Part shown: positions 1 through 64,000 of the stretch, in pieces | Layout of the letters: each line of letters opens with the position of its first letter | Numbering within the stretch: the first letter of the stretch is position 1 | NCBI GenBank assembly: GCA_030425705.1 | Contig: JAUHZU010000004.1 | Span: 1-64,000, forward strand | Length of the DNA: 64,000 bases | Source: Phycisphaerae bacterium | GTDB taxonomy: Bacteria > Planctomycetota > Phycisphaerae > Phycisphaerales > Phycisphaeraceae | Direction of reading: 5' to 3' | Position numbers and translations under genes: made by a program | Notes under the pieces: generated by a model | The model's database searches: none | What the model saw: the letters and a program-made list of their open reading frames with translations, nothing else | Told to the model about the DNA's origin: nothing

Positions 1-523
1 GGCGGGGCGCTGCCAACAACCCCTCGATCAGCCGGCCGGCCGTCGTGCCGCCCTGCCCCGCCGCGCGTTCGGCGAGGTGGTGGGCCAGGTGCAGGTGCAG
101 GCACTTGAGGCGGGCGAAGTCGGCGATGCCGCCGATGCCTTTGTCGCGCAGGGTCGGGGCGTAGCCGGCATCGATCGCGTACCGCTGCTCGTCGGGCGAT
201 AGCAACGCCCAGCGCGTCGCGGCGTACCGCCGGTGGTCGCCGCGCAGCGCTTCGCGCAGCGCGTCGTCCGCGGCGATGGCCTGCTCGAGCATGCCCACCG
301 CGCCGTCGCGTTCCAGGTCGGCCGCCTGCTTGCAGCGCAGCGGGTCGATCAGCCAGTAGAGCGTGGGGAACGGCAGGAGCCGGCCGGCCTGGCGGCGGAG
401 CGGGTGGTTGGTGATGACACTCGGCCGGCCCTGCGCGTCGCGTGCGGCGACGGCGCGTGTCGTGACGCCGGTCGTATCCGGGCCGAGCTGCTGAAGGATG
501 TAGTCGCGGTCGGCGTCGTTCAC
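1..523 (-). CDS. DUF501 domain protein, partial (C-terminus outside window)
   Basis: At least 174 codons are present and the frame stays open to the window edge. The translation carries the DUF501 pattern as I know it: FPTLYWL at residues 52-58, GIGGI at 129-133, and the His-rich KCLHLHLAHHL at 140-150 followed by a Gly-Arg-Leu near 163. The family is widespread in bacteria and its function is unknown. In actinobacteria it often lies near enolase/ppx genes, but nothing here reproduces that context. I chose the GTG start at 523. It follows an AGGA at short distance and also stands 6 nt after a TAGGAT hexamer, so both led and leaderless initiation are possible. Confidence 0.8.
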   Translation of the reverse strand, partial: MNDADRDYILQQLGPDTTGVTTRAVAARDAQGRPSVITNHPLRRQAGRLLPFPTLYWLIDPLRCKQAADLERDGAVGMLEQAIAADDALREALRGDHRRYAATRWALLSPDEQRYAIDAGYAPTLRDKGIGGIADFARLKCLHLHLAHHLAERAAGQGGTTAGRLIEGLLAAPR

Positions 524-529
524 CTTTTC

Positions 530-535
530 ATCCTA
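530..535 (-). promoter_or_regulatory. -10-like box close to the DUF501 start
   Basis: TAGGAT on the minus strand ends 6 nt before the GTG at 523, the same spacing as the other candidate leaderless starts in this window. The case is ambiguous because AGGA inside the same hexamer could act as a Shine-Dalgarno sequence. Confidence 0.3.
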
Positions 536-881
536 CCGCCACGCCGGGCGCACCGCCGTGACGAGGCCGACCGCGACCCATCGCTTCAACGCTCACGCGG
601 TTCGTGGATGGCCCGGCACCGTCTTCGCGCCGAGGTGTGTCGCCCCCGGGGGGTAGGCTCGTCGAAGACGTGCGGTGCCGGCGGCGCAGAGTGTGGCGGC
701 GGCGATCGTCCATGATCAGGGCATGCTGGATCCTCCAGGCGGTGGGTTGATGGCGACCAAGGGCCGGCCGGTTAGCTATCGTCCAGCCGACGGGATGTCT
801 ATACAATGCACCCGCGACGCGGCCGGCCGCGTTCAACTGCCTGTTTCTCCCCTGTTTTCCTGCAAGAAAGCGACACCCGTC

Positions 882-1538
882 ATGAAACCCACGCTGCTCA
901 TCGTGCCCGCCCTGATCGGGATGCTCGCGCTCTCGCCCGGCTGCAAGAGCGCGTACTACGGGACGATGGAGGCCTTCGGCGTGCACAAGCGGGACATCCT
1001 CGTCGACCGCGTCGAGACCGCCCGCGACAAGCAGGAGGACGCCAAGGAGCAGTTCGCCACCGCGCTCGAGGAGTTCCGCAGCGTCGTTGAGTTCGAGGAA
1101 GGCAGCAACCTGGAGAACATGTACAACAAGCTGAACCGCTCGTACGAGCGCAGCCAGTCGGCGGCCAACGCGGTCGAGAGCAAGATCGACGCGGTCGAGT
1201 CGGTCGCGACGTCGCTGTTCAAGGAGTGGGAGCGTGAGCTGAAGGAGTACAGCGACGATGCGCTGCGGGACGCGAGCGCCCAGCAGCTCGACGACACACG
1301 GGACCGCTACGAGCGGATGGTCGCGGCGATGCGCCGGGCCGAGGCGTCGATGCAGCCCGTGCTGGACGCGCTCAAGGACCAAGTGCTGTTCCTGAAGCAC
1401 AACCTGAACGCGCAGGCGATCGCGTCGATCCAGGGCACCGCCGCGGGCATCCAGGACGACGTGGCCGAGCTGATCGCCGAGATGGAGCGCTCGATCGCCG
1501 AGGCCAACAGCTTCATCGAGCAGATGGGCGGGGAATAA
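882..1538 (+). CDS. DUF2959-family lipoprotein
   Basis: A 218-residue protein with a signal peptide ending in LALSPGC, a lipobox with the lipidated Cys at about residue 19. The mature part is almost entirely charged helix, with long heptad-like stretches (residues 40-130 and 165-215) typical of DUF2959. These are envelope lipoproteins of unknown role. The ATG at 882 follows GAAAG at about 10 nt, and no signal peptide is coded upstream of it, so longer starts in the same frame are unlikely. A TACAAT box at 802-807 could give a leader of about 70 nt. The GTG of the next gene follows its stop by 2 nt, so the two are probably one operon. Confidence 0.8.
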   Translation: MKPTLLIVPALIGMLALSPGCKSAYYGTMEAFGVHKRDILVDRVETARDKQEDAKEQFATALEEFRSVVEFEEGSNLENMYNKLNRSYERSQSAANAVESKIDAVESVATSLFKEWERELKEYSDDALRDASAQQLDDTRDRYERMVAAMRRAEASMQPVLDALKDQVLFLKHNLNAQAIASIQGTAAGIQDDVAELIAEMERSIAEANSFIEQMGGE

Positions 1539-1540
1539 GC

Positions 1541-1750
1541 GTGTGGACGGTCGTCCATGCCCTGTTCATCTTCACCGCGGCCCTCGGGATGCTGGTCTTC
1601 TGCGTCGGCGGGCTGGCTGTAAGCAGTTGGCGGCTTCGCCAGCGGCTGCCCGTGCAGTCGCCGGTCTCACTGATGCACGCCGGCAGCTCGCTGTTCGGGC
1701 TCGGCTTCTTCGGGAACCTGGCGGCGCTGGTGGTCCGTAGCTTGCTCTAG
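1541..1750 (+). CDS. Small two-helix membrane protein
   Basis: A 69-residue protein starting with GTG 2 nt after the DUF2959 stop. It has two hydrophobic segments (about residues 6-28 and 45-68) joined by a short basic loop (SSWRLRQRLP), which suggests a helical hairpin with both ends on the same side of the membrane. I do not recognise a family. The tight coupling to the lipoprotein argues for a shared envelope function. Its stop overlaps by 4 nt the end of the convergent lipoprotein gene on the other strand. Confidence 0.65.
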   Translation: MWTVVHALFIFTAALGMLVFCVGGLAVSSWRLRQRLPVQSPVSLMHAGSSLFGLGFFGNLAALVVRSLL

Positions 1751-2202
1751 CCCAGCGGGAACACCTCGAGCGCCCGCATCATCGGTGATCGGTCCGACGC
1801 CGCGTTCCACACCCGGCCCTGCTCGGCACGGAGCTCGTCCAGCGCGGTGTGGAACCGCTCGTAGGCCGCGTCCCACTCGGCCACGAGCTCGTCACTCGCC
1901 AGCATGCCCTGCAGGTCCACCTCGTCCCAGCCGTTCTGCTCCCCCACCCGCTTGCGCTGCAGCGCTTCAAGCCGTGGGATCGCGGCCTCGGCCGAGGCGT
2001 CGTCTGTGATCGAGCGGAAGACGCCGGTCGCTTCTTCCACCGTCTGGGTATAGGCGTCGTAGGTCGCGATCCACTCGCGGTTGGCCGCCTCCAGCGTCGC
2101 GTCGGTGCTGGACGAGCCGGACTGGTTCCCGCACCCGGGCAGGATGACCAACAGCGAGAGGACAACCGCAACCAGCGACAGGGATAGACAACGGTTCAGC
2201 AT
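1747..2202 (-). CDS. Hypothetical lipoprotein
   Basis: A 151-residue protein with a clear type II signal peptide: a hydrophobic stretch followed by LVILPGC, with the Cys at residue 24, then a Ser-rich linker. The rest is helical and rich in Glu, Ala and Trp. No family is recognised. The ATG at 2202 is preceded by CGGAG at a normal distance. The gene is transcribed divergently from the acyltransferase at 2296, and the two share a 93-nt promoter region. Confidence 0.7.
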   Translation of the reverse strand: MLNRCLSLSLVAVVLSLLVILPGCGNQSGSSSTDATLEAANREWIATYDAYTQTVEEATGVFRSITDDASAEAAIPRLEALQRKRVGEQNGWDEVDLQGMLASDELVAEWDAAYERFHTALDELRAEQGRVWNAASDRSPMMRALEVFPLG

Positions 2203-2283
2203 GGGGGTCTCCGGAAAAGACGGTGAGGGGTGTGGCGGATCGGTTCCACCGCGGGGCTAATGTAGCATCTTGTTGATCTGATC

Positions 2284-2289
2284 TACAAT
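2284..2289 (+). promoter_or_regulatory. -10 box TACAAT directly upstream of a TTG start
   Basis: TACAAT ends exactly 6 nt before the TTG at 2296 and no Shine-Dalgarno sequence lies between. A transcript starting 7 nt after the box would begin with the start codon. No convincing -35 element is visible at 16-18 nt. Confidence 0.45.
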
Positions 2290-2295
2290 CCCCGC

Positions 2296-3540
2296 TTGCC
2301 CGACGCCCCAGCCCAAACCGACGCGGCCCCCGCCCCGGCGCCCCGCTTCCACGGGTTTGATGCGCTGCGCGGCGGGGCGATGCTCTTGGGCATCGTGCTC
2401 CACGCGGCGATCACGTACATGCACCGGCCGATGGACGGCCTGCTCTGGCCGCTGCGTCAGCAGCCGGCGAGCTACGGCTTCGACCTGCTGTTCTGGTGGA
2501 TCCACGGCTGGCGGATCCCGTTGTTCTTTGTGATGGCCGGGTTCTTCGCCGCGATGCTCGCCCGGCGGCGCGGCGCGGGGGGGTTCCTCAAGCACCGGGT
2601 GCAGCGCATCCTGATCCCGGTCGCGGTCGCGACGGTCGTCATCCTGCCGACCATGTACTTCATCTGGGGATGGGGCTGGCAGATCGAAGGCCGGGCCACC
2701 TGGCACGAGGTCTGGCGGGTCAGCTTCGACGACCCGCACATCGACAGCAGCTACCAGGGCCCCGCCCACCTGTGGTTCCTCAACTACCTGGTCGTGTATG
2801 CGTTCGTCTACTGGGCGGTGCTCCGGCTGCGCGCGCGCGGCGACGGGGCGACACCGCGCGACATCGCGCCCGGCCCGGTCGTGAGCGGGGTGTTTTCTTC
2901 CGCGCTGCGGCCGCTGGTCTTTGCGGTGCCGACGTGCGCGGTGCTGCTGTACGACCCGGGCTTCTACCTCGCGTACCACCACGTGATCCCGGACTCGGCC
3001 GATCGGTGGGCGTTCGAGGTGCTGCAGCTCGCGTACCAGGGCTACTTCTTCGTGGTCGGGGTCTACCTGTTCCGCCTGCACCGCGCGATGACGCCGCTGA
3101 CGAAGTGGACCGGGACGTACCTCGCGGGCTCGCTGCTGGCGTTCGGCGCGTCGATGGTGTTTGCCCGGCGGTACTTCGCTCACGCCGATCATGACGCGGC
3201 GTTCACCACGGTCGATCGGCTGGGGCTGGCGGTGTCGGTGTCACTGTTTTGCTGGCTGATGATCTGGGGGATGACCGGGCTGGGGCTGACCTGGCTGGCG
3301 AAGCCGCGGGGCTGGGTCCGGTGGCTGAGCGACTCGGCGTACTGGGTCTACCTCGTGCACCTGCCGCTGGTGGGGGTCGGCATGATCCTGCTGCGGGGCT
3401 GGGGCGTGTCGCCATGGGTCAAGTTCGTGGTCATCGTCGCGGCGGCCGGTGTGGCGACGCTGATGAGCTACCGCTATCTTGTGCGGATGACCTGGCTGGG
3501 CCGTGCCCTGAACGGCCCTCGGACGCGTGGGGGGAGTTAG
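2296..3540 (+). CDS. Acyltransferase family 3 membrane protein (OpgC/MdoC-like)
   Basis: A 414-residue multi-spanning membrane protein with about ten hydrophobic segments. The start of the acyltransferase-3 fold is visible: FDALRG at 21-26 and the conserved His at 36 (GIVLHA). Further on are the charged FLKHRVQRILIP loop and the AHLWFLNYL segment typical of glucan biosynthesis protein C. Such enzymes move acyl groups (acetyl, succinyl) onto sugars of exported glycans at the inner membrane. The substrate cannot be told from sequence. The start is TTG at 2296: the next Met in frame would cut off the DALRG motif, and an in-frame TAG at 2263 closes the frame upstream. Confidence 0.8.
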   Translation: MPDAPAQTDAAPAPAPRFHGFDALRGGAMLLGIVLHAAITYMHRPMDGLLWPLRQQPASYGFDLLFWWIHGWRIPLFFVMAGFFAAMLARRRGAGGFLKHRVQRILIPVAVATVVILPTMYFIWGWGWQIEGRATWHEVWRVSFDDPHIDSSYQGPAHLWFLNYLVVYAFVYWAVLRLRARGDGATPRDIAPGPVVSGVFSSALRPLVFAVPTCAVLLYDPGFYLAYHHVIPDSADRWAFEVLQLAYQGYFFVVGVYLFRLHRAMTPLTKWTGTYLAGSLLAFGASMVFARRYFAHADHDAAFTTVDRLGLAVSVSLFCWLMIWGMTGLGLTWLAKPRGWVRWLSDSAYWVYLVHLPLVGVGMILLRGWGVSPWVKFVVIVAAAGVATLMSYRYLVRMTWLGRALNGPRTRGGS

Positions 3541-3623
3541 CCACGCACCCAAGAATCCGCCGACCCGATCGCCGGCGTCCGCTGCAGGCGACGCTTCCGT
3601 GACTACGTTGAGACCACGAATCG

Positions 3624-4358
3624 ATGCGCAACGACCGACCCCCGAAACGCCGGCCCCTCTTGTTTCTCGCCGCCCTGCTGCTGTGCGCCCCGTGGATGAC
3701 CGGCTGCCAGTCGACCGCGCCGATCGACTACGAGGGCGTGACCCGCGGCGGCAGCTCGTTCTACCTGCTGGGGCTGTGGAACTTCTTCTCGCAGGGGCTC
3801 GGGGATGTCTCCGACGGGCTCCGTGCCGAGGGGTACCACGGGCAGTGGCTGCCCGGGCCCGAGTGGCCGGCCCTGTGCAGCCGGATCGAGGACCTTGAGG
3901 CCAAGGGCGAGCTGCGTCGGCCGCTGGTCCTCAGCGGGCACTCGCTGGGCGCGGACAAGGCCCTGCTCCTCGCGGCGGCGCTGGAAAAGAAAGGCATCGA
4001 GGTCGACTACGTCCTGCTGCTGGACCCGACCAACCCGCGCACCGTCCCAGCGAACGTCAAGCGTTGCCACAACATCTACCTGTCGCACTCGCTGACCGAC
4101 TGGTTCCCCGCGTTCCGGGGGATTGCGGTCCGTGCAGTCAGCCCCGAGACGGAGCTGGTCAACTACGACGTGCGCTACAGCTCGGACGTTGCCTTGAGCA
4201 CCGGCGACTTCGACCACTTCGATATCGAGGCCGACCCCGAGGTCCAACAGCTCATGATCGACCTGGTCCGCGCGGAGTTCGACGGCGTCGCCGACGTCGC
4301 CGCGGTCTTCCCGCCCCGGCTCCCCGAGGACGACGACGCACAAGGCCAGGGCGAGTAG
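3624..4358 (+). CDS. Lipoprotein with alpha/beta-hydrolase nucleophile motif
   Basis: A 244-residue protein with a basic N-terminus, a hydrophobic core and the lipobox MTGC (Cys28). GHSLG at 105-109 is a nucleophile elbow with Ser107. LLLDP (Asp134) and a late His198 are plausible partners, so a serine hydrolase/esterase fold is likely. The substrate is unknown. The C-terminus is short and acidic. It is followed 37 nt later by a methyltransferase gene on the same strand. The ATG at 3624 lacks an obvious ribosome site. Confidence 0.7.
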   Translation: MRNDRPPKRRPLLFLAALLLCAPWMTGCQSTAPIDYEGVTRGGSSFYLLGLWNFFSQGLGDVSDGLRAEGYHGQWLPGPEWPALCSRIEDLEAKGELRRPLVLSGHSLGADKALLLAAALEKKGIEVDYVLLLDPTNPRTVPANVKRCHNIYLSHSLTDWFPAFRGIAVRAVSPETELVNYDVRYSSDVALSTGDFDHFDIEADPEVQQLMIDLVRAEFDGVADVAAVFPPRLPEDDDAQGQGE

Positions 4359-4395
4359 CCCGCCGACCGCCGCACCTTCCACGCTGGGCCGCACC

Positions 4396-5058
4396 ATGCC
4401 CACCCTACCGCTCGCGTTCCTGAACGACCCCTCGCTGGGCTGGCCCGACGGCCCGGTGCTGGCCGTGACGCTGTGCGTGTGGTGGTATTGGGCGGCGGTG
4501 GTCACGCTCAGCCGGCTCCGCCGACGCTGGACGGGCGAGCGCGGCGCGCTGCGGCCGCAGGCGCGGAGCGACCGCCGGCTGATGCGGCTGTGGGTCGTGG
4601 TCATCGTGGCGTGGAACGCGCTGCCCGCGATGGCGCTGCACAAGGGCACGCCGCCCTTTGGCCCGTTTGCCGAGGCGTACGCCGCCCCGCTGCTGTGGGT
4701 CCGCTGGGCCGCGGCCGGGGGCGTGGTCGCGGGCATGGTGCTGACCGTGCGCTGCTGGGTCGAGATGGGCCGGGACTGGTCGGTCGCTATCGTCGAGGAC
4801 AGCGACAGCCAGGGGCTGGTGACGACCGGGCTGTTCCGCTGGGTCCGCCACCCGATCTACGCGATCAGCGTGGGGATGGTGCTGCTCACGGCGTTGGCCT
4901 GCATGACCTGGCCGATGGCGGTGACCGCGGCGGCGCACGTCACCCTGATGAACCTCAAAGCCCGCCGCGAGGAGCAGGCGCTGCTCGGCGTGTTCGGCGA
5001 CGAGTACCGCGAGTACATGAAGCACACCGGCCGCTTTGTGCCGCGGTTGTACTCGTAG
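4396..5058 (+). CDS. Isoprenylcysteine carboxyl methyltransferase (ICMT/PEMT) family membrane protein
   Basis: A 220-residue protein with four to five membrane segments. The C-terminal half has the family signature GLFRWVRHPIYAI (RHP at 151-153), then a hydrophobic hairpin, then REEQALLGVFGDEYREYM with Glu192/193 and an RFVP near the end. These are the SAM-binding elements of ICMT/PEMT-type methyltransferases. Bacterial members methylate varied lipophilic or small substrates, and the target here is unknown. It ends in a convergent gap filled by a palindrome pair. Confidence 0.8.
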   Translation: MPTLPLAFLNDPSLGWPDGPVLAVTLCVWWYWAAVVTLSRLRRRWTGERGALRPQARSDRRLMRLWVVVIVAWNALPAMALHKGTPPFGPFAEAYAAPLLWVRWAAAGGVVAGMVLTVRCWVEMGRDWSVAIVEDSDSQGLVTTGLFRWVRHPIYAISVGMVLLTALACMTWPMAVTAAAHVTLMNLKARREEQALLGVFGDEYREYMKHTGRFVPRLYS

Positions 5059-5074
5059 GTTCTGGCGGACGCTC

Positions 5075-5152
5075 CCGCCGCGTGTGACGCGGCGGCTGTT
5101 TTCACACGCTTGTCTTGACGCAGGAGAATAGCCGCCGCGTCACACGCGGCGG
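5075..5152. repeat. Palindrome pair CCGCCGCGT-GTG-ACGCGGCGG in inverted orientation (copy 1)
   Basis: Two 21-nt palindromes, at 5075-5095 and 5132-5152, have 9-bp arms CCGCCGCGT/ACGCGGCGG. Their loops are GTG and CAC, so the second copy is the reverse complement of the first, 36 nt away. The flanks CTGTT and GAATAG are also roughly complementary. The pair fills the gap between two convergent genes. The same arrangement recurs at 30417-30496, again between convergent genes. It probably acts as a bidirectional terminator or a REP-like element. Confidence 0.8.
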
Positions 5153-5167
5153 GGACCGCGCGGACAC

Positions 5168-6202
5168 CTACACCGCCGCCGACGATTTGTGGGCCGTGTG
5201 GTCTGTCGGCTTGCGGAAGCTGTCCAGGTCGATGCCGCGGAAGTACTCGATCGTCTTCAGCAGCCCCTCGCGGAGCGGGACCTTCGGCTCCCAGCCGAGC
5301 TTGTCCTTGGCGAGCGTGATGTCGGGCTTGCGCTGCAGCGGGTCGTCGTTGGGCAGCGGCAGGAACGTGAGCCGGCTGGACGACGCGGTCAGCTCGATGA
5401 CCAGCTCGGCCAGCTCCCTGATCGTGAACTCGCCGGGGTTGCCGATGTTCACCGGCCCGATGAACGCGGGGTCCGTCGCGTGGGTGCCCTCCACGTTGCC
5501 CGGCTCGTCGTTGTTCATCATGGCGATGATCGCGTCGACCAGGTCGTCGCAGTAGCAGAAGCTGCGGGTCTGGCTCCCGTCGCCGTAGATCGTGATGTCC
5601 TCGTCGCGCAGGGCCTGGACGATGAAGTTGGTGACGACGCGTCCGTCGAACGGGTGCATGCGCGGGCCGAAGGTGTTGAAGATGCGCACGACGCGGATAT
5701 CGACGCCGTTGGAGCGGTGGTAGTCGAAGAAGAGTGTTTCGGCGGCGCGTTTGCCTTCGTCGTAGCAGGCGCGGACGCCGATGGGGTTGACGTTGCCGCG
5801 GTAGTGCTCGGGCTGGGGGTGGAACTCGGCGGTCGGGTCGCCGTAGACCTCGGACGTGGAGGCCTGGAGGATGCGTGCGCCGGTGCGCTTGGCCATGCCG
5901 AGCATGTTGATCGCGCCCATGACCGAGACCTTCATGGTCTTGATGGGGTTGTATTGGTAGTGCACCGGCGAGGCGGGGCAGGCCATGTTGTAGATCTGGT
6001 CGACCTCGAGGGTGATCGGCTCGGTGACGTCGTGGCGGATAAACTCGAAGTTCGGCTGTTCGAGCAGGTGCGCGACGTTGTGCTTCTGGCTGGTGAACAG
6101 GTTGTCCAGGCAGATCACGTCGTGGCCGCGGTTGACCATGCGTTCGCAGATGTGGCTGCCGAGGAACCCGGCGCCGCCGGTGACGAGGATGCGTTTCAAC
6201 AT
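5168..6202 (-). CDS. UDP-glucuronic acid decarboxylase (UDP-xylose synthase), SDR family
   Basis: A 344-residue protein with the extended SDR layout. [10 protein letters not shown] at 8-17 is the NAD-binding loop, Ser115-Thr116-Ser117 and the Tyr147-x3-Lys151 pair are catalytic, and [10 protein letters not shown] and [13 protein letters not shown] are typical of UXS. It converts UDP-glucuronate to UDP-xylose for exported polysaccharide. The ATG at 6202 is separated by only 1 nt from a 70-nt heptamer array, so the native 5' leader seems to have been replaced; no Shine-Dalgarno sequence is visible. Transcription may depend on the four-helix-bundle gene upstream. Confidence 0.93.
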
Positions 6203-6203
6203 A

Positions 6204-6273
6204 GGGTCTTGGGTCTCGGGTCTTGGGTCTTGGGTCTCGGGTCTTGGGTCTCGGGTCTTGGGTCTTGGGTCTC
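6204..6273 (+). repeat. Ten tandem heptamers GGGTCTT/GGGTCTC
   Basis: Ten perfect 7-nt units run without a break. The last base follows the order T,C,T,T,C twice, so the array is also a duplicated 35-mer. It lies between the stop of the four-helix-bundle gene (6278) and the start of the UDP-glucuronate decarboxylase gene (6202). It is oppositely oriented to the diverged array at 6646-6680 on the other side of the same gene. Confidence 0.9.
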
Positions 6274-6277
6274 GGCA

Positions 6278-6634
6278 CTAAGCCAATGACTGGATGAAGC
6301 GGGTCAGCTTGGCACCTGTTTTCTGCATCAGCTCCCAGGCGGGGCGGGCGGTTGCGCGTTCGATCATCTGCTCCCGGACACAGACGACGAGTTGTGTCTC
6401 CAGTTCCATCAGCGATCCCCGGCTGACGTACAGGTGCTGGATGTACTCGGGGCGGTGGTGCCGCCCGTAACCCTCGGCGATGTTGGATGGCACCGATACC
6501 GCTGCACGTCGCATCTGAGTGACCAATCCATATCGCTCATCATCGGGCAGCAGACGGGTAAGGGTGTAGACCACATCCACGAGTTCCATGCCTAGCTGCC
6601 AGACTTCCAGCTTGCGGTACGACTTGTCGTCCAT
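6278..6634 (-). CDS. Four helix bundle protein (23S rRNA intervening-sequence / S23 family)
   Basis: A 118-residue helical protein. LEVWQLGMELVDVVY near the start, the central MRRAAVSVPSNIAEGYGR and the C-terminal helix are characteristic of the family first seen inside 23S rRNA intervening sequences. Diversity-generating-retroelement Avd proteins belong to the same fold. Their role is unproven, though nucleic-acid binding is known for Avd. The gene is enclosed by GGGT-heptamer arrays in inverted orientation, 4 nt from its stop and 11 nt from its start, so gene and repeats look like one inserted cassette. No reverse transcriptase or variable repeat is nearby. Confidence 0.9.
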   Translation of the reverse strand: MDDKSYRKLEVWQLGMELVDVVYTLTRLLPDDERYGLVTQMRRAAVSVPSNIAEGYGRHHRPEYIQHLYVSRGSLMELETQLVVCVREQMIERATARPAWELMQKTGAKLTRFIQSLA

Positions 6635-6645
6635 CGCCGATCCCC

Positions 6646-6680
6646 CACCCGAGACCCAGGACCCGGCACCCTAGACCCGA
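6646..6680 (-). repeat. Five diverged heptamers, inverted partner of the 6204 array
   Basis: On the plus strand the units read CACCCGA, GACCCAG, GACCCGG, CACCCTA, GACCCGA; on the minus strand each is a GGGT heptamer. The array overlaps the last codons and TAG stop of the gene ending at 6671, so the stop codon itself appears to come from the element edge. Confidence 0.8.
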
Positions 6681-7096
6681 TTGAAGCTCGCGCCCGGCTC
6701 GACGTCGAAGCTGACCATCTGGCCCAGCGTGAAGTCGCCGGCCCGCTGCGGGGCGAGGGGCGTGACGCTGACACGCGGCCCGGCGATCACGTACACCGCG
6801 TTATCGGACACGTTGCCGCCGCTCACCCGGCCCTGCACCCGCCGCGGTCGGCCGAAGACCGGCTCGATGTACCGCCCCCCCGCCGGGATGACATCCATCC
6901 GCCGCGCCTGGGCCCGGACCACGCCGGTAACCTTCTCCCCCACCTCGCCCGCGAAATCCGTCCCGACCACCAGCTTCAGCCGGTAGTCCGTGCCGGGCAC
7001 CTTGAGCTCGATAAAGCCCTCGCCCACGGCGGCGATCGTGCCCGAGATCGTGGGGACGGCGGTCGGGTCAACAGGGGTCGCGGCGGGTTCGCTCAT
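6671..7096 (-). CDS. Hypothetical protein, possible OB-like beta barrel
   Basis: A 141-residue protein without signal peptide or membrane segment. It alternates short beta-like stretches with Gly/Pro turns (ISGTIAAVGEGFIELKV, VTGVVRAQARRMDV, VQGRVSGG), which resembles an OB or S1-like barrel; this is an impression, not a family match. The ATG at 7096 is preferred over an upstream in-frame start because the intervening 34 codons are Pro/Arg-rich and unlike the rest. The 3' end runs into a heptamer array that supplies the stop, so the native C-terminus may have been altered. Confidence 0.55.
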   Translation of the reverse strand: MSEPAATPVDPTAVPTISGTIAAVGEGFIELKVPGTDYRLKLVVGTDFAGEVGEKVTGVVRAQARRMDVIPAGGRYIEPVFGRPRRVQGRVSGGNVSDNAVYVIAGPRVSVTPLAPQRAGDFTLGQMVSFDVEPGASFNRV

Positions 7097-7347
7097 GGGT
7101 AGGCCTCGTGGGGTGGCCCATAGGATAACGGCCCCACGGAGCGGTGGCGGCGTATGGGGCCACCGCCGTGTGGTCGTCGAGCCGCATACGCAAACCATTG
7201 TCGGGCAATCAGATAGCGGTCCGCAGGCCCGGCAACCACGGAAAACCGCAAGGGCGATGAGCGGTATGCGTAAACCCCGGACCGGCGGACGTGGTATGGA
7301 TAGGGGCCGACGGCCCGAGTCCCCGCTAGACCCCCGAGACCGCCCGC
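7097..7347. other. Divergent intergenic region with hairpin and similar 13-mers
   Basis: This 251-nt gap separates the 7096 gene from the ECF sigma gene. It contains a hairpin GCGGTGGC (7141-7148) / GCCACCGC (7159-7166). Two related 13-mers, GCATACGCAAACC (near 7182) and GTATGCGTAAACC (near 7264), differ by transitions only and could be operator or sigma-factor promoter elements. No ORF is supported. Confidence 0.4.
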
Positions 7348-7881
7348 GTGAACGGCTGGCTTGAAGACATCTACCGCACGGACCGCCGGGCCCTGTACGC
7401 CCTGGCGCTGTCGGTTACGCGCCGGCCGGCGTTGGCGGAGGACGCGGTGCACGAGGCGGTCGTCCGCCTGGCCGGCAAGGGGGCCCCGCCGGCGGGCGAT
7501 GCGCGGGCGTATGTGTTCCGCTCGGTGCGCAACGCGGCGCTGGACCAGCTCCGTGCCGGCCGACGCGGGGTCGCCGGCAAGACCCTGCCGCCGACGGACG
7601 GGGTCAACGGCTCGGCGGCGCCGCTGTTTGCCGACCCCGGGCCCTGCCCCGCCGAGCAGACCGAACAGGCGGAGCAGACCCACCGCCTCCGCCGCGCGGT
7701 CCAGGCCCTGCCCGAGGCGCAGCGCGAGGCGGTCGTGATGAAGGTGTTCGGCGGGCTGACGTTCCAGCAGATCGCCGAGGCCAGCGACGCCCCCCTCTCG
7801 ACCATCGCGTCCCGCTATCAGCGCGGGCTGTCGCGACTCAAGACCCAGTTGGAGAGCCAACATGAACCCACACCGACCTGA
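7348..7881 (+). CDS. ECF-type RNA polymerase sigma factor
   Basis: A 177-residue protein with sigma region 2 (LEDIYRTDRRALYALALSV through ARAYVFRSVRNAALDQLR, residues 5-70) and region 4 (ALPEAQREAVVMKVFGGLTFQQIAEA, then SRYQRGLSRL, about 114-165) separated by a loose Pro/Gln linker. It would redirect RNA polymerase to a stress regulon. The GTG at 7348 starts right at the region 2 helix. It overlaps the next gene by 20 nt, the usual arrangement for a sigma factor and its membrane anti-sigma factor. Confidence 0.88.
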   Translation: MNGWLEDIYRTDRRALYALALSVTRRPALAEDAVHEAVVRLAGKGAPPAGDARAYVFRSVRNAALDQLRAGRRGVAGKTLPPTDGVNGSAAPLFADPGPCPAEQTEQAEQTHRLRRAVQALPEAQREAVVMKVFGGLTFQQIAEASDAPLSTIASRYQRGLSRLKTQLESQHEPTPT

Positions 7882-8503
7882 CCCCACCGACCCCGAGGCC
7901 GACGTCTCCGCCGCGCCATTGACCGATGCCGAGTCGGCCGAGGTCGAGGCGGCGCTCCGCGCGCTCGCGTTAGCCGAGCCGCCCGCGTCGCTGGATGCGC
8001 GCGTCGCCGAGGCGCTGCGGGCCGCGCCCGCGCTGGCGCTGACCGACGCCCCGCCGGCCGATGACGAAGCGCCGACGCTGTCGTTCGCCGACCACCCCCG
8101 CCGGTCGGGCTGGATGACCTGGCTCACCGTCGCGGCGGTGCTCGCGCTGCTCGCGGCGCTGGGGCTCTCGGTCCTGCTGCCCCGCCACACCACACCGGAC
8201 GGGCCAAGCCTCGTCGATCAGCGGCCGGGCCCCACCGAGACGCCCGATCGTTTGGCCGACACACCCGACGCCGGCCCGAGCGTGACCCACGTCGGCCACC
8301 GGTTCACCGAGCAGCCGGTCGAGCTGCGCTGGTCGCGCGACCTGGACCAGGGGCTGCTCACCTCCGCCGAGGGCCAGCCCGTCCGCGCGATCCGCCGGCA
8401 GGACGTCGAGCAGCGCGTCTGGGTCGATACCCAGCGTGGCATCACCGTGCAGATCACCCGCCCGACCGAACGCCTGGTCGTCGTCAAACAGCCCACTTTC
8501 TGA
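7862..8503 (+). CDS. Single-pass membrane protein, putative anti-sigma factor
   Basis: A 213-residue protein with a cytoplasmic acidic/Ala-rich helix (about 18-55), a single membrane span at 83-107 and an outer domain of about 100 residues containing short beta-like segments (VELRWSRDLDQGLLTS, QRVWVDTQRGITVQI). No zinc-binding HxxxCxxC motif is present, so it is not a classical ZAS anti-sigma. The role is inferred from topology and from the 20-nt overlap with the sigma gene. Confidence 0.6.
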   Translation: MNPHRPDPTDPEADVSAAPLTDAESAEVEAALRALALAEPPASLDARVAEALRAAPALALTDAPPADDEAPTLSFADHPRRSGWMTWLTVAAVLALLAALGLSVLLPRHTTPDGPSLVDQRPGPTETPDRLADTPDAGPSVTHVGHRFTEQPVELRWSRDLDQGLLTSAEGQPVRAIRRQDVEQRVWVDTQRGITVQITRPTERLVVVKQPTF

Positions 8504-8618
8504 GACGCCCCGGCCACACGGCTCGCAGGTTTTTCCAAACCCCCTGCGAAAACCCGCCCGGCCGACGCGTGTATCAGGTATCCCGCTCAACACTCAACCA
8601 CACTTACGGAGCCGATCC

Positions 8619-10022
8619 ATGACACTCAAGCAACTCACGACCTCTTCCCTCTTGGCCGCGGCGCTGGCGCTGCCGGTGTTCGCCCAGGACGCCGACGCGC
8701 CCGCCACGGCTGAGCGCGTCGAGCGCAACGTCGTCGTGGTCGAGAACGACCAGGGCGAGCGCCACATCGTCGTGGTCCAGGCCGGCCAGGCCGCCGCCGA
8801 TGAGGCGGGCAACGTGACGGTCGAGGTCGATGTCGAGCATGCCGGCGGCGTCGACGGGGCCGACGGCGGCGACGTGACCGCCCGCGTCGTGATGATGGAC
8901 GAGGACGGCAACATCATCCAGCTCGAGGACGGCGTCCTGCTCGAGTGGGTCGATGGCGAAAACCTCCACATTGAGATGGCCGAGCTGGGCGTGCCCGGCG
9001 TCGAGTTCATCCCCGGCGAAGACAACAAGATCCAGGTCTTCCTCCGGCAGATCGGCCAGCCGGACGTCGTCGAGTGGGCCCCGGTGAACCCGCCGATGGT
9101 CGAGGCGACCTACCTCGGGCTGAACTGCGAGCCGCTGGATTTTGACACCGCCGCGCTGCTGCTGGTGGACGAGGGCACCGGGCTGAACGTGACCTACGTC
9201 GCCGAGGACAGCCCCGCCGCCGCGGCGGGGCTCGAGGTCGGCGACACGCTGCTCGAACTGGACGACCAGATCCTGGTCAACCCCGAGCAGCTGGCCGTGC
9301 TCATCCGCACCCACGACGCGGGCGAAACCGTCTCCCTGCTGGTCGTGCGCGGCGGCGAGGAGTTCGAGCTGAACGCGGAGCTGGGCACCAGCACCGTCCC
9401 GCAGCTCGGCCCCGGCGGGCGGAACCTCAGCCAGTACTGGAACGTCGAGCGCCAGGGCAACGCCGGCGAGATGCGTTTCTTCCCCGAGGTCCAGGGCCAG
9501 TGGATCGAGCAGCTCGCGCAGGTCAACCCGGAGATGGAAGACATGCACGAGCAGATGGAGATGATCCAGCTCCTGCTCGCCGAGCGGATGCGTGAGATGC
9601 CCGACATGGAACAGCTCCACGAGCACTCCCTCCAGATGCGCGAGCAGATGCGGGTCCACGAAGAGGCCATCCGCCTCATGCTCGAGCAGCTCTACGGCGA
9701 GATGGGCGACCTCGACCAGCTCCACGACCTGGACCTGCACTTCGACCGCAACGCCGCGATGAATATGGTCTGGAACGACGGCGAACACACCATCACGATC
9801 GAGAGCGACGGCGAGGGCGTGCAGACCCTCAACATCGTCGACGCCGAGGGCAACGAGGTGTACGACGGCGTGATGCCCGAGGGCGACGCGCTCGATGAGT
9901 TGCCCGAAGACGTCCGGGAGAAGGTGCTCGAGATGCAGGACATGGGCCACGCCGAGTTCGAGTGGGACATCGAGGCCCCCGAAGCACCCGAAGCCCCGGA
10001 AGCCCCCGACGCCGACTTCTAA
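8619..10022 (+). CDS. Secreted PDZ-domain protein with Met/Gln-rich helical region
   Basis: A 467-residue protein. The signal peptide ends at VFAQDA (about 22). An acidic beta-rich region follows, then a PDZ domain (about 165-257) with AAAAGLEVGDTLLELDD and a VLIRTHDAGETVSLLVVRGG core. A helical stretch at about 305-375 is rich in Glu, Met, Gln and His (EQMEMIQLLLAERMREM and similar), and the C-terminus repeats EAP. No protease domain is present. The ATG at 8619 has ACGGAG 7 nt upstream. It follows the sigma/anti-sigma pair by 115 nt and may be part of the same envelope stress unit, for example as a sensor or chaperone. Confidence 0.7.
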   Translation: MTLKQLTTSSLLAAALALPVFAQDADAPATAERVERNVVVVENDQGERHIVVVQAGQAAADEAGNVTVEVDVEHAGGVDGADGGDVTARVVMMDEDGNIIQLEDGVLLEWVDGENLHIEMAELGVPGVEFIPGEDNKIQVFLRQIGQPDVVEWAPVNPPMVEATYLGLNCEPLDFDTAALLLVDEGTGLNVTYVAEDSPAAAAGLEVGDTLLELDDQILVNPEQLAVLIRTHDAGETVSLLVVRGGEEFELNAELGTSTVPQLGPGGRNLSQYWNVERQGNAGEMRFFPEVQGQWIEQLAQVNPEMEDMHEQMEMIQLLLAERMREMPDMEQLHEHSLQMREQMRVHEEAIRLMLEQLYGEMGDLDQLHDLDLHFDRNAAMNMVWNDGEHTITIESDGEGVQTLNIVDAEGNEVYDGVMPEGDALDELPEDVREKVLEMQDMGHAEFEWDIEAPEAPEAPEAPDADF

Positions 10023-10051
10023 ACCGCAAACCGCCACACGGTGTACCCAAG

Positions 10052-10086
10052 CCCCCGGTGCTGGCTGCGAGCCGCCGGGGGTTTTT
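10052..10086 (+). terminator. Rho-independent terminator after the PDZ gene
   Basis: Arms CCCCCGG (10052-10058) and CCGGGGG (10075-10081) are followed at once by TTTTT. It is 30 nt downstream of the PDZ gene stop. Confidence 0.85.
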
Positions 10087-10146
10087 CATGGGTGCGTGCC
10101 CGCCGACCCGTGCGTATTCACCGAAAACCCATCGGCCCGGGCCGCC

Positions 10147-10152
10147 TATCAT
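10147..10152 (+). promoter_or_regulatory. -10 box TATCAT, 6 nt before the HAD gene
   Basis: TATCAT is followed by GCGGCC and then the ATG at 10159. There is no Shine-Dalgarno sequence in the gap, so a leaderless transcript is expected. Confidence 0.55.
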
Positions 10153-10158
10153 GCGGCC

Positions 10159-11013
10159 ATGCGTTACCGGCTGATCGCGATCGACCTGGACGGCACCCTG
10201 CTCTGCCCCGAGGGCCGGGCCAGCCAAGAGAACCTCGCCGCGCTGCACGAAGCGCGCGAGCGGGGCGTGCACATCCTGCCCTGCACCGGCCGGGGCTGGC
10301 GGGAGGCACGACGGGTGATCGGCGGGCTGCCGGATGCGGAGCTGGGCATCTTCAACACCGGCGCGATCGTCGCCCGGGCCAACGACGGATCGACCGTAGA
10401 CGCCGCGCCCTTCGACCGCGCGACCGTCCTCGAACTGATCGAGCTGCTCCGCCACCGGCCCGAGGCGGTCCTGCTCTACACCGACCCCGACGCCACCGGC
10501 TACGAGTACCTCGCGACCGGCGACGGCACGCTCACCGAGAACACCCGCTGGTGGTTCGAGCACAACGCGCTGCGCTTCCTCGAAGCGAAAGCGCTGGACG
10601 AGACGCTGCTGGACCACGTGGTCCGCGTCGGCATGGTGCTGCCCAGCGCCGACGCCGCGGGCCTGGAGGCACGGCTGTGGGACGCGTTCGCCGGCCGGGT
10701 CGAGGCCCACGCCTTCGAGGCCGTGCAGCAGCCCTTTGGCGAGTCGATGCACATCCTGGAGGTCTTCGCGACCGGGGTGACCAAGTGGCGCGGGATCGAG
10801 GTCGTCGCCGAGCGTTTCGGGATCGATCACGCCGACGTCGCGGTGATCGGCGACCAGGTGAACGACCTGCCCATGCTCCGCCGGGCGGGCTGCGCGGTCG
10901 CGATGGGCAACGCGATCCCCGCGGTCAAGGACATCGCCCACCGCCACACGCGGTGCAACCAGACGCACGGCGTCGCCCACGCCATCGGGCAGATGCTCGC
11001 CGGGGCGTGGTAA
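10159..11013 (+). CDS. HAD-superfamily (Cof-type) phosphatase
   Basis: A 284-residue protein with motif I DLDGTL (Asp9 and Asp11), motif II region CTGRGW, a conserved Lys near TKWRGIE and the late motif [10 protein letters not shown] (about 231-240), followed by VAMGNA. This is the Cof/YbiV type with a C2B cap, which removes phosphate from sugar phosphates or pyridoxal-P-like substrates. The true substrate is unknown. The ATG at 10159 was chosen because the DLDGTL motif must lie at the extreme N-terminus; a terminator separates it from the gene upstream. Confidence 0.88.
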
Positions 11014-11029
11014 CGACACGCGCCACTGG

Positions 11030-11056
11030 AAGCCCGCGTTCACCGAACGCGGGCTT
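11030..11056 (+). terminator. 27-nt hairpin, AAGCCC family
   Basis: A perfect 12-bp stem, AAGCCCGCGTTC (11030-11041) with GAACGCGGGCTT (11045-11056), and a 3-nt loop. It sits 17 nt after the HAD gene stop, with no long T tract. It is one of four hairpins of identical size in the window. Confidence 0.7.
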
Positions 11057-11072
11057 CGCTCCCTCGCTTGAG

Positions 11073-11078
11073 TATCAT
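11073..11078 (+). promoter_or_regulatory. -10 box TATCAT, 6 nt before dut
   Basis: TATCAT, then GCCGGG, then the ATG at 11085. The preceding terminator hairpin ends 16 nt upstream, so the promoter is packed tightly against it. Confidence 0.55.
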
Positions 11079-11084
11079 GCCGGG

Positions 11085-11558
<474 letters not shown>

Positions 11559-11603
11559 GGCGTCGCGGGCCGCCGCCTGTAGCGCCGCGGCGCGGCCGGC
11601 GTC

Positions 11604-11609
11604 TATCAT
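11604..11609 (+). promoter_or_regulatory. -10 box TATCAT, 6 nt before the 11616 gene
   Basis: TATCAT, then GCCACG, then ATG. This is the third consecutive gene with the same hexamer and spacing. Confidence 0.55.
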
Positions 11610-11615
11610 GCCACG

Positions 11616-12134
11616 ATGAACCCCACTCACCCCCGGCCCCTGCGCCTGCTGCCCCTGCTCGCCGCCGTCCTCCTGGTCGGCTGCGCCAACCCCTACCTCG
11701 CGGGGTACACCGGCGACACCCGCGCCCCCCTCCACGAGGACGCGGCCGTCCGCGTCATCGGCGCCAACCGCGAGGACGTCCTCGCCATGCGCGTCTTCGA
11801 CTTCGCCTACCGCGACGCCATCGACCAGCAGACCCTGCTGGGCAGCTCGACCATCATCTCGACGCAGGGGCTCCGCGACGATGTCGCCGCCAAGGCCGCC
11901 CGCGAGCTTGGGGCCGACACCGTCCTCTACACCTTTGCCTACGTCACGTCGACGGTGGAGACCGACACCACGACCCGCTACTCGCACTACCACGACGACG
12001 ACAACAACCGCCACTACCGCGATATCGAACGCACCCGCAACGACACGACCCGCCACTGGTTCGAGTACCGCGCGTACTTTTTTGTTACCGACGCCGGCCT
12101 CCCCGCCGACGGCCCGTTCGACCCGGCCCGCTGA
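11616..12134 (+). CDS. Hypothetical lipoprotein
   Basis: A 172-residue protein with the lipobox LVGC (Cys24). The mature part contains two beta/alpha-like segments (AAVRVIGANREDVLAMRVFDFAYRD and an AARELGADTVLYTFAYV stretch). A His/Asp/Asn-rich segment (HYHDDDNNRHYRD, about residues 127-139) could bind metal. No family is recognised. The gene has its own leaderless-type promoter and is followed by 161 nt before ftsK. Confidence 0.65.
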   Translation: MNPTHPRPLRLLPLLAAVLLVGCANPYLAGYTGDTRAPLHEDAAVRVIGANREDVLAMRVFDFAYRDAIDQQTLLGSSTIISTQGLRDDVAAKAARELGADTVLYTFAYVTSTVETDTTTRYSHYHDDDNNRHYRDIERTRNDTTRHWFEYRAYFFVTDAGLPADGPFDPAR

Positions 12135-12295
12135 CGCCCGCCTGTCTGGGGCCTGAGCCCGGTTCAACACGGGCCCGCGCCGCCGCGCAACTTTGTCGCG
12201 CACCGCCACGCTCTGCCGATAGTCCCTGTATCCGCTGCGCGGCGGTTGTGTGCTGCGCGACCGATAACGGGCCCCGGCCCAGACAGGGAAGACAG

Positions 12296-15187
12296 ATGGC
12301 CAAGCAACGTAAACGCAAGTCCGAGCCCCTCCCCACCATCGCGGACGCCCTCTCGGCCTACCGCGGGGTCGGGTGGGCGGTCGTCGCCGGCGTCTGGGTG
12401 CTCCTCGCCGCCGCGCTGGTCAGCTACCACCCCGCCGACGCCCCCAACCCCGCCGTCGGGCTCCACAACAGCCCCAGCGCCAACTGGGCCGGCGCCGTCG
12501 GCGCGCAGCTCGCCTACCACCTCTACGCCATGCTCGGCCCGGGCGTCTGGGCCATCATGATCGCCGCCGCCGTCTACCTCTACTTCACGGCCACCCGACG
12601 CGAGACCAACCAGTTGTTCCTCCGTGCCTTCGGCGTCGTGCTCATGACCGTCTGCATCTCCGGGCTCATCGCGCTGTTCGGCACGAGCTACGGCTGGTTC
12701 ATCGGGCACGCGCCCCAGGGCCCCGGCGGGCTGCTGGCGCTCTACCTCAGCGACCTGCTCATCGGCCGGTTCAACGTGCTCGGGTCGGCGGTCGTGCTCG
12801 GCGTGGCGTTCTGGGTCGGGGCGATCCTCACCGCCGACCGCATCGTCCTCGCGCTGCCCAAGGCCGCGGCGGAGCTGATCCTCCGCGCCTGTGATATCGA
12901 CACCTCCAAGCTGCCCCTGCCCAAACTCGGGCTGGCCGAGAAGCTCGCCGCCGGGTGGGCCGCCCTCGCCGACCGCCTGCCGCTGATCGGGCGGCGCGAC
13001 CCGGCCGAGTGGGACGGCGCGGAGACCGACCTCGAAGACGAGGAGGTCGACGAGCAGCCCGCCGCCCACGCGAAGAAGAAGCGCAAGCCCAAGGTGCGTC
13101 GCGGCGGCAGGAAGCGGTCGGCCGTCAGCGCCGACTCCGCCGAGGCGATCGAGGCCGTCGCCAACACCGAGGAGGAGGCCGACGCCCCGGACGCCTACAC
13201 GCAGGGCAAGCAGAAGTTCGACCCCGACGAGCTGCGGCGGAAGATGGCGCAGATGCCGATCAACTTCGCGCAGAAGCCCGAGCCCCAGCAGGTGCCCGTG
13301 CAGGAGGTCGACCTGTCCGGCTACAAGTTCCCGGGCATCGACCTGCTCGACGAGCCGCAGAGCGACTTCACCGAGGAGCAGGAGAAGATCGTCCGCGACC
13401 AGGCGGTGTCGCTCGAGTCGGCGATGCAGCAGTACAAGATCGAGGGCGAGGTCGTCGGCATCGACTCGGGCCCAGTGATCACGCTGTTCGAGGTCCGCCT
13501 CGCGCCGGGCACGAAGGTGTCGCGCCTCAGCGCGGTCTCGACCGACCTGGCGCGTTCGCTCAAGGCCCAGAACATCCGCATCGTGCCGAACATGGCGGGC
13601 AAGGACACCGTTGGCATCGAGGTGCCCAACATCCAGCGCGAGCTGGTCCGGGTCCGCGAGCTGATGCAGGCCTGCCCCGAGTCGCAGGAGATGAACCTGC
13701 CGATGTTCCTGGGCAAGGACGCGTCGGGCAACCCGCTGGTGCAGGACCTCAACAAGATGCCCCACATGCTCATCGCCGGCACCACCGGCTCGGGCAAGTC
13801 GGTGTGCATGAACTCGATCATCATGTCCTTCCTCTACACCAAGCGGCCCGACGAGCTCAAGCTGGTGCTGGTCGACCCGAAGATGGTCGAGATGTCGATG
13901 TTCAAGAACATCCCGCACCTGATGTGCCCGGTCGTCACGGAGATGAGCAAGGCCGCGGCGATCCTCGAATGGGCCGTCACCAAGATGGACGAGCGGTACG
14001 AGCTGCTCGCCGAGGCCGGCGTGCGCGACATCGGCACGTACAACAAGCTGGGGTGGGACGAGATCAAGGACCGCATGGAGCCGGCGACCGAGGAGGAGGC
14101 CGCGCGCATCCCCAAGAAGCTGCCGTACATGGTCTTCGTCATCGACGAGCTGGCAGACCTGATGATGACCAACAAGGAGGTCGAGGGGTTCATCGTCCGC
14201 ATCGCGCAGAAGGCGCGGGCGGTCGGCATCCACCTCATCCTCGCGACGCAGCGGCCGTCGGCGAACGTCGTGACCGGCCTGATCAAGTCCAACATGCCCT
14301 GCCGCATCTGCATGAAGGTGTCTTCGGGCATGGACTCGCGCATCGTCATCGACCAGAAGGGCGGCGAGCTGCTGCTGGGCCACGGCGACATGCTGTTCCT
14401 CTCGCCGCGGTCGAGCGAGCTGATCCGGGCGCAGGGCTGCCTGATCGACGACCACGAGGTGCGCAAGACCGTCAAGTTCCTCAAGACCATCAGCAAGCAG
14501 AGCTTCGAGCCGCAGCTGGTACAGATCAAGTCCGCGGGCAGCGGCGGGGACGACGAGCAGGAGCGCGACGAGCTGTTCGACAAGGCGGTGGACATCGTGA
14601 TCGAGACACGGCGCGGCAGCGTGTCGCTGCTGCAGCGTCGGCTGACGATCGGCTACTCGCGGTCCAGCCGGATCATCGAGCAGATCGCCGCGGCCGGGTT
14701 CCTCGGCCCGTACAAGGGCAGCCAGGCCCGCGAGGTCGTCATCAGCAAGGAGGAGTGGGAGGCCATGAAGCTCCAGGCCGCGGCCGACGCGCTGGCCGGG
14801 ACGCAGGCCACGACGTCCCCCGCCGGGTCCGGTGACGACGCGGACGCCCCGCCCCCGATGCGGTTCGAGTCCCGCGTGGGCGGCGCGGTGGTGGAAGAGG
14901 AGGAAGAGGAAGACGACGGCGTCGAGATCGTCGACGAAGACCTCGATGACGAGGACTACGAAGACGAGGAAGAAGACGCGGAAGAAGACGAAGAGGAGTA
15001 CGAGCTGGTCGACGAGGCCGACGACGACGAAGAGTACGAGGACGAAGAGGAAGACGAGTACGAAGACCCCGACGCCGAGTACGAGGAAGAAGACGAAGGC
15101 GACGAGGAAGAAGAGGACGAGGACGGCGAGTGGGAGTACGAGTACGAGGAGGTGGATGAGGAAGAGGACGAGGAGATCGCGGCGTAG
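12296..15187 (+). CDS. ftsK: DNA translocase FtsK/SpoIIIE
   Basis: A 963-residue protein. Four membrane segments lie in about residues 27-190, followed by a charged Lys/Arg linker (about 255-280). The alpha/beta motor has Walker A GTTGSGKS near 494-501 and Walker B VFVIDELADLMM near 612. The gamma winged helix (DKAVDIVIETRRGSVSLLQR onward, about 759-825) reads KOPS-like DNA. It pumps chromosome ends through the closing septum. About 95 residues of nearly pure Asp/Glu/Tyr follow the gamma domain, where FtsK normally ends. The ATG at 12296 follows AGGGAAG. Confidence 0.95.
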   Translation: MAKQRKRKSEPLPTIADALSAYRGVGWAVVAGVWVLLAAALVSYHPADAPNPAVGLHNSPSANWAGAVGAQLAYHLYAMLGPGVWAIMIAAAVYLYFTATRRETNQLFLRAFGVVLMTVCISGLIALFGTSYGWFIGHAPQGPGGLLALYLSDLLIGRFNVLGSAVVLGVAFWVGAILTADRIVLALPKAAAELILRACDIDTSKLPLPKLGLAEKLAAGWAALADRLPLIGRRDPAEWDGAETDLEDEEVDEQPAAHAKKKRKPKVRRGGRKRSAVSADSAEAIEAVANTEEEADAPDAYTQGKQKFDPDELRRKMAQMPINFAQKPEPQQVPVQEVDLSGYKFPGIDLLDEPQSDFTEEQEKIVRDQAVSLESAMQQYKIEGEVVGIDSGPVITLFEVRLAPGTKVSRLSAVSTDLARSLKAQNIRIVPNMAGKDTVGIEVPNIQRELVRVRELMQACPESQEMNLPMFLGKDASGNPLVQDLNKMPHMLIAGTTGSGKSVCMNSIIMSFLYTKRPDELKLVLVDPKMVEMSMFKNIPHLMCPVVTEMSKAAAILEWAVTKMDERYELLAEAGVRDIGTYNKLGWDEIKDRMEPATEEEAARIPKKLPYMVFVIDELADLMMTNKEVEGFIVRIAQKARAVGIHLILATQRPSANVVTGLIKSNMPCRICMKVSSGMDSRIVIDQKGGELLLGHGDMLFLSPRSSELIRAQGCLIDDHEVRKTVKFLKTISKQSFEPQLVQIKSAGSGGDDEQERDELFDKAVDIVIETRRGSVSLLQRRLTIGYSRSSRIIEQIAAAGFLGPYKGSQAREVVISKEEWEAMKLQAAADALAGTQATTSPAGSGDDADAPPPMRFESRVGGAVVEEEEEEDDGVEIVDEDLDDEDYEDEEEDAEEDEEEYELVDEADDDEEYEDEEEDEYEDPDAEYEEEDEGDEEEEDEDGEWEYEYEEVDEEEDEEIAA

Positions 15188-15220
15188 CGTCCGCGGCTCA
15201 AGCACACCCCACCCAACAAG

Positions 15221-15251
15221 AAGCCCACGCTCAACGAGCGTGGGCTTTTCG
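15221..15251 (+). terminator. 27-nt hairpin plus T tract after ftsK
   Basis: Arms AAGCCCACGCTC (15221-15232) and GAGCGTGGGCTT (15236-15247) with a 3-nt loop, followed by TTCG and a T run. It lies between ftsK and the convergent iscA and could serve both strands. Confidence 0.85.
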
Positions 15252-15277
15252 TTTTTCGTCGCTGGGTTCGGGTGAGG

Positions 15278-15610
15278 TCAGGCGTTGAAGCTTGAGCCGC
15301 AGCCGCAGGTGTTGGTTGCGTTGGGGTTGCTGAACTGGAAGCCCCGGCCCATGACCTCGTCCTTGAAGTCGATGGACGTGCCGTTGAGGTAGAGGTAGCT
15401 CTTGGGGTCGCAGACGATTTTGACGCCGTGCTGCTCGAAGACCTCGTCGGTGTCGCGCTGGTTCTCGGTGAGGTCGAGCAGGTAGCTGAAGCCCGAGCAG
15501 CCGCCGCCCTTGACGCCGACGCGGAGGCGGACCTTTTCCTTGTCCAGCTCCTGGGTCTCGACGATGGTGTGGATCTCGCGGGCCGCGGTCTCGGTGAGGG
15601 TGATGGCCAT
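15278..15610 (-). CDS. iscA: A-type iron-sulfur carrier (IscA/ErpA/HesB)
   Basis: A 110-residue protein with the three family cysteines: Cys38 in GGGCSGFSY and Cys102/Cys104 in the C-terminal TCGCGSSF. It accepts or carries Fe-S clusters from the IscU scaffold to target proteins. It is the last gene of an isc operon and is 98 nt from iscU, with a 27-nt hairpin in the gap. The ATG at 15610 has AAGGA upstream. I cannot separate IscA from ErpA by sequence alone; the symbol follows the operon context. Confidence 0.9.
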   Translation of the reverse strand: MAITLTETAAREIHTIVETQELDKEKVRLRVGVKGGGCSGFSYLLDLTENQRDTDEVFEQHGVKIVCDPKSYLYLNGTSIDFKDEVMGRGFQFSNPNATNTCGCGSSFNA

Positions 15611-15638
15611 GGTATGTTCCTTATCGGGTTGCCTTGGG

Positions 15639-15665
15639 AAGCCCACGCTCGCCGAGCGTGGGCTT
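15639..15665 (-). terminator. 27-nt hairpin between iscU and iscA, AAGCCC family
   Basis: Arms AAGCCCACGCTC (15639-15650) and GAGCGTGGGCTT (15654-15665), loop GCC. The stem is identical to that of the ftsK terminator but has no T tract on the minus strand. It may partly terminate or process the isc transcript, giving less iscA than iscU. Confidence 0.6.
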
Positions 15666-15708
15666 CGGGGTGTATCAGTATACGACCGACGCGGGGTCGG
15701 CCGGGGGA

Positions 15709-16140
15709 TTACGCCTTGGCGTCCTCGTGCTCGTGGTCGTGGAGGTCGGCCATGGTCTTGCCGTGCTTCTCGAGGTAGTCCTCCATCGCGTGCTTGATCG
15801 CGTCCTCGGCGAGGACCGAGCAGTGGATCTTGACCGGCGGGAGGGCGAGCTCCTGCACGATGTCGGTGTTCTTGATGTGGTCGGCCTCGTGGAGGGTCTT
15901 GCCCTTGAGCCACTCGGTCGCCAGCGACGACGACGCGATCGCGCTGCCGCAGCCGAAGGTCTTGAACTTCGCGTCCTCGATGACGCCGGTCTCGGGATTG
16001 ACCTTGATCTGCAGGCGCATGACGTCGCCGCACTCGGGGGCCCCGACGACGCCGGTGCCGACGTTCGGGTCTTCCTTGTCCATCGTGCCGACGTTGCGCG
16101 GGCGTTCGTAGTGGTCGATGACTTTTTCGCTGTAGGCCAT
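15709..16140 (-). CDS. iscU: Iron-sulfur cluster assembly scaffold IscU
   Basis: A 143-residue scaffold protein. The ligands Cys37 (ECGD with Asp39), Cys64 (FGCGSA) and Cys107 (KIHCSVL, with His106) are intact. LPPVK at 100-104 is the sequence the HscA chaperone recognises in other bacteria. No hscA or hscB is in the window. The C-terminus adds a His/Glu/Asp-rich tail (DLHDHEHEDAKA) beyond the usual length, which might bind metal. The ATG at 16140 lies 83 nt after the iscS stop. Confidence 0.95.
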   Translation of the reverse strand: MAYSEKVIDHYERPRNVGTMDKEDPNVGTGVVGAPECGDVMRLQIKVNPETGVIEDAKFKTFGCGSAIASSSLATEWLKGKTLHEADHIKNTDIVQELALPPVKIHCSVLAEDAIKHAMEDYLEKHGKTMADLHDHEHEDAKA

Positions 16141-16223
16141 GGGGGTCCTTCTTTCTATCGTTGTTGTCGTCTCGTTAGGCCGAAGGGCTTAGGCCCTCGG
16201 CCGGCACTGCTCTGGTTCGGGGC

Positions 16224-17459
16224 TCAGTGCGCGCCCCATTCGATCGTGTTGATATCGATGCCTTCCTGGACCATCTCCCACAGCGGGCTCATGTCCAGGA
16301 GGTGCTGCACGTTCTTCACGACCTTCTCGACCGTGTAGTCGATCTCTTCTTCGGTGGTGAACCGGCCGAGCCCGAAGCGGATGGAGCTGTGCGCGATCTC
16401 GTCGCCCAGGCCGAGCGCCTTGAGGACGTAGCTGGGTTCGAGCGACGCGCTGGTGCACGCCGAGCCGGAGGACACCGCGATCTCCTTGATCGCCATCATG
16501 AGCGACTCGCCCTCGACGTAGGGGAAGGAGATGTTGGTCGTGCCGGGGAGGCGTTTGGTCTTGTGGCCGTTGACGACGGCGATCTCGATCTTGGAGAGGA
16601 TGCCGTCTTCGAGCCGGGTGCGGAGCTTGAGCAGGCGCTGCTGCTCGGTGTCCATCTCCTTGCCGGCGAACTCGCAGGCGGCGCCCATGCCGACGATGCC
16701 CGAGACGTTGAGCGTGCCGCTGCGCATGCCGCGTTCGTGGCCGCCGCCGTCGATGATCGGGGTCAGCCGGACGCGCGGCCGACGACGCCGGACGTACAGG
16801 CACCCGACGCCCTTGGGCCCGTACATCTTGTGGGCCGAGGCGCTGAGCAGGTCGATCGCATCTTTCTCGACATCGGTGGGCATCTTGCCGACCCACTGCG
16901 TCGCGTCGGTGTGGAACACGGGCTTGTCGCGCTCGCTGTACTTCTCACGCAGCATCCGGCCGATCTCGGGGACCTCGTTGATCGTGCCCAGCTCGTTGTT
17001 GGCCCACATGATGGTGACGAGGATCGTGTCGTCGCGCAGCGCGGCCTCGACGGCCTGGGCCGTGATGATGCCGTCGCTGTTCGGCTCCAGCCAGGTCACG
17101 TCGTAGCCCTGCTTCTGCAGCCGCTTGCACGGGTCGAGCACCGCCTTGTGCTCGTGCACCGCGGTGATGATGTGCCGGCCCTTCTTCTGGTACATGTCGG
17201 CGACGCCCTTGATCGCCAGGTTGTTCGACTCGGTCGAGCCGGAGGTCCAGACGATCTCCTTGGGCGTTGCGCCGATGAGGTTGGCCACCTGCTCGCGCGC
17301 ATAGTCCACGCCTTCTTCCGCGTCCCAGCCGAACTGGTGGTTTCGGCTGGCGCTGTTGCCGAACTTCTCGGTGAAGTACGGGAGCATCCGCTCCAGCACG
17401 CGGGGGTCCATCGGCGTGGTCGCGTTGTGGTCCAGGTAGATGGGCAGCTTCAGAGACAT
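16224..17459 (-). CDS. iscS: Cysteine desulfurase IscS
   Basis: A 411-residue class V PLP enzyme. Lys211 in [12 protein letters not shown] holds PLP, HTDATQ near 183-188 and SGSTESNN near 73-80 bind the cofactor phosphate, and Cys335 in [13 protein letters not shown] is the persulfide-forming residue on the long IscS-type loop. It removes sulfur from cysteine for IscU. It is preceded by iscR with 58 nt between. That gap holds a GGGTTC-type repeat array next to the iscR stop. Confidence 0.96.
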
Positions 17460-17496
17460 CGGTCGTATTCCTTCTCGGTCGGTCGGGCGATCGGTG

Positions 17497-17520
17497 GGTC
17501 GGGTTTCGGGTTCGGGTTCA
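17497..17520 (+). repeat. Short GGGT(C)-type array next to the iscR stop
   Basis: On the plus strand GGGTC, GGGTTTC, GGGTTC and GGGTTC follow each other, directly abutting the TGA of iscR on the minus strand. The sequence resembles one arm of the heptamer elements at 6204, 37641 and 57803, but no inverted partner is visible. Confidence 0.55.
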
Positions 17521-18009
17521 GGACGCGGCGGTGTCCGCGGTCAGGTTCGTGGTTTTGCAGCAGGCCTTGGCCGGGGGCATATCGTCCTCGTCGGGCAGCA
17601 GGTCGGCGAGGGTGGTCTGTTCGAGCACGGCGACCAGCCGGCGGTGCATCTGCCGGATGGCGGGGCTGATGGTGCAGTCGCCCTCGAGCCGGCACTCCTG
17701 CCCGAGGATCGGCAGGTTGCCGTCGCAGCAGGCGGCGGTCTGCACCGGGCCCTCGATGGCGACGACGACCTCGAGCACCGTCACCTGCGCGGCGTCCTGC
17801 ACGAGCTCGTACCCCCCCGCCGAGCCGCGTGTCGAGGACACGATCCGGGCGGTGGCGAGCTGCTTGAGCACCGACTGCGTCACGGGCTCGGGGAGGCCGG
17901 TCTGCTCGGCGATGTGCCGGGCCGAGACCGCGCCCACGCCCGCCCCGGGGCCACCGAGGTAGGCCAGCGCCACCAGGGCGTAGTCGGTCTTTCGGCTCAG
18001 GGAGAGCAT
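17518..18009 (-). CDS. iscR: Rrf2-family regulator, IscR-type
   Basis: A 163-residue protein with an N-terminal winged helix ([16 protein letters not shown], recognition region near [17 protein letters not shown]) and the Rrf2 dimer helix. Cys94/95, Cys106 and Cys112 lie where IscR ligates its 2Fe-2S cluster; the Cys106-x5-Cys112 spacing matches IscR, while the first cysteine is further away than usual. It probably senses Fe-S demand and represses the isc operon. It is first in the operon, and its promoter spacer contains a perfect palindrome. Confidence 0.88.
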
Positions 18010-18017
18010 GGCGGAGC

Positions 18018-18046
18018 ATAATAGGACCGGAGCGGTCCACTTTCAA
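18018..18046 (-). promoter_or_regulatory. iscR promoter with palindromic operator in the spacer
   Basis: On the minus strand TTGAAA (18041-18046) and TATTAT (18018-18023) are separated by exactly 17 nt. The spacer contains the perfect inverted repeat GGACCG-CTC-CGGTCC. A repressor bound here would cover both promoter elements. The -10 ends 8 nt before the iscR ATG, so the leader would be one or two nt, or none. Confidence 0.75.
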
Positions 18047-18190
18047 CCGCACACTGGGATCATTCCAGAAAAACCGCCCCGCCAGACCGCCCAAACGGCG
18101 ATCCGTACGCAAGCCCGCCCACCGCCTCGGCCGATTGTTTGGATTAGACTAGTCCTCCCCGATCCCACGGCCACGAGAAGAAGGAAGCCC

Positions 18191-18808
18191 ATGCCCGACC
18201 GCTACAAGACCATCCTCCTGTTCGGGGCCCCCGGGGCCGGCAAAGGCACCCAGGGCAACATCCTCGGCACGATCCCCGGGTTCTTCCACATGTCCTGCGG
18301 GGACGTCTTCCGCACCATCGACATCAGCTCCGACCTGGGCAAGGCCTTCTACGACTACTCCTCCCGCGGCGAGCTCGTGCCCGACGAGCTCACCGTGAAG
18401 ATGTGGGCCAAGAACATCGCCGCGCGCGTCACCCTCGGCGAGTACAAGCCCAAGGACGACCTGCTCATCCTCGACGGCATCCCCCGCACGGTCGAGCAGT
18501 CCAAGCTGATGGACGAGCACATCGACGTGTTCAAGGTCATCCACCTGACCTGCGACGACGAGAAGGAGATGTTCAAGCGCCTCCGCCGACGCGCGCTCAA
18601 GAGCAACCGCATCGACGACGCCGACGAAGAGGTCATCCGCCGGCGGTGGAAGGTCTATGAGAAAGAGACCTACCCGGTGCTCGAGCACTACAACCGGGGC
18701 GACATCGTCTCGATCAACTCGATCGGCTCGCCCGCGCAGATCCTGCACGACATCCTCGAGACCGTCGTCCCGATCCAGAACGCGCACTTCAAGGCCTTCG
18801 AGGGCTGA
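18191..18808 (+). CDS. adk: Adenylate kinase family nucleoside monophosphate kinase
   Basis: A 205-residue P-loop kinase: GAPGAGKGT at 12-20, DGIPRTVEQ in the NMP-binding region, and a short LID with RALKSNRIDDADEEVIRRR, without the zinc-finger insertion of long adenylate kinases. It interconverts AMP and ATP with two ADP. The short LID also occurs in UMP/CMP kinases, so the nucleotide specificity is not fully certain. The ATG at 18191 follows AAGGAAG. The gene is divergent from iscR and converges on a small lipoprotein gene. Confidence 0.85.
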   Translation: MPDRYKTILLFGAPGAGKGTQGNILGTIPGFFHMSCGDVFRTIDISSDLGKAFYDYSSRGELVPDELTVKMWAKNIAARVTLGEYKPKDDLLILDGIPRTVEQSKLMDEHIDVFKVIHLTCDDEKEMFKRLRRRALKSNRIDDADEEVIRRRWKVYEKETYPVLEHYNRGDIVSINSIGSPAQILHDILETVVPIQNAHFKAFEG

Positions 18809-18826
18809 GCACGCTCAAGGGCCGGC

Positions 18827-19048
18827 TCAGTCTTCGCCGCGCCGCTCAGCGATCAGGCGGGCCCGCAGATCGCGGTACTCTTCGTCCGTGACGACGCCGC
18901 TCTCGTGCGCCGCCTTGAGGTCCGTCAGCTCCTGCCCCAGCGTCGGTGAATCGGAGTAGACCTTCTCCGCGCGGATGCCGATGCACCCGCCCAGCAACAG
19001 GGCGGCGGCGAGGAGGGGTGCGGCGGTCGCGAGCGTTCGGCGGTTCAT
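18827..19048 (-). CDS. Small lipoprotein with SHOCT-like C-terminal helix pair
   Basis: A 73-residue protein: signal peptide, lipobox LLGGC (Cys22), then a short linker and LTDLKAAHESGVVTDEEYRDL, the pattern of the SHOCT (short C-terminal) domain. SHOCT segments are oligomerisation tags found at protein ends; here almost nothing else is present. The ATG at 19048 has AAGGAG 7 nt upstream. Confidence 0.7.
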   Translation of the reverse strand: MNRRTLATAAPLLAAALLLGGCIGIRAEKVYSDSPTLGQELTDLKAAHESGVVTDEEYRDLRARLIAERRGED

Positions 19049-19159
19049 GACTAAGCTCCTTGAGATCAGGCGGACGCCGGCGAGCGCCCGCGTTAGCACT
19101 AAGACGACCGTTGCGGCCTGTTTGTTTCATCGCGATCCCCACGCGGCGGATACCCCGCG

Positions 19160-20206
19160 CTACTCGGCCGGGTCGTCACCGCCCCCATCCCCCACCCCTA
19201 TCGGCCCGATGTACTCGGTCGCGACGACGATCTGGTCGAACCACACCCGGCTGACGTGCCCCTCCGCCGCGCGGGTGATGTAGAGGTACACCCAGAGGTA
19301 GTTGACCGACAGCCCCGCGTCCGTCCGCCAACGGAACCCCTCGAAGGCGGTGTCGGCGTCGGCGTCCGGGGCCCACCACCCGCCGGTCCACCCGCCGCGC
19401 GGGAAGCCCGGGCCGTGGTGGCTGACGACCTGCCCGTCCGCGCGCCACAGCTCGCCGTCGATCCAGAACGCCTGCTCCCCGTCCCGCTCGCCCAACGTGT
19501 TGAGCTTTACCATCACCTCGACGCAGACCCACTCCCCCCGCCGGACCTCCGGCCGATCGACGCCGACCAGGAACGGCGTGCCCCAGTAGTTGCCGTCCCC
19601 GTGCCGACGCATCTCGTGCCAGTAGGTGTAGAAGCCCCACCGCCAGTCGTTGCCGTACGGCTCGAGCCCGGTCGTAAACCGCCGCGCGCCATCCGGCCGC
19701 TCGCCCGCGCCGCCCTGCGGCCAGGGGGTCGACGGGTTGAACCCGCCCAGGTGCGTGCCCATGTGGTGGATCGGCGCGCAATCCGTATCGAACTTCACAT
19801 AGAACCGCGCGTACACGGTGTCGTGCCCCGTCGGCAGCCGGCGGTACAGCCCGACCGTGTTCGGCCCGCCGCCGGTGTGGGTCATCAAGAGCGACTGCCC
19901 GCCCGCATACGCGTCTTCCTCTTCATCCCCGGGGCCCGGCGGGCTCAGCGCCATCCGCTCCCCGTGCGCGACATCCTCCCACCGCGCCAACACCCCGTCG
20001 AGGTCGTCCGCCCCGAACGCCTCGACAAACAACACCCGCTCGTCGTCCTCGATCCCCACATCCGCGACGTAGTCACTCGCAATGCCCACCGCCCCCTCCG
20101 GCAGGCGCGCGTCGCCGGCCACGTCCTGCGCCCCGGCCCGCATCGGCCCGCACACACCCAGCACCACCACCATCACACGCCACAGCCGGTCCGCACCACG
20201 CTTCAT
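19160..20206 (-). CDS. Secreted protein, probable jelly-roll (polysaccharide lyase/lectin-like)
   Basis: A 348-residue protein with a signal peptide (cut near AGAQDVAG, about 26). The remainder is rich in aromatic residues and beta-strand patterns: DTVYARFYVKFDTDCA, WVCVEVMVKLNTLGERDGEQAF, WIDGELW and a closing WFDQIVVATEYIGP. This order (shielded strands, then 'WIDGELW', then 'FDQIVVATEYIG') is seen in concanavalin-like jelly rolls of secreted polysaccharide-binding or lyase proteins. No catalytic residues could be assigned. The start codon overlaps the TGA of a possible broken gene upstream (ATGA). Confidence 0.6.
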   Translation of the reverse strand: MKRGADRLWRVMVVVLGVCGPMRAGAQDVAGDARLPEGAVGIASDYVADVGIEDDERVLFVEAFGADDLDGVLARWEDVAHGERMALSPPGPGDEEEDAYAGGQSLLMTHTGGGPNTVGLYRRLPTGHDTVYARFYVKFDTDCAPIHHMGTHLGGFNPSTPWPQGGAGERPDGARRFTTGLEPYGNDWRWGFYTYWHEMRRHGDGNYWGTPFLVGVDRPEVRRGEWVCVEVMVKLNTLGERDGEQAFWIDGELWRADGQVVSHHGPGFPRGGWTGGWWAPDADADTAFEGFRWRTDAGLSVNYLWVYLYITRAAEGHVSRVWFDQIVVATEYIGPIGVGDGGGDDPAE

Positions 20207-20471
20207 CGCACCGCTCCCACAGGATCATTGTTGGCTTGGAGGGCAACGCCACCCGCCCGCCGACCCGGCCGCGCATGGTACGCCCGCCGACGCTCCGGCT
20301 TCAACCACGCCGGCCGCGCGACCTCCCGCCCGTACAACAACCCCTCGCTCAGATAAGCCACCAGCTCGTTCCAGCATTGCTACTCCGCCACCACGCCTCC
20401 CCCGGGTCCGCCGCGCACCGGGCAAACACACGGTGCCACGCATCCAAACGGTTGTGGTCGATCTCGTCCAT
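20203..20471 (-). pseudogene. Possible frameshifted small gene upstream of the 19160-20206 gene
   Basis: Reading from ATG 20471 gives a plausible start (MDEIDHNRLDAWHRVFARCA). A shift near 20385 is then needed to continue as WNELVAYLSEGLLYGREV and on to a TGA at 20203-20205 that overlaps the next ATG. Each half is amphipathic and protein-like, and the ATGA overlap suggests former translational coupling. The evidence is weak because neither half matches a family I know. Confidence 0.3.
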
Positions 20472-20617
20472 ACGCGGGGGCGGAAGAACACCGCCGTGCG
20501 CACCCGGCCGGCAAACCCATCACCCGCAGCGATTTAGCCCAACACACCGGCCGACGACCCGTGCGCACTTGCCGGCCTGTCGTAGACAATCCAGCCATAC
20601 AGTGCCATACTCCTGGG
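20207..20617. other. Intergenic stretch between divergent genes
   Basis: About 410 nt without a supported intact gene. It holds the possible broken gene on the minus strand (to 20471) and the promoter of the 20618 gene at its right end. GC falls noticeably from about 20640 onward. Confidence 0.5.
20583..20611 (+). promoter_or_regulatory. Promoter TAGACA-17-CATACT, 6 nt before an ATG
   Basis: TAGACA (20583-20588) is one mismatch from TTGACA. After 17 nt comes CATACT (20606-20611), and after 6 nt the ATG at 20618. The layout matches the other leaderless-type promoters here. Confidence 0.55.
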
Positions 20618-21256
20618 ATGCCCACCCGTGTCCAACGCGCCAAGGCGTTCCGCCCGGTAGGGTCGTCGATGGACGGCGGGGGAATAAGGTTCTTAACACC
20701 CTTCCCTCCCAAAAGAAGATGCCGCTCGCTGGCCCTATGCGCACTACTAGCCTGCTGGTTGGCGTGTTCCGCCTCATGCCAACTGAGCACTCAATCATCA
20801 AGTCATCGGTTGCCAGAAGACGCAAGCGTAGCTGACGACGTGCTCCCCCACACCGAGCTTGACGACACTGACACTGTCAATGTTTGGTATTTCCTACACT
20901 ATGCCCAAGCGGGGTTGTGGGCCACTTTAGAAGTATGGATTGTAGATGAAGAAGGCCATGTGTTAGATCGGCAATTCACACCCATCACAAGACGGCATCC
21001 TGTAAACATCGTCGACTTGATAGGAAGCCAGAAGTCTTTGGGGAGCAGAAGTCCCGAGCACATAGAAATTGTATCGTTGGAGTACGATGAGTCGAGGCGC
21101 GTAGCCGGAGCGAGGTTTCGGATACAGCCAGGCAACTCTATCGAGATACGATACCTTGAGGACGACAGTGTCGAACATAATGATCAACGCCACAAGCTAT
21201 ACATGGATTTTGGAGTTAACCTAAGAGCCAGTGATAATCAAAGCCCTGGCTCGTGA
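20618..21256 (+). CDS. Hypothetical lipoprotein-like protein in low-GC segment
   Basis: A 212-residue reading frame. A hydrophobic Cys-rich segment (LALCALLACWLACSASC, about residues 36-52) looks like a type II signal. The mature part has beta-rich patterns (TVNVWYFLHYAQAGLWATLEVWIVD) and polar ends. GC and codon use are clearly lower than in neighbouring genes. Residues about 20-32 come from a GTGTCAGGAACCTT-type repeat (20686-20710), so the true start may be later than the promoter suggests. No family is recognised. Confidence 0.5.
   Translation: MPTRVQRAKAFRPVGSSMDGGGIRFLTPFPPKRRCRSLALCALLACWLACSASCQLSTQSSSHRLPEDASVADDVLPHTELDDTDTVNVWYFLHYAQAGLWATLEVWIVDEEGHVLDRQFTPITRRHPVNIVDLIGSQKSLGSRSPEHIEIVSLEYDESRRVAGARFRIQPGNSIEIRYLEDDSVEHNDQRHKLYMDFGVNLRASDNQSPGS
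20686..20710 (-). repeat. GTGTCAGGAACCTT-type repeat, copy R1 (diverged)
   Basis: On the minus strand it reads AAGGGTGTTAAGAACCTT, close to R4. It lies inside the N-terminal coding part of the 20618 gene. Confidence 0.5.
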
Positions 21257-21263
21257 AGCACCA

Positions 21264-21331
21264 GAGAAGAAAAGGTGTCAGGAAGGCTCTGTTGCGAGGA
21301 GAAACAGGTTCTTGGCACGTTTTCCTCTTCT
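21264..21331. repeat. GTGTCAGG repeat, copy R2, imperfect hairpin
   Basis: The left arm GAGAAGAAAAGGTGTCAGGA (from 21264) pairs imperfectly with a right arm around 21307-21331 (TTCTTGGCACGTTTTCC then TCTTCT). The result is a long imperfect stem starting 8 nt after the 20618 gene stop and ending just before the small ORF at 21359. Confidence 0.6.
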
Positions 21332-21358
21332 CCGCCAGGAGAATGACAGGAGTTCGCT

Positions 21359-21523
21359 ATGCATTTTGTTGCTTCGTGGCTGAAGGGCAATGAGGAGTTC
21401 ATATGGGTAATATTGATAGCACTCGTCGTCATTGCAGTGGTAGTCACGATCTTAAGGGGGTACAAGAAGGGAGATTCCGATTTTCTTGGAACAGACAATG
21501 ATGATGATTGGGATTTTCTGTAA
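21359..21523 (+). CDS. 54-residue single-span membrane protein
   Basis: A small gene: ATG at 21359 with GACAGGAG 6 nt upstream, 54 codons and TAA at 21521. The N-terminus is MHFVASWLKGNEEF. One strong membrane helix follows (IWVILIALVVIAVVVTIL, about 15-32), then RGYKKG and an acidic tail (TDNDDDWDFL). The ribosome site, the typical positive-inside pattern and lack of overlap with another gene support it. It is bracketed by repeats R2 and R3, 28 nt before and 7 nt after. Function is unknown; size and shape resemble small regulatory or toxin-like membrane proteins. Confidence 0.6.
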   Translation: MHFVASWLKGNEEFIWVILIALVVIAVVVTILRGYKKGDSDFLGTDNDDDWDFL

Positions 21524-21529
21524 CAGAGG

Positions 21530-21561
21530 GGAGAAAAGTCCCTGACACCTTTCCTCCTTGG
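21530..21561 (-). repeat. GTGTCAGG repeat, copy R3
   Basis: The minus strand reads AAAGGTGTCAGGGACTTTTC, beginning 7 nt after the stop of the 54-residue protein. It is nearly the same core as R2 and R4. Confidence 0.6.
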
Positions 21562-21876
21562 GACAAGGTCTCGCGATATGAAAGGCCCCCCCGGCAGCGA
21601 GGGGGGGGAGTGCCACCGGGGGGGGAGGTTAGCGCGATGCTAAAAAGCTGCGCCGTATTGCCCCCCCACGGACATACTCACTATAGGTCGCCTCTCTCGG
21701 ATTCTGTTACACAATCTGAGTAATCCCGGAAGATCGTCATAGTGCTTTCTCAATCACCAGTGCCAATCGGGCACGCGCAGTAGCCAGCCGAGCAGCAATT
21801 GATTCTTCATTGCAGCGCAATCCCGTAGCGCAGCACTGGCCACCGACCGCCCTGGCTCATCCGGATCGCGTGCTTG
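21562..21876. other. Intergenic stretch with G/C homopolymer blocks
   Basis: About 315 nt. Near 21585-21592 is a C7 block followed by a G8 block (about 21601-21608), which can form a hairpin. A second G8 block lies near 21618 and a C7 block near 21661, so a G-quadruplex is possible on the plus strand. No gene is supported; the region is downstream of fapA on the minus strand. Confidence 0.4.
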
Positions 21877-23481
21877 CTAGATTCCAGTAATCTTTGTTTC
21901 ATCATCACGAACAACAAACTGGCTTGACCGGTACGTTGTTTCGATCGCCATCCGCATGCCGTGCAGCTCGATACTGCACCCCGGAAAAATCTCCCGGAGC
22001 ACCTCAATCCTACCGTTTGGGGCAGATTCAGCGGCATCCAGCTCCGGGTAAGACTGCGATTCCAGATCACGAAGCTGCATGCGCGCCAGCATGACGACTT
22101 GCAACAGACGGCCGTAGGTTGCCTTCTGCTCGTCGTCCAGCGTCGCGACGTCTCCGACCATCCGCTTGATGCCGTCGGCCGCTTCCTGTGCGGTTGCAAT
22201 CCGGTCTTCGAGCCGGGAACGTTTCGTCTCGATCTTGGCCAAGTGATCGATCTGCCCGGCGTTCATCCCGCAGAACACGCCGACCTTGCTATGGGTCTCG
22301 TTGCCGATCTGATTCGCGCGGATGAGTTCGGCGGCTACGAGCGTGCCTCCAACAATCCGGCCGCGTCCCTTCGCGGCATCGATGTTACGCCGGGCAAATA
22401 GGCGCGACGAGATCGTGCCGACTTCAACCCTGATATCCTGGTTGGCGTAGAGAGTGGCCCTCTCAGCAAACCGGGCGTGGATATCAAACGCGGCCCGTAT
22501 GATCCCACGGCCTGCACCCGACACGCCCTGCTTGAGGAAGACCGACCCAGAGGTCGAGATGACTTCCCCGTCGCCCACCGTGGTGCTTGCGGTTATGTCT
22601 CCTGTTGCCCGGAGTGTCGCGCCGCCTCCAACCGCGCCTTTGATATGAACCTCGCCATCAAAATCAATGCTGTCGTCGGGTCCATTCAGGTCGTGCTCAA
22701 TGACCAACAGAGGCCGGACCGAGACGGCGTCTCCTATCACCACCGCGCCGTCAATCTCGGCGATCAGATCGTTGCCTTCCAGCCTTACATTCTCACCGGC
22801 GACCAGCGTTCTGTCGCTGCAATCGGGCGGGGGCACGTCGCGCCCCATCGCGGTGAATCCCGGTCTGCCGGCTACAGACTCTTTTCGACGGGCGATCACG
22901 TCACCCGACGTGCAGATGCGTTTGGCAATGTTCTCGGGTAGCTGTGAAGCGTCAAGGTATGTTTCGGGATCGAGGCCATAGCCCGGCCGCAGGTAGTACT
23001 CGACGCTGCCATCTACGCCCGGAACCGGACGCTCGCCCACCACAAGACACATCCCATCGACCTTCTCGCCCGCAGCGGCCTGGCGAACAGCACGCTCAAT
23101 CGCCTGGGTGTCGATCCCGCGGGTGATCCCCTTCCGCTCGAGCGCGGAGAAGATCGCCTTATAGGTGGGATTGATACCTTGGCCGACAGCCGGCTCGATA
23201 TCGATCAGCAGTCTCCACCCATTGTCTGCGAGCCGGAAACTGCACTTAGCGTCCCGGGAAAGACGCGCCACCAGCGCCTTCTCCTCTTCGGTGCTGCCGA
23301 GCACTTTGAGGAGGTCTGCGATTAGTGGTTGATCCTCGTCTGCTGCTGCAGACGGCTTGTTCAGCAACTCGGAAATCGCCGAATCGGCATCGAGGTCGGC
23401 GGTAAATCGCGCAAGAACATCGTTGGCCTTGGAGCAGGCCCGACGGACTGCGGCACTCGGTTGGTTTGCGACAGATCTCAT
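21877..23481 (-). CDS. DUF342/FapA family protein
   Basis: A 534-residue protein. The N-terminal third is helical with an alpha/beta segment. The centre (about 230-400) is the repetitive parallel beta-helix of FapA: RTLVAGENVRLEGNDLIAEI, DGEVHIKGAVGGGATLRATG and DITASTTVGDGEVISTSG. A coiled coil follows (KIETKRSRLEDRIATAQEA). FapA-like proteins help membrane localisation of regulators or polymer assembly. No flagellar gene is nearby. The ATG at 23481 has AGGA 6 nt upstream and is preferred to a GTG 102 nt earlier. GC is lower than in flanking core genes. Confidence 0.75.
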   Translation of the reverse strand: MRSVANQPSAAVRRACSKANDVLARFTADLDADSAISELLNKPSAAADEDQPLIADLLKVLGSTEEEKALVARLSRDAKCSFRLADNGWRLLIDIEPAVGQGINPTYKAIFSALERKGITRGIDTQAIERAVRQAAAGEKVDGMCLVVGERPVPGVDGSVEYYLRPGYGLDPETYLDASQLPENIAKRICTSGDVIARRKESVAGRPGFTAMGRDVPPPDCSDRTLVAGENVRLEGNDLIAEIDGAVVIGDAVSVRPLLVIEHDLNGPDDSIDFDGEVHIKGAVGGGATLRATGDITASTTVGDGEVISTSGSVFLKQGVSGAGRGIIRAAFDIHARFAERATLYANQDIRVEVGTISSRLFARRNIDAAKGRGRIVGGTLVAAELIRANQIGNETHSKVGVFCGMNAGQIDHLAKIETKRSRLEDRIATAQEAADGIKRMVGDVATLDDEQKATYGRLLQVVMLARMQLRDLESQSYPELDAAESAPNGRIEVLREIFPGCSIELHGMRMAIETTYRSSQFVVRDDETKITGI

Positions 23482-23662
23482 AGGTGTTCCTAGAAATCCC
23501 CCCCCAATATCACCATAAACAGCACGTTCTCCTACGGGTCTAACCTCATGATGAGATATCGAACCTCTGGAGTCCTGATTCACCCTCGGGCGTGGGTTCG
23601 CGGGTAAATGTGTGCTTGATTATGAGGTGTGTGCGGATCGCATGGTTGGTGTGCCGCTGTGT

Positions 23663-23702
23663 AAAAAAAACACCCGGCGAATCCTGAAGACTCAGCCGGG
23701 TG
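23663..23702 (-). terminator. Strong rho-independent terminator, minus strand
   Basis: On the minus strand CACCCGGC (23702-23695) pairs with GCCGGGTG (23678-23671), followed by eight T (23670-23663). It lies 160 nt after the DoxX-like gene and upstream of the fapA-like gene. Confidence 0.85.
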
Positions 23703-23791
23703 CTTCCGGGGGCGAGGGAGGTAAGGCACGGGTTACATCGGCGTACCACTGCCTTGTTCGGTAGTGGATAGCTGGTTATCGGCGGACGGGT

Positions 23792-23825
23792 GGAGATAAG
23801 GTGTCAGGAACCTTCTCCTCCCAGG
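23792..23825 (+). repeat. GTGTCAGGAACCTT repeat, copy R4
   Basis: AAGGTGTCAGGAACCTTCTCC, split as AAGGTGTCAGG then AACCTTCTCC, lies downstream of the DoxX-like gene. R1-R4 bracket the segment containing the lipoprotein-like, 54-residue and fapA-like genes. Confidence 0.6.
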
Positions 23826-23861
23826 CTGCCCAAGGATGTTTGGGCGGTCTGGAACACGCCT

Positions 23862-24314
23862 TCAGTGGATCACCCGCCCGACGCGGTCGTGGTGGACGGT
23901 GCCGCCGATGATCATGGCGGCGGTGAACAGGACCAGGTCCTTGACCAGGTACTGGCCCTCGGGGGTGGGGACCAGGACGCTGCCCTCGAAGCAGGTGCCC
24001 GGCAGCAGGATGAAGGCGAGCACGGTCCCGCACAGCCGGAGCGTCAGGAGCAGCAGGCCCAGGCGGTTGAGCGGCCGCCAGAGCAGGCACACGCCGATCG
24101 CCACCTCCCACCAGCCCAGCACGGGGACCATGACCTCGGGCGGGCCCCAGTAGATCGTGTGGGCCAGCAGGGACGTGGTGGTCTTGTAGCCGAAGGGCTT
24201 GAGCAGGCCGAACCAGACGAACAGGAGGCCGAGGGCGACGCGGTGCGCGACGTGGCCGTAGGTCTCCATCCACTGGCCGATGCGTCGGTCGATCTGTCGG
24301 AGTCGGGGGTGCAT
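23862..24314 (-). CDS. DoxX/DUF417-like four-helix membrane protein
   Basis: A 150-residue protein with four membrane helices. The pattern VALGLLFVWFGLLKPFGYKTTTS, YWGPPEVMVPVLGWWEVAIGV and the closing LVLFTAAMIIGGTV is that of the DUF417/DoxX superfamily. These are small integral membrane proteins of unclear, possibly redox-related function. It follows the potassium channel gene by 28 nt on the same strand, so the two are probably co-transcribed. Confidence 0.75.
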   Translation of the reverse strand: MHPRLRQIDRRIGQWMETYGHVAHRVALGLLFVWFGLLKPFGYKTTTSLLAHTIYWGPPEVMVPVLGWWEVAIGVCLLWRPLNRLGLLLLTLRLCGTVLAFILLPGTCFEGSVLVPTPEGQYLVKDLVLFTAAMIIGGTVHHDRVGRVIH

Positions 24315-24342
24315 GTCCGGGGGGCATATCCGGGGGGCGGGG

Positions 24343-24852
24343 TCAGGGGGCGGCGTGGAAGTCGCGGGCGAAGATGCGCTGCATGATGAGGAAGGTAAAG
24401 GACGCGGACCAGGTGATGAGGACGAGCCCGGCCAGCGCCTCGACGCCGACGAGCAGGCGGATGGGCCCGAGCGGCGCGATATCGCCGAAGCCGACGGTGG
24501 TGTAGACCGAGAGGGAGAAGTACAGCGTATCGCCGAAGGACGCGTCGTAGGGCCCGGTGAACCGGCCGATGGTGTCGTCGTGCAGGGCGAAGAGGAGGCG
24601 GTAGGCGGCGGCGAAGAGCGTGGCCTCGACGAGGTGGGCCGTGAAGAGGATCAGCACGACGAGGATCAGGATGGGGCGGACCCGGCGGATCTCGCGGCGG
24701 TGGGTCAGGCGGACCAGGAGGCGGATGGTCTCGTAGTGGATGCCGACGCAGACGAGGGTGGCGAGCGCGGCGACCAGCAGGACCGCCCAGTGCAGCTCCG
24801 CGGAGGGCCCGGCCAACGCCGGGGGGCCGGGCACGACAAGCGTCATCGGCAT
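24343..24852 (-). CDS. Two-pore-helix potassium/ion channel
   Basis: A 169-residue membrane protein with two N-terminal helices (about 20-40 and 60-95) and then a pore domain. SLSVYTTVGFGD near 131-142 carries the K+ selectivity filter TVGFGD between a pore helix and a final inner helix (ALAGLVLITWSASFTFLIM). This is the Ion_trans_2 type. No RCK/TrkA-N regulatory domain is fused. The ATG at 24852 has a TATCAT box 6 nt upstream. Confidence 0.88.
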   Translation of the reverse strand: MPMTLVVPGPPALAGPSAELHWAVLLVAALATLVCVGIHYETIRLLVRLTHRREIRRVRPILILVVLILFTAHLVEATLFAAAYRLLFALHDDTIGRFTGPYDASFGDTLYFSLSVYTTVGFGDIAPLGPIRLLVGVEALAGLVLITWSASFTFLIMQRIFARDFHAAP

Positions 24853-24858
24853 GCGGCG

Positions 24859-24864
24859 ATGATA
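24859..24864 (-). promoter_or_regulatory. -10 box TATCAT, 6 nt before the K+ channel gene
   Basis: The minus strand reads TATCAT, then CGCCGC, then ATG at 24852. No Shine-Dalgarno sequence is present, so the transcript is probably leaderless. Confidence 0.55.
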
Positions 24865-24967
24865 CCAGCGCGCACGCGCGGGACACGCCCGGTCACGGCG
24901 GCTAGCGGCGCGGCGGGGTGCGCTTGCGTGCGATGGGTTGCGGTGCGGCGGTGCGCGGCCGGTTGGG

Positions 24968-26410
24968 TTAGACGAGGCCCGCTTCGCCGGTGAGGATGGG
25001 TTCGGCGACGTACTCGCGGGGGTCAGTGACGACGCCGGTGAGGGCGGAGGCGGCGGCGGTGAGGGGGCTGGCGAGGTAGACGCCGGCTTCCTTGTGGCCC
25101 ATGCGGCCGGGAAAGTTTCGGTTGGTGGTGGAGATGCAGTTGATGGGTTCGTTGAGTCGGCCGAAGGTGTCCTGCGGCCCGCCGAGGCAGGCGGCGCAGG
25201 AGGCGGGTCCGATGTTGCAGCCGGCGTTCTGCAGCGCGTCGTAGACCGAGGTGTTGGCTTTGGTGTCGTGCGCGTCGGCGTCCGCTACCGGTCGGCCGTA
25301 GAGGTTGAGGCGGAGCATGTCGGCGTGGACCTCGGTGGAGCCGGGGACGACGAAGGTGGGGATCCTGACTTCGTTGCCGTGGAGGATGTTGGCGGCGAAG
25401 AGCATGTCGGTGATTTTGCCGCCGGTGCACGAGCCGATGTAGGCGCGGTCGAGCTTGACGTTTTGCTGCTGGAGTTCGTAGGCGGTCTTGGTGTTGTCCG
25501 GCGAGTGCGGCGCGGCGACGAGGGGGACGAAGTCGGCCAGGTCCCACTGGTTGCGGTAGTCGTACTCGGCGCCGTCGTCTTCTTCGTAGACCGTCCACTC
25601 CGGGCGGGTCGATCGGTTGCGGACGTAGGCGAGCGTCTTCTCGTCGACGTCGCAGATGCCGTTCTTCCCGCCGGCCTCGATGGCCATGTTGGTCAGCGTC
25701 ATCCGATCCTCAAGTGAGAGCGACGCGATGCCCGAGCCGGCGAAGTACATGCTCTTGTAGGTTGCGCCGGCGAAGCCGATGTCGCCGATGACCGCGAGGA
25801 TGAGGTCCTTGGCGGTGAGGTACGGCGGGATCTCGCCGTGGAAGTCAAAGCGCATGGTGGGCGGGACCTTGAGCCAGGTCTTGCCGGTGCCGAGGGTGAA
25901 GGCGGCGTCGGTGTTACCCACCCCGGTCGCGAACTGGCCGAAGGCCCCGGCGGTACAGGTGTGGCTGTCGGTGCCCAGGAGGATCTCGCCGGGTCGGCAG
26001 TGTCCCTCCTCAGGGAGGGCTTTGTGGCAGACGCCCTTGTAGGTGGTCTGCCGCGGGTCGCGGTAGGCCGAGGGGAAACCGGAGCCGAACTCGGTGTTGA
26101 CAAAATCCGGGTCGTAGTAGTACTTGATGTTCTGCTTCTTGACGAAGTCCCGCAGGATCTGGATGTTGCGGTGGCACTTGTCGTCGGCGGTGAAGATGTA
26201 GTGGTCGGGGATGATGACCAGCCGCTCGTTGTCCCAGACCCTGGCGTCCTGGCCGAACTCCTGCTCGAAGATGCCCAGCGTGCCCGGCCCGCAGACGTCG
26301 TGGGTCAGGAGGATATCGACGTCCACCCAGACATTGTCGCCGGGGGTCACGTCGTCCTTGCCGGCGTGGGCGGCGAGGATCTTCTCGGTCATGGTCATCT
26401 TGCGGGGCAT
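24968..26410 (-). CDS. leuC: 3-isopropylmalate dehydratase large subunit (aconitase family)
   Basis: A 480-residue aconitase-fold protein. GTDSHTCTAG (about 148), GSCTGGK with the first cluster Cys (about 327) and CAACLGG with the other two (about 404-407) ligate the 4Fe-4S cluster; TTNRNFPGRMG binds substrate. It isomerises isopropylmalate in leucine synthesis. A leuD-type small subunit would be expected beside it but is not in the window, so a homoaconitase-like role remains possible. The ATG at 26410 has CGGAG upstream. Confidence 0.85.
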   Translation of the reverse strand: MPRKMTMTEKILAAHAGKDDVTPGDNVWVDVDILLTHDVCGPGTLGIFEQEFGQDARVWDNERLVIIPDHYIFTADDKCHRNIQILRDFVKKQNIKYYYDPDFVNTEFGSGFPSAYRDPRQTTYKGVCHKALPEEGHCRPGEILLGTDSHTCTAGAFGQFATGVGNTDAAFTLGTGKTWLKVPPTMRFDFHGEIPPYLTAKDLILAVIGDIGFAGATYKSMYFAGSGIASLSLEDRMTLTNMAIEAGGKNGICDVDEKTLAYVRNRSTRPEWTVYEEDDGAEYDYRNQWDLADFVPLVAAPHSPDNTKTAYELQQQNVKLDRAYIGSCTGGKITDMLFAANILHGNEVRIPTFVVPGSTEVHADMLRLNLYGRPVADADAHDTKANTSVYDALQNAGCNIGPASCAACLGGPQDTFGRLNEPINCISTTNRNFPGRMGHKEAGVYLASPLTAAASALTGVVTDPREYVAEPILTGEAGLV

Positions 26411-26548
26411 CGGTCGGCTCCGGGGCGCGGGGTCGGTCGGGGCAACCAAGCATCATAGCAATCCCGCAGCACCCCCGAACCGGCCACAGGAAGGCCCCTG
26501 GGCCGCGACCCGGCCTACCAGCCGCGTCGTACACCGTACGGAATCGGA

Positions 26549-26577
26549 TTGACGCTGCCCCCCGCGCGGGGTATCGT
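26549..26577 (+). promoter_or_regulatory. Promoter TTGACG-17-TATCGT placed 6 nt before the TolC-like start
   Basis: TTGACG (26549-26554), a 17-nt spacer and TATCGT (26572-26577) are followed after 6 nt by the ATG at 26584. Both elements and the spacing are near consensus. The expected start site is the A of the ATG, so this is the clearest leaderless promoter in the window. Confidence 0.75.
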
Positions 26578-26583
26578 CCGCCC

Positions 26584-28422
26584 ATGCTTACCCCCCCGAC
26601 CCCGCATCGACGGACCACCGCCGCCCTACTCGTCGCCGCCCTCGCGGGCCCGGCGGCCCTCACCGGCTGCACCACCACGCTCGAGAAACAGACGGCCGAG
26701 AACCTCCGCGCCGCCCTGCTCGCCTCGCAGCAGGCCCAGATCGAACGCATGGGCGGGTCCGAGCCGGCCCCCCTCGTCCGCGACCGCAGCGAGTTCCGCG
26801 CCTCGCTCCAACGCGTCATCGACCGCCAACGCGAGGAGGGCCAGCTCGGCCCCGAGGAGGGCGGCGTCGACGAGGCCATCGCCCACGCCGACGAGATCTC
26901 CGGGATCGCCGCCTATGAAGACGGCCAGCCCGACTTCGGCCGAGACCTCGCCGGGCGAGACGAGCCCGAGCCGGTCGCCATCGATCTCCAGGGCGCGCTG
27001 CAGCGCGCGATGGTCCACAACCTCGACGCCCGGATCGCCCGGCTGAACCCGCGCATCGCCGAGCAGCAGGTCATCCAGGCCGAGTCCGACTTCGATACCG
27101 TCGTCTTCAGCAACATCGCCTGGCAAAAGAACGACACCCCCCAGCCGCCGGGCAGCATCCCCGGTCTCTCTGGCAACACACAGTCCGAGTCGTTCCAGCT
27201 GCAGACCGGTATCCGCCAGACCTTCGAGCCGGGCACGCAGCTCACCGTGCAGGCCCAGGTCCGCCGGACCGAGCAGACGCCCAGTGTCCTCGGTTCGCCG
27301 TCGTACTACGACGCGGACGTCCTGGTGCAGCTCACCCAGCCGCTGATGCGCGGGTTCGGGTCGGACGTGAACCGGGCGGGGATCGTGGTCGCCGAGCTGG
27401 CCGAGCGGCAGGAGGTCCTGCAGTTCCGCACCACGCTGCTGGACCTCGCGCAGGCGGTGGAGCAGACCTACTGGCAGCTCGCGCAGGCGCGGCAGGCGCT
27501 GTTGATCCAGCAGAACCTGCTCGAACGCACCGTCGCCATGCGCGACAAGCTCGAGCCCCGCGTCGGGTTCGACCTGCTCCAGGCCGACCTCAACGAGGTG
27601 AACGCCCGCGTCGGCCAACGCCGCGCCGATGTCCTCCGCGCCCAACGCACCGTCCGCGACCTCTCCGACCAGCTCAAGCAGCTGCTCAACGACCCGGACC
27701 TGCCCGTGCTCGGCGAAGAGCTGCTGGTGCCCTCCGACCTGCCCGTCGACAGCGAGATCGCCATCAGCCGGCTCGACGAGGTCACCACCGCGCTGCAGAA
27801 CCGCCCGGAGACCCAGATCGCCCTGCTTCAGATCGAGGACACTGACATCCGCCGGCTCGTCGCGGACAACAACCGCCTGCCCATCCTCAACCTCACCGCG
27901 TCGGTCAACTACAACGGGCTGGACGTCGACGACGGGCTGGACGCGCTGGGCGACACGGCCGACCTGGACTTCATCGACTACGCGCTGGGGGTCGAGTTCG
28001 AGCGGCCCTGGGGCAACCGCGACGCCGAGGCGCTCTACGCCCAGCGGACCCTCGAGCGGACGCAGGCGATGGACAACTACCGCCGGCAGTCCCAGCTCGT
28101 CACCGTCGAGGTGAAGCAGGCGATCCGCCAGATCGAGGAGGCCTACCAGATCATCGGCACGACGCGCGAGACCCGCCGGGCCTCGGCCCTGTCGCTCGAG
28201 GTCGCCGATGTCCAGCTCGACCAGGGCGGCCGCAACGAGGAGACCTACACCATCCGCGTCGACCGCGTGCTCGCCCGCCAGGACGCGCTGGCCCAGGCGG
28301 AGCTGGCGGAGCTGCAGGCCTTGACCGACTACATGGTCGCGCTCGCCCAGCTCCACCGCGCAACGGGCACGTCCCTCGACCACGCCGGCATCGACTTCGA
28401 GGCCGAACGCGGGCGGGAGTAG
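26584..28422 (+). CDS. TolC-family outer membrane efflux lipoprotein
   Basis: A 612-residue protein with lipobox LTGC (Cys25), then a charged segment, then two OEP repeats. The helices and strands of the TolC fold are evident: ALQRAMVHNLDARIARLNPRI, ADVLVQLTQPLMRGFG, LAQAVEQTYWQLAQARQALL, RAQRTVRDLSDQLKQLL, VEVKQAIRQIEEAYQ and ALTDYMVALAQLHRATGT. It forms the outer membrane exit duct of a tripartite export system. No fusion or inner membrane pump gene is adjacent. The first 110 residues precede the OEP domain and are unusually long. Confidence 0.85.
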   Translation: MLTPPTPHRRTTAALLVAALAGPAALTGCTTTLEKQTAENLRAALLASQQAQIERMGGSEPAPLVRDRSEFRASLQRVIDRQREEGQLGPEEGGVDEAIAHADEISGIAAYEDGQPDFGRDLAGRDEPEPVAIDLQGALQRAMVHNLDARIARLNPRIAEQQVIQAESDFDTVVFSNIAWQKNDTPQPPGSIPGLSGNTQSESFQLQTGIRQTFEPGTQLTVQAQVRRTEQTPSVLGSPSYYDADVLVQLTQPLMRGFGSDVNRAGIVVAELAERQEVLQFRTTLLDLAQAVEQTYWQLAQARQALLIQQNLLERTVAMRDKLEPRVGFDLLQADLNEVNARVGQRRADVLRAQRTVRDLSDQLKQLLNDPDLPVLGEELLVPSDLPVDSEIAISRLDEVTTALQNRPETQIALLQIEDTDIRRLVADNNRLPILNLTASVNYNGLDVDDGLDALGDTADLDFIDYALGVEFERPWGNRDAEALYAQRTLERTQAMDNYRRQSQLVTVEVKQAIRQIEEAYQIIGTTRETRRASALSLEVADVQLDQGGRNEETYTIRVDRVLARQDALAQAELAELQALTDYMVALAQLHRATGTSLDHAGIDFEAERGRE

Positions 28423-28443
28423 GTTGCCACTTTTTGATTTGCC

Positions 28444-29010
28444 TTAGGCATCCGGCGTGTATCCACATTCCGGGCAGGGCTTTTCTGCCGATAACCCCCG
28501 CATGTTGTAATGACATTGCTTGCAGTATCCCGGCAGCAAGACCCGGCCCCAACGCGAGAGCAGTGCATACGCCGGCACTATCACGGCGAGCAGATACCAG
28601 ACCAGATACGGCATTTCCAGCATCGCCGATCGTTGCCGACCACCGGGTACAAACACGAATGGATGCACGATCACCCGTCCGGTCGATCCGTCTACACGCT
28701 CTGTGTGGATGACCTTCTGTTGTGCGCCAAAGGCCCCCCCAATCTCCAAGTCGAAGCTGCGGTCGCGGCTGTCACGTTCAATAACATAGACCCCTGTGAC
28801 AAGTTCAATCGGCGTAGAAGTCGCAGGACCAATCTCGCCAATCCGGATCGCCAATTGCCCATCACAGCTACCGATTGCAAGCCCCCAGTCCTCTATGAAT
28901 CGAACGTCGACGAGAATCAGGGTTCGACCCGAGCTAAACCAGCCAGCTAATACCAATGCCAGCAACAGCCAAGCGACTCCAAAGACCAACCTGCAAATCA
29001 CCTTGAGCAT
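28444..29010 (-). CDS. Membrane protein with C-terminal zinc ribbon
   Basis: A 188-residue protein with an N-terminal membrane helix (about 8-25), an extracytoplasmic domain and a second helix (about 135-152). A short cytoplasmic tail follows in which CKQCHYNMRGL and CPECGY form a four-Cys zinc ribbon. The combination 'YCKQCHYNMRGL...CPECG' is, in my experience, frequent in planctomycete membrane proteins of unknown function. Its GC is lower than its neighbours. It converges on tolC with 21 nt between the stops. Confidence 0.65.
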   Translation of the reverse strand: MLKVICRLVFGVAWLLLALVLAGWFSSGRTLILVDVRFIEDWGLAIGSCDGQLAIRIGEIGPATSTPIELVTGVYVIERDSRDRSFDLEIGGAFGAQQKVIHTERVDGSTGRVIVHPFVFVPGGRQRSAMLEMPYLVWYLLAVIVPAYALLSRWGRVLLPGYCKQCHYNMRGLSAEKPCPECGYTPDA

Positions 29011-29040
29011 TTCAAAGATAGCGTACTCGGTCAGGCCAAC

Positions 29041-29070
29041 TTTCTGCGTCTCCGTGCCCTCTGTGGTTTA
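29041..29070 (-). repeat. Remnant of an ACCACAGAG-type repeat
   Basis: The minus strand reads AAACCACAGAGGGCACGGAG and continues into ACGCAGAAA, a loosely periodic purine-rich motif. I recall similar strings as scattered repeats in many environmental genomes, so this is probably a short relic. It lies in the 97-nt gap upstream of the 29108 gene. Confidence 0.4.
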
Positions 29071-29107
29071 ATGCATCCTCCAGCCGCCCCACCACGGAGC
29101 CGACACC

Positions 29108-29791
29108 ATGCCGATCGAGCTGACTTTTCTTGGACACTCGGGGTTCCTCATCAAGGACACCGGCACGGGCAAGGCCGTGGCCGTCGACCCGTTCCTCACC
29201 GGCAACCCGCTGGCGGTGCACCAGCCCGGGGACATCGCCTGCGACTACGTCGCGCTCACGCACGGCCACGAGGACCACTTCGGCGACACCCTCGCCATCG
29301 CCAAGGCGAACAACGCCACCGTCATCGGCGCCTACGAACTCTGCCAATACATCGCCACCGAGGGCGGGCACGACAACATCGACCCGGGCAACCCCGGCGG
29401 GCGCATCGCCACGGACTTCGGCTACGTCGCGATGACGCCGGCGTTCCACTCCTCCAGCTACCAGGGCAAGTACATGGGCCAGCCGATGGGGCTGGTCTTC
29501 TCCATCGGCGGGGTCAAGCTCTACCACTGCGGCGACACCGGGCTCTTCAGCGACATGAAGCTCATCGGCGCCGTCGCGAAGCCCGACATCGCCATGATCC
29601 CCTGCGGCGACCGGTTCACGATGGGCACCGACCTGGCGACGATGGCGGCGGAGATGATCCGGCCGAAGTTCGCCGTCCCCGTGCACTACAAGACCTTCCC
29701 CGTGCTGAACCAGTCCATCGACGGCTTCGAGCCCGACGGCGTCGAGGTGAAAGAGATGCAGCCCGGCGAGGTCTGGTCGTACGGCGGGTAA
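29108..29791 (+). CDS. Metal-dependent hydrolase, UPF0173/UlaG-like beta-lactamase fold
   Basis: A 227-residue metallo-beta-lactamase-fold protein. HGHEDH at 52-57 supplies metal ligands, LYHCGDTGLF holds the bridging Asp, and the late VPVHYKTFPV contributes the final His. FLGHSGFLIK opens the fold. This matches UPF0173-type hydrolases; the substrate is unknown. ACGGAG stands 8 nt before the ATG. The next gene on the strand follows after 24 nt. Confidence 0.88.
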   Translation: MPIELTFLGHSGFLIKDTGTGKAVAVDPFLTGNPLAVHQPGDIACDYVALTHGHEDHFGDTLAIAKANNATVIGAYELCQYIATEGGHDNIDPGNPGGRIATDFGYVAMTPAFHSSSYQGKYMGQPMGLVFSIGGVKLYHCGDTGLFSDMKLIGAVAKPDIAMIPCGDRFTMGTDLATMAAEMIRPKFAVPVHYKTFPVLNQSIDGFEPDGVEVKEMQPGEVWSYGG

Positions 29792-29815
29792 CGGTACCGA
29801 CACGCGAGGCCCCAC

Positions 29816-30391
29816 GTGTTCAAGCGACGCAAGAAAAAGACCGGCCTGCGCGAGCGGTACCCGCAGTACGACGTCGGCCGCGGGACGTACGGCGACCCGC
29901 GCGTCCTGTCGTGGGGCGAGGGCGCGACGCTGAAGGTCGGCGCGTTCTGCTCCATCGCCGACGGCGTCAAGATCTTCCTCGGCGGCGAGCACCGCATGGA
30001 TTGGGCGACGACCTACCCCTTCAATGTGCTGTGGGACGGCGCGAAACACATCCCCGGCCACCCCAAGACCAAGGGCGACGTCGTGATCGGCAACGATGTC
30101 TGGCTCGGGGCCGAGTCGGTCATCCTCTCGGGCGTAACGATCGGCGACGGCGCAGTCATCGGCGCACGGGCCGTCGTGTCGCGGGATGTGAAACCCTACG
30201 CCATCGTCGCGGGGAACCCGGCCATGTTCGTCCGCAAACGCTTCGACGAGCGCACGGTCGCCCGGCTGGTCGACCTGCAGTGGTGGGACTTTGACGACGC
30301 GACGATCGAGAGGCTGCTGCCCTCGATGCTGAGCGACGACGTCGGCGCGTTCCTCGATGCGGCGGAACGCATCAAAACGGAACAGCGCTGA
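29816..30391 (+). CDS. CatB-related O-acetyltransferase (left-handed beta helix)
   Basis: A 191-residue hexapeptide-repeat protein. GVKIFLGGEHRMDWATTYPF with the catalytic His, followed by GDVVIGNDVWLGAESVILSG and VTIGDGAVIGARAVVSRDV coils and the closing YAIVAGNPA, is the signature of xenobiotic/CatB-like acetyltransferases. These transfer acetyl from acetyl-CoA to sugars or small molecules. It starts with GTG at 29816, 24 nt after the metallo-hydrolase. It converges on lpdA, and the gap holds a palindrome pair and a hairpin. Confidence 0.88.
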   Translation: MFKRRKKKTGLRERYPQYDVGRGTYGDPRVLSWGEGATLKVGAFCSIADGVKIFLGGEHRMDWATTYPFNVLWDGAKHIPGHPKTKGDVVIGNDVWLGAESVILSGVTIGDGAVIGARAVVSRDVKPYAIVAGNPAMFVRKRFDERTVARLVDLQWWDFDDATIERLLPSMLSDDVGAFLDAAERIKTEQR

Positions 30392-30416
30392 CCGCGTTCT
30401 GACGGTTTCCATGTAG

Positions 30417-30496
30417 CCGCCGCGTCACACGCGGCGGTGCATTGCTCTTCTGCGGCCAACGCTCTGTTTCACCCTCCGCCGCGTGTGGCGCGGCGG
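30417..30496. repeat. Palindrome pair CCGCCGCGT/ACGCGGCGG (copy 2)
   Basis: Palindromes at 30417-30437 and 30476-30496 share the 9-nt arms of copy 1, apart from one A-to-G change in the second (CCGCCGCGTGTGGCGCGGCG, then G). They are in inverted orientation 38 nt apart, with TAG and CTA flanks. As in copy 1, they lie between convergent genes. Confidence 0.8.
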
Positions 30497-30503
30497 CTAT
30501 TGA

Positions 30504-30530
30504 CCCTGTGAGATCCGATGTTTCACAGGG
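30504..30530 (-). terminator. Hairpin after lpdA
   Basis: CCCTGTGA (30504-30511) pairs with TCACAGGG (30523-30530) around an 11-nt loop, 4 nt after the lpdA stop on the minus strand. It has no T tract. Confidence 0.55.
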
Positions 30531-30534
30531 ACAA

Positions 30535-31914
30535 TCAGATGTGGATCGACCGGCCCGCGACGCCGAGCGCGGCTTCTTTCACCGCCTCGCTGAGGGTCGG
30601 GTGGGCGTGGCAGGCGCGGGCGATGTCTTCGCTGCTCGCGCCGAATGCCATGGCCGTCGCGCACTCCGCGATCAGGTCGCCCGCCGCGTCCGCGAGGATG
30701 TGGACGCCCAGGACGCGGTCGGTCGCGGCATCGGCGAGCACCTTGACGAACCCGTCGGTCTCGTTGTTCGCGCGGGCCCGGCCGTTGGCGATCAGCGGGA
30801 AGCTGCCCTTGTTGTAGTCGATGCCTTCGTCCTTGAGCTGCTCCTCGGTCTTGCCGACACTCGCGATCTCGGGGTGGGTGTAGACGATGCCCGGCACGGT
30901 GTTGTAATCGATGTGCCCGTGGCCGGTCGCGATCATCTCGACGCAGGCGATGCCCTCTTCCTCGGCCTTGTGCGCGAGCATCGGGCCGGGCACCACGTCG
31001 CCGACGGCGAAGATGCCCGCGACGCCGGTCTCGAACCGCTCGTTGACCTCGATCTGCCCGCGCCTGTTCGGCGTGATGCCGACCTGGTCGAGCCCGAGCC
31101 CCTCGGTGTTGGGTCTGCGGCCGACGGCGACGAGGACCCGGTCGGCCTTCACGTCGTCCTTGTCCTTGATCGAGATCGTCACGCCGTCCTTGCCGCTCTT
31201 CACGCCGGTGACGGCGCAGCCGAGTTGAAACGCGATACCCTGTTTTTTCAAGGTTTTCATGGCCGCGTTGGCGAGCTCGTCGTCCATGCCCGGGAAGATG
31301 CGGTCCAGGTACTCGATGACCGTCACCTTCGCGCCCAGCCGCCGCCAGACGCTGCCGAGTTCGAGCCCGATGACGCCCGCGCCGATCACGGCCAGGTGCT
31401 CGGGCACCTCCTGATAGTCGAGCGCCTCGGTCGAGGTGTCGACACGGTCGTCGGCAAGGTCCACGCCGGGGATCGTCGCGGGCACGGAGCCGGTGGCGAT
31501 GAGCACGTGCTTGGCGGTGACGGTGTCGTCGCCGATGGTCACGGACTTGTCGGCGTTGAAGGACGCGGTGCCGTGGTAGACGGCGACCTTGTTCTTCTTC
31601 ATCAGCGACGCGACCCCGCCGGTCAGGGTCTTGACGACCTTGTCCTTGCGTTTGAGCATGGTGGGCAGGTCGAGCTTGACGCCGTCGACACTGATGCCGT
31701 GCTCCTTGAAGTGGAGCAGCGCGTCCTCGTACTTGTGGGACGATTCGAGGAGCGCTTTGGACGGGATGCACCCGACGCGGAGGCAGGTCCCGCCGAGCGC
31801 GGGCTCTTTGTCGACGACGGCGGTGTTGAGCCCGAGCTGCGCGGCGCGGATCGCGGCGACATAGCCGGCCGGGCCGGCACCGATGACAAGCAGGTCGTGG
31901 GAATGGTTGGGCAT
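30535..31914 (-). CDS. lpdA: Dihydrolipoyl dehydrogenase (E3)
   Basis: A 459-residue flavoprotein. GAGPAGYVAA binds FAD, Cys44/Cys49 in GGTCLRVGCIPSK form the redox disulfide, VIGAGVIGLELGSVWRRLG binds NAD, and the C-terminal HAHPTLSEAVKEA supplies the catalytic His-Glu pair. It reoxidises lipoamide on E2 of the 2-oxoglutarate dehydrogenase complex (and possibly others) with NAD+. It follows sucB by 123 nt, with a terminator hairpin in the gap, so it may also have its own promoter. ATG 31914 is used because the upstream in-frame residues do not fit the family. Confidence 0.95.
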   Translation of the reverse strand: MPNHSHDLLVIGAGPAGYVAAIRAAQLGLNTAVVDKEPALGGTCLRVGCIPSKALLESSHKYEDALLHFKEHGISVDGVKLDLPTMLKRKDKVVKTLTGGVASLMKKNKVAVYHGTASFNADKSVTIGDDTVTAKHVLIATGSVPATIPGVDLADDRVDTSTEALDYQEVPEHLAVIGAGVIGLELGSVWRRLGAKVTVIEYLDRIFPGMDDELANAAMKTLKKQGIAFQLGCAVTGVKSGKDGVTISIKDKDDVKADRVLVAVGRRPNTEGLGLDQVGITPNRRGQIEVNERFETGVAGIFAVGDVVPGPMLAHKAEEEGIACVEMIATGHGHIDYNTVPGIVYTHPEIASVGKTEEQLKDEGIDYNKGSFPLIANGRARANNETDGFVKVLADAATDRVLGVHILADAAGDLIAECATAMAFGASSEDIARACHAHPTLSEAVKEAALGVAGRSIHI

Positions 31915-31975
31915 GGGGGACTCGTCGTGGTAGGCGGGGGACACTGCCGGGACAGCATCGTAGGCCGTCGGGGTG

Positions 31976-32005
31976 AAAAAGCCCACGGATGCAATCCGTG
32001 GGCTT
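31976..32005 (-). terminator. 27-nt AAGCCC-family hairpin with T run, after sucB
   Basis: On the minus strand AAGCCCACGGAT and ATCCGTGGGCTT flank a 3-nt loop and are followed by TTTTT (stem 31979-32005, T run up to 31976). It lies 33 nt after the sucB stop, between sucB and lpdA. Confidence 0.85.
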
Positions 32006-32037
32006 CGCAGGATATCACGATTCGCCTTGGGCCTGGC

Positions 32038-33291
32038 TTACGCCTCGATGAGCATGCGGGCCGGGTCTTCGATGCACTCTTTGATCGTCTTGAGGAAGGT
32101 CACGGCTTCGCGGCCGTCGACGATGCGGTGGTCGTAGGTCAGGGCGAGGTACATCATCGGGCGGACCTCCACGCGTTCGTCCTTGCCGGGCGTGCCCACG
32201 GCGATGGGCCGGCGGACGATGCCGTGCATGCCCAGGACGCCGGACTGCGGGGCGTTGACGATCGGGGTCGAGAGCAGCGAGCCGTACACCCCGCCGTTGG
32301 TGATCGTGAACGACCCGCCGGTGAGCTCGGAGAGCTGGAGCTTGTTGTCCTTGGCCTTGACAGCGTAGTCGCTGATGGCCTTCTCGGTGCCGGCGAAGCT
32401 GAGCCGCTCGGCGTTGCGCAGGACGGGGACGACCAGGCCCTTGCCGCCGCCGATGGCGATGCCGATGTCGAAGTAGTTCTTGTAGACGATCTCGTCGCCA
32501 CGGACCTCGGCGTTGACGGCGGGGAACTGCTTGAGGGCCTCGATGCTGGCCTTCACGAAGAAGGACATGAAGCCGAGCTTGATGCCGTGCTTGGCGACAA
32601 AGCTGTCCTGGTGCTGCTTGCGGAGGGCCATGACGGCGGTCATGTCGACCTCGTTGAAGGTCGTGAGCAGCGCGGCGGTCTGCTGGGCGTTGACGAGGGC
32701 CTTGGCGATGGTCCGGCGCAGCGGGGTCATGCGCACGACCTCTTCGGGCCGGTCGCCGGTGGGCGCGGGGGACGGCGTAGCCGGGGCGGACGGTGCGGCC
32801 GGCGCGGCGGTCTTGCCCTGCTCGAGGTGCTTGAGGACGTCTTCCTTCAGCAGCCGACCGCCGGGCCCGGTCGCGGCGACGTCGGAGGCCTTGAGCCCGT
32901 GCTCGTCGAGCAGCAGCTGCGCGGCGGGCATGACCCGCGTGTCGGCGGCAGGGGTCTCCGGGGCAGAATCGGCTTTGGGCTGGGGGTCCGGAGCCGATGA
33001 AGCGGGCTCGGCCGCGGGGGGCGTCCCGTTGCTGCTGGGGGCGGCGCCGGCCGCGCCTTCTTCGATGTGCGCGATGACCTCGCCGACGCGGGCGGTGTCG
33101 CCTTCCTTGAGCAGAAACTTGACGATCGCCCCGCCGACGGGCGCGGGCAGCTCCTGGTTCACCTTGTCGGTCTCCAGCTCGACGACGGGCTGGTCCTGGG
33201 CGACGGCGTCGCCTTCCTTGACCAGCCAGCGGCCGATCTCGACTTCGGTGACGGACTCGCCGACCTCGGGGACCTTCAGTTCGGTAGGCAT
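32038..33291 (-). CDS. sucB: 2-oxoglutarate dehydrogenase E2, dihydrolipoyl succinyltransferase
   Basis: A 417-residue E2 with one lipoyl domain (Lys43 in ETDKVNQE), a Ser/Pro/Ala linker, an E3/E1-binding domain ([19 protein letters not shown]) and the catalytic acyltransferase core. The core ends in [15 protein letters not shown], with the active His near 387. It transfers succinyl groups from lipoamide to CoA. Succinyl specificity is inferred from its position directly after sucA. The gap to sucA is 81 nt. Confidence 0.95.
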
Positions 33292-33372
33292 GGCGGTGCG
33301 GCTCCTGGCCTGCGCGGGGGTGGCGTTGCTTGACGAGGGGATCGCGGATGGTAGCCGCGATCGGTGACGGTG

Positions 33373-36264
33373 TCAGCCGGCCTTTTTGCCGGCCTTCTCG
33401 ACGGCCTTCTGGGACGGCTCGACGGTCTCGCCAAAGGCCTCGGCCAGCAGCACCTCCTGCTCGATCTTGTGCGCCGCCTTCGAGCCCGTCGCCGGGCTCG
33501 CCGAGTGCTTCCGGCTGGCGACGCTCAGCGTCCGCTCGCCCAGGAACCGCTCCTGATAGAAGCGTTGCTGGAAGAACGGCCAGGCCCCCTGGTTCTTCGG
33601 CTCGTCCTGGACCCAGACCAGGGGCGTGTCGGCGCCGTAGCCCGCGAGCGCATCCACCAGGGACTTGCGCGGCAGCGGGTAGAGCTGCTCCAGACGGACG
33701 ATCGCGACATCGTCCCGCTCCATCTTCTCGCGGCGCTCGATCAGGTCAAAGTACACCCGACCGGTGCAGAGCAGGATGCGCGAGGTCTTCTTCGGCTCGG
33801 TGCGCTCGTCGCCCAGCACGCGCTGGTAGGTGCCCGTCGCGAGGTCGTCGAAGGTCGAGACGCACTGGGGGTGACGCAGCAGCGACTTGGGCGTCAGCGC
33901 GACCAGCGGCTTGCGCCACTTGCGCAGGATCTGCCGGCGGAGCAGGTGGAAGAGCTGGGCCGGCGTGGTCGGCTGACAGACCTGGTAGTTGTCTTCCGCG
34001 GCGCTGGTGAGGAACCGCTCCAGCCGGGCCGACGAGTGCTCGGGGCCCTGGCCCTCGAAGCCGTGGGGCAGCAGCATGACCAGCCCCGACAGGCGTTTCC
34101 ACTTGTCCTCGGCCGAGGCGATGAACTGGTCGATGATGACCTGCGCACAGTTCACGAAGTCGCCGAACTGCGCCTCCCACATGATCAGCCCGTCGGGGTA
34201 GTCCAGCGAGTAGCCGTACTCGAAGCCGAGCGCCCCGGCCTCGCAGAGCGGGGAGTTGATGATGTCCACCGCCGCCTGCTCCTCGGAGAGGTGCCGCAGC
34301 GGCATGAACTCGTGGCCGTCCTTCACGTCGTGCAGCACCGCGTGGCGGTGGGAGAACGTCCCGCGCTGGCTGTCCTGCCCGGTGAGGCGGACGCGGTGGC
34401 CCTGCTCGGCCAGGGACGCGATGGCGAGCGCTTCGGCCGCGGCCCAGTCCAGCGGTCGGTCGCCCTTGGCCTGCTCCTTCTTCATGCGGAACAGCCGCTT
34501 GTGCTTCGGGTGCAGGTGGAAGTCGTCGGGGAGCTCGAGCTGCCGGGACAGCAGCTTCATCTGCGCCGCGACCGGGATGCCGGTGGCGATATCGTCGTCG
34601 GTGTTTTCCTTCCCGCCGGTGTAGCCCGCCCACGACCCGCGCAGCGCGTCGGAGTGCACGCGGAAGGTCGGCGATTTCGCGGCGCTCAGCTCCTTCTCCA
34701 GCAGCTCGGTCCGCCGCTCGGCGATGCGGTCGGCGTCTTCCTGCGTCACCCCGCCGAGCTTCAGCAGGTCGTCGAGGTACGACTTCCACACGCCCGGCCG
34801 GGCGTCCACCGCGTTGTAGAGCTTCGGCTGGGTGTAGCGCGGCTCGTCGCCCTCGTTGTGCCCGCGCTTGCGGTAGCAGTACATGTCGATGACCACGTCC
34901 TGCTTGAACTCGTGGCGGAAGTCCATCGCCAGCTTGACGACCTGCGCGACCGACTCGGGCGACTCGCCGTTGACGTGGAAGATCGGGCTCTGCAGCATCT
35001 TCGCGATGTCGGTGCAGTACCGGGTCGACCGCGAGTCCTGCGGGCTGGTCGTGAAGCCGATCTGGTTGTTGATGACCACGTGCACCGTCCCGCCGGTGTG
35101 GTACCCGTCGAGCTGCGAGAGGTTGAGCGTCTCCTGGACGATGCCCTCGCCGGCAAACGCCGCGTCGCCGTGGATCAGCATCGCGATCCCGCGGGTGCCC
35201 CGGCTTTCCCGGCCGGTGCGGTCCTGCTTCGCCCGGATGCGCCCGAGCGCGACGGGGTTGACGTACTCCAGGTGCGACGGGTTGAAGCACAGCGAGAGGT
35301 GGATGTTCTTGCCCGCGCGGGTCCGCCAGTCGCCGGAGTACCCCAGGTGGTACTTCACGTCGCCGCCGCCCATGTACAGCTCGGGGTCCTTGTCCTCGAA
35401 CTCGCGGAAGATCTTCTGCGGGCTCTTGCCCAGGATGTTCGCCAAGACATTCAGCCGGCCGCGGTGGGCCATCCCGATGACGATCTCCTGGCAGCCCTGC
35501 TCCCCGGCGTGCTCGAAGGCCATGTCCATCAGCGGGATCAGCGTCTCGCCGCCCTCCAGCGAGAACGACTTGGCCCCGATGAACTTCCGCTGGATGAACT
35601 CCTCGAACAGCGTCGCGTCCGTCAGCCGGGTGAGGATGCGGATCTGCTCCTTGCGCGACAGCGCGATCGTGTTCTGCGAGCCCTCCATCCGCTGCTGCAG
35701 CCACTGACGCGTCGCGAGGTTGTCGATGTGCATGAACTGCACGGCGATGTTGCGGCAGTAGGTGTTGCGGAGCTGATCGATCAGCGAGCGCAGGGTGCGT
35801 GTCTTGTCGCCGGGCACCGTGGAGGTGGTGACGAAGGGCTTGTCCATGTCCGCGTCGGAGAAGCCGTAGTACGCGGGGGTGAGCTCTTCGGGCAGCTCGG
35901 TGGCGGGCGCTTCGAGCGGGTTGAGGTGCGCGACCAGGTGGCCGAGCACGCGGTAGTTGCGGATGAGCAGGTCGACGCGGTGCTGCAGCGCCCCGGCATC
36001 GACGGCGGCGGCCGTGCGGTCGGCGTGGGCCGAGCCGTTGACCGTGGCGGCGGGCAGGCCCGCGGCGGGGCCGGCCGGGTCGAAGATGCTGCGCGGGCCG
36101 AAGCTCGGGCCGACCCGGACGACGCTGCCGTTGGACGCGGCGGACCAGCCGGCGAACTCGTCACGCCACGCTTCATCGACCGACTGCGGGTCGTTGAGGA
36201 ACTGCTGGTAGAGCTGTTCGACGTAGGCGAGGTTGCTCGCGGCGGGGACGATCGGCTCAGACAT
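33373..36264 (-). CDS. sucA: 2-oxoglutarate dehydrogenase E1 component
   Basis: A 963-residue thiamine-diphosphate enzyme. The N-terminal E2-contact helix (SNLAYVEQLYQQFLNDPQSV), the HRGRLNVLANILGKSP segment, GDAAFAGEGIVQETLNLSQL with the ThDP motif and the C-terminal Tkt-like domain (GTFSHRHAVLHD, MLLPHGFEGQGPEHSSARLE) are all present at normal length. It decarboxylates 2-oxoglutarate and loads succinyl onto E2. With sucB and lpdA it forms a complete OGDH operon, which suggests an oxidative TCA cycle. The ATG at 36264 precedes the binding helix; upstream in-frame Pro/Ala-rich residues do not look native. Confidence 0.96.
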   Translation of the reverse strand: MSEPIVPAASNLAYVEQLYQQFLNDPQSVDEAWRDEFAGWSAASNGSVVRVGPSFGPRSIFDPAGPAAGLPAATVNGSAHADRTAAAVDAGALQHRVDLLIRNYRVLGHLVAHLNPLEAPATELPEELTPAYYGFSDADMDKPFVTTSTVPGDKTRTLRSLIDQLRNTYCRNIAVQFMHIDNLATRQWLQQRMEGSQNTIALSRKEQIRILTRLTDATLFEEFIQRKFIGAKSFSLEGGETLIPLMDMAFEHAGEQGCQEIVIGMAHRGRLNVLANILGKSPQKIFREFEDKDPELYMGGGDVKYHLGYSGDWRTRAGKNIHLSLCFNPSHLEYVNPVALGRIRAKQDRTGRESRGTRGIAMLIHGDAAFAGEGIVQETLNLSQLDGYHTGGTVHVVINNQIGFTTSPQDSRSTRYCTDIAKMLQSPIFHVNGESPESVAQVVKLAMDFRHEFKQDVVIDMYCYRKRGHNEGDEPRYTQPKLYNAVDARPGVWKSYLDDLLKLGGVTQEDADRIAERRTELLEKELSAAKSPTFRVHSDALRGSWAGYTGGKENTDDDIATGIPVAAQMKLLSRQLELPDDFHLHPKHKRLFRMKKEQAKGDRPLDWAAAEALAIASLAEQGHRVRLTGQDSQRGTFSHRHAVLHDVKDGHEFMPLRHLSEEQAAVDIINSPLCEAGALGFEYGYSLDYPDGLIMWEAQFGDFVNCAQVIIDQFIASAEDKWKRLSGLVMLLPHGFEGQGPEHSSARLERFLTSAAEDNYQVCQPTTPAQLFHLLRRQILRKWRKPLVALTPKSLLRHPQCVSTFDDLATGTYQRVLGDERTEPKKTSRILLCTGRVYFDLIERREKMERDDVAIVRLEQLYPLPRKSLVDALAGYGADTPLVWVQDEPKNQGAWPFFQQRFYQERFLGERTLSVASRKHSASPATGSKAAHKIEQEVLLAEAFGETVEPSQKAVEKAGKKAG

Positions 36265-36682
36265 CGGGGTCGGCTCCGGGGGACGCGGGGCGGGCGTCCC
36301 TTGGGGTTCCGGGGCGCGGCGGGCTGGCGTGGCCGCGGCCGGGGTCGGGTGGGCCTGTTTCTCCGGCCGGGCGGGGAGCCCGGCCAAGGCCGGCGGACGC
36401 GGCATCACCCGCACCCGCTACTACCTCCATCGGGCAACCGGGGGGCCGGGTATGCCCGAATCACACGCACTCGCGCGATTCCGAGCATTGTACCCACCCG
36501 CGCCCCCATTGCGAGCCGCACGGGCCGATTTTCAGCCCCGGATCGCCCGGCAACCCGCTGCCTAGCCGCCGTATCAACAAGACACCCGGCCATGCCTACG
36601 CGGGGCTTCGCAGGTCCTGATAACTCGCACCGTCCCTCCCCCCTCCGCAGGCACACGGCAAGACCCCGGCACGGCCGACCGC
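36265..36682 (-). promoter_or_regulatory. Long leader region of sucA with a large hairpin
   Basis: This 418-nt gap precedes sucA. On the minus strand TACAAT at 36487-36492 is a good -10 candidate, which would give a leader of about 215 nt. Inside the leader, TCGGGCA (36429) and TGCCCGA (to 36459) with inner ACCGG/CCGGG arms form a strong hairpin. It might be an attenuator or regulator site. No gene is supported. Confidence 0.4.
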
Positions 36683-38173
36683 CTAGCGATCCCCGCGCAC
36701 CAACTCGATAAACCGCTCGCCCCGACGCTCGTAGTTCTCAAACTGGTCCCAGGACGCGCACCCCGGCGACAACAACACCACATCGCCCGCCACAACCCGT
36801 TCACCGACCGCCTCCATCGCCCGCTCCAACGTCCCGCAACGCACGACCGCCGCGCCGCCGGCAGCCGCTTCCGCGGCCAAGGCGACCGCGTCGCCCGTCG
36901 CGCCGATCGTGTACACCGCCCTACACCGCGACCGCGCGTAGCCCGCGAGCGGCGCGAGGTCGCTGCCCTTGTCGTAGCCGCCGAGGATCAGGTGCACCCC
37001 CACCCCCGGAGGGCCGCCCTCCCCCCCACCGCTTTCCACAAACGCCTCGACCGCGAGCCGCGCCGCGGCCGGCGTCGTGCACTTGCTGTCGTTGTAAAAC
37101 TTCACGCCGTCGAACTCGCCGACAAACTGCAAGCGGTGCGGCAGGCCGGGGAAGTCGGCGAGCATCTCACGCTTTGCCTCCCGGTCAATGAGGTGGCTTG
37201 TTTCCTTGCAAGCAAACCAAGCAGCGCTATACGCGAGGTGAGCATTCAGGCGATTATGCCGTCCCGGCACTGACAGCCGAAAAACCTCTGGCTGAGGTAC
37301 ATAAGTTGATCGTCTCGAGTAAGCCTTCTTACTCCTGATTCCGTCGAACGCTTTGATGCCGCCAGGCGGTAGATAGACGATATCTCCCTGCTGTTGATAA
37401 CGGCTGATCACCTGCTTCGCCGCGACGTAGGCCTCCATCGACCCGTGCCAGTCCAGGTGGTTCTCGCTGATGTTTGTCACCACCGCGATATGTGGCGACC
37501 AGCCGGGGAAGCCCGTCGCTTCGTCGGCCCGCAGCCGTTCGAGCATGAAGCTCGATAGCTCCAGCACCACCCAGTCGTCGGGGCCGATCGCGTCGAGGTG
37601 CTCCAGCAGCGAGCCGCCGATGTTCCCGCCGACCCAGGCCTTCGGGTTTCGGGTACCGGGCCTCGGGTCTGGGTTGCGAGGATCTGTTGGCTTGGGACTA
37701 TCCGTTCCGTCGAGACCCGAAACCCCGGACCCGGCACCCGAAAAAAACTTACCCAAGACGTGCCCGATCATCGCGGTGACGGTCGATTTGCCGGCACTGC
37801 CGGTCACGCCGATCGTGCGCAGGCGGTTGGGCAGGCGCTCGACGAGCAGCCGGACCTCGGTGGTCACCGGGATGCCCGCCGCCTTGGCCGCGCGGAGGAA
37901 CCGGTTGCCCGGCGGCACGGCCGGGTTGACCACGACCATCTCGCACGTCGTGAAGTCGCTGACGTTGTGTTCGCCCAGCCGCAGCGTGACCTGCCCCGCG
38001 TCGATCAGGGGCCGGAGCTTGGCGACGCTGTCGGCGAGTTGGTCCGCGGGCGACTGGTCGGTGACGAGCACGTCCGCGCCGCGGGCGCAGAGGAAGCGTG
38101 TGACGCCCACCCCCCCGCCGAACCGGCCGAGCCCCATGACGGTGACGCGTTGTCCCTCGAACTCGCCGGGCAT
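36683..38173 (-). CDS. murD: UDP-N-acetylmuramoyl-L-alanine--D-glutamate ligase
   Basis: A 496-residue Mur ligase. VMGLGRFGGGVGVTRFL binds UDP, GSAGKSTVTAMIGHVLG is the ATP loop (about 124-140), WVGGNIGGSLL and VVTNISENHLDWHGSM follow, and NDSKCTTPAA and the closing LSPGCASWDQFENYERRG belong to the C-terminal domain. It adds D-Glu to UDP-MurNAc-L-Ala. Residues about 144-177 are foreign to the family and coded by a 102-bp heptamer inverted repeat, in frame. Bases about 37190-37430 are lower in GC than the rest. The promoter is leaderless type. Confidence 0.92.
   Translation of the reverse strand: MPGEFEGQRVTVMGLGRFGGGVGVTRFLCARGADVLVTDQSPADQLADSVAKLRPLIDAGQVTLRLGEHNVSDFTTCEMVVVNPAVPPGNRFLRAAKAAGIPVTTEVRLLVERLPNRLRTIGVTGSAGKSTVTAMIGHVLGKFFSGAGSGVSGLDGTDSPKPTDPRNPDPRPGTRNPKAWVGGNIGGSLLEHLDAIGPDDWVVLELSSFMLERLRADEATGFPGWSPHIAVVTNISENHLDWHGSMEAYVAAKQVISRYQQQGDIVYLPPGGIKAFDGIRSKKAYSRRSTYVPQPEVFRLSVPGRHNRLNAHLAYSAAWFACKETSHLIDREAKREMLADFPGLPHRLQFVGEFDGVKFYNDSKCTTPAAARLAVEAFVESGGGEGGPPGVGVHLILGGYDKGSDLAPLAGYARSRCRAVYTIGATGDAVALAAEAAAGGAAVVRCGTLERAMEAVGERVVAGDVVLLSPGCASWDQFENYERRGERFIELVRGDR
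37641..37742 (-). mobile_element. 102-bp heptamer inverted-repeat insertion inside murD
   Basis: The left part on the plus strand is TTCGGGT, TTCGGGT, ACCGGGC, CTCGGGT. The right part reads GAGACCC, GAAACCC, CGGACCC, GGCACCC, GAA, which is the same heptamer type inverted. About 40 nt of unrelated sequence lie between. The length is 34 codons, so the reading frame is kept and the protein gains a Pro/Arg/Asn-rich loop between the ATP-loop helix and WVGGN. The arms resemble the arrays at 6204/6646 and 57803/57962. No target duplication is evident. Confidence 0.7.
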
Positions 38174-38179
38174 CGCCGG

Positions 38180-38185
38180 AGTATA
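38180..38185 (-). promoter_or_regulatory. -10 box TATACT, 6 nt before murD
   Basis: The minus strand reads TATACT, then CCGGCG, then the ATG at 38173 (MPGEFEGQ). There is no Shine-Dalgarno sequence. This fixes the murD start and discards a longer in-frame extension. Confidence 0.6.
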
Positions 38186-38231
38186 CGGCCGACGGCGGGC
38201 TGAACTCGCACGGGCGGCGCGGGCCCCTACG

Positions 38232-38260
38232 AAAAAACAGCGCCCGCGGGTGCGGGCGCT
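38232..38260 (-). terminator. Rho-independent terminator after the CvpA-like gene
   Basis: On the minus strand AGCGCCCGC (38260-38252) and GCGGGCGCT (38247-38239) flank a 4-nt loop and are followed by TTTTTT (38237-38232). It ends the 43404-38293 operon just before murD. Confidence 0.85.
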
Positions 38261-38292
38261 GGGGGGCGTCAACGTGTTGGCTGGCCGACGGG

Positions 38293-40542
38293 TTACTTCG
38301 GGTCGGCGGTCAGCGGCTGGGCGAACGGGATGCCTTCGCCGTCCTTGTCCTTGAAGACGAAGTCGGTGATGGTCACGCCCTCGGGCACTTGGAAGTAGAG
38401 GTACAGCACCTCGCCCGTGCCGATACGGGGCAGGTCATCCGCGGTGTACGGCGTGTTCGGCCGCAGCCCGAGGTTCATCGAGTCGTCGTCCTTGAGCAGG
38501 GCGAAACCGATGATCGCGTGCTCCGCGTTGGTCGTGTCCCGCAGCCACATGTCCTGCTGGCCCTGCTGGGCGGGGGCGAGGAAGTCCGCGGCGGCGTCGG
38601 AGTTGATGATCACGCGGATCAGCCGGGACCCTTCGGACACGTCGACCTCACGCATCTGCGAGTTGCGCCCGCCGCTGTTGCCGCGGAGGATGCTGGACTG
38701 CGAGCCCTCGAGCGCGGTCCAGGGCTCCTTCTCCTTGTTCGGCGTGATGCGGGTCGCCGCGTTGGGGCTGATCGACCGGGGCAGGCGTTCGCCCAGGTCG
38801 GCGACGGCGGTGGTCTCGCCGATCTGGATGCCCTCGGGCGGGGCGGCCTGCTCGGGCACGTCCACGGCACCGATGACGGTGACCTGGTCGTAGAAGCCCG
38901 CGGGCTGGGCGACCGAGGCGGCGAGCGGGTCCTTCAGCCCGAACCCGAGCTGGCGGACCTCGAAGCGGAAGGCCTCGTGGCCGCGGGGCAGCGCGAAGAA
39001 CCAGCCGAACTTCACGTCGTCGATCTGGGCCGAAGCGGTGAAGTACTGCCGGGACACGATGTCGACGAACGCGCGTCGGCCGGTGCCCTGGTCCTGCTCG
39101 ATGGAGAAGGCGATCGGCGCGAGCGACTCGTACTCGACGCCGTCATTGCCGGCCTCGCGGGTGTTCAGGCGGATCGACGGGATCGCCAGACGGAGCCAGC
39201 CGTCCTGATCGAACGCGCCGGCGGGCTTTTTGTGCCACTGGGTATCGACGAGGACGACGTACTCGGCCCCGAGGCGGTTGAGCTCGCGCTCCAGCGCGAT
39301 GATGGTGGGCTTGATCTGCTTCTCGACGACGAGGTCGAAGAACGCCAGCGGGTCGTTGTAGACCGCGAGCTGGATGTTGAACCCGCCGGCCCCTTCGGGG
39401 GTTTCGTCTTCCGGGGCGTTGGGGTCGGGGGTGTCGGCGGGCTCGTTGTCATCGGGCCGGGCATCGCCCCGGCCGCTGCCCTCGGGCACCTGCACGACCC
39501 CGCGGCCACCGCCGCGACCCCCTCGACCGGCCGGTGCTCGTCCCCCGCCCGCGGGCGCGGTGGCACCGCCGTCGCCGCCGCCCCGCCCGGGGTTGCCGGT
39601 CACGGGCGGCACGATGGTCTGCTCGGAGATCAGGGGGTACAGCGCCAGGATGCCCGGCACGTTGAAGATGGCCGACGGCCGATCCTTCAGCGGAACCTCG
39701 GTCCGCGTGTTCTCCATCAGCTCCAGCCGGCGGTTGTGCTCGGCCAGGAACGCGTCGATGTAGTGCTCGCCGTAGGGCCCGAGGTCTTCGTCCGCGGTAT
39801 CGAGGTAGATCTGTTCGAGGTCGATCTCGTCGGTGACCAGCGCCTCGAAGCACGCGGTCACGATCAGGTCGAGGAACTCGTCGCGGGTGATGATCCGGGC
39901 TTCGAGCACCTCGACGGACTTGGGCGGCGCGGCCTTGGCCTGGAACGGGTCGTCGGTGAGGTGGAAGACCGCGGCGCGCTGGGCGATGTTCGCCTTGTAC
40001 ACGTCCAGCGGCGTGCCGCCCATCGGCTTCATCGACCCGGCCGAGACAAGCGAGAAGAACCCGCCGGCCCACTGGTCGACGCGGGTGAAGGCCCAGAGCT
40101 GTCCTTCCTCGTTGACCTCGATGGTGTTCTTGTTCATCCGGTAGGGCTGGTAGCCCATGATGTCCGGCGCGGAGGTCAGGAAGCCGGCCCCCATCAGGAG
40201 CATGCCCGCGCAGAGCACGCCAGACGCCAGCCCGCAGGCCCCGCCTCCGATCTGGTCGGCCAGGCGGGGGAACTTCAGGTTCATCTTGCAGTACTTATCG
40301 AAGACGGCGCGGAGCAGGATGATGCTCAGCGCGAACGGCGCGAGCAGCCCGACGCCCCACGCCGTCGCCGGCATCCGCCCCAGCAGCCAGAACGAGAGTG
40401 GCTCCCAGCACGCGAAGGCGATGACCCCCGCCACCACGACGATCATCAGGTGGAGGAACGAGGAGAAGAAGCCGTAGGTCGACCAGATCGCGATCATGCC
40501 GAGCAGGAACACGATGATCATGATGTTCAAGACGATCAGCAT
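38293..40542 (-). CDS. CvpA-like membrane protein with large extra-membrane domain
   Basis: A 749-residue protein. Four N-terminal membrane helices (residues 1-125) resemble the CvpA/colicin V production family (LMIVVVAGVIAFACWEPLSFWLLG, LLAPFALSIILLRAVFDKY). A long soluble part follows. It has an Asn/Pro/Gly-rich disordered segment (about 300-370: GRGGGDGGATAPAGGGRAPA and similar) and a mixed alpha/beta C-terminus (LGLRPNTPYTADDLPRIGTGEVLYLYFQVPEG). Function is unknown. It starts 3 nt after the stop of the GspE-like gene, so the two are translationally coupled. Confidence 0.65.
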   Translation of the reverse strand: MLIVLNIMIIVFLLGMIAIWSTYGFFSSFLHLMIVVVAGVIAFACWEPLSFWLLGRMPATAWGVGLLAPFALSIILLRAVFDKYCKMNLKFPRLADQIGGGACGLASGVLCAGMLLMGAGFLTSAPDIMGYQPYRMNKNTIEVNEEGQLWAFTRVDQWAGGFFSLVSAGSMKPMGGTPLDVYKANIAQRAAVFHLTDDPFQAKAAPPKSVEVLEARIITRDEFLDLIVTACFEALVTDEIDLEQIYLDTADEDLGPYGEHYIDAFLAEHNRRLELMENTRTEVPLKDRPSAIFNVPGILALYPLISEQTIVPPVTGNPGRGGGDGGATAPAGGGRAPAGRGGRGGGRGVVQVPEGSGRGDARPDDNEPADTPDPNAPEDETPEGAGGFNIQLAVYNDPLAFFDLVVEKQIKPTIIALERELNRLGAEYVVLVDTQWHKKPAGAFDQDGWLRLAIPSIRLNTREAGNDGVEYESLAPIAFSIEQDQGTGRRAFVDIVSRQYFTASAQIDDVKFGWFFALPRGHEAFRFEVRQLGFGLKDPLAASVAQPAGFYDQVTVIGAVDVPEQAAPPEGIQIGETTAVADLGERLPRSISPNAATRITPNKEKEPWTALEGSQSSILRGNSGGRNSQMREVDVSEGSRLIRVIINSDAAADFLAPAQQGQQDMWLRDTTNAEHAIIGFALLKDDDSMNLGLRPNTPYTADDLPRIGTGEVLYLYFQVPEGVTITDFVFKDKDGEGIPFAQPLTADPK

Positions 40543-40545
40543 TGT

Positions 40546-42180
40546 TTAGCCCTTCTCACCCATCACGCGGGTGACTTCCTTGATGTCGGAGATGCCTTCG
40601 ACGACCTTGGCCAGCGCCGCTTCCTGCAGGTAGACCATGCGGTTCTTGCGGAGGTGGGCGCGGAGGCGTTCGCCCTCGCCCGAGGCGATGTAGCCGGCGG
40701 CCTGGCGGTCGATGACCATGATCTCGTAGACGCCGACCCGGCCGCGGTAGCCCAGCCCGTGGCAGTCCGGGCACTCGGACGGCCGGTCCTTGAGCATGAC
40801 CTTGCCCGAGGCCTTGTAGAGCTGGCTCACCCGCTCCGCGGGGACGTTGAGCTTCTTCAGCGCCGCGGCGTCGGGCATGTACGGCGCCCGGCAGGTGTGG
40901 CACAGCCGGCGGACCAGCCGCTGGCTGATGATCGCCGCGAGCGACTCGGCGGCGAGCCGCTTGTCGCCGACGATCTTGATCCACGTCTTCAACGCCGACA
41001 GCGTGTCCTTCGCGGGCACCGGCAGGTAGAACCGCGTGTCCTCGGCGGACTTGGCGACGAGCTGCGCCATGTCGGTGTTCAAAAGCTGAGCAACCATCAT
41101 CGCGTCCGGGTCCGAACGCAGCAGCGCGGCGAACTGCTCCATGATCTGTTCGGAGCTCGCGCCGGCCCGGTACGCGTTGTGGTTCACGCCCTCGACCTCG
41201 AAGGCCATCTTCTCCTCAAAGGTCATGACGGACGAGGTGTACGGGTCGTGCTCCTGGAGGAAGGCGTACATGCTGGTCGTCGTGCCGCAACGCGGCGGGC
41301 TGGCGAACAGCACGACCTTGCTGCTCTCCTTGACCAGTTCCGCGACCGTCTGCTTCTGCGGGGCGAGCAGGCCCAGGTGGCCGATCGGGATGTTCAGCCG
41401 GCCCTCGGGGTCGATCTCGACGGTCAGCGAGACGGCCCGGGTCGACCCGGCCGTGGTCAGCTCGAGCGTGTGCTTGCCCCCGGTCAGCTCGACCCACATC
41501 TTGCCGGACTGCTTGCGTCGGCGGTCGGCGGTGTCGAGGCCGGCGTGCTCCTTGAGGTACTCGATGAGCTGGACGCAGAGCTGCGGCTCCGGGGCCTGCT
41601 GGGCGTAGCGCACCCCGTCGATCCGCGCGACGAACGTCGCCTTCTCCGCGTCGACGGTCATGTCGATCTGGTCGGCCCCGCGGGGGACGGCGAAGACCAG
41701 CATGTTCTCGAACAGCTCGAACGCTGGCGTCCGCGGGTCCGTGCCGTGCGGCACGTCCAGGACCTTCTCCGACTTGTCGAGCAGCTTGATCTGGGCGCGC
41801 TGCTTGGCCTTCTCGCCGCGGCGTTCCTCGGCCTTGTCCGCGATCTTGCCGAAGGTCTTGCCGGTCCACTTCTGTTCTTCGGGGACCTCCTTGTTGCGGT
41901 AGGTCACGTAGGCGAAGACCTCGCCGGCCATGATGAGCACCGCCAGGGGCCAGCCGATCCAGAAGATCGGCACCATGAGGATCAGGCCGAACGCCACGAT
42001 GCCGGTGGCGATGTGGATGGTCGACCACATGTGGCGTTTGAGGAAGAAGTAGCCCGCGTCTTTGTCGAGCCGGCCGACCAGCCAGGCCCACGGGCCGAGC
42101 GTGGCCAGCAGGAGGATGGGCTTGACGATACTCATCAGGACGACGGGCTGGGCCTGGGTAGATGCGAGCAGCTCTGTCAT
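40546..42180 (-). CDS. Membrane-anchored, degenerate GspE/PilB-like ATPase homolog
   Basis: A 544-residue protein. Two or three membrane helices lie at about 10-100. A GspE N2-like region follows, then a secretion-ATPase core. The P-loop position reads FASPPRCGTTTSMYAF (about 290-305): the invariant GK[ST] Lys is Thr. The Walker B region reads DPDAMMVAQLLNTDMAQ, where the usual E-R-D triad is absent. The zinc-type CHTC (about 427) and CPDC (about 468) pair and the GRVGVYEI tail are kept. It looks like a pseudo-ATPase partner of the intact PilT-like ATPase upstream. It starts 57 nt after that gene's stop. Confidence 0.75.
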   Translation of the reverse strand: MTELLASTQAQPVVLMSIVKPILLLATLGPWAWLVGRLDKDAGYFFLKRHMWSTIHIATGIVAFGLILMVPIFWIGWPLAVLIMAGEVFAYVTYRNKEVPEEQKWTGKTFGKIADKAEERRGEKAKQRAQIKLLDKSEKVLDVPHGTDPRTPAFELFENMLVFAVPRGADQIDMTVDAEKATFVARIDGVRYAQQAPEPQLCVQLIEYLKEHAGLDTADRRRKQSGKMWVELTGGKHTLELTTAGSTRAVSLTVEIDPEGRLNIPIGHLGLLAPQKQTVAELVKESSKVVLFASPPRCGTTTSMYAFLQEHDPYTSSVMTFEEKMAFEVEGVNHNAYRAGASSEQIMEQFAALLRSDPDAMMVAQLLNTDMAQLVAKSAEDTRFYLPVPAKDTLSALKTWIKIVGDKRLAAESLAAIISQRLVRRLCHTCRAPYMPDAAALKKLNVPAERVSQLYKASGKVMLKDRPSECPDCHGLGYRGRVGVYEIMVIDRQAAGYIASGEGERLRAHLRKNRMVYLQEAALAKVVEGISDIKEVTRVMGEKG

Positions 42181-42237
42181 GGGCGGGTCCGCGTAGCGTG
42201 TAGGGGTCGTCGGTGGCGGGTCGGGCGGGGCCGGGGG

Positions 42238-43404
42238 TTACTTCGTCTGGATCCCGCGCAGCCGCATCTTGATCTCTTCGGGGCTCGGCGACGCCGCCTG
42301 GGCGACGCGCGGGTGGACGTAGTTCTTTTCCACCAGGTCGACCAGCGAGTCGACGTAGGACTGCATGCCCGAGTCGCGGTTGCTGGCGATGACCTTCTCC
42401 AGTTCGCCCTCCCGGCCCTCGAGGATGAGGTTCCGGGTCGGCGGGCTCTGCAGCAGGATCTCGCAGGCGGGGACCCGCGCGACGTCGGGCATCAGCGTCG
42501 GCAGCAGCTTCTGGTACATGAAGCACTGCATCTGGTAGGCGAGCAGCGAACGCACGTTGTCGCGTTCGTCGGCGGGGAACAGGTCGTAGATACGCCCGAA
42601 CGCCTGCGACGCGGACGACGCGTGGATCGTCCCGAACACCAGGTGGCCGGTCTCGGCGGCCTGCAGCGCGGCCTCGAACGTCTCCTTGTCACGCATCTCG
42701 CCGATCAGCACCACGTCCGGGTTCTCACGCACCATCGCACGCAGGGCCGTCGGGAAGTCCGGCACGTCGATGCCGATCTCGCGCTGGTTGATCATGGCCA
42801 GCGTCTTCTCGTCATCAAACAGGTACTCGATCGGGTCCTCGATCGTGAGGATGTGGGCCCGCCGGCGCTCGGCGATGTACTGCAGCATCGAGGCGATGGT
42901 CGTTGACTTGCCCGAGCCGGTGATGCCACACAGCAGGATCAGCCCCTGGTGGACCTCCTCGCAGACCTTCGATAGCGCGGGCGGCAGGTACAGGTCCTGG
43001 AACGGCAGGATCTCGTTGGACACACGCCGGGCGGCGATCGCGCACCGGCCGCGGGTCAGGAAGATGTTGACGCGGAAGCGGTGCATCTCGCCGTCCACAT
43101 CGAAGTCGACGCCGATGTCCAGGCCGCCGCGGCGGGCGAACTCTTTCTTCTGCTCTTCGGTGATGCCCTCGAAGATCCACTTGTTGAAGTCGTCGATCGA
43201 CGGGGCCGGGGTATCCAGCTTCTTCAGCTCGCCCCGCAGCCGGAGCTTGGGCACCTCGCCGCCACGCATGATGAGGTCCGACGACTGGAAACGGACCGCC
43301 GCTTTGAAATACTTAGAGAGCGGGGTGTCGGCCAGGGTCTTGTGGTGGGCCTGGTCGATATCGAACGTCTGGATGGGCTCGTTGGCCGGGGTGGGGTCGC
43401 TCAT
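42238..43404 (-). CDS. PilT/PilU-like twitching ATPase
   Basis: A 388-residue hexameric secretion ATPase. Walker A is GITGSGKSTT (about 157-166), the Asp box is ILTIEDPIEYLF, Walker B is DVVLIGEMRDKETFEAALQAAETGHLV, and the His box is GTIHASSASQ. The N-terminal PAS-like domain (DLIMRGGEVPKLRLRGELKKL) is typical of PilT/PilU. It would drive pilus retraction or a related machine. It heads a three-gene operon with a degenerate GspE homolog and a CvpA-like protein, which is not a standard pilus arrangement. Confidence 0.85.
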   Translation of the reverse strand: MSDPTPANEPIQTFDIDQAHHKTLADTPLSKYFKAAVRFQSSDLIMRGGEVPKLRLRGELKKLDTPAPSIDDFNKWIFEGITEEQKKEFARRGGLDIGVDFDVDGEMHRFRVNIFLTRGRCAIAARRVSNEILPFQDLYLPPALSKVCEEVHQGLILLCGITGSGKSTTIASMLQYIAERRRAHILTIEDPIEYLFDDEKTLAMINQREIGIDVPDFPTALRAMVRENPDVVLIGEMRDKETFEAALQAAETGHLVFGTIHASSASQAFGRIYDLFPADERDNVRSLLAYQMQCFMYQKLLPTLMPDVARVPACEILLQSPPTRNLILEGREGELEKVIASNRDSGMQSYVDSLVDLVEKNYVHPRVAQAASPSPEEIKMRLRGIQTK

Positions 43405-43679
43405 CGAAGGGGTTTGCCTCACGCACAGGGGGGATGTCACGCTCTTCGGACGGTACCGCGAGCCCGCCCCTGGGGGTTGGACGGGGGGTACGCCGATGCG
43501 TCGCTGGGTTGTCGCCCTCCTTGGCTTGCAGGCCCGCAATGTACCAGAAACCCGGCCCATGACGCCAGCCCGAGCGTGGCGACCGCCCCGAGGGCCCTGA
43601 GAGCCCCGGTCGCGCCCGCCCGCGCCGGGCCGGCGGTGGTTCAAATCGTGGATCGGGTTGGCCAAAGCCCCACACCGGT
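43405..43679. other. Region upstream of the pilT-like operon
   Basis: About 275 nt between the PilT-like start and the hisF stop. On the minus strand TACATT near 43542 could be a -10 for the operon. No gene or RNA is supported. Confidence 0.35.
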
Positions 43680-44555
43680 TCAGTGGACCGCGACGCCGTC
43701 GTCCAACCGGACCGGCAGCCCGGCGTCGGCCAGCGCCCGCTTGGCCTGAGCAATGCTGTACGTCCCGAAGTGGAAGATGCTCGCCGCCAGCACCGCGTCG
43801 GCGCGGGTCTGCCGAAGGACGTCCACCATGTGCGCCGGGCTCCCACAACCGCCCGACGCGACGACCGGCACGTCCACCGCGTCCGCGACCCGCTTCGTCA
43901 CCTCGATGTCGTAGCCGTCCTTGGTCCCGTCGCCGTCCATCGACGTAAGGATGATCTCTCCGGCCCCCAGCTCGACGACCTGCCGAGCGTAGGTCAGCGC
44001 CTCGACGCCGACCGGCTTGCGCCCGCCGTGGGTATGGACCTCGAAGACGCACTCGATCGGGTTGCCATCCGTGTCGGTCCCGGTGCTCACCGCCGGGGGC
44101 TCGAACCCGCTGCCGTACCGCTCGCGCATCCGGGGCAGGGCCTCGTCGATCGGCACGCGCTTGGGGTCGATGTTCACGACCGTCGCGCACGTCCCGAACC
44201 GCCGGGCTGTCTGCGCGACGATGTCGGGTGTCACGATCGCGGCGGTGTTGATGCTCACCTTCTCCGCCCCGGCCTGGATCAGCTTCGTCACGTCCTCCAG
44301 CGTGCGGATGCCCCCGCCCACGGTGAACGGCATGAAGCACCGCTCGGCCACCTGGCGCACCATGTCGTAGGTGATCGCGCGGTCCTCGTGGCTGGCGGTG
44401 ATGTCCAGGAACACCAGCTCGTCCGCCCCCGCCGCGTCGTACCCCGCCGCGACCTCGACCGGGTCCCCCGCGTCACGCAGGTCGACGAAGTTGACGCCCT
44501 TGACGACACGGCCACGGTTAACGTCCAGGCACGGGATCACGCGGTGGGTGAGCAT
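43680..44555 (-). CDS. hisF: Imidazole glycerol phosphate synthase cyclase subunit HisF
   Basis: A 291-residue TIM barrel. Asp11 in [14 protein letters not shown] is one catalytic acid, and the second lies in [27 protein letters not shown] and VASGGCGSP bind phosphate. It closes the imidazole ring in histidine synthesis with HisH. Usual HisF proteins have about 255 residues. The excess is an insertion at about 135-172 ([20 protein letters not shown] and following) before HTHGGRKP. No other his gene lies next to it. The start is supported by a -10 box 7 nt upstream. Confidence 0.95.
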
Positions 44556-44562
44556 GAGGGGG

Positions 44563-44568
44563 AGTGTA
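44563..44568 (-). promoter_or_regulatory. -10 box TACACT, 7 nt before hisF
   Basis: The minus strand reads TACACT, then CCCCCTC, then the ATG at 44555. There is no Shine-Dalgarno sequence in between. Confidence 0.5.
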
Positions 44569-44623
44569 GGGGGTAAAGCACGGGTGCGACCACCCGGCCA
44601 TTGACCGGGCTTTGAGCCACTCC

Positions 44624-45280
44624 CTACAGCATCCCATCTTCCTGGTACCGCGTCAGGCGGTAGTAGAGGGTGCGGAGACTGATGCCCAGGGCGTCGGCGG
44701 TGGCGCGGCGGTTGCCGTCGTGGCGGGCGAGGGTCTGGAGGATGTGGTGGCGCTCCATCTCCTCCAGCGAGGCGCCGGCGGGCAAGGCGTCTTCGTCCAG
44801 CATGTCGGCTGTGACGTCGGCGGCTTCGTCGTCGGGCTCGGCGTCGTCGCCCGCCGTCATCGCCCGGGGGATGCGCACCGTCTCCTCGGGCGGGGTCGCG
44901 GTGTCGATGCGCTGCCAGGCGCGGGACAGGGACTGTTCGAGTTCGCCCAGGTGCGTCGGCTTGGTGAGGAAGTCGACGACGTCCAGCCGGATCGCCTGCT
45001 GCGCGGTGTCCAGGTCGCCGAAGCCGGTGAGCACGATGACCTGCGTCGCCGGCCAGCCGCGGCGGACCTGCTCGAACAGGTCCATGCCCTGGATGCCCGG
45101 CAGGTTCAGGTCGATGACCAGCACCCCGCGCGGCCTGTCGCGCATCATGCGGAGCGCCTCCTCGCCCGAGCCGGCCCCGTCGCAGGCAAAGCCCATCTGC
45201 ACCACGCCGCGGACGAGCACATCGCGGAGGCGCTGCTCGTCGTCGACGACTAACACATCGGGCTTGGTCTGGGTCCGCAT
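44624..45280 (-). CDS. Response regulator with Fis-type HTH, no AAA domain
   Basis: A 218-residue protein. The receiver domain (1-120) has Asp13/Asp14, the phosphorylation site Asp57 (LVIDLNLPG), Thr in VLTGF and Lys in FLTKP. A linker of about 50 residues is acidic. The C-terminus is a Fis-type helix-turn-helix ([20 protein letters not shown], then [13 protein letters not shown]). It resembles NtrC/ActR regulators that lack the sigma-54 AAA+ module (PrrA/RegA-like plan). It follows the sensor kinase by 50 nt and is probably its partner. Confidence 0.88.
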
Positions 45281-45330
45281 GGTGATCCCTATGATGAACG
45301 ACAGCGGCGCGGGACGCGGCGCGGCGCCCG

Positions 45331-46779
45331 CTAAACGGGGAGCGCGATTGTAAACGTACTGCCCTTGCCCGGGCCATCCGACGCCGCGGACAGCGTCCCG
45401 CCCAGGTCGGTGACGATGGCGTGGCTGATCGACAGCCCGAGCCCGAGCCCGGGCGTCGCCGGGGTGTGCTTCTCGGTGTAGAACGGCTCGAAGACCCGGC
45501 CCAGCGTCTGCGCGTCCATGCCCCGGCCGTTGTCCTGCACGGCTATCGCTGCACGGCCTGCGTCGGCCAGCCCGGTGCGGATCGTCACCCGCCCGCCGGG
45601 CGTCCCGGTCGCCTCGAGCGCGTTGATCACCAGGTTCAGCAACACCTGACGGAGCTGCGCGGGGTCGCTCAACACGTTTGTATGCTCGGCCCCCGACTCG
45701 GCCGTTTCCGGCACCACCTCGACCGACCGGCCCTCGTGCTGCGGCAGCGTGCGGACCAGCGACGCAACCTCCTGCGCCAGCGCGTGCAGGTCGACGCGCT
45801 CCTTCTTTCCCGGGCCCGGGCGGGCGAGCGACAGCAGCTTCTGCGTGATGGCCTTGCAGCGGAACGCCTCGTCGCGGATCGCGGTGAGGGGTTGGCGTGC
45901 CGCGTCGTCGGCGTCCCCGGGCAGGTTCATCAGCGCCAGCTCCGCCTCGCCGGCGATGATGCCCAGGGGGTTGTTGATCTCGTGCGCGACCCCCGCGGCC
46001 AGGAAGCCGACCGACGCCAGCCGCTCGGACTGCGCGAGCTGGGCCGACCGCAGCCGCACCTTCTCCTCCAGACCGGCGTACATGCCCGCCAGTTCGTCGG
46101 CCATGCGGTTGAAGTCCTCGGCGAGCTTCACAAACTCCCGGTCGCCGGTCGCGCGCAGCCGCTGCGTGAACTCGCCCTTCGCCAGGCGGTCGACCCCGTG
46201 AGACAAGCGACGCATCGGGGACATCACCGCGCGGTACTGCCAGACGCCGATGATGGCGGCGAGCAGCACCGCGACCAGGGCCGTCACGACCAGCACACGC
46301 GTGACCGATCGCCGGCGGCGGTCCGCCTGGTCACCGACGTCGGCGATGCGCTGCTCGATGGCGTCGGCCTCGGCGGCGAGCCGGCTGATCGCGGTGTTCA
46401 ACGGGCCCGCCAGCCCGTCGCGCGTCTCCGGGCCCAGGGTCCCGTCGCGCAGCGCGGCCTCCAGCGGCGCGAGGTCGCCGCGGAGTTCCTCGGCGAGCGC
46501 CGGATCGAGGGCGGTCTCGCCGGCTTCGAGTTCGAGCAGGGCACGCTGCACCAATGGGCGCAGCCGGGCCGTGTTGTCCGGGTTGGTCGCGAGGACGACG
46601 CGGGCCTGCTCGACGGTGGTGGCGAAGCGGTAGGTCGCGCTCAGCCGGTCGTACTCGCCCAGCGCCGCGTCGAGGTCGCGGTTGAGCCCGCCCAGCCCCC
46701 AGAGCGAGACGCCGGCCACGACCAGCAGCGCCGCCATGAGCGCGGCGGTCTTCAGCGTCAGGCGGATCGAGAGAGTCAT
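45331..46779 (-). CDS. Membrane sensor histidine kinase
   Basis: A 482-residue sensor kinase. An N-terminal membrane helix (about 8-30) precedes a helical periplasmic domain, and a second helix lies at about 170-195 ([20 protein letters not shown]). HAMP follows ([20 protein letters not shown]), then a coiled coil, a HisKA box [12 protein letters not shown] with His near 263, and an ATPase domain with [18 protein letters not shown] and [10 protein letters not shown]. It autophosphorylates and passes phosphate to the regulator downstream. The ATG at 46779 precedes the first helix directly. The input signal is unknown. Confidence 0.9.
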
Positions 46780-46996
46780 GGGGCTTGTTGAGTGTCGGAT
46801 TGGGGGTTCGGGCCTGCAGCTTTCCGCGCGCGGGGCCTGCACGGCGCATCAAGTCTAACCACCGGGCATACGAACACCCGCCGGCATCGGCCATGCAAGA
46901 TCTGCAATCGCGTACGGTGGCCTTGTAGGTTCCGGTCGCATCTGCTCGGGGTCCCGGTCGTGGGCCGGGCCCGGCTGCGTCTCCAAGGAGCCCTCT

Positions 46997-49117
46997 GTGA
47001 CGATCCACCGCCCCGCCACGCGTTGCCTGCTGTCCGCCGCCGTCCTGCTCGCCGCCCTGCCGGCCACGGCCATCCCCCGACACGAACGGCAGGCCCCCAC
47101 CCCGGTCACCGCGATCGACCTCTCCGACCCCCTGGTCGTCACCGCCAACGCCTTCGGCAAGAGCGCTTTCGACCTGCCCTACATCATCGACTCCATCGGC
47201 CAGTCTGAGGTCCGCGACTACGGCTTCCGCACCCTACCCGACGCCCTCCGCCTCACCCCCGGCGTCCTCGTGCAGAAGACCGGCCACGGCCAGGCGTCGC
47301 CCTATATCCGCGGGTTCACCGGCTTCCGCAACGTCATGCTCATCGACGGCGTGCGCCTGAACAACTCCACCTTCCGCGACGGGCCCAACCAGTACTGGAA
47401 CACCATCGACCCCTACAGCGTCGAGCGCCTCGAAGTCGTGAAGGGCCCCGCCTCCGTCCTCTACGGCTCGGACGCGATCGGCGGGGTCGTTAACGCCATC
47501 ACCACCAGCCCCTACGGCTACGAGGACAACCCCAACTTCGCCGGCAACGTCTACTTCCGCGGCGCGACCCACGAACGCTCCATCACCGGCCGGGCCGAGG
47601 GCAGCTACACCACCGGTAACCTCGGCATCGTCTTCGGCTCGACGGTCAGCGACTTCGGCGACCTGCAAGGCGGCCACGACGTCGGCCGGCAGGAAGACAC
47701 CGCCTACGACCAGTACGCCGCCGACGCCAAGGTCGAGTACTTCATCAGCGACACCGCGCGGGTCGTCTTCGCCCACCAGCGCATCCGCCAGAACAACGTC
47801 CCCCGCACGCACCAGACCGTCAACGGCATCGACTGGGAGGGGCTCACCCAGGGCAGCGACCTCCGCCGCGACCTCGACCAGGAACGGCAGCTCACCTACG
47901 CCCAGCTCATCATCGAGAACGCCGAGGACAGCTTCATCAACAACCTGCACGTCGGGTTCTCCTGGCAGGAGCAGTACGAGTCCCGCGACCGCATCCGCGG
48001 GTCGATGGCCCAGCAGTACCAGTACACCAACGTCGGCTCGTTCGGCTTCTTCGCCCACGCCCAGACCGTAACCGAGAACGTCACCTGGTCCTACGGCCTG
48101 GACTACTACCACGACCACGTGAACAGCGGGTCCAGCGGGTCCACGATCCAGGGCCCCGTCGCCGACGACGCCTCGTACCAGACCCTGGGCGCGTACCTAC
48201 AGGCCGAGTTCGATGTCACCGACCGGCTGCACGTCATCGTCGGCGGGCGCTACAACTACGCCCACGCCAACGCCGACTCCGTACAGGACCCGGTCACCAG
48301 CAACCCCATCGCCATCGACGAGCACTGGGACGCGCTCGTCGGCAGCGCCCGGGTCGTCTACGACCTCGAGCCCGAACGGCTGCACCTGTTCGGCGGGGTC
48401 TCGCAGGGCTTCCGTGCCCCGAACCTCTCGGACCTCACCCGCCTGGACACCGCCCGCACCAACGAGATCGAGACGCCCAGCCCCGACCTCGACCCCGAGT
48501 ACTTCATCGCCTTCGAGGCCGGCCTCAAGGGCCAGGGCGAGAACTACGCGTGGCAGGCCTCCTACTTCTACACCGTCATCGACGACATGATCGTCCGCTT
48601 CCCCACCGGCGCGATGATCGGCACCGACTTCGAGGTCACCAAGGACAACGTCGGCGACGGCTACGTCAACGGCATCGAGCTCGACGGCCAGTGGAAGCCT
48701 CAGGACGAGCTCACGCTCTTCGCCAACTTCACCTGGATGATGGGCGAGGTCGATACCTTCCCGACGTCGACCTCCGGCATCCGCCGCGAGTACATCGACC
48801 GGCTGATGCCGATGACCCTGAACGTGGGCGCACGCTACGACGTGCCCGACGCGCCGCTGTGGTTCTACGCGACCGGCACCTTCGTCGACGACGCCGACTA
48901 CCTCTCGACCCGTGACAGCGGCGACACCTCGCGCATCCCCCCCGGCGGCACGCCGGGCTACGCCCTGGTCAACCTCGGGGCCGGCTGGAACGCGACCGAC
49001 AACCTGACCATCACCGTGACCCTCGAGAACCTGCTCGACGAGGACTACCGCGTCCACGGCTCGGGCGTCAACGGCGGGGGCATCGGCCTGATCTTCGGCG
49101 TCAACTGGACGTTCTAA
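46997..49117 (+). CDS. TonB-dependent outer membrane receptor
   Basis: A 706-residue protein. The signal peptide is about 1-25. A TonB-box candidate is DPLVVTA, the plug domain has TLPDALRLTPGVLVQKTG, YIRGFTGFRNVMLIDGVRLN and VEVVKGPASVLYGSDAIGG-type motifs, and a 22-strand barrel ends in IGLIFGVNWTF, with a terminal Phe. It imports a large ligand; the pattern is close to BtuB/colicin-type receptors, but the ligand is unknown. AAGGAG is 6 nt before the GTG start. A TonB-like gene follows after 36 nt. Confidence 0.92.
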   Translation: MTIHRPATRCLLSAAVLLAALPATAIPRHERQAPTPVTAIDLSDPLVVTANAFGKSAFDLPYIIDSIGQSEVRDYGFRTLPDALRLTPGVLVQKTGHGQASPYIRGFTGFRNVMLIDGVRLNNSTFRDGPNQYWNTIDPYSVERLEVVKGPASVLYGSDAIGGVVNAITTSPYGYEDNPNFAGNVYFRGATHERSITGRAEGSYTTGNLGIVFGSTVSDFGDLQGGHDVGRQEDTAYDQYAADAKVEYFISDTARVVFAHQRIRQNNVPRTHQTVNGIDWEGLTQGSDLRRDLDQERQLTYAQLIIENAEDSFINNLHVGFSWQEQYESRDRIRGSMAQQYQYTNVGSFGFFAHAQTVTENVTWSYGLDYYHDHVNSGSSGSTIQGPVADDASYQTLGAYLQAEFDVTDRLHVIVGGRYNYAHANADSVQDPVTSNPIAIDEHWDALVGSARVVYDLEPERLHLFGGVSQGFRAPNLSDLTRLDTARTNEIETPSPDLDPEYFIAFEAGLKGQGENYAWQASYFYTVIDDMIVRFPTGAMIGTDFEVTKDNVGDGYVNGIELDGQWKPQDELTLFANFTWMMGEVDTFPTSTSGIRREYIDRLMPMTLNVGARYDVPDAPLWFYATGTFVDDADYLSTRDSGDTSRIPPGGTPGYALVNLGAGWNATDNLTITVTLENLLDEDYRVHGSGVNGGGIGLIFGVNWTF

Positions 49118-49153
49118 CACCCGCACCCAGGGAGACTGCATCAACTGCGGAGG

Positions 49154-50227
49154 TTGTCCCCGCCCCCACCCCCGCGTTCGCCGGCCCGGCCGCGGCATGT
49201 GAAGCTTGGCTTCATGTGCTACGGCCTGTCGGTCGTTGCGCACGCCGGGCTCGCGCTGGCCTGCGCCGTGACGCCGTTCAAGGCGCCGCCCGCCGCGCCG
49301 CGGGGCGGCGCGGTCGTCCTCCAGGTTTCCGAGGGGTCGGCCGTGTCCATGCCGTTCATGCCCCCGCCGCCGGGCGCTTCCGAGCACGGCGACCCCGAAC
49401 GCGACGCCGAGACGCCGCCGGTCGAGGCCGTCCTCCCCGACGCACTGCCCGAGCCCGAGGCGGAGATGGCGCAGGGCCCACCGACCGAGCCGGACGACAC
49501 GCCGCCGAACGCTCCCGATCCGACCGAAGCGGCAGAGCCCGAGCCGACGCAGCCCGTCGCCGCCGAACCACCGCCGGCCGAAGCAGTCGCGGAAGCACCG
49601 CCTGTGCATGAGGTGAGCGAGCCCGGCGAGGCATCGGCGCAACTGCCCGTCGAGCGCGACGCGTGGCAGCCCGTATCCCCCGCCTGGGCCCGCCCCGACG
49701 CTGCGGGTGAGGCCGGCCGCAGCGCCGACGCCCAAGCGCACTCCCCTGAGACGCCACCGACACGCACCACCGCAGGCGAGCCCGGCGAGGATGGGCCGCC
49801 CGCGGCGTCGGCCGCACTCGATCCCGCCAGCGCACAGGCCGACAGCGCACAGGAAACCGAACCCGACCTCGAAGACCCGCCGACCGAAGCCGACACCTCC
49901 CCAGCACCACCCGCGCCCGCGCAGGACGACGCCGCATCCCGGCAGGTCTTCGGCGAAGACGAGGTCGATCAGCCGATCCGCTTCGACGAACTCGTCCGCC
50001 CCACGCCCTCGGCGATCTCCCGACGACACAACGAGACCGGCACGGTTGTGGTCCTGATCCAGGTCAACGCCGACGGCGAACTGAGCGAGGTCCGCGTGCT
50101 GGACGACGCGGGCCACCCGCGCCTCGTTGAAGCCGCGCTCCGCGCGCTGCGCCGATCCTCCTTCCTGCCTGCAATACGCGATGGCCACCCGGTCACCAGC
50201 ACCCGCCGCATCGAGTACCGGTTCTGA
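49154..50227 (+). CDS. TonB family energy transducer
   Basis: A 357-residue protein with an N-terminal membrane anchor (about 18-40). A very long Pro/Glu/Ala-rich region spans about 65-270 (periplasm-crossing), and a C-terminal TonB domain follows: VVVLIQVNADGELSEVRVLDD and LRRSSFLPAIRDG, then a final IEYRF. It links inner membrane proton force to the receptor gene just upstream. No exbB/exbD is in the window. The start codon is uncertain: TTG 49154 has GGAGG touching it, while GTG 49199 and ATG 49214 lie just before the anchor. Confidence 0.85.
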   Translation: MSPPPPPRSPARPRHVKLGFMCYGLSVVAHAGLALACAVTPFKAPPAAPRGGAVVLQVSEGSAVSMPFMPPPPGASEHGDPERDAETPPVEAVLPDALPEPEAEMAQGPPTEPDDTPPNAPDPTEAAEPEPTQPVAAEPPPAEAVAEAPPVHEVSEPGEASAQLPVERDAWQPVSPAWARPDAAGEAGRSADAQAHSPETPPTRTTAGEPGEDGPPAASAALDPASAQADSAQETEPDLEDPPTEADTSPAPPAPAQDDAASRQVFGEDEVDQPIRFDELVRPTPSAISRRHNETGTVVVLIQVNADGELSEVRVLDDAGHPRLVEAALRALRRSSFLPAIRDGHPVTSTRRIEYRF

Positions 50228-50264
50228 CCAGGGGCCGTACCGGGCGGGACGGGGCACAGGCGGC

Positions 50265-50270
50265 TAAAAT
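50265..50270 (+). promoter_or_regulatory. -10 box TAAAAT, 6 nt before the first ketosynthase gene
   Basis: TAAAAT, then CGGGGC, then ATG at 50277. No Shine-Dalgarno sequence is present, and the spacing matches the other leaderless candidates. Confidence 0.55.
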
Positions 50271-50276
50271 CGGGGC

Positions 50277-51581
50277 ATGTCAAGAAACGTCATGATCACC
50301 GGCGTCGGTCCGGTCTGCGGTCTGGGGCTGGGCATCGGCGATGTCTGGCGGGGTCTTCTGGAGCGGGAGAGCGCGCTCGGCCCGGTCCGCGCGTTCGACG
50401 CGAGCACGATGGACAGCACGATCGCGGCCGAGGTCCCCGAGTTCAAGATGCGGGACTTCGTGCCCAAGAGCTACCGCAAGCAGACGAAGGTGATGGCGCG
50501 GGACATCGAGATCGCCGTCGCCGCGGCGCACCTCGCGGGGCTCGACGCGGGGCTGTCGACGCACGGCTACGACGCCGACGCCGAGCCGAGCTACGACCCG
50601 ACCCGGGTCGGCTGCCACATCGGGGCCGGGCTCATCGCCGCGGAGCTGGACGAGCTCACGCTCGCGCTCAACGAGTCGCGCAAGCCCGACGGCAGCTTCG
50701 ACATCCACCACTGGGGCGCCGAGGGCATGCGCAACCTCACGCCGCTGTGGCTGCTCAAGTACCTGCCGAACATGCTCGCCTGCCACGTGACGATCATCCA
50801 CGACGTGCAGGGCCCGAGCAACACGATCACCTGCGCCGAGGCGTCGGGCGGGCTGAGCTTCGGCGAGTCGCTGCGGGTGATCCAGCGCGGCGCGGCGGAC
50901 CTGTGCTTCTGCGGCGGCGCGGAGAGCAAGGTCAACCCGATGACCTTCTACCGCCAGGTGCTCACCGGCCGGCTCACGAAACGCAACAACACCCCCGCCG
51001 ACGCGGTCCGCCCGTTCGACCAGGACGCCGACGGCACCGCGGTGGGCGAGGGCGGCGGCATCCTCACCCTCGAAGCGGCCGAGACCTACGAACAACGCGG
51101 CGGCACCGGCGGGTACGCCCGGGTGCTCGGGTTTGGTGCCAGCCAGTCGGTCAACCGCGAAACCCGTTCGCTGGAACCCACGGCCGACGGGCGCGGGCCG
51201 ATGCTCGCCATCCAGGCCGCGCTCCGCGAAGCCCGGATCGATGCCGACCAGATCGATGCGGTGTTCCCCTTCGGCTGCGGGCACCCGGCCTACGACCAGG
51301 CGGAGGCCGCGGCGCTGCGCGCGGTCCTCGGCGAACGCCTGGACCATGTGCCGGTCTACTCCGCCAAGCCGCTCATCGGCAACTGCTCGGCCGGGGCCAG
51401 CGCGATCGACCTCTGCCTCGCCGCCCACATCCTCAAGACCCAGACCCTCCCCCCTCACGCCAACCGCGACATGCCCCTGCCCGGCCTGGGCGCGAGCGAC
51501 CCCGAGAAGCTCGACCACGTCCTGGTGTTCACCACCGGCTTCGGCGGGCAAAACACCGCCGTGGTCTTGGGCAAGGCGTAA
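50277..51581 (+). CDS. Ketosynthase homolog lacking both catalytic histidines (chain-length-factor-like)
   Basis: A 434-residue thiolase-fold protein of the FabF class. Cys186 sits in ITCAEASGG, where the active Cys is expected. Against the next gene the active-site segments align without gaps: the first His (AHGTGT) is Phe332 (PFGCGH) and the second (MMGH) is Asn369 (LIGN), while Lys364 remains. Decarboxylation of malonyl-ACP should therefore fail. This resembles KS-beta/chain-length-factor partners. A FabF-like heterodimer with the following protein is likely. Confidence 0.85.
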   Translation: MSRNVMITGVGPVCGLGLGIGDVWRGLLERESALGPVRAFDASTMDSTIAAEVPEFKMRDFVPKSYRKQTKVMARDIEIAVAAAHLAGLDAGLSTHGYDADAEPSYDPTRVGCHIGAGLIAAELDELTLALNESRKPDGSFDIHHWGAEGMRNLTPLWLLKYLPNMLACHVTIIHDVQGPSNTITCAEASGGLSFGESLRVIQRGAADLCFCGGAESKVNPMTFYRQVLTGRLTKRNNTPADAVRPFDQDADGTAVGEGGGILTLEAAETYEQRGGTGGYARVLGFGASQSVNRETRSLEPTADGRGPMLAIQAALREARIDADQIDAVFPFGCGHPAYDQAEAAALRAVLGERLDHVPVYSAKPLIGNCSAGASAIDLCLAAHILKTQTLPPHANRDMPLPGLGASDPEKLDHVLVFTTGFGGQNTAVVLGKA

Positions 51582-51601
51582 TCCATCAGGACAGAAGGAC
51601 C

Positions 51602-52912
51602 ATGAACCAACGCATTGTGATTACCGGCATGGGCTGGGTGACCCCCCTGGGCCACGACCTCGAGACCGTCTGGGCCGCACTGCTGTCGGGGGCTTCCGGC
51701 GTCGAGACGACACGGCACTTCGACGCGACGACGTTCCCGACGCGCTTCTCCGCGCCGGTCAAGGACTACGACCACAACGACTACGTCAAGCACCCGGAGC
51801 TGCACGTCGGCGTCGGGCTGAACACCAGCTTCGCCCTGGGCGCCGCGGCACAGGCCTGGGCGCAGGCCGGGCTCAACGGGTATGACGGGCTGGACCCCGC
51901 CCGCCTGGGGATCTACCTCGGCTCGGGCGAGGGGTCGCTGGACTTTGAGAACTACGTGGCCTCCAACCTCGCGGGCTGGGACGCCGAGTCACGCCGCGTC
52001 GACGGCGCGAAGTGGGCGGCCCAGGCCAAGCAGTCGCTGCAGGCCCTGGTCGAGATCGAGCAGGAGCCGAACATGCCGCTGACCCACCTGGCGCTGGAGT
52101 TCGGCGCGGAGGGGCCGGCCTACAACTGCCTGACCGCCTGCGCCGCCTCGACCCAGGCGATCGGCGAGGCGACCGAGGTCCTCCGCCGGGGCGACGCGGA
52201 CGTCATGATCACCGGCGGCGCGCACACCATGATCCACCCGCTGGGCGTGACCGGGTTCAACCGGCTGACCGCGCTGTCCAACCGCAACGACGACCCGCTC
52301 ACCGCGTCCCGCCCGTTCTCCGCCGACCGCGACGGGTTTGTCATGGGCGAGGGGTCGGGGATCATCATCCTGGAGACCCTCGAGCACGCGACAAAGCGCG
52401 GCGCGGCCCCGCTCGCCGAGGTCGCCGGCTACGGGTCCACGGCCGACGCCTACCGCATCACCGACATCCACCCCGACGGCCGGGGCGGCGCGGGCGCGAT
52501 GCGTCAGGCGCTCGACGCCGCGGGGCTCAAGCCCACCGACGTCGACTACATCTCCGCGCACGGCACGGGGACGAAGGAGAACGACTCGATCGAGACGAAG
52601 GCGATCAAGGCGGTCTTCTGCCCCGACGGCGACACCGCCGCCGCCCCGCCGGTCAGCTCGATCAAGTCGATGATGGGCCACCTCATCGCCGCGGCGGGCG
52701 TGTGCGAGGCGATCGTCTGTGCCCTGGCGATCCGCGACAACAAGCTCCCGCCGACCAGCAACTACGGCACGCCGGACCCCGTCTGCGACCTGGACTACAT
52801 CCCCAACGAAGCCCGCGACGTCGGCGCGGCCGGCGGGTCGGTCGAGGTCTGCCTGTCCAACAGCTTCGGCTTCGGCGGGCAGAACGACACGATCATCCTC
52901 CGCCGCGTGTAG
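51602..52912 (+). CDS. Beta-ketoacyl-ACP synthase II (FabF-type), catalytically complete
   Basis: A 436-residue KAS II. Cys180 (CLTACAAST), His320 (SAHGTGT), Lys355 and His360 (SIKSMMGH) form the intact Cys-His-His site; GFGGQND ends the protein. It condenses malonyl-ACP with acyl-ACP. AGAAGGACC precedes the ATG and the gap to the gene upstream is only 20 nt. In a KS-alpha/KS-beta pair this would be the active subunit. The pair may serve a specialised polyketide or long-chain pathway and not general fatty acid synthesis; no ACP is adjacent. Confidence 0.92.
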   Translation: MNQRIVITGMGWVTPLGHDLETVWAALLSGASGVETTRHFDATTFPTRFSAPVKDYDHNDYVKHPELHVGVGLNTSFALGAAAQAWAQAGLNGYDGLDPARLGIYLGSGEGSLDFENYVASNLAGWDAESRRVDGAKWAAQAKQSLQALVEIEQEPNMPLTHLALEFGAEGPAYNCLTACAASTQAIGEATEVLRRGDADVMITGGAHTMIHPLGVTGFNRLTALSNRNDDPLTASRPFSADRDGFVMGEGSGIIILETLEHATKRGAAPLAEVAGYGSTADAYRITDIHPDGRGGAGAMRQALDAAGLKPTDVDYISAHGTGTKENDSIETKAIKAVFCPDGDTAAAPPVSSIKSMMGHLIAAAGVCEAIVCALAIRDNKLPPTSNYGTPDPVCDLDYIPNEARDVGAAGGSVEVCLSNSFGFGGQNDTIILRRV

Positions 52913-52936
52913 CCACGCCGTCGATTCAGTAAACAG

Positions 52937-52966
52937 CACCGCCCCGCGTGATGGCACGCGGGGCGG
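52937..52966. terminator. Bidirectional hairpin between ketosynthase and fibro-slime genes
   Basis: ACCGCCCCGCGTG (52937-52949) and CACGCGGGGCGGT (52954-52966) form a perfect 13-bp stem with a 4-nt loop, between two convergent stops. Confidence 0.75.
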
Positions 52967-52990
52967 TTGGGTTAGAGATTGCGGTTGGGC

Positions 52991-53788
52991 TTAGTCGTAC
53001 AGCGGGCTGACCACCGTCGGGGGGACCTCCACGAGTTGGAGGGTCGTCTCCAGGCGGAAGTTCGACTCGGTCGTGTGCCGCTCGGCGAAGAAGAGGACCA
53101 GCTCGTAGTTGCTGCCCGCTTCCAGGCCCAGGTCGGCCGCGGCGTCGTCGAGGTTGACCGAGCCGGAGGCCTGGCCGTGCACCCCGCCGAGGTCGACGAC
53201 CAGCTGGCCGTTGATGTAGACCCACACGTCGTCGTCGCCGGTGAAGGAGAACTCGAGGTCGTGGTCACGCTCGTCCGGGTCGGTATAGGTGAAGGTCGTG
53301 CGCAGCTCGTAGGTGAAGTAGAAGTTGTGTCGGCCGGTGCTGACGTACTTGCTGTCGTTGAACCCCATGCCGTCGGCGGGGAAGAAGTACCGCATCGACC
53401 CGCTCATCTGCTTCTCACGGGCGAAGTAGAGCACGCCGGGCTTGTCCGGGTGCGGCTCGAGCGTGATGCTGTGCGGGAAGCTGACGTTCACGCCGGGCAC
53501 ATCGCGGAACCACTGGTTGAACGACGACACACCGGAGATCATGCCGCGGCTGTAGTTCGCCGAGGTGTTGAGCTGGGGCAGCCCGTCCTCGCCGAGCTGG
53601 GTATGCACCAGGCCGGTGCGGACACCGAAGCTCTTGTGCGGGTACTCCATGTCCGGGTGGCTCTGGAGGAAGTCACGGATCGTGCCGGTCAGGACGACGT
53701 TCTCGCTCTCCGCCTCGTCGGCGGTGGCTGAGAACGGCACGGCCAGGAGGCCGGCGGCGAGTGCGGTCAACAGGGTCTTGCTTCTCAT
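52991..53788 (-). CDS. Secreted fibro-slime domain protein
   Basis: A 265-residue protein with a signal peptide (cut near SATADEAES). The body matches the fibro-slime domain (related to PA14): GTIRDFLQSHPDMEY at the start, FTYELRTTFTYTDPDERDHD, FSFTGDDDVWVYINGQLVVD, LGGVHGQASGSVNLD and LVLFFAERHTTESNFRLETT. Such domains occur in adhesive and cellulose-binding surface proteins. The acidic DDDVW loop may bind calcium. The ATG at 53788 has AAGGAAG upstream. Confidence 0.88.
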   Translation of the reverse strand: MRSKTLLTALAAGLLAVPFSATADEAESENVVLTGTIRDFLQSHPDMEYPHKSFGVRTGLVHTQLGEDGLPQLNTSANYSRGMISGVSSFNQWFRDVPGVNVSFPHSITLEPHPDKPGVLYFAREKQMSGSMRYFFPADGMGFNDSKYVSTGRHNFYFTYELRTTFTYTDPDERDHDLEFSFTGDDDVWVYINGQLVVDLGGVHGQASGSVNLDDAAADLGLEAGSNYELVLFFAERHTTESNFRLETTLQLVEVPPTVVSPLYD

Positions 53789-53858
53789 AGCTTCCTTCTC
53801 CTTTGACAGGTCCGTCAGGCCGACGGGGTGTCGGTTCAACCCTCGATCTGTCAACTGA

Positions 53859-53886
53859 AATCTACGATTCCACACGGCATCGGCAA
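53859..53886 (-). promoter_or_regulatory. Candidate promoter of the fibro-slime gene
   Basis: On the minus strand TTGCCG (53886-53881) and TAGATT (53864-53859) are separated by 16 nt. The leader would be about 65 nt. Confidence 0.4.
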
Positions 53887-53977
53887 GCTACGGCATCCAA
53901 CAAACACCGCGAAGCCCCGCCACGCACCCGCACGACCCGCACAGCCAACGGCGGCGGCACACGCCGTAGAAACGACA

Positions 53978-54006
53978 ACGCCGTGGCCTCCTCCTTGCCA
54001 CGGCGT
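53978..54006 (-). terminator. Hairpin after the GspJ-like gene
   Basis: ACGCCGTGGC (53978-53987) and GCCACGGCGT (53997-54006) enclose a 9-nt loop, 29 nt after the stop on the minus strand. Confidence 0.65.
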
Positions 54007-54035
54007 CGTGCAGTTTCATCGTGTCGGTGCGGTGC

Positions 54036-54674
54036 TCAGTCCAGCTTCCGCGGCATCGTCGACGCCACGACGCGGACGGGCGGGGTCGCGTTGCCCTCGA
54101 TCGCCAGGGACGTGTCCATGTCCGGCTCGACGGTGAAGTCGACGCTCCCGCGTTCCAGCACCCACACGCCGTCGTCATCAAGCCGGCGGGTCAGGACAAA
54201 CTCGCAGGAACTCACGCCGCCCAGCAGCGGCTCGGTCGTCGTCACGCTGCCGCCGAACGGCGTCACGCTGACGTAGATCATCTCTTCGTCCGCGCGGTAC
54301 TCCAGCCGGATCAGGTCGCCCTTGGGGTCGATCAGGTCCATGTAGTGCGCGTTGATGGTGGACTTGCCCGTGAGCGTGACCGCCGGGGACGTGCTGGAGT
54401 CCGGCAGCAGCGGGCCGTGGGCCGTAGATGTGCGGACCAGCGTGAGCAGGCGGTGCACGACCAGGCGGGTGGTCGTCTGCGTGCTCGCGCTCTCGGCCGC
54501 CGAGGCGTAGGCACGGAAGCTCGCGTCGAGCGCGACCATCACCGCGCTTAGCAGCAGGGCCGTGATCGACAGCGAGATAATCAGCTCGACCAGCGAGAGC
54601 CCGGCGGCACGGCGGCGCATCGGCCGGCGGGCGGGTCGTTTCACCGATCGGTTTAGGGTCGTTGGAGTCCGCAT
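54036..54674 (-). CDS. Pseudopilin, GspJ/PilW-like
   Basis: A 212-residue protein. The basic leader (about 20 residues, RPARRPMRRRAAG) is followed by LSLVELIISLSITALLLSAVM, the type IV pilin N-terminal helix with Glu at +5 and a Gly before the cleavage site. A globular beta-rich domain follows. It is probably a minor pseudopilin of a type II secretion or pilus system with the downstream genes. The LSLVE sequence differs from the common FTLIE by Leu at +1 and Ser at +2. Confidence 0.8.
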   Translation of the reverse strand: MRTPTTLNRSVKRPARRPMRRRAAGLSLVELIISLSITALLLSAVMVALDASFRAYASAAESASTQTTTRLVVHRLLTLVRTSTAHGPLLPDSSTSPAVTLTGKSTINAHYMDLIDPKGDLIRLEYRADEEMIYVSVTPFGGSVTTTEPLLGGVSSCEFVLTRRLDDDGVWVLERGSVDFTVEPDMDTSLAIEGNATPPVRVVASTMPRKLD

Positions 54675-54869
54675 GGTCTACCTGCTGTCATCGGCTGGTC
54701 CGGCGGGCGACTGTGGGCCGAGCCACGGCCGCCCCGCAAATCCATCCCCTCCTGCTGGGATGACCGGAACGGGGCCCGGGGGGTTTCAAAGCTCCCCCGG
54801 CCCCGTGATCCGGCCAACTCCCACTTCCCTCATCCCATCAAACCCTCAGGCCCTACGGCCTGTTCCATC

Positions 54870-57191
54870 TCAATCGCGTCCGCCCTCGAAGTAGGTGTTC
54901 CACAGCGGGATCACCTCGACCGGGCCCAGGATGCCGTCGGGCAGGGGCAGGTCCGGGTCGTAGCGGATGTGGATCACGCCCAGGCCGTTCACCGGCGGCT
55001 CGGCCTCGAGGTCGCCCTGTGCCGCGGAGAAGTAGCCCAGCGTCGTGTTGAACTGCGGCGACGTGTCGCCCAGCACCGGGCCGGTGTTCCGCTGCGGGTT
55101 GAACGTCGTCAGCAGCGAGCCGGTGATGTCCACCTGGCCCCGCATGTCGATCAGCCCGGCGACGATCGTGCCCGACAGCTCCAGGGTCTCCTGCGCGTCG
55201 TGCGGCGCGAGGAACGTGCCCATCTCCACCGAGTACTGCGGCAGCAGCATCGACGAGCGCTGGAACAGCAGCTTCTCGCCGTCGCTCAGCTCCGTCGAGT
55301 CCTCGATCTCGAACCGGGTCGTGCCCGTGAACGCGATCTTGTTGCGGGTGTGCGTGTACTCGACGGGCACATCGCTGACGATCGCGCCCTCGAACGTGCA
55401 GTTGTCAAATCGGATGTTGTTCGACACGGTCTTGGTGTCGTAGACCTCGACCCCGTCGATCTCGACGAAGCGGTCGGGGTGCTTGGGGTTACCCGTCGCG
55501 TCCTGCATGCCGGCGTAGTTGTAGTCCTCGCCGGTGTTCTGGGTCTCGGTCTCGACGAAGGTCACGCCGATGAACCGGCAGTTGATGAACAGCGCGTTGG
55601 TCCCCCGCGGGATCGTCACGTCGCGGAACGTCATATTCTCGTAGACCGGGCGGTCGTAGTAGTCGTACGGGTACGCGGCGCCGAAGGGCACGGCCTCGTT
55701 CTGCGTGACCCCGAGCGGCTGCGGCGAGGCCGGGTCGCCCGGGTCGTAGTTCGCGGCGTTCTGCGCGGCCTGCGTGAGGAAGTTGCCGTCCGCCATCGCG
55801 CGGAACGAGTCCACGTTGAATTGGCTGGGGTCCAGGTCGTACTGCTCGTTGTCTTCCGACTCGAAGTGCAGCGGGGAGTCGTTGTGCCCCGGCACGATCG
55901 AGCCCTCGAGGTAGTCCTGGTACGCGCCGCCCGACGCACCGTCGATCCAGCCCTGCGCATCGGCGGTGATGTGGATCTCGCCGCGGATCTTCGCGTACCG
56001 GTCGAAGTCGTCGATCAGCCCGTCGCCGTAGCCAGCCCGGCCGGGATCGCCGAACGTGTCGATCAGCTCCATGAACTGCGCCGCGTTGATCGGGCTCATC
56101 ACCGCTTCCAGCTCGCTCAGGCTGATCTGCCCCGGGCTCGACGCGGTGTCGAAGTGGCTCAGGAAGAAGTCGTACTCGTCGATGTAGCCGTCGTCGTTGA
56201 TGTCGTACGACTCGGGGTTGGCGTAGTCCGCGACCTCCGTGGAGTCGTAGATGCTCAGGCGGTTGTCGCCGTTCTGGTCATCCGCGATCAGCGAGCCCAA
56301 GAGCGCATCGAGGTCGGCGTCGAGCCCGGCGTCGAGCCCGCGGAAGTCGGACATCACCTGGATCGGGTGGCCGTGTGTCAGGTCCGTGTCGGTAAACGTC
56401 GAGCCGACCCGGCCTTCGATCATCACGTTCTGGCCGATCATGACCCGGCTGCGGGACAGGACGGCGAATTCGATCCGGCGGGTGATCTGGAAGTCCATCG
56501 AGATCGAGCGGTACACCCGCCGCCCCACCGCGCCGTCGTAGGCCGTCACGGTCACGCGCACGAACCGCGCGTCCAGCGGCGTCAGCTCGCTCACACCCAT
56601 GTCGCTGTAGGGCGGGCGCTGGTAGTAGTCGCTGTCGTAGTCTTCGCCGACGATCGGGTGCGGCGTAAAGGTCGCGGTGAAGGACGGCTCGTTGGGGCCG
56701 ACCGCGATCGGGCCGACGTGGACCACGCCGTCCGAGTCGATGTACGGCTCCTGCTGGTTGTGGAACTCCCCGCTCAGCGAGGAGACGAGCACGGCCGCGA
56801 CCTCTTCCCAGATCGCGTCGGCCTTGCCCAGCAGGACGTCCGTGGGCATCCCGCTGGTGTCGCCGGCCAGGTCCGAGGTCGTCAGCGTCGTGATGTAGTC
56901 CGAGTCGCTGGGGTCATAGATCGCGCCCGACCGCGTCAGCACGGTCGACGACGCGTCGCTCAGCCGGAAGATCATCAGGCGCATGCCCGTCTCCGACGCG
57001 GCGAGGGAACGGTTGACCTTGATGTGGGTCTCGGCGGTGTGCAGGTTGCCCTGCGAGACGATCGCCATCGCGGCCGCCAGCGACCCGAAGATCACCAGGA
57101 ACATCATCGCGAGCAACGCCGCGGCCCCGCGCTCACGCCGAAGCGTGTGCGGTGAGCGGTGTCCGGTGTCCGGTGTCCGATTGGCTTTCAT
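54870..57191 (-). CDS. Large PilX-like prepilin-type protein with EF-hand pair
   Basis: A 773-residue protein. Its leader is unusual: RTPDTGHRSPHT comes from a CGGACAC-type heptamer array. The hydrophobic helix (about 22-46: GAAALLAMMFLVIFGSLAAAMA) is PilX/GspK-like. Two EF-hand/dockerin-like loops occur at about 304-345 (DDQNGDNRLSIYD and DINDDGYIDEYDFF) and another acidic one nearby (GYGDGLIDDFDRY). The C-terminal half has beta-helix-like repeats (FDNCTFEGAIVSDVPVEY). It may be a calcium-binding minor pilin or adhesin at a pilus tip. Confidence 0.7.
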   Translation of the reverse strand: MKANRTPDTGHRSPHTLRRERGAAALLAMMFLVIFGSLAAAMAIVSQGNLHTAETHIKVNRSLAASETGMRLMIFRLSDASSTVLTRSGAIYDPSDSDYITTLTTSDLAGDTSGMPTDVLLGKADAIWEEVAAVLVSSLSGEFHNQQEPYIDSDGVVHVGPIAVGPNEPSFTATFTPHPIVGEDYDSDYYQRPPYSDMGVSELTPLDARFVRVTVTAYDGAVGRRVYRSISMDFQITRRIEFAVLSRSRVMIGQNVMIEGRVGSTFTDTDLTHGHPIQVMSDFRGLDAGLDADLDALLGSLIADDQNGDNRLSIYDSTEVADYANPESYDINDDGYIDEYDFFLSHFDTASSPGQISLSELEAVMSPINAAQFMELIDTFGDPGRAGYGDGLIDDFDRYAKIRGEIHITADAQGWIDGASGGAYQDYLEGSIVPGHNDSPLHFESEDNEQYDLDPSQFNVDSFRAMADGNFLTQAAQNAANYDPGDPASPQPLGVTQNEAVPFGAAYPYDYYDRPVYENMTFRDVTIPRGTNALFINCRFIGVTFVETETQNTGEDYNYAGMQDATGNPKHPDRFVEIDGVEVYDTKTVSNNIRFDNCTFEGAIVSDVPVEYTHTRNKIAFTGTTRFEIEDSTELSDGEKLLFQRSSMLLPQYSVEMGTFLAPHDAQETLELSGTIVAGLIDMRGQVDITGSLLTTFNPQRNTGPVLGDTSPQFNTTLGYFSAAQGDLEAEPPVNGLGVIHIRYDPDLPLPDGILGPVEVIPLWNTYFEGGRD
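57145..57179 (+). repeat. Five heptamers GTGTCCG-type in the leader of the PilX-like gene
   Basis: The units read GTGTGCG, GTGAGCG, then GTGTCCG three times, coding for the N-terminal residues RTPDTGHRSPHT on the minus strand. No inverted partner is seen. The array differs in sequence from the GGGT arrays. Confidence 0.6.
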
Positions 57192-57258
57192 CTTCGTCTG
57201 CTCCGTGCCTCCAGCACGCTCGTGGTTCCCGGCCTGTCTGCTGCGCCCGACGCAAAGG

Positions 57259-57843
57259 TCAATCGTCGGTGACGATCCAGGTCAGCTTGGTGATCGGCTC
57301 GTCGACCGTCGCGCCCGGTTCGCGGTAGTAGACCTCGACCGTGACGCGCATCACGTCCGTCGAGCCCAGGGGCTGGGCGAACGCCGCGTCGAGGTAGTCC
57401 GGCAGCACGCTCTCGACCTTGACCTTCTGGGTCCAGCCCGTCAGGTCGCTGATCTCCTGACGCAGCGCGTTGACCGGCGGGCTGAACTCCGTGCCCGCCC
57501 CGCTGCCGCTGGTGATCACGCCCGCGAAGTCGTCCAGGTCATCGAACGCGACGACCGAGGTCTCGTCGGATTCCGGGCCGTAGTTCGTCTCGCCGGTGAT
57601 CGGGTCGTGCAGCGGCATCTGCAGCGTCAGCTCGCGCATCTCGTTGGCGAGCAGCATCGCGGTGGTGGTCCGCGTCGCCCAGTTGTTCTTCATGTGGTAG
57701 GCCTGCTGCGCGGCGATGATCGCCAGCACACCCGTGCCGACGATGATCGTCGTCAGCGCCGCCTCGATCAGCGTAAAGCCCGCCGCGCGGCGCATGCGCC
57801 GCGGGTGCCGGGTGCCGGGTTTCGGGTTTCGGGTCCGCATCAT
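57259..57843 (-). CDS. Pseudopilin, GspI/PilV-like
   Basis: A 194-residue protein with the class III cleavage site G22|FTLIEAAL and the pilin helix (TTIIVGTGVLAIIAAQQAYHM). Its leader MMRTRNPKPGTRHPRR is coded by a GGGT-heptamer array and is longer than usual. A later Met (57795) directly before RRAAGFTLIE gives the normal short leader and might be the original start. The globular domain contains VRVTVEVYYREPGATVDEPI-like strands. GGAAAG stands close upstream of the ATG at 57843. It is probably part of the same pilus unit. Confidence 0.8.
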   Translation of the reverse strand: MMRTRNPKPGTRHPRRMRRAAGFTLIEAALTTIIVGTGVLAIIAAQQAYHMKNNWATRTTTAMLLANEMRELTLQMPLHDPITGETNYGPESDETSVVAFDDLDDFAGVITSGSGAGTEFSPPVNALRQEISDLTGWTQKVKVESVLPDYLDAAFAQPLGSTDVMRVTVEVYYREPGATVDEPITKLTWIVTDD

Positions 57844-57989
57844 GACTTTCCCAGCCGTCGCCAACTCAACGCTACGATTCAATCCCGCCCGGAGGTAAAT
57901 CCAATCCGGGGATCACGGCTCAACATACGCCGCTACAACCCACACAGCCGGACCGGGTCTCGACACCCGAGGCCCCGGACCCGAGCCCC
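57803..57989. mobile_element. 187-bp heptamer inverted-repeat element at the pseudopilin/gspF junction
   Basis: The left arm at 57803-57837 is GGGTGCC, GGGTGCC, GGGTTTC, GGGTTTC, GGGTCCG. The right arm at 57962-57989 is GACACCC, GAGGCCC, CGGACCC, GAGCCCC, that is, GGGY heptamers in the opposite orientation. The right arm abuts the TAG stop of gspF and the left arm codes for the leader of the pseudopilin. About 124 nt lie between. The arrangement repeats that at 6204-6680 and 37641-37742. Confidence 0.65.
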
Positions 57990-59218
57990 TATTTCACCAG
58001 CGTCGACAGCTTGAAGATCGGCAGGATGATCGCCATCGCGATGAAGCCGACGACCGAACCCATACACACGATCATGATCGGCTCGATCATGCTGGTCACG
58101 ACCTTGATCGCCTCGCGGAGCTGCTTGGCGTAGTACGTCGAGACCTGGTCCAGCACCTCGCCGAGCTTGCCCGACTCCTCGCCGGCCCCGACCATCTGGA
58201 TGACCGGCTTGGGCAGCAGCGTCGTCTTCTGCAGCGGCTGGACGATCTTCTTACCCTGCTTCACCGAGCTGTAGACCGAGCGCCACAGCTGCTTGAACAT
58301 CCGGTTGCCCGAGATCTCACCGGTGATCGCGAGGGTGTCCAGCATGGGCACGCCGGCGTTCACCAACTCGCCCATCGTCTGCAGAGACCGGCTGATGTAG
58401 AGCGCCCGGAACATCCGGCTGAAGATCGGGATCCGCAGCTTGATCCGGTCGAACCACCACCCGCCCGGCTCGGTCTTGGTCAGCATGAACACGAACGCCG
58501 CCAGGATCAGGAACCCGATCAGCACCGCCCACCACCACTGCACCATGAACGCCGACAGGCCCATCAGGAAGATGGTCGGCCAGGGCAGCGCGGCCTCCTT
58601 GCCGGCGAAGACGTCGGCGAAGCGCGGCAGCACGAAGGTGAGCAGGAAGATCGTCGCCCCCACCGCGAGCGAGGCGATGACCGACGGGTAGATCATCGCG
58701 CCGATAACCATCTGCCGGGTCTCGATCTCCTGGGCGAGGTACGCGGCGATCCGGTCGAGCATCTGGCTGAACGAGCCGGACATCTCCGACGCGCGGACCA
58801 TGTTGATATACAGCGGCCCGAACAGCTTCGGGTGCTTGGCGAGGGCCTCGGAGAAGGGCTTGCCCGACTCGACGTCCTGCTTGATCTGGTAGAGAATCTG
58901 CTGGAACTTGGGGTTCTCGACCTGCTCGGCGATGCCGTCGAGCGCCTGCCGCAGCGAGATGCCGGCCCGGATCATGACCGAGAGCTGGGTGGTGAACCCG
59001 AGCACGTCTTTCTGCGACGGGCCGGAGGTGTAGTTGAGGGCCTTGAGCGTGTCGCTCAGGGACTTGGCGCGCCCGGCCCCGCGGAGCGGGGTGAGCTGCA
59101 GGACGGTGTTGCCCTGGTTGCGCAGCTGCTGCGCGGCGTTGAGCGCGTTCTCCGCCGAGATCGTCCCGACCGAGACCTCCCCGCCGCCGGCTCGCATCTG
59201 GTAGCGATAGGTTGGCAT
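57989..59218 (-). CDS. Type II secretion / type IV pilus inner membrane protein GspF/PilC
   Basis: A 409-residue protein. An N-terminal beta segment (YRYQMRAGGGEVSVGTISAENALNAAQQLR) precedes two GspF repeats, each with a helical bundle and membrane helices: QLSVMIRAGISLRQALDGIAEQ and VIQMVGAGEESGKLGEVLDQVS, closing with IIEPIMIVCMG-type helices. It is the inner membrane platform that couples the ATPase to pilus assembly. GGAG precedes the ATG at 59218. The PilT-like gene is 82 nt upstream on the same strand. Confidence 0.92.
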   Translation of the reverse strand: MPTYRYQMRAGGGEVSVGTISAENALNAAQQLRNQGNTVLQLTPLRGAGRAKSLSDTLKALNYTSGPSQKDVLGFTTQLSVMIRAGISLRQALDGIAEQVENPKFQQILYQIKQDVESGKPFSEALAKHPKLFGPLYINMVRASEMSGSFSQMLDRIAAYLAQEIETRQMVIGAMIYPSVIASLAVGATIFLLTFVLPRFADVFAGKEAALPWPTIFLMGLSAFMVQWWWAVLIGFLILAAFVFMLTKTEPGGWWFDRIKLRIPIFSRMFRALYISRSLQTMGELVNAGVPMLDTLAITGEISGNRMFKQLWRSVYSSVKQGKKIVQPLQKTTLLPKPVIQMVGAGEESGKLGEVLDQVSTYYAKQLREAIKVVTSMIEPIMIVCMGSVVGFIAMAIILPIFKLSTLVK

Positions 59219-59300
59219 TCCAATCTCCGTTGACGCGGGGGGCTGCCCCGTCGGTCTTCCCTGGTTCCAAACAGACGCGGGTCGGCGTCACGCCGCCGGG

Positions 59301-60356
59301 TCACGCCGCGAGCGCGCGTTCCAGCTTCTCGGGGTACGCCGCCTGGGCGATCGCGTCTTCCTTGCTTATCATGCCGTTGAAGTAGAGCTCGGCGATCGAG
59401 TTGTCCAGCGAGTTCATCCCGAGCTGCCGGCTGGTCTCGATCACGTTGGGGATCTCGAACGCCCGGTCCTCGCGGATCAGGTTCCGCACGGCCGGCGTAC
59501 AGAGCATCACCTCGACCGCGGGGACCATGCCCTTCTGGTCGATGCGCTTGAACAGCGTCTGCGAGATCACCGCCTGCAGCGTGTTGGCCAGCATCGAGCG
59601 GATCTGGTTCTGCTGGTCGGCGGGATACATGTCGATGATACGCTCGACGGTGTGCGAGGCGTTGACGGTGTGCAGCGTGGAGAACACCAGGTGGCCGGTC
59701 TCGGCCGCGGTGATCGCGGCGGCGGTCGTCTCGAGGTCACGCATCTCGCCGACGAGGATGATGTCCGGGTCCTGACGCAGCACGTGCCGGAGGCCCGACG
59801 CGAACGAGGGTGTGTCCATGCCCAGCTCGCGCTGCTCGATGACGCACTTGTCGGACTCGAGCTTGTATTCGGTGGGGTCTTCGAGCGTGATGATGTGCTT
59901 GCGGTAGCGCTTGTTCATCGCGTCGATCATGGCCGCGAGCGTCGTCGACTTACCCGAGCCGGTGTCGCCGGTCACGAGCACGAGCCCGCGGGGCAGGTAG
60001 GTCAGCCGGCTGATGACCTCGGGGAGGTTCAGCGCGGGCAGTGGCGGGATCTTGGTCTTGATCGCACGCAGCGCGATGCCGACGCTGTTGCGCTGCATGT
60101 GCGCGTTGACACGGTACCGGCCGAGCCCGGGGACCTCGTAGGAGAAGTCCGCGTCCTTGATCTTGTCGAAGACCTTCATGTGGTCTTCGCCCGCCATCTG
60201 CTTGAGGAAGCGCATCGCGCCGTCGGGGCTGATGACCGGGAAGTCCAGCGGGGTCATGTGCGTGTGGATGCGGGCCATCGGCGGGTGCCCGGAGATCAGG
60301 TGGATATCCGAGGCGTCCATCTCGGTCGCGGTCTGCAGGATCTGGTTGAGTTCCAT
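59301..60356 (-). CDS. pilT: Twitching motility ATPase PilT
   Basis: A 351-residue retraction ATPase. The N-terminal domain (MELNQILQTATEMDASDIHL) is typical. Walker A is GDTGSGKSTT (about 128-137), the Asp box is IITLEDPTEY, Walker B is DIILVGEMRDLETTAAAI, the His box is STLHTVNASH, and AIRNLIRE-like and SMLANTLQAVISQ regions follow. It powers pilus retraction together with the GspF-like platform. It is distinct from the PilT-like ATPase at 42238 and closer to standard PilT. ATG 60356 is the only start consistent with the family N-terminus. Confidence 0.92.
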   Translation of the reverse strand: MELNQILQTATEMDASDIHLISGHPPMARIHTHMTPLDFPVISPDGAMRFLKQMAGEDHMKVFDKIKDADFSYEVPGLGRYRVNAHMQRNSVGIALRAIKTKIPPLPALNLPEVISRLTYLPRGLVLVTGDTGSGKSTTLAAMIDAMNKRYRKHIITLEDPTEYKLESDKCVIEQRELGMDTPSFASGLRHVLRQDPDIILVGEMRDLETTAAAITAAETGHLVFSTLHTVNASHTVERIIDMYPADQQNQIRSMLANTLQAVISQTLFKRIDQKGMVPAVEVMLCTPAVRNLIREDRAFEIPNVIETSRQLGMNSLDNSIAELYFNGMISKEDAIAQAAYPEKLERALAA

Positions 60357-60649
60357 CGGGGGCTCGCACAGGGGGTGTCGTGGATGCCGGCGCTCTACCG
60401 GCCATCGTTGTATCGTCGAGCCACGGGACCGAGATAAGAGCCCGCGGCGCGTCGGTGCGCCTGCCCCGCTTTGTGCAGCCCGCCCCGCCGCCGCAACCCC
60501 TGCAACCGATACAACCGCTACCACCCCACCCGCGGGACCGGCTTGGCGCAGCACAAAACCGCGGCAAACACCGGCGGCCGGCACAACGATGCGGCAAGCC
60601 CCACGCCACGCGCAGGCTGAATCGCTAGGGGTTTATCGGCGGGCGCCGG

Positions 60650-61105
60650 CTACGCCGCGCCCATGAAGGCCCGGACATCGACGGGTTGGTCGAACTTCAC
60701 GCCGACCTCGTAGCCCTCGATGTCGTCGTCGAAGTACTCGATCTCGCTGCACCAGGCGACGACGGCCGAGAGGATCCGCCCCATCCCGCCGTCAGGCTGC
60801 AGGACGATCGTGCAGCGGGTGCCCGCGCGCAGCGGCTGGCCGTGCACAAACCGCAGACCGCCCGAGGACAGGTCGCGGGTGCGGACGATGTATGTGCCCG
60901 CGGCGTCGGCCATGCGGAGGATGCAGCGGCAGGCGTACTCGGCGCGGGGGTGCAGCCGGCGGCAGTCGGCGTCGTCGACCTGCACGGGCTGGCCACGTTG
61001 GACCCGTTCGAGGACCGCCAGCCACTGCTGGTCGGACATCCACAGCCGGGTGCTGCCGTGCTCCGCGCGGGCCGGGGCCATGTCTTCGTCGTACCGATAA
61101 ATCAC
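60650..61105 (-). CDS. PilZ domain protein (c-di-GMP binding)
   Basis: A 151-residue protein. An N-terminal helical part (about 20-45) precedes a PilZ barrel with the c-di-GMP motifs R50xxxR54 (RLHPR) and D78LSSGG, plus a late GVKFDQPV strand. Such proteins bind c-di-GMP and alter motility, polysaccharide or pilus output. It starts with GTG at 61105 after a GGAGGGAG site. It lies upstream of pilT on the same strand, separated by 293 nt, so a role in pilus regulation is possible. Confidence 0.85.
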   Translation of the reverse strand: MIYRYDEDMAPARAEHGSTRLWMSDQQWLAVLERVQRGQPVQVDDADCRRLHPRAEYACRCILRMADAAGTYIVRTRDLSSGGLRFVHGQPLRAGTRCTIVLQPDGGMGRILSAVVAWCSEIEYFDDDIEGYEVGVKFDQPVDVRAFMGAA

Positions 61106-61232
61106 GCCGTCTCCCTCCGACCCATAACAACGGGCTCCGGCGGGTTGATCGGCGGGAAATCAGAGGACGTTAACCCGGACCCCCGGCCAGGAAGGCCGGG
61201 GCGTACCGCGTCGCGCGGCTGTAGCGGACCGG

Positions 61233-62789
61233 CTAGTTGTCCGGCTGGCGCAGCTCGATCGAGCTGAAGATGTACCGGCCCGCGCACACGAAGGCGAAGG
61301 CGTTGCCGTGCTGCTCCACGAGCTGGCGGCGCTGCCGGCCCCAGTTGTTCTCCAGGTCCGCGGGGTCGCCCTCCCACTGCAGGCACGCCTCGCCATCGAT
61401 CTCTACGCCGATCCGCGCGTGGCCGTCTTCGAGCAGCTGGACCGTGGCCAGGACCTGCGCCTCCCGGCCGGGGGCCAGCATGAACTGCGGCTGGTCGGTC
61501 CGGCCGATGCCGTCGATCTGCGTCCGGGTGTGGTTCCACCGCGAGAGCTGGAAGACCGCGCCGCGTTCTCCGACCGGGAGGTAGACCACGACCCCGTCCT
61601 CGCCCTGGTCGAGCTCGACGGTGAACCGCAGGTCATACGCGGGCCCGGGCACCACGGGGATAACGAAGCCGGTGTGGTCGCAGAACAGCCGGCCGTTGCG
61701 GGCCAGGACCGGGGGATCGCCGATCGAGTGCACGCGGGGATTGATCGACGCGAGCGCGTCCTGCCATGTCCCGCGCAGCGCGTCCTCGGCCGACTGCCGG
61801 ATCGCGTCCATCCGGTCGACCGCGTCGCCGTGCATCTGCTCGACCCGCGTACGCAGGCCGTCCTCGCGCGGGTAGATCGCGAGGAACCGGTTGTAGAACG
61901 CGATCGCCTGCGTGAGCAGGTAGGTCGTGTGCTCCTCGTTGGTCTCCGACAACCGGTAGTACCAGTCGCCGACGCGTAGCGCGCCGGGGGCGTCGATCGC
62001 GTCGGCCCCGGCCGTGCCCATCCGGATCACATCGATGAGGTCCGGGTCGCGGGTCAGCTCGACATACCCGGCGGCCTCGGCGATGTCGCGGCGCTCGAGC
62101 ACGAGCAGCATCGTCAGCTCCTCCGCTGCCGAGACGTTGCGGGGGTTGGTCTGCAGCGCGTTGGCGAGTGTCCGGATGCGGCTGTTCATCGCTTCGATCG
62201 CGCTGAGGCGGTCCACGTGCGCGGCGAAGGTCTCCTCCAACGGCGAGCGGATCGCCCGCGCGACGGTCGCGCCCTCGCGGTAGAACACCGCGGCGCGCAC
62301 CGTCTCGTCCGATGTCTCCGCCTCGGCCCCCAGCTCGAGCAGCAAAGCCATGTATGGCTCGGCGACGGCGTCGCGTTCTTCCCGGCGGGTCCCGCGGTAG
62401 GCCTCCTGCAGCAGCGCCAGCAGCGCCTCGCCGGTCGTCTCGGACGTGCCGGGGAAGCGTTCGCGCCGCTCGATCGCCGCCTCGATCGCGGGGACAAAGG
62501 CGTCGGTCGACATGCCCAGCTCGATCGCGGTGGTGTAGATGAGCCACTGCGCCCCGGGGGAGTCGGGCACCTGCGCCGCAGTCTCCAGCATCTCCGCGAT
62601 AAGGATCGCGTCGTCTTCCTGGTCGCGGGACCGGCGCACCGCGGTGATCTTGTCCCGGAACAGCCCGTCGACCACCCGCTGGTCCTCGGCGGTCGGCACG
62701 GGGGCCGACTGGGTCTGCGCCGACACGCCGACAGCCGGGAAGAGCCCGAGGGCGGCCGCGACCAGCAGCGGGCGGGTGAGGCGGGGCAT
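61233..62789 (-). CDS. Hypothetical secreted protein with helical repeats and jelly-roll-like C-terminus
   Basis: A 518-residue protein with a signal peptide (cut near VSAQTQSA). Residues about 30-340 are predominantly helical (TPR-like hairpins, for example SPGAQWLIYTTAIELGMSTD and YLLTQAIAFYNRFLAIYP). Residues about 350-518 are beta-rich, with patterns GFVIPVVPGPAYDLRFTVEL, DGVVVYLPVGERGAVFQLSR and AFVCAGRYIFSSIELRQP that fit a jelly-roll wrap. I do not recognise the family; the combination resembles planctomycete surface or degradation-associated proteins. Confidence 0.55.
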   Translation of the reverse strand: MPRLTRPLLVAAALGLFPAVGVSAQTQSAPVPTAEDQRVVDGLFRDKITAVRRSRDQEDDAILIAEMLETAAQVPDSPGAQWLIYTTAIELGMSTDAFVPAIEAAIERRERFPGTSETTGEALLALLQEAYRGTRREERDAVAEPYMALLLELGAEAETSDETVRAAVFYREGATVARAIRSPLEETFAAHVDRLSAIEAMNSRIRTLANALQTNPRNVSAAEELTMLLVLERRDIAEAAGYVELTRDPDLIDVIRMGTAGADAIDAPGALRVGDWYYRLSETNEEHTTYLLTQAIAFYNRFLAIYPREDGLRTRVEQMHGDAVDRMDAIRQSAEDALRGTWQDALASINPRVHSIGDPPVLARNGRLFCDHTGFVIPVVPGPAYDLRFTVELDQGEDGVVVYLPVGERGAVFQLSRWNHTRTQIDGIGRTDQPQFMLAPGREAQVLATVQLLEDGHARIGVEIDGEACLQWEGDPADLENNWGRQRRQLVEQHGNAFAFVCAGRYIFSSIELRQPDN

Positions 62790-62827
62790 GCGGGGTTCCG
62801 GATCGGGGTGAACAGACCGGCTGGATT

Positions 62828-64000
62828 CTAACGGGCCTCGGCGGCCGCTTCGACCGGCAGACGCAGCTCGACCGGGAACATGTACCGCCGGTCGCCCCGC
62901 TCCAGCAGGGTCGCCTCCAGGGTGGCCTCGGACCGCACGACCGTGCCCCGGAACGCGACACGGCCGTTAATCCGCACCGTCACCGGGCGGTCCAGGTCGA
63001 GCATCGCGTCGCTGAGCCGGAGGCGCACGTGTTCGTAGCCATCGACCCGCAGCCCAACGCTGTTGGTATCGGGGTCGAGGTCGGCGGTGATGGTGTCGGG
63101 CCCGGAGCCGTCGAACACTTCGTCCGGGTCGATCGCGAGGTAGTAGAACGTGTGCCGCAGCGGGTTGCTTGATTCGCGCACCGGGCCGTTCTGCTCCCAC
63201 ACCACGCGCTCGGGGTACGGGTCCCGGGTGAAGCGCGACAGCCAGCCGACGGTGGACTTGTCGTTGATGAACCGGCCCTGGCCGTAGTGCTCGATGTCGC
63301 GGAAGGTGTAGCCGCCCGGGTCGGCGTCGTGCAGCTCATAGAGCGTGTCGACGTCCCGCCGGTTAAAGCCCGCCCGGTCGATGGTGTCCGGGTCGGCCCC
63401 GCCCCACTGCAGGTCGATGGGCACGTTGCGGAGGTTCGCGAGCGCGCCGCCTTCGCGGATCGCCTTCGTCGCCGACACCGCGGCCCACCGGTCCGCGAGG
63501 GTGGGCCCGAGCTGGTATACGCCGTTGCCGCCGGAGCAGTAGCCGCAGAGGTAGATGCGGTCGGGGTCGATGTCGTCGCGGAGCAGGACCGCGCGGACCA
63601 GCTTGTCGATCAGCGCAAACATGTGGCTTTCGTGCCAGTGGTCCCAGGTATCGCGGGCCGAACGCGGGCAGATGTACAGCCCCTGCACCGACGGGTACCG
63701 GGCCTGCTGGATGGCCCACTGCTCCTCGTTCTCGCCGGGGGTGAACGCCCCGCCGCCGTGCATCGAGATAAAGACCGGGTAGCCCGCCTCGGGGACGGGC
63801 AGGTCGTCGTCCCAGAACAGCTCCACGCTCAGGGGCATCGCGTCGTCATCGTGGGTGATGCGCCGCGACGCCAGCTCGTCCGCGAGGTGCTCGGCCGTAT
63901 CACCGGCCCGGTAGTCGGCCCACAGCGCATCCGCCCGGGCCCGGGCCTCGGCACGCGACAGCCCGGCGTCGGAAGACACCGGCAAGAGCCCGACGCCGGC
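62828..64000 (-). CDS. Alpha/beta-hydrolase esterase, partial at window edge
   Basis: At least 390 residues; the frame is open to the right end, so the N-terminus lies outside. The core is an esterase of the PHB-depolymerase/LpqC type. GYPVFISMHGGG is the oxyanion loop, LYICPRS is typical, CGYCSGGNGVYQLG is the nucleophile elbow, and DLQWGGADPDT gives the Asp region. A C-terminal beta-domain (YEHVRLRLSDAMLDLDRPVT) follows the hydrolase. It probably cleaves ester groups of polysaccharide or polymer substrates. The gene is 38 nt from the next gene on the same strand. Confidence 0.75.
   Translation of the reverse strand, partial: AGVGLLPVSSDAGLSRAEARARADALWADYRAGDTAEHLADELASRRITHDDDAMPLSVELFWDDDLPVPEAGYPVFISMHGGGAFTPGENEEQWAIQQARYPSVQGLYICPRSARDTWDHWHESHMFALIDKLVRAVLLRDDIDPDRIYLCGYCSGGNGVYQLGPTLADRWAAVSATKAIREGGALANLRNVPIDLQWGGADPDTIDRAGFNRRDVDTLYELHDADPGGYTFRDIEHYGQGRFINDKSTVGWLSRFTRDPYPERVVWEQNGPVRESSNPLRHTFYYLAIDPDEVFDGSGPDTITADLDPDTNSVGLRVDGYEHVRLRLSDAMLDLDRPVTVRINGRVAFRGTVVRSEATLEATLLERGDRRYMFPVELRLPVEAAAEAR

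Follow-up and report, generated by a model that had tools for sequence, protein, structure and literature searches.

The essential cell-wall gene murD of this Phycisphaerae bacterium holds a 102-bp palindromic element that keeps the reading frame. This insert is probably a non-autonomous, MITE-like selfish translated palindrome, a member of a class in Phycisphaeraceae whose repeat unit and core vary. The stretch analysed comprises 64,000 nucleotides (positions 1 to 64,000 of contig JAUHZU010000004.1; hereafter the window), and the genome to which it belongs is called the host genome.

A palindromic element in frame in murD

The element and its surroundings are as follows.

36683..38173, minus strand: murD host gene (TIGR01087)
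37641..37742, minus strand: palindromic element of 102 bp (34 codons), in frame in murD, whose sense strand is the minus strand
37641..37673: arm that is G-rich on the plus strand, five degenerate heptamers (CGGGTNY)
37674..37710: core between the arms, 37 bp
37711..37742: arm that is C-rich on the plus strand, four degenerate heptamers

A preliminary description had placed an inverted-repeat element at these positions with about four heptamers at each end. A period-7 scan agreed, counting five units in the G-rich and four in the C-rich arm. The symmetric arms (37641-37670 and 37713-37742) are 30 nt each, 80% complementary and 42 nt apart. When a 17-base pattern derived from the arms was searched with up to three mismatches, the window gave 21 matches against 1.64 expected, and none of 100 shuffles had as many. 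The murD-sense RNA of the element, folded together with 10 nt of sequence on either side, has a predicted energy of -60.1 kcal/mol (z = -3.86), which none of 200 shuffles equalled. Rfam gave no RNA family match up to E = 0.1 between window positions 36000 and 39000.

The murD frame is open through the element, and one of the other two sense frames has a stop. We rejected the idea that openness of CGGGTNY in six frames is an adaptation to coding DNA, as 75.5% of random 7-mers of the same composition are equally open. The element encodes residues 177-210 of the 529-residue ORF, or begins at residue 144 when counted from the ATG at 38173, and it splits the TIGR01087 match into two stretches, the second beginning at residue 210. 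An AlphaFold model of the 496-residue MurD, made with 31 relatives, had a mean pLDDT of 86.5. Its longest segment below 50, residues 156-172, falls within the insert and is predicted to follow the P-loop helix (129-145) and to precede the strand 179-183 that leads to WVGGN, the place where the preliminary description had put an added loop; two shorter segments below 50 occur elsewhere (289-293 and 385-387). The claimed length of exactly 34 codons stands as the span of the symmetric arms, but it could not be read off an empty site: no exact one was found among the MurDs compared, and in the arrayless MurD of the same-genus genome G002 the corresponding segment is 23 residues shorter, not 34 (39 vs 62).

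The MurD loop in relatives

We collected 93 MurD loci (30 + 63) and located the segment from GKST to GGN in 84 of them, of which 77 are distinct. The closest relatives are MAGs named Phycisphaeraceae and Phycisphaerae. The segment has a median of 30 residues over the 77 distinct MurDs and 62 in the host MurD. Arrays of period 7 or 8 were found in seven of the 77 segments, and none were found at the control periods 5, 10, 11 and 13. The insertion reading would suffer if other MurDs had a homologous loop of this length that lacked repeats; when we looked for one, we found 8-mer arrays in six other MurDs, with the unit CGCCAAGA in G001, G003, G004, G013 and L157 and GGACAGCA in G029. These sister arrays run in one direction and show no visible inverted partner. 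Segments of at least 43 residues occur in nine MurDs, six with 7- or 8-mer arrays and three without (G018, 43 residues; G012, 45; G015, 64), and the three arrayless ones are, by eye, not homologous to the insert. The MurD insert is therefore no ordinary loop, and the different units across relatives show that this loop received different repeat arrays in different lineages.

Heptamer elements in the host genome and its relatives

The two-arm pattern was found at 11 distinct places in the host genome and nowhere with a reversed control. Single arms, searched with two mismatches allowed and overlapping matches counted, gave 215 matches vs 41 for the control. We tested array pairs in the window and in 40 loci picked by arm matches or TIGR02436 hits, with at least four units per array and at most 500 bp between arrays, and all 19 of the 19 neighbouring unlike pairs ran in the order G-rich to C-rich. 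Most of the 41 array intervals are intergenic and often lie a few bases from gene ends on both sides, the genes having been called by a simple codon-score script whose called ends can be wrong.

In five cases a single ORF runs through the element in frame: murD, hemW, miaA, dusB and a GNAT-like gene, which has GGGTCTA arms and was identified by inspection. A single ORF running through is what intragenic means for 7-mers here, so that out-of-frame copies or halves of one gene could count as intergenic. For murD, miaA, dusB and HemW the NCBIfam match is broken into two stretches, and only murD and miaA exceed the curated cut-off. The GNAT-like ORF aligns with GNAT-like proteins of the relative G001 and had no Pfam match up to 1e-4. 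The gene calls raised two further intragenic flags: L112:3076-3107 is an ambiguous start, and the other is the N-terminus of a ScpA-like protein (L102:1389-2543), where a CGGGTNY array encodes the N-terminal stretch.

BLAST did not find the murD core in the other 7-mer copies of the host genome and G001, where matches are mainly to the arms. Two full-length matches to the murD element were found, at 70-71% identity, both in G010. By eye, CTTACGA beside the C-rich arm is common to several G010 copies and two host copies, and CAAGATGG is common to the host copies in L084 and L092. The GGGT two-arm pattern is present in 20 of 61 genomes including the host, with a patchy distribution and genome-specific variants (control, at most one hit per strand). 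G010, of the same family, has the most matches of the 61 genomes, 60 overlapping ones per strand, with the unit GGGTATC. A short, partnerless CGGGTTT array lies at window positions 17501-17518, in the 58-bp gap before 17518, and the matching gap of G001 has no 7/8 array.

A sister family with 8-mer arms

The ruvB gene in the host contig contains an element of 102 bp whose arms are built from GGGGCCAA. A DNA search with this element gave 13 matches in the host genome and 27 in G001, while 2 of 35 other genomes had a single match each; identities were 71-82% over 80-112 bp at many loci. The 42 matches were reduced to 30 loci, from which 17 near-full-length copies (80-103 bp) were aligned, leaving out short matches, repeat listings of one place and at least four long matches in G001 to which no locus had been assigned. 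The aligned copies share a core, AAGTG ... CGCAACACTCGG, and by this similarity a sister family with a homologous core is present in many different genes.

Fourteen of the 17 copies are intragenic, and all 14, which were detected by DNA similarity alone, lie in frame and in sense orientation. Frame-keeping insertion, as the preliminary description had suggested, thus extends from the five 7-mer cases to every intragenic copy of the 8-mer family. Every one of the 14 intragenic 8-mer copies could also be read through in one to three of the antisense frames. In 13 of them the right arm is translated as HSAP or a close variant (HSPP, HPAP, HLAP), and L260 differs. The remaining three copies are intergenic, two of them 3-12 bp from a called gene, and we recognised no gene broken by any of the three. 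Family models identify the hosts as ruvB (in both genomes), valS, queG, a RarA-like ATPase, a Snf2 helicase, tgt, leuS, GNAT proteins, priA (two copies) and mutS (in both genomes, at different sites); the NCBIfam matches for valS, the RarA-like ATPase and Snf2 are below cut-off, partly because loci cut the genes, and the match for the GNAT protein L262 is below the Pfam cut-off. In locus L296 (G001:C1:1140001-1153000), the neighbours priA and mutS together hold four in-frame elements, three of the GGGGCCAA type and one of the GTGAACA type.

Covariation in the 8-mer family is weak, with double changes at 3 of 21 pairs and a covariation term of 0.35, and does not support the idea that the hairpin is under selection. 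The uniform sense orientation may reflect either selection on the encoded peptide or an RNA step. The elements of both families are dispersed, have a polarity and an inverted structure, and lie in frame where they are in genes. By analogy, the 7-mer family, whose cores are mostly unlike, would move as the 8-mer family does; its mobility is argued largely from this analogy, the murD core being absent from the other 7-mer copies of the host genome and G001.

Arrays at gene edges

We also scanned 364 contiguous kb of the host contig and 300 kb of G001 for tandem arrays independently of their unit. At strict settings, strong arrays had periods of 7 or 8, or twice these lengths, and hardly any had others. 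At a looser threshold, the host stretch had 27 arrays, 20 of them intergenic (p = 4e-12), and G001 had 28, of which 21 were intergenic (p = 1e-10). A called gene end lay within 10 bp for 14 of the 20 and 11 of the 21 intergenic arrays, respectively, vs 15% and 12% with random placement. Control periods, which were chosen by us, gave 7 of 23 (p = 0.04) and 12 of 18 (p = 1e-5) intergenic arrays at the same threshold, with 2 of 7 and 1 of 12 near gene ends. Inverted partners accompany many of the 7/8 arrays, whose units include GGGTCTA, GTGAACA, GGGGCCAA, GATGGCG and TAGGGCC, and the arms frame the intergenic gap whatever the directions of the genes, behind stop codons as well as ahead of starts. 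Inverted array pairs numbered 37, in 7 of the 11 genomes scanned. A purine-rich left arm was rejected as a universal rule, since 30 of the 37 pairs follow it, five do not and two are even.

Two arrays of the window illustrate this arrangement.

57145..57179: array of the heptamer GGTGTCC (period 7), upstream end of the gene called at 54870-57107; the related array at this place in G001 is built from a different unit
57802..57993: intergenic relative whose CGGGTNY arms (57802-57834 and 57965-57993) abut called genes on both sides; the orthologous G001 gap has GATGGCG arms

The GGTGTCC array looks N-terminal to the 54870-57107 gene if the start is the ATG near 57191.

Filled, shortened, empty and replaced sites

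Comparison of the host genome with G001 revealed the same sites in different states. The second priA site is filled in G001 and element-free in the host genome, and the compared stretch measures 192 vs 90 bp, 34 codons more in G001. This one clean filled/empty pair, whose flanks have diverged, showed no visible target-site duplication. At the first priA and first mutS sites the host genome holds shortened copies. At the second mutS site the host has a GGGGCCAA element and G001 a GTGAACA-type element in the same place, both in frame, and the GNAT-like proteins have GGGTCTA arms in the host where two G001 homologues have GGGGCCAA elements. As judged from these alignments, filled, shortened and empty sites exist between species and different families can occupy one site; filled and empty sites, together with the different families at one site in mutS and GNAT genes, show turnover.

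Among 99 gene junctions conserved between the host contig and G001, six had arrays in both, nine in G001 only and one in the host only. This sharing was significant (Fisher p = 3e-5; control periods, p = 0.22), also at stricter thresholds, which left five and four junctions with arrays in both (p = 2e-4 and 9e-5). At window positions 51582-51628, a 47-bp gap separates two genes; the G001 junction has a four-helix-bundle gene, to which this gap is the unfilled counterpart.

Association with four-helix-bundle genes

The window contains a four-helix-bundle cassette whose ends resemble those of the murD element.

6204..6678: four-helix-bundle cassette with murD-type heptamer arrays, G-rich at 6204-6275 and C-rich at 6640-6678; an orthologue is present in G001
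6278..6634, minus strand: four-helix-bundle ORF of 118 aa, TIGR02436 / PF05635, 23S rRNA-intervening sequence protein

The cassette protein and its G001 orthologue are identical at 92 of 118 residues. We called a TIGR02436 gene framed when its 5' and 3' flanks form an inverted repeat with a higher score than 99% of 1122 mismatched flank pairs have. By this measure at least 18 of 34 loci in the host genome and its relatives are framed; 16 fail, one of which is the window cassette itself (L050), scored as a miss from a wrong start/ORF choice. By eye, the framing flanks are mostly tandem 7- or 8-mers, and the units differ between cassettes. Of the other four TIGR02436 genes in the host genome, L048 has GGGTCTA, L049 has GTGAACA, L047 has a degenerate array (p = 0.06 only) and L051 has no clear array.

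Across 11 genomes, picked for long contigs and TIGR02436 number and treated as independent points with phylogeny uncorrected, the excess of period-7/8 arrays correlated with the number of TIGR02436 genes (Spearman 0.90, p = 0.0002). The correlation was 0.89 (p = 0.001) without the host genome (G000) and G001, and for inverted arrays it was 0.71 (p = 0.014). Three TIGR02436-free genomes had few arrays and no inverted ones in 120-140 kb each. There were exceptions, namely G007 (one gene, 74% GC), which has many arrays at all periods, and G045 (seven genes), which has one inverted array. REP/RAYT was rejected as the driver because array density does not track the number of Y1 transposases (Y1_Tnp) in the 11 genomes (Spearman 0.39, p = 0.23). 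An Avd-like pairing with reverse transcriptase was also rejected: the two reverse transcriptase genes of the host genome (L122 and L123) are on C2 and C4, and the five TIGR02436 genes are on C7, C9, C14 and C16.

The elements are associated with four-helix-bundle genes, and the relation is one of association, not of mechanism. The kinship with the four-helix-bundle cassette that the preliminary description proposed accordingly stands as one of architecture alone, seen in the shared arms at 6204-6678, the framed loci and the array density that tracks TIGR02436.

Proposed mechanism and alternatives

We propose that a small hairpin element with repeat-array ends may insert or be copied to new sites. 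Copies that break genes would be lost, and the survivors would be those at the edges of genes or, in frame, within loops that tolerate them. Within a locus the repeat units may shift over time, both arms together. The murD RNA would most likely be translated straight through, giving MurD a disordered loop of 34 residues, and we infer that this extra loop is present in the mature protein. Mobility is probably driven by a trans-acting factor, perhaps the TIGR02436 protein of the like-ended cassettes. Mobilisation by the four-helix-bundle protein is plausible; as the actual mover of the elements it is a possible candidate that we put somewhat below an even chance.

An unlikely alternative, though the strongest we considered, is local repeat growth, in which slippage or template switching builds 7- and 8-bp arrays in tolerant loops or at gene edges and nothing moves. 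It would account for the different units at orthologous sites, the one-sided arrays of sister MurDs, the absence of the murD core from other copies of the host genome, and the dominance of periods 7 and 8 in the strict scan. Slippage is not, however, expected to give inverted arms of one unit round a core, and the homologous core of the 8-mer family at many unrelated loci in two species requires copying. The three sampled TIGR02436-free genomes, with their few arrays and no inverted ones, also speak against it. A more improbable reading is that arrays near start and stop codons are regulatory sites to which a post-transcriptional regulator binds, a role that has been put forward for TAACTGA repeats, and that the intragenic copies are by-products. 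The crowding of arrays within 10 bp of gene ends and the sharing of array positions at orthologous junctions, with other units, favour such a role. Yet the arms frame gaps whatever the gene directions, after stops as well as before starts, and one and the same gene has different units in different species, which would be surprising if the binding site were fixed.

The preliminary description had also raised removal of the insert at the RNA level, that is, an RNA intervening sequence excised as in 23S rRNA, with MurD unchanged. The strong predicted RNA hairpin and the relation to cassettes of the four-helix-bundle (IVS) protein are in its favour. Excision would require neither an open frame nor a constant orientation, yet the copies inside genes can be read through in frame, and those of the 8-mer family share one orientation and nearly one frame. 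Moreover, IVS removal leaves fragmented rRNA, and a cut mRNA would not be rejoined. RNA removal is therefore not supported, and we regard it as highly improbable. The reading of the insert as a selfish translated palindrome can also be widened. The 23S rRNA intervening sequences, the four-helix-bundle (S23p/Avd-like) cassettes, the gene-edge heptamers and the in-frame coding palindromes might form one mobile system, in which the TIGR02436 protein would spread elements ended by inverted 7- or 8-mer arrays, possibly via RNA. This is a speculative proposal that we hold to be doubtful; spread via RNA would explain the sense orientation of all 14 intragenic 8-mer copies.

Relation to known systems

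The elements most closely recall the Rickettsia palindromic elements (RPEs). These are described as dispersed palindromes of about 100-150 bp that form several families, lie in frame in unrelated conserved genes, are exposed to solvent in the cases modelled, and can belong to different families at one orthologous site (PMC10969869, PMC2229807, PMC3767692). The murD element likewise is palindromic with 102 bp, its sister family measures 80-103 bp, multiple dispersed copies lie in frame in unrelated ORFs, and different families occur at one site. Unlike RPEs, the elements end in inverted tandem arrays of degenerate 7- or 8-mers, their host phylum is Planctomycetota and not that of Rickettsia or Wolbachia, many copies bracket intergenic regions, and array density tracks four-helix-bundle genes. 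By this comparison they would work like RPEs, and we do not file them as RPEs, from which the phylum and the end structure set them apart.

Several other systems share single traits. The Coxiella 23S IVS has tandem heptamers (GACAGAT) upstream of its S23p ORF (PMC4990558), and by analogy these would fit one larger class. The window cassette at 6204-6678 resembles 23S rRNA IVSs in having inverted terminal repeats round a PF05635 ORF; the murD element differs from them in holding no S23p/TIGR02436 ORF and in lying in murD, and the others lie in intergenic or protein-coding DNA, mostly without an ORF. TAACTGA repeats are tandem repeats of 7 bp that cluster directly before start codons and sometimes occur inside ORFs; they are direct, with one fixed unit and a single inverted case (PMC4679880). 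Our elements share the position ahead of start codons, whereas they form inverted pairs, have degenerate and variable units and also occur behind stop codons. Like MITEs, for several of which in bacteria in-frame fusions are described (PMC2229807), they are small, with terminal inverted repeats and dispersed non-autonomous copies; unlike them, they have tandem-array ends. At the second priA site, with its diverged flanks, no target-site duplication is visible. In MITE terms the TIGR02436 cassettes, which share the end style, may be candidate autonomous relatives; Y1 transposases, the one transposase family compared, do not track array density. REPs are described as 20-40 bp long with GTAG or CGTC tags and have been reported in Planctomycetes (PMC3733652). 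Both are palindromic repeats, but ours are mostly 80-160 bp, have array ends and vary in density without a link to Y1_Tnp.

Significance

In-frame coding palindromes are best known from Rickettsia and Wolbachia, and MITE fusions from Neisseria, enterobacteria and Yersinia. No report of such elements in Planctomycetota was found among the best-ranked search results, subscription journals being mostly outside their coverage. The Phycisphaeraceae lineage adds a different end structure, several families, clear hosts, a candidate partner gene, and sites that are filled in one species and empty in another. It makes two long-standing questions testable, namely the role of orphan four-helix-bundle IVS proteins and the spread of coding palindromes. 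For the organism itself, the elements show recurrent loop growth in MurD, MutS, PriA and GNAT proteins, and if the doubtful single mobile system were real, MurD, RuvB, MutS, PriA, ValS and LeuS would carry element products as extra loops.
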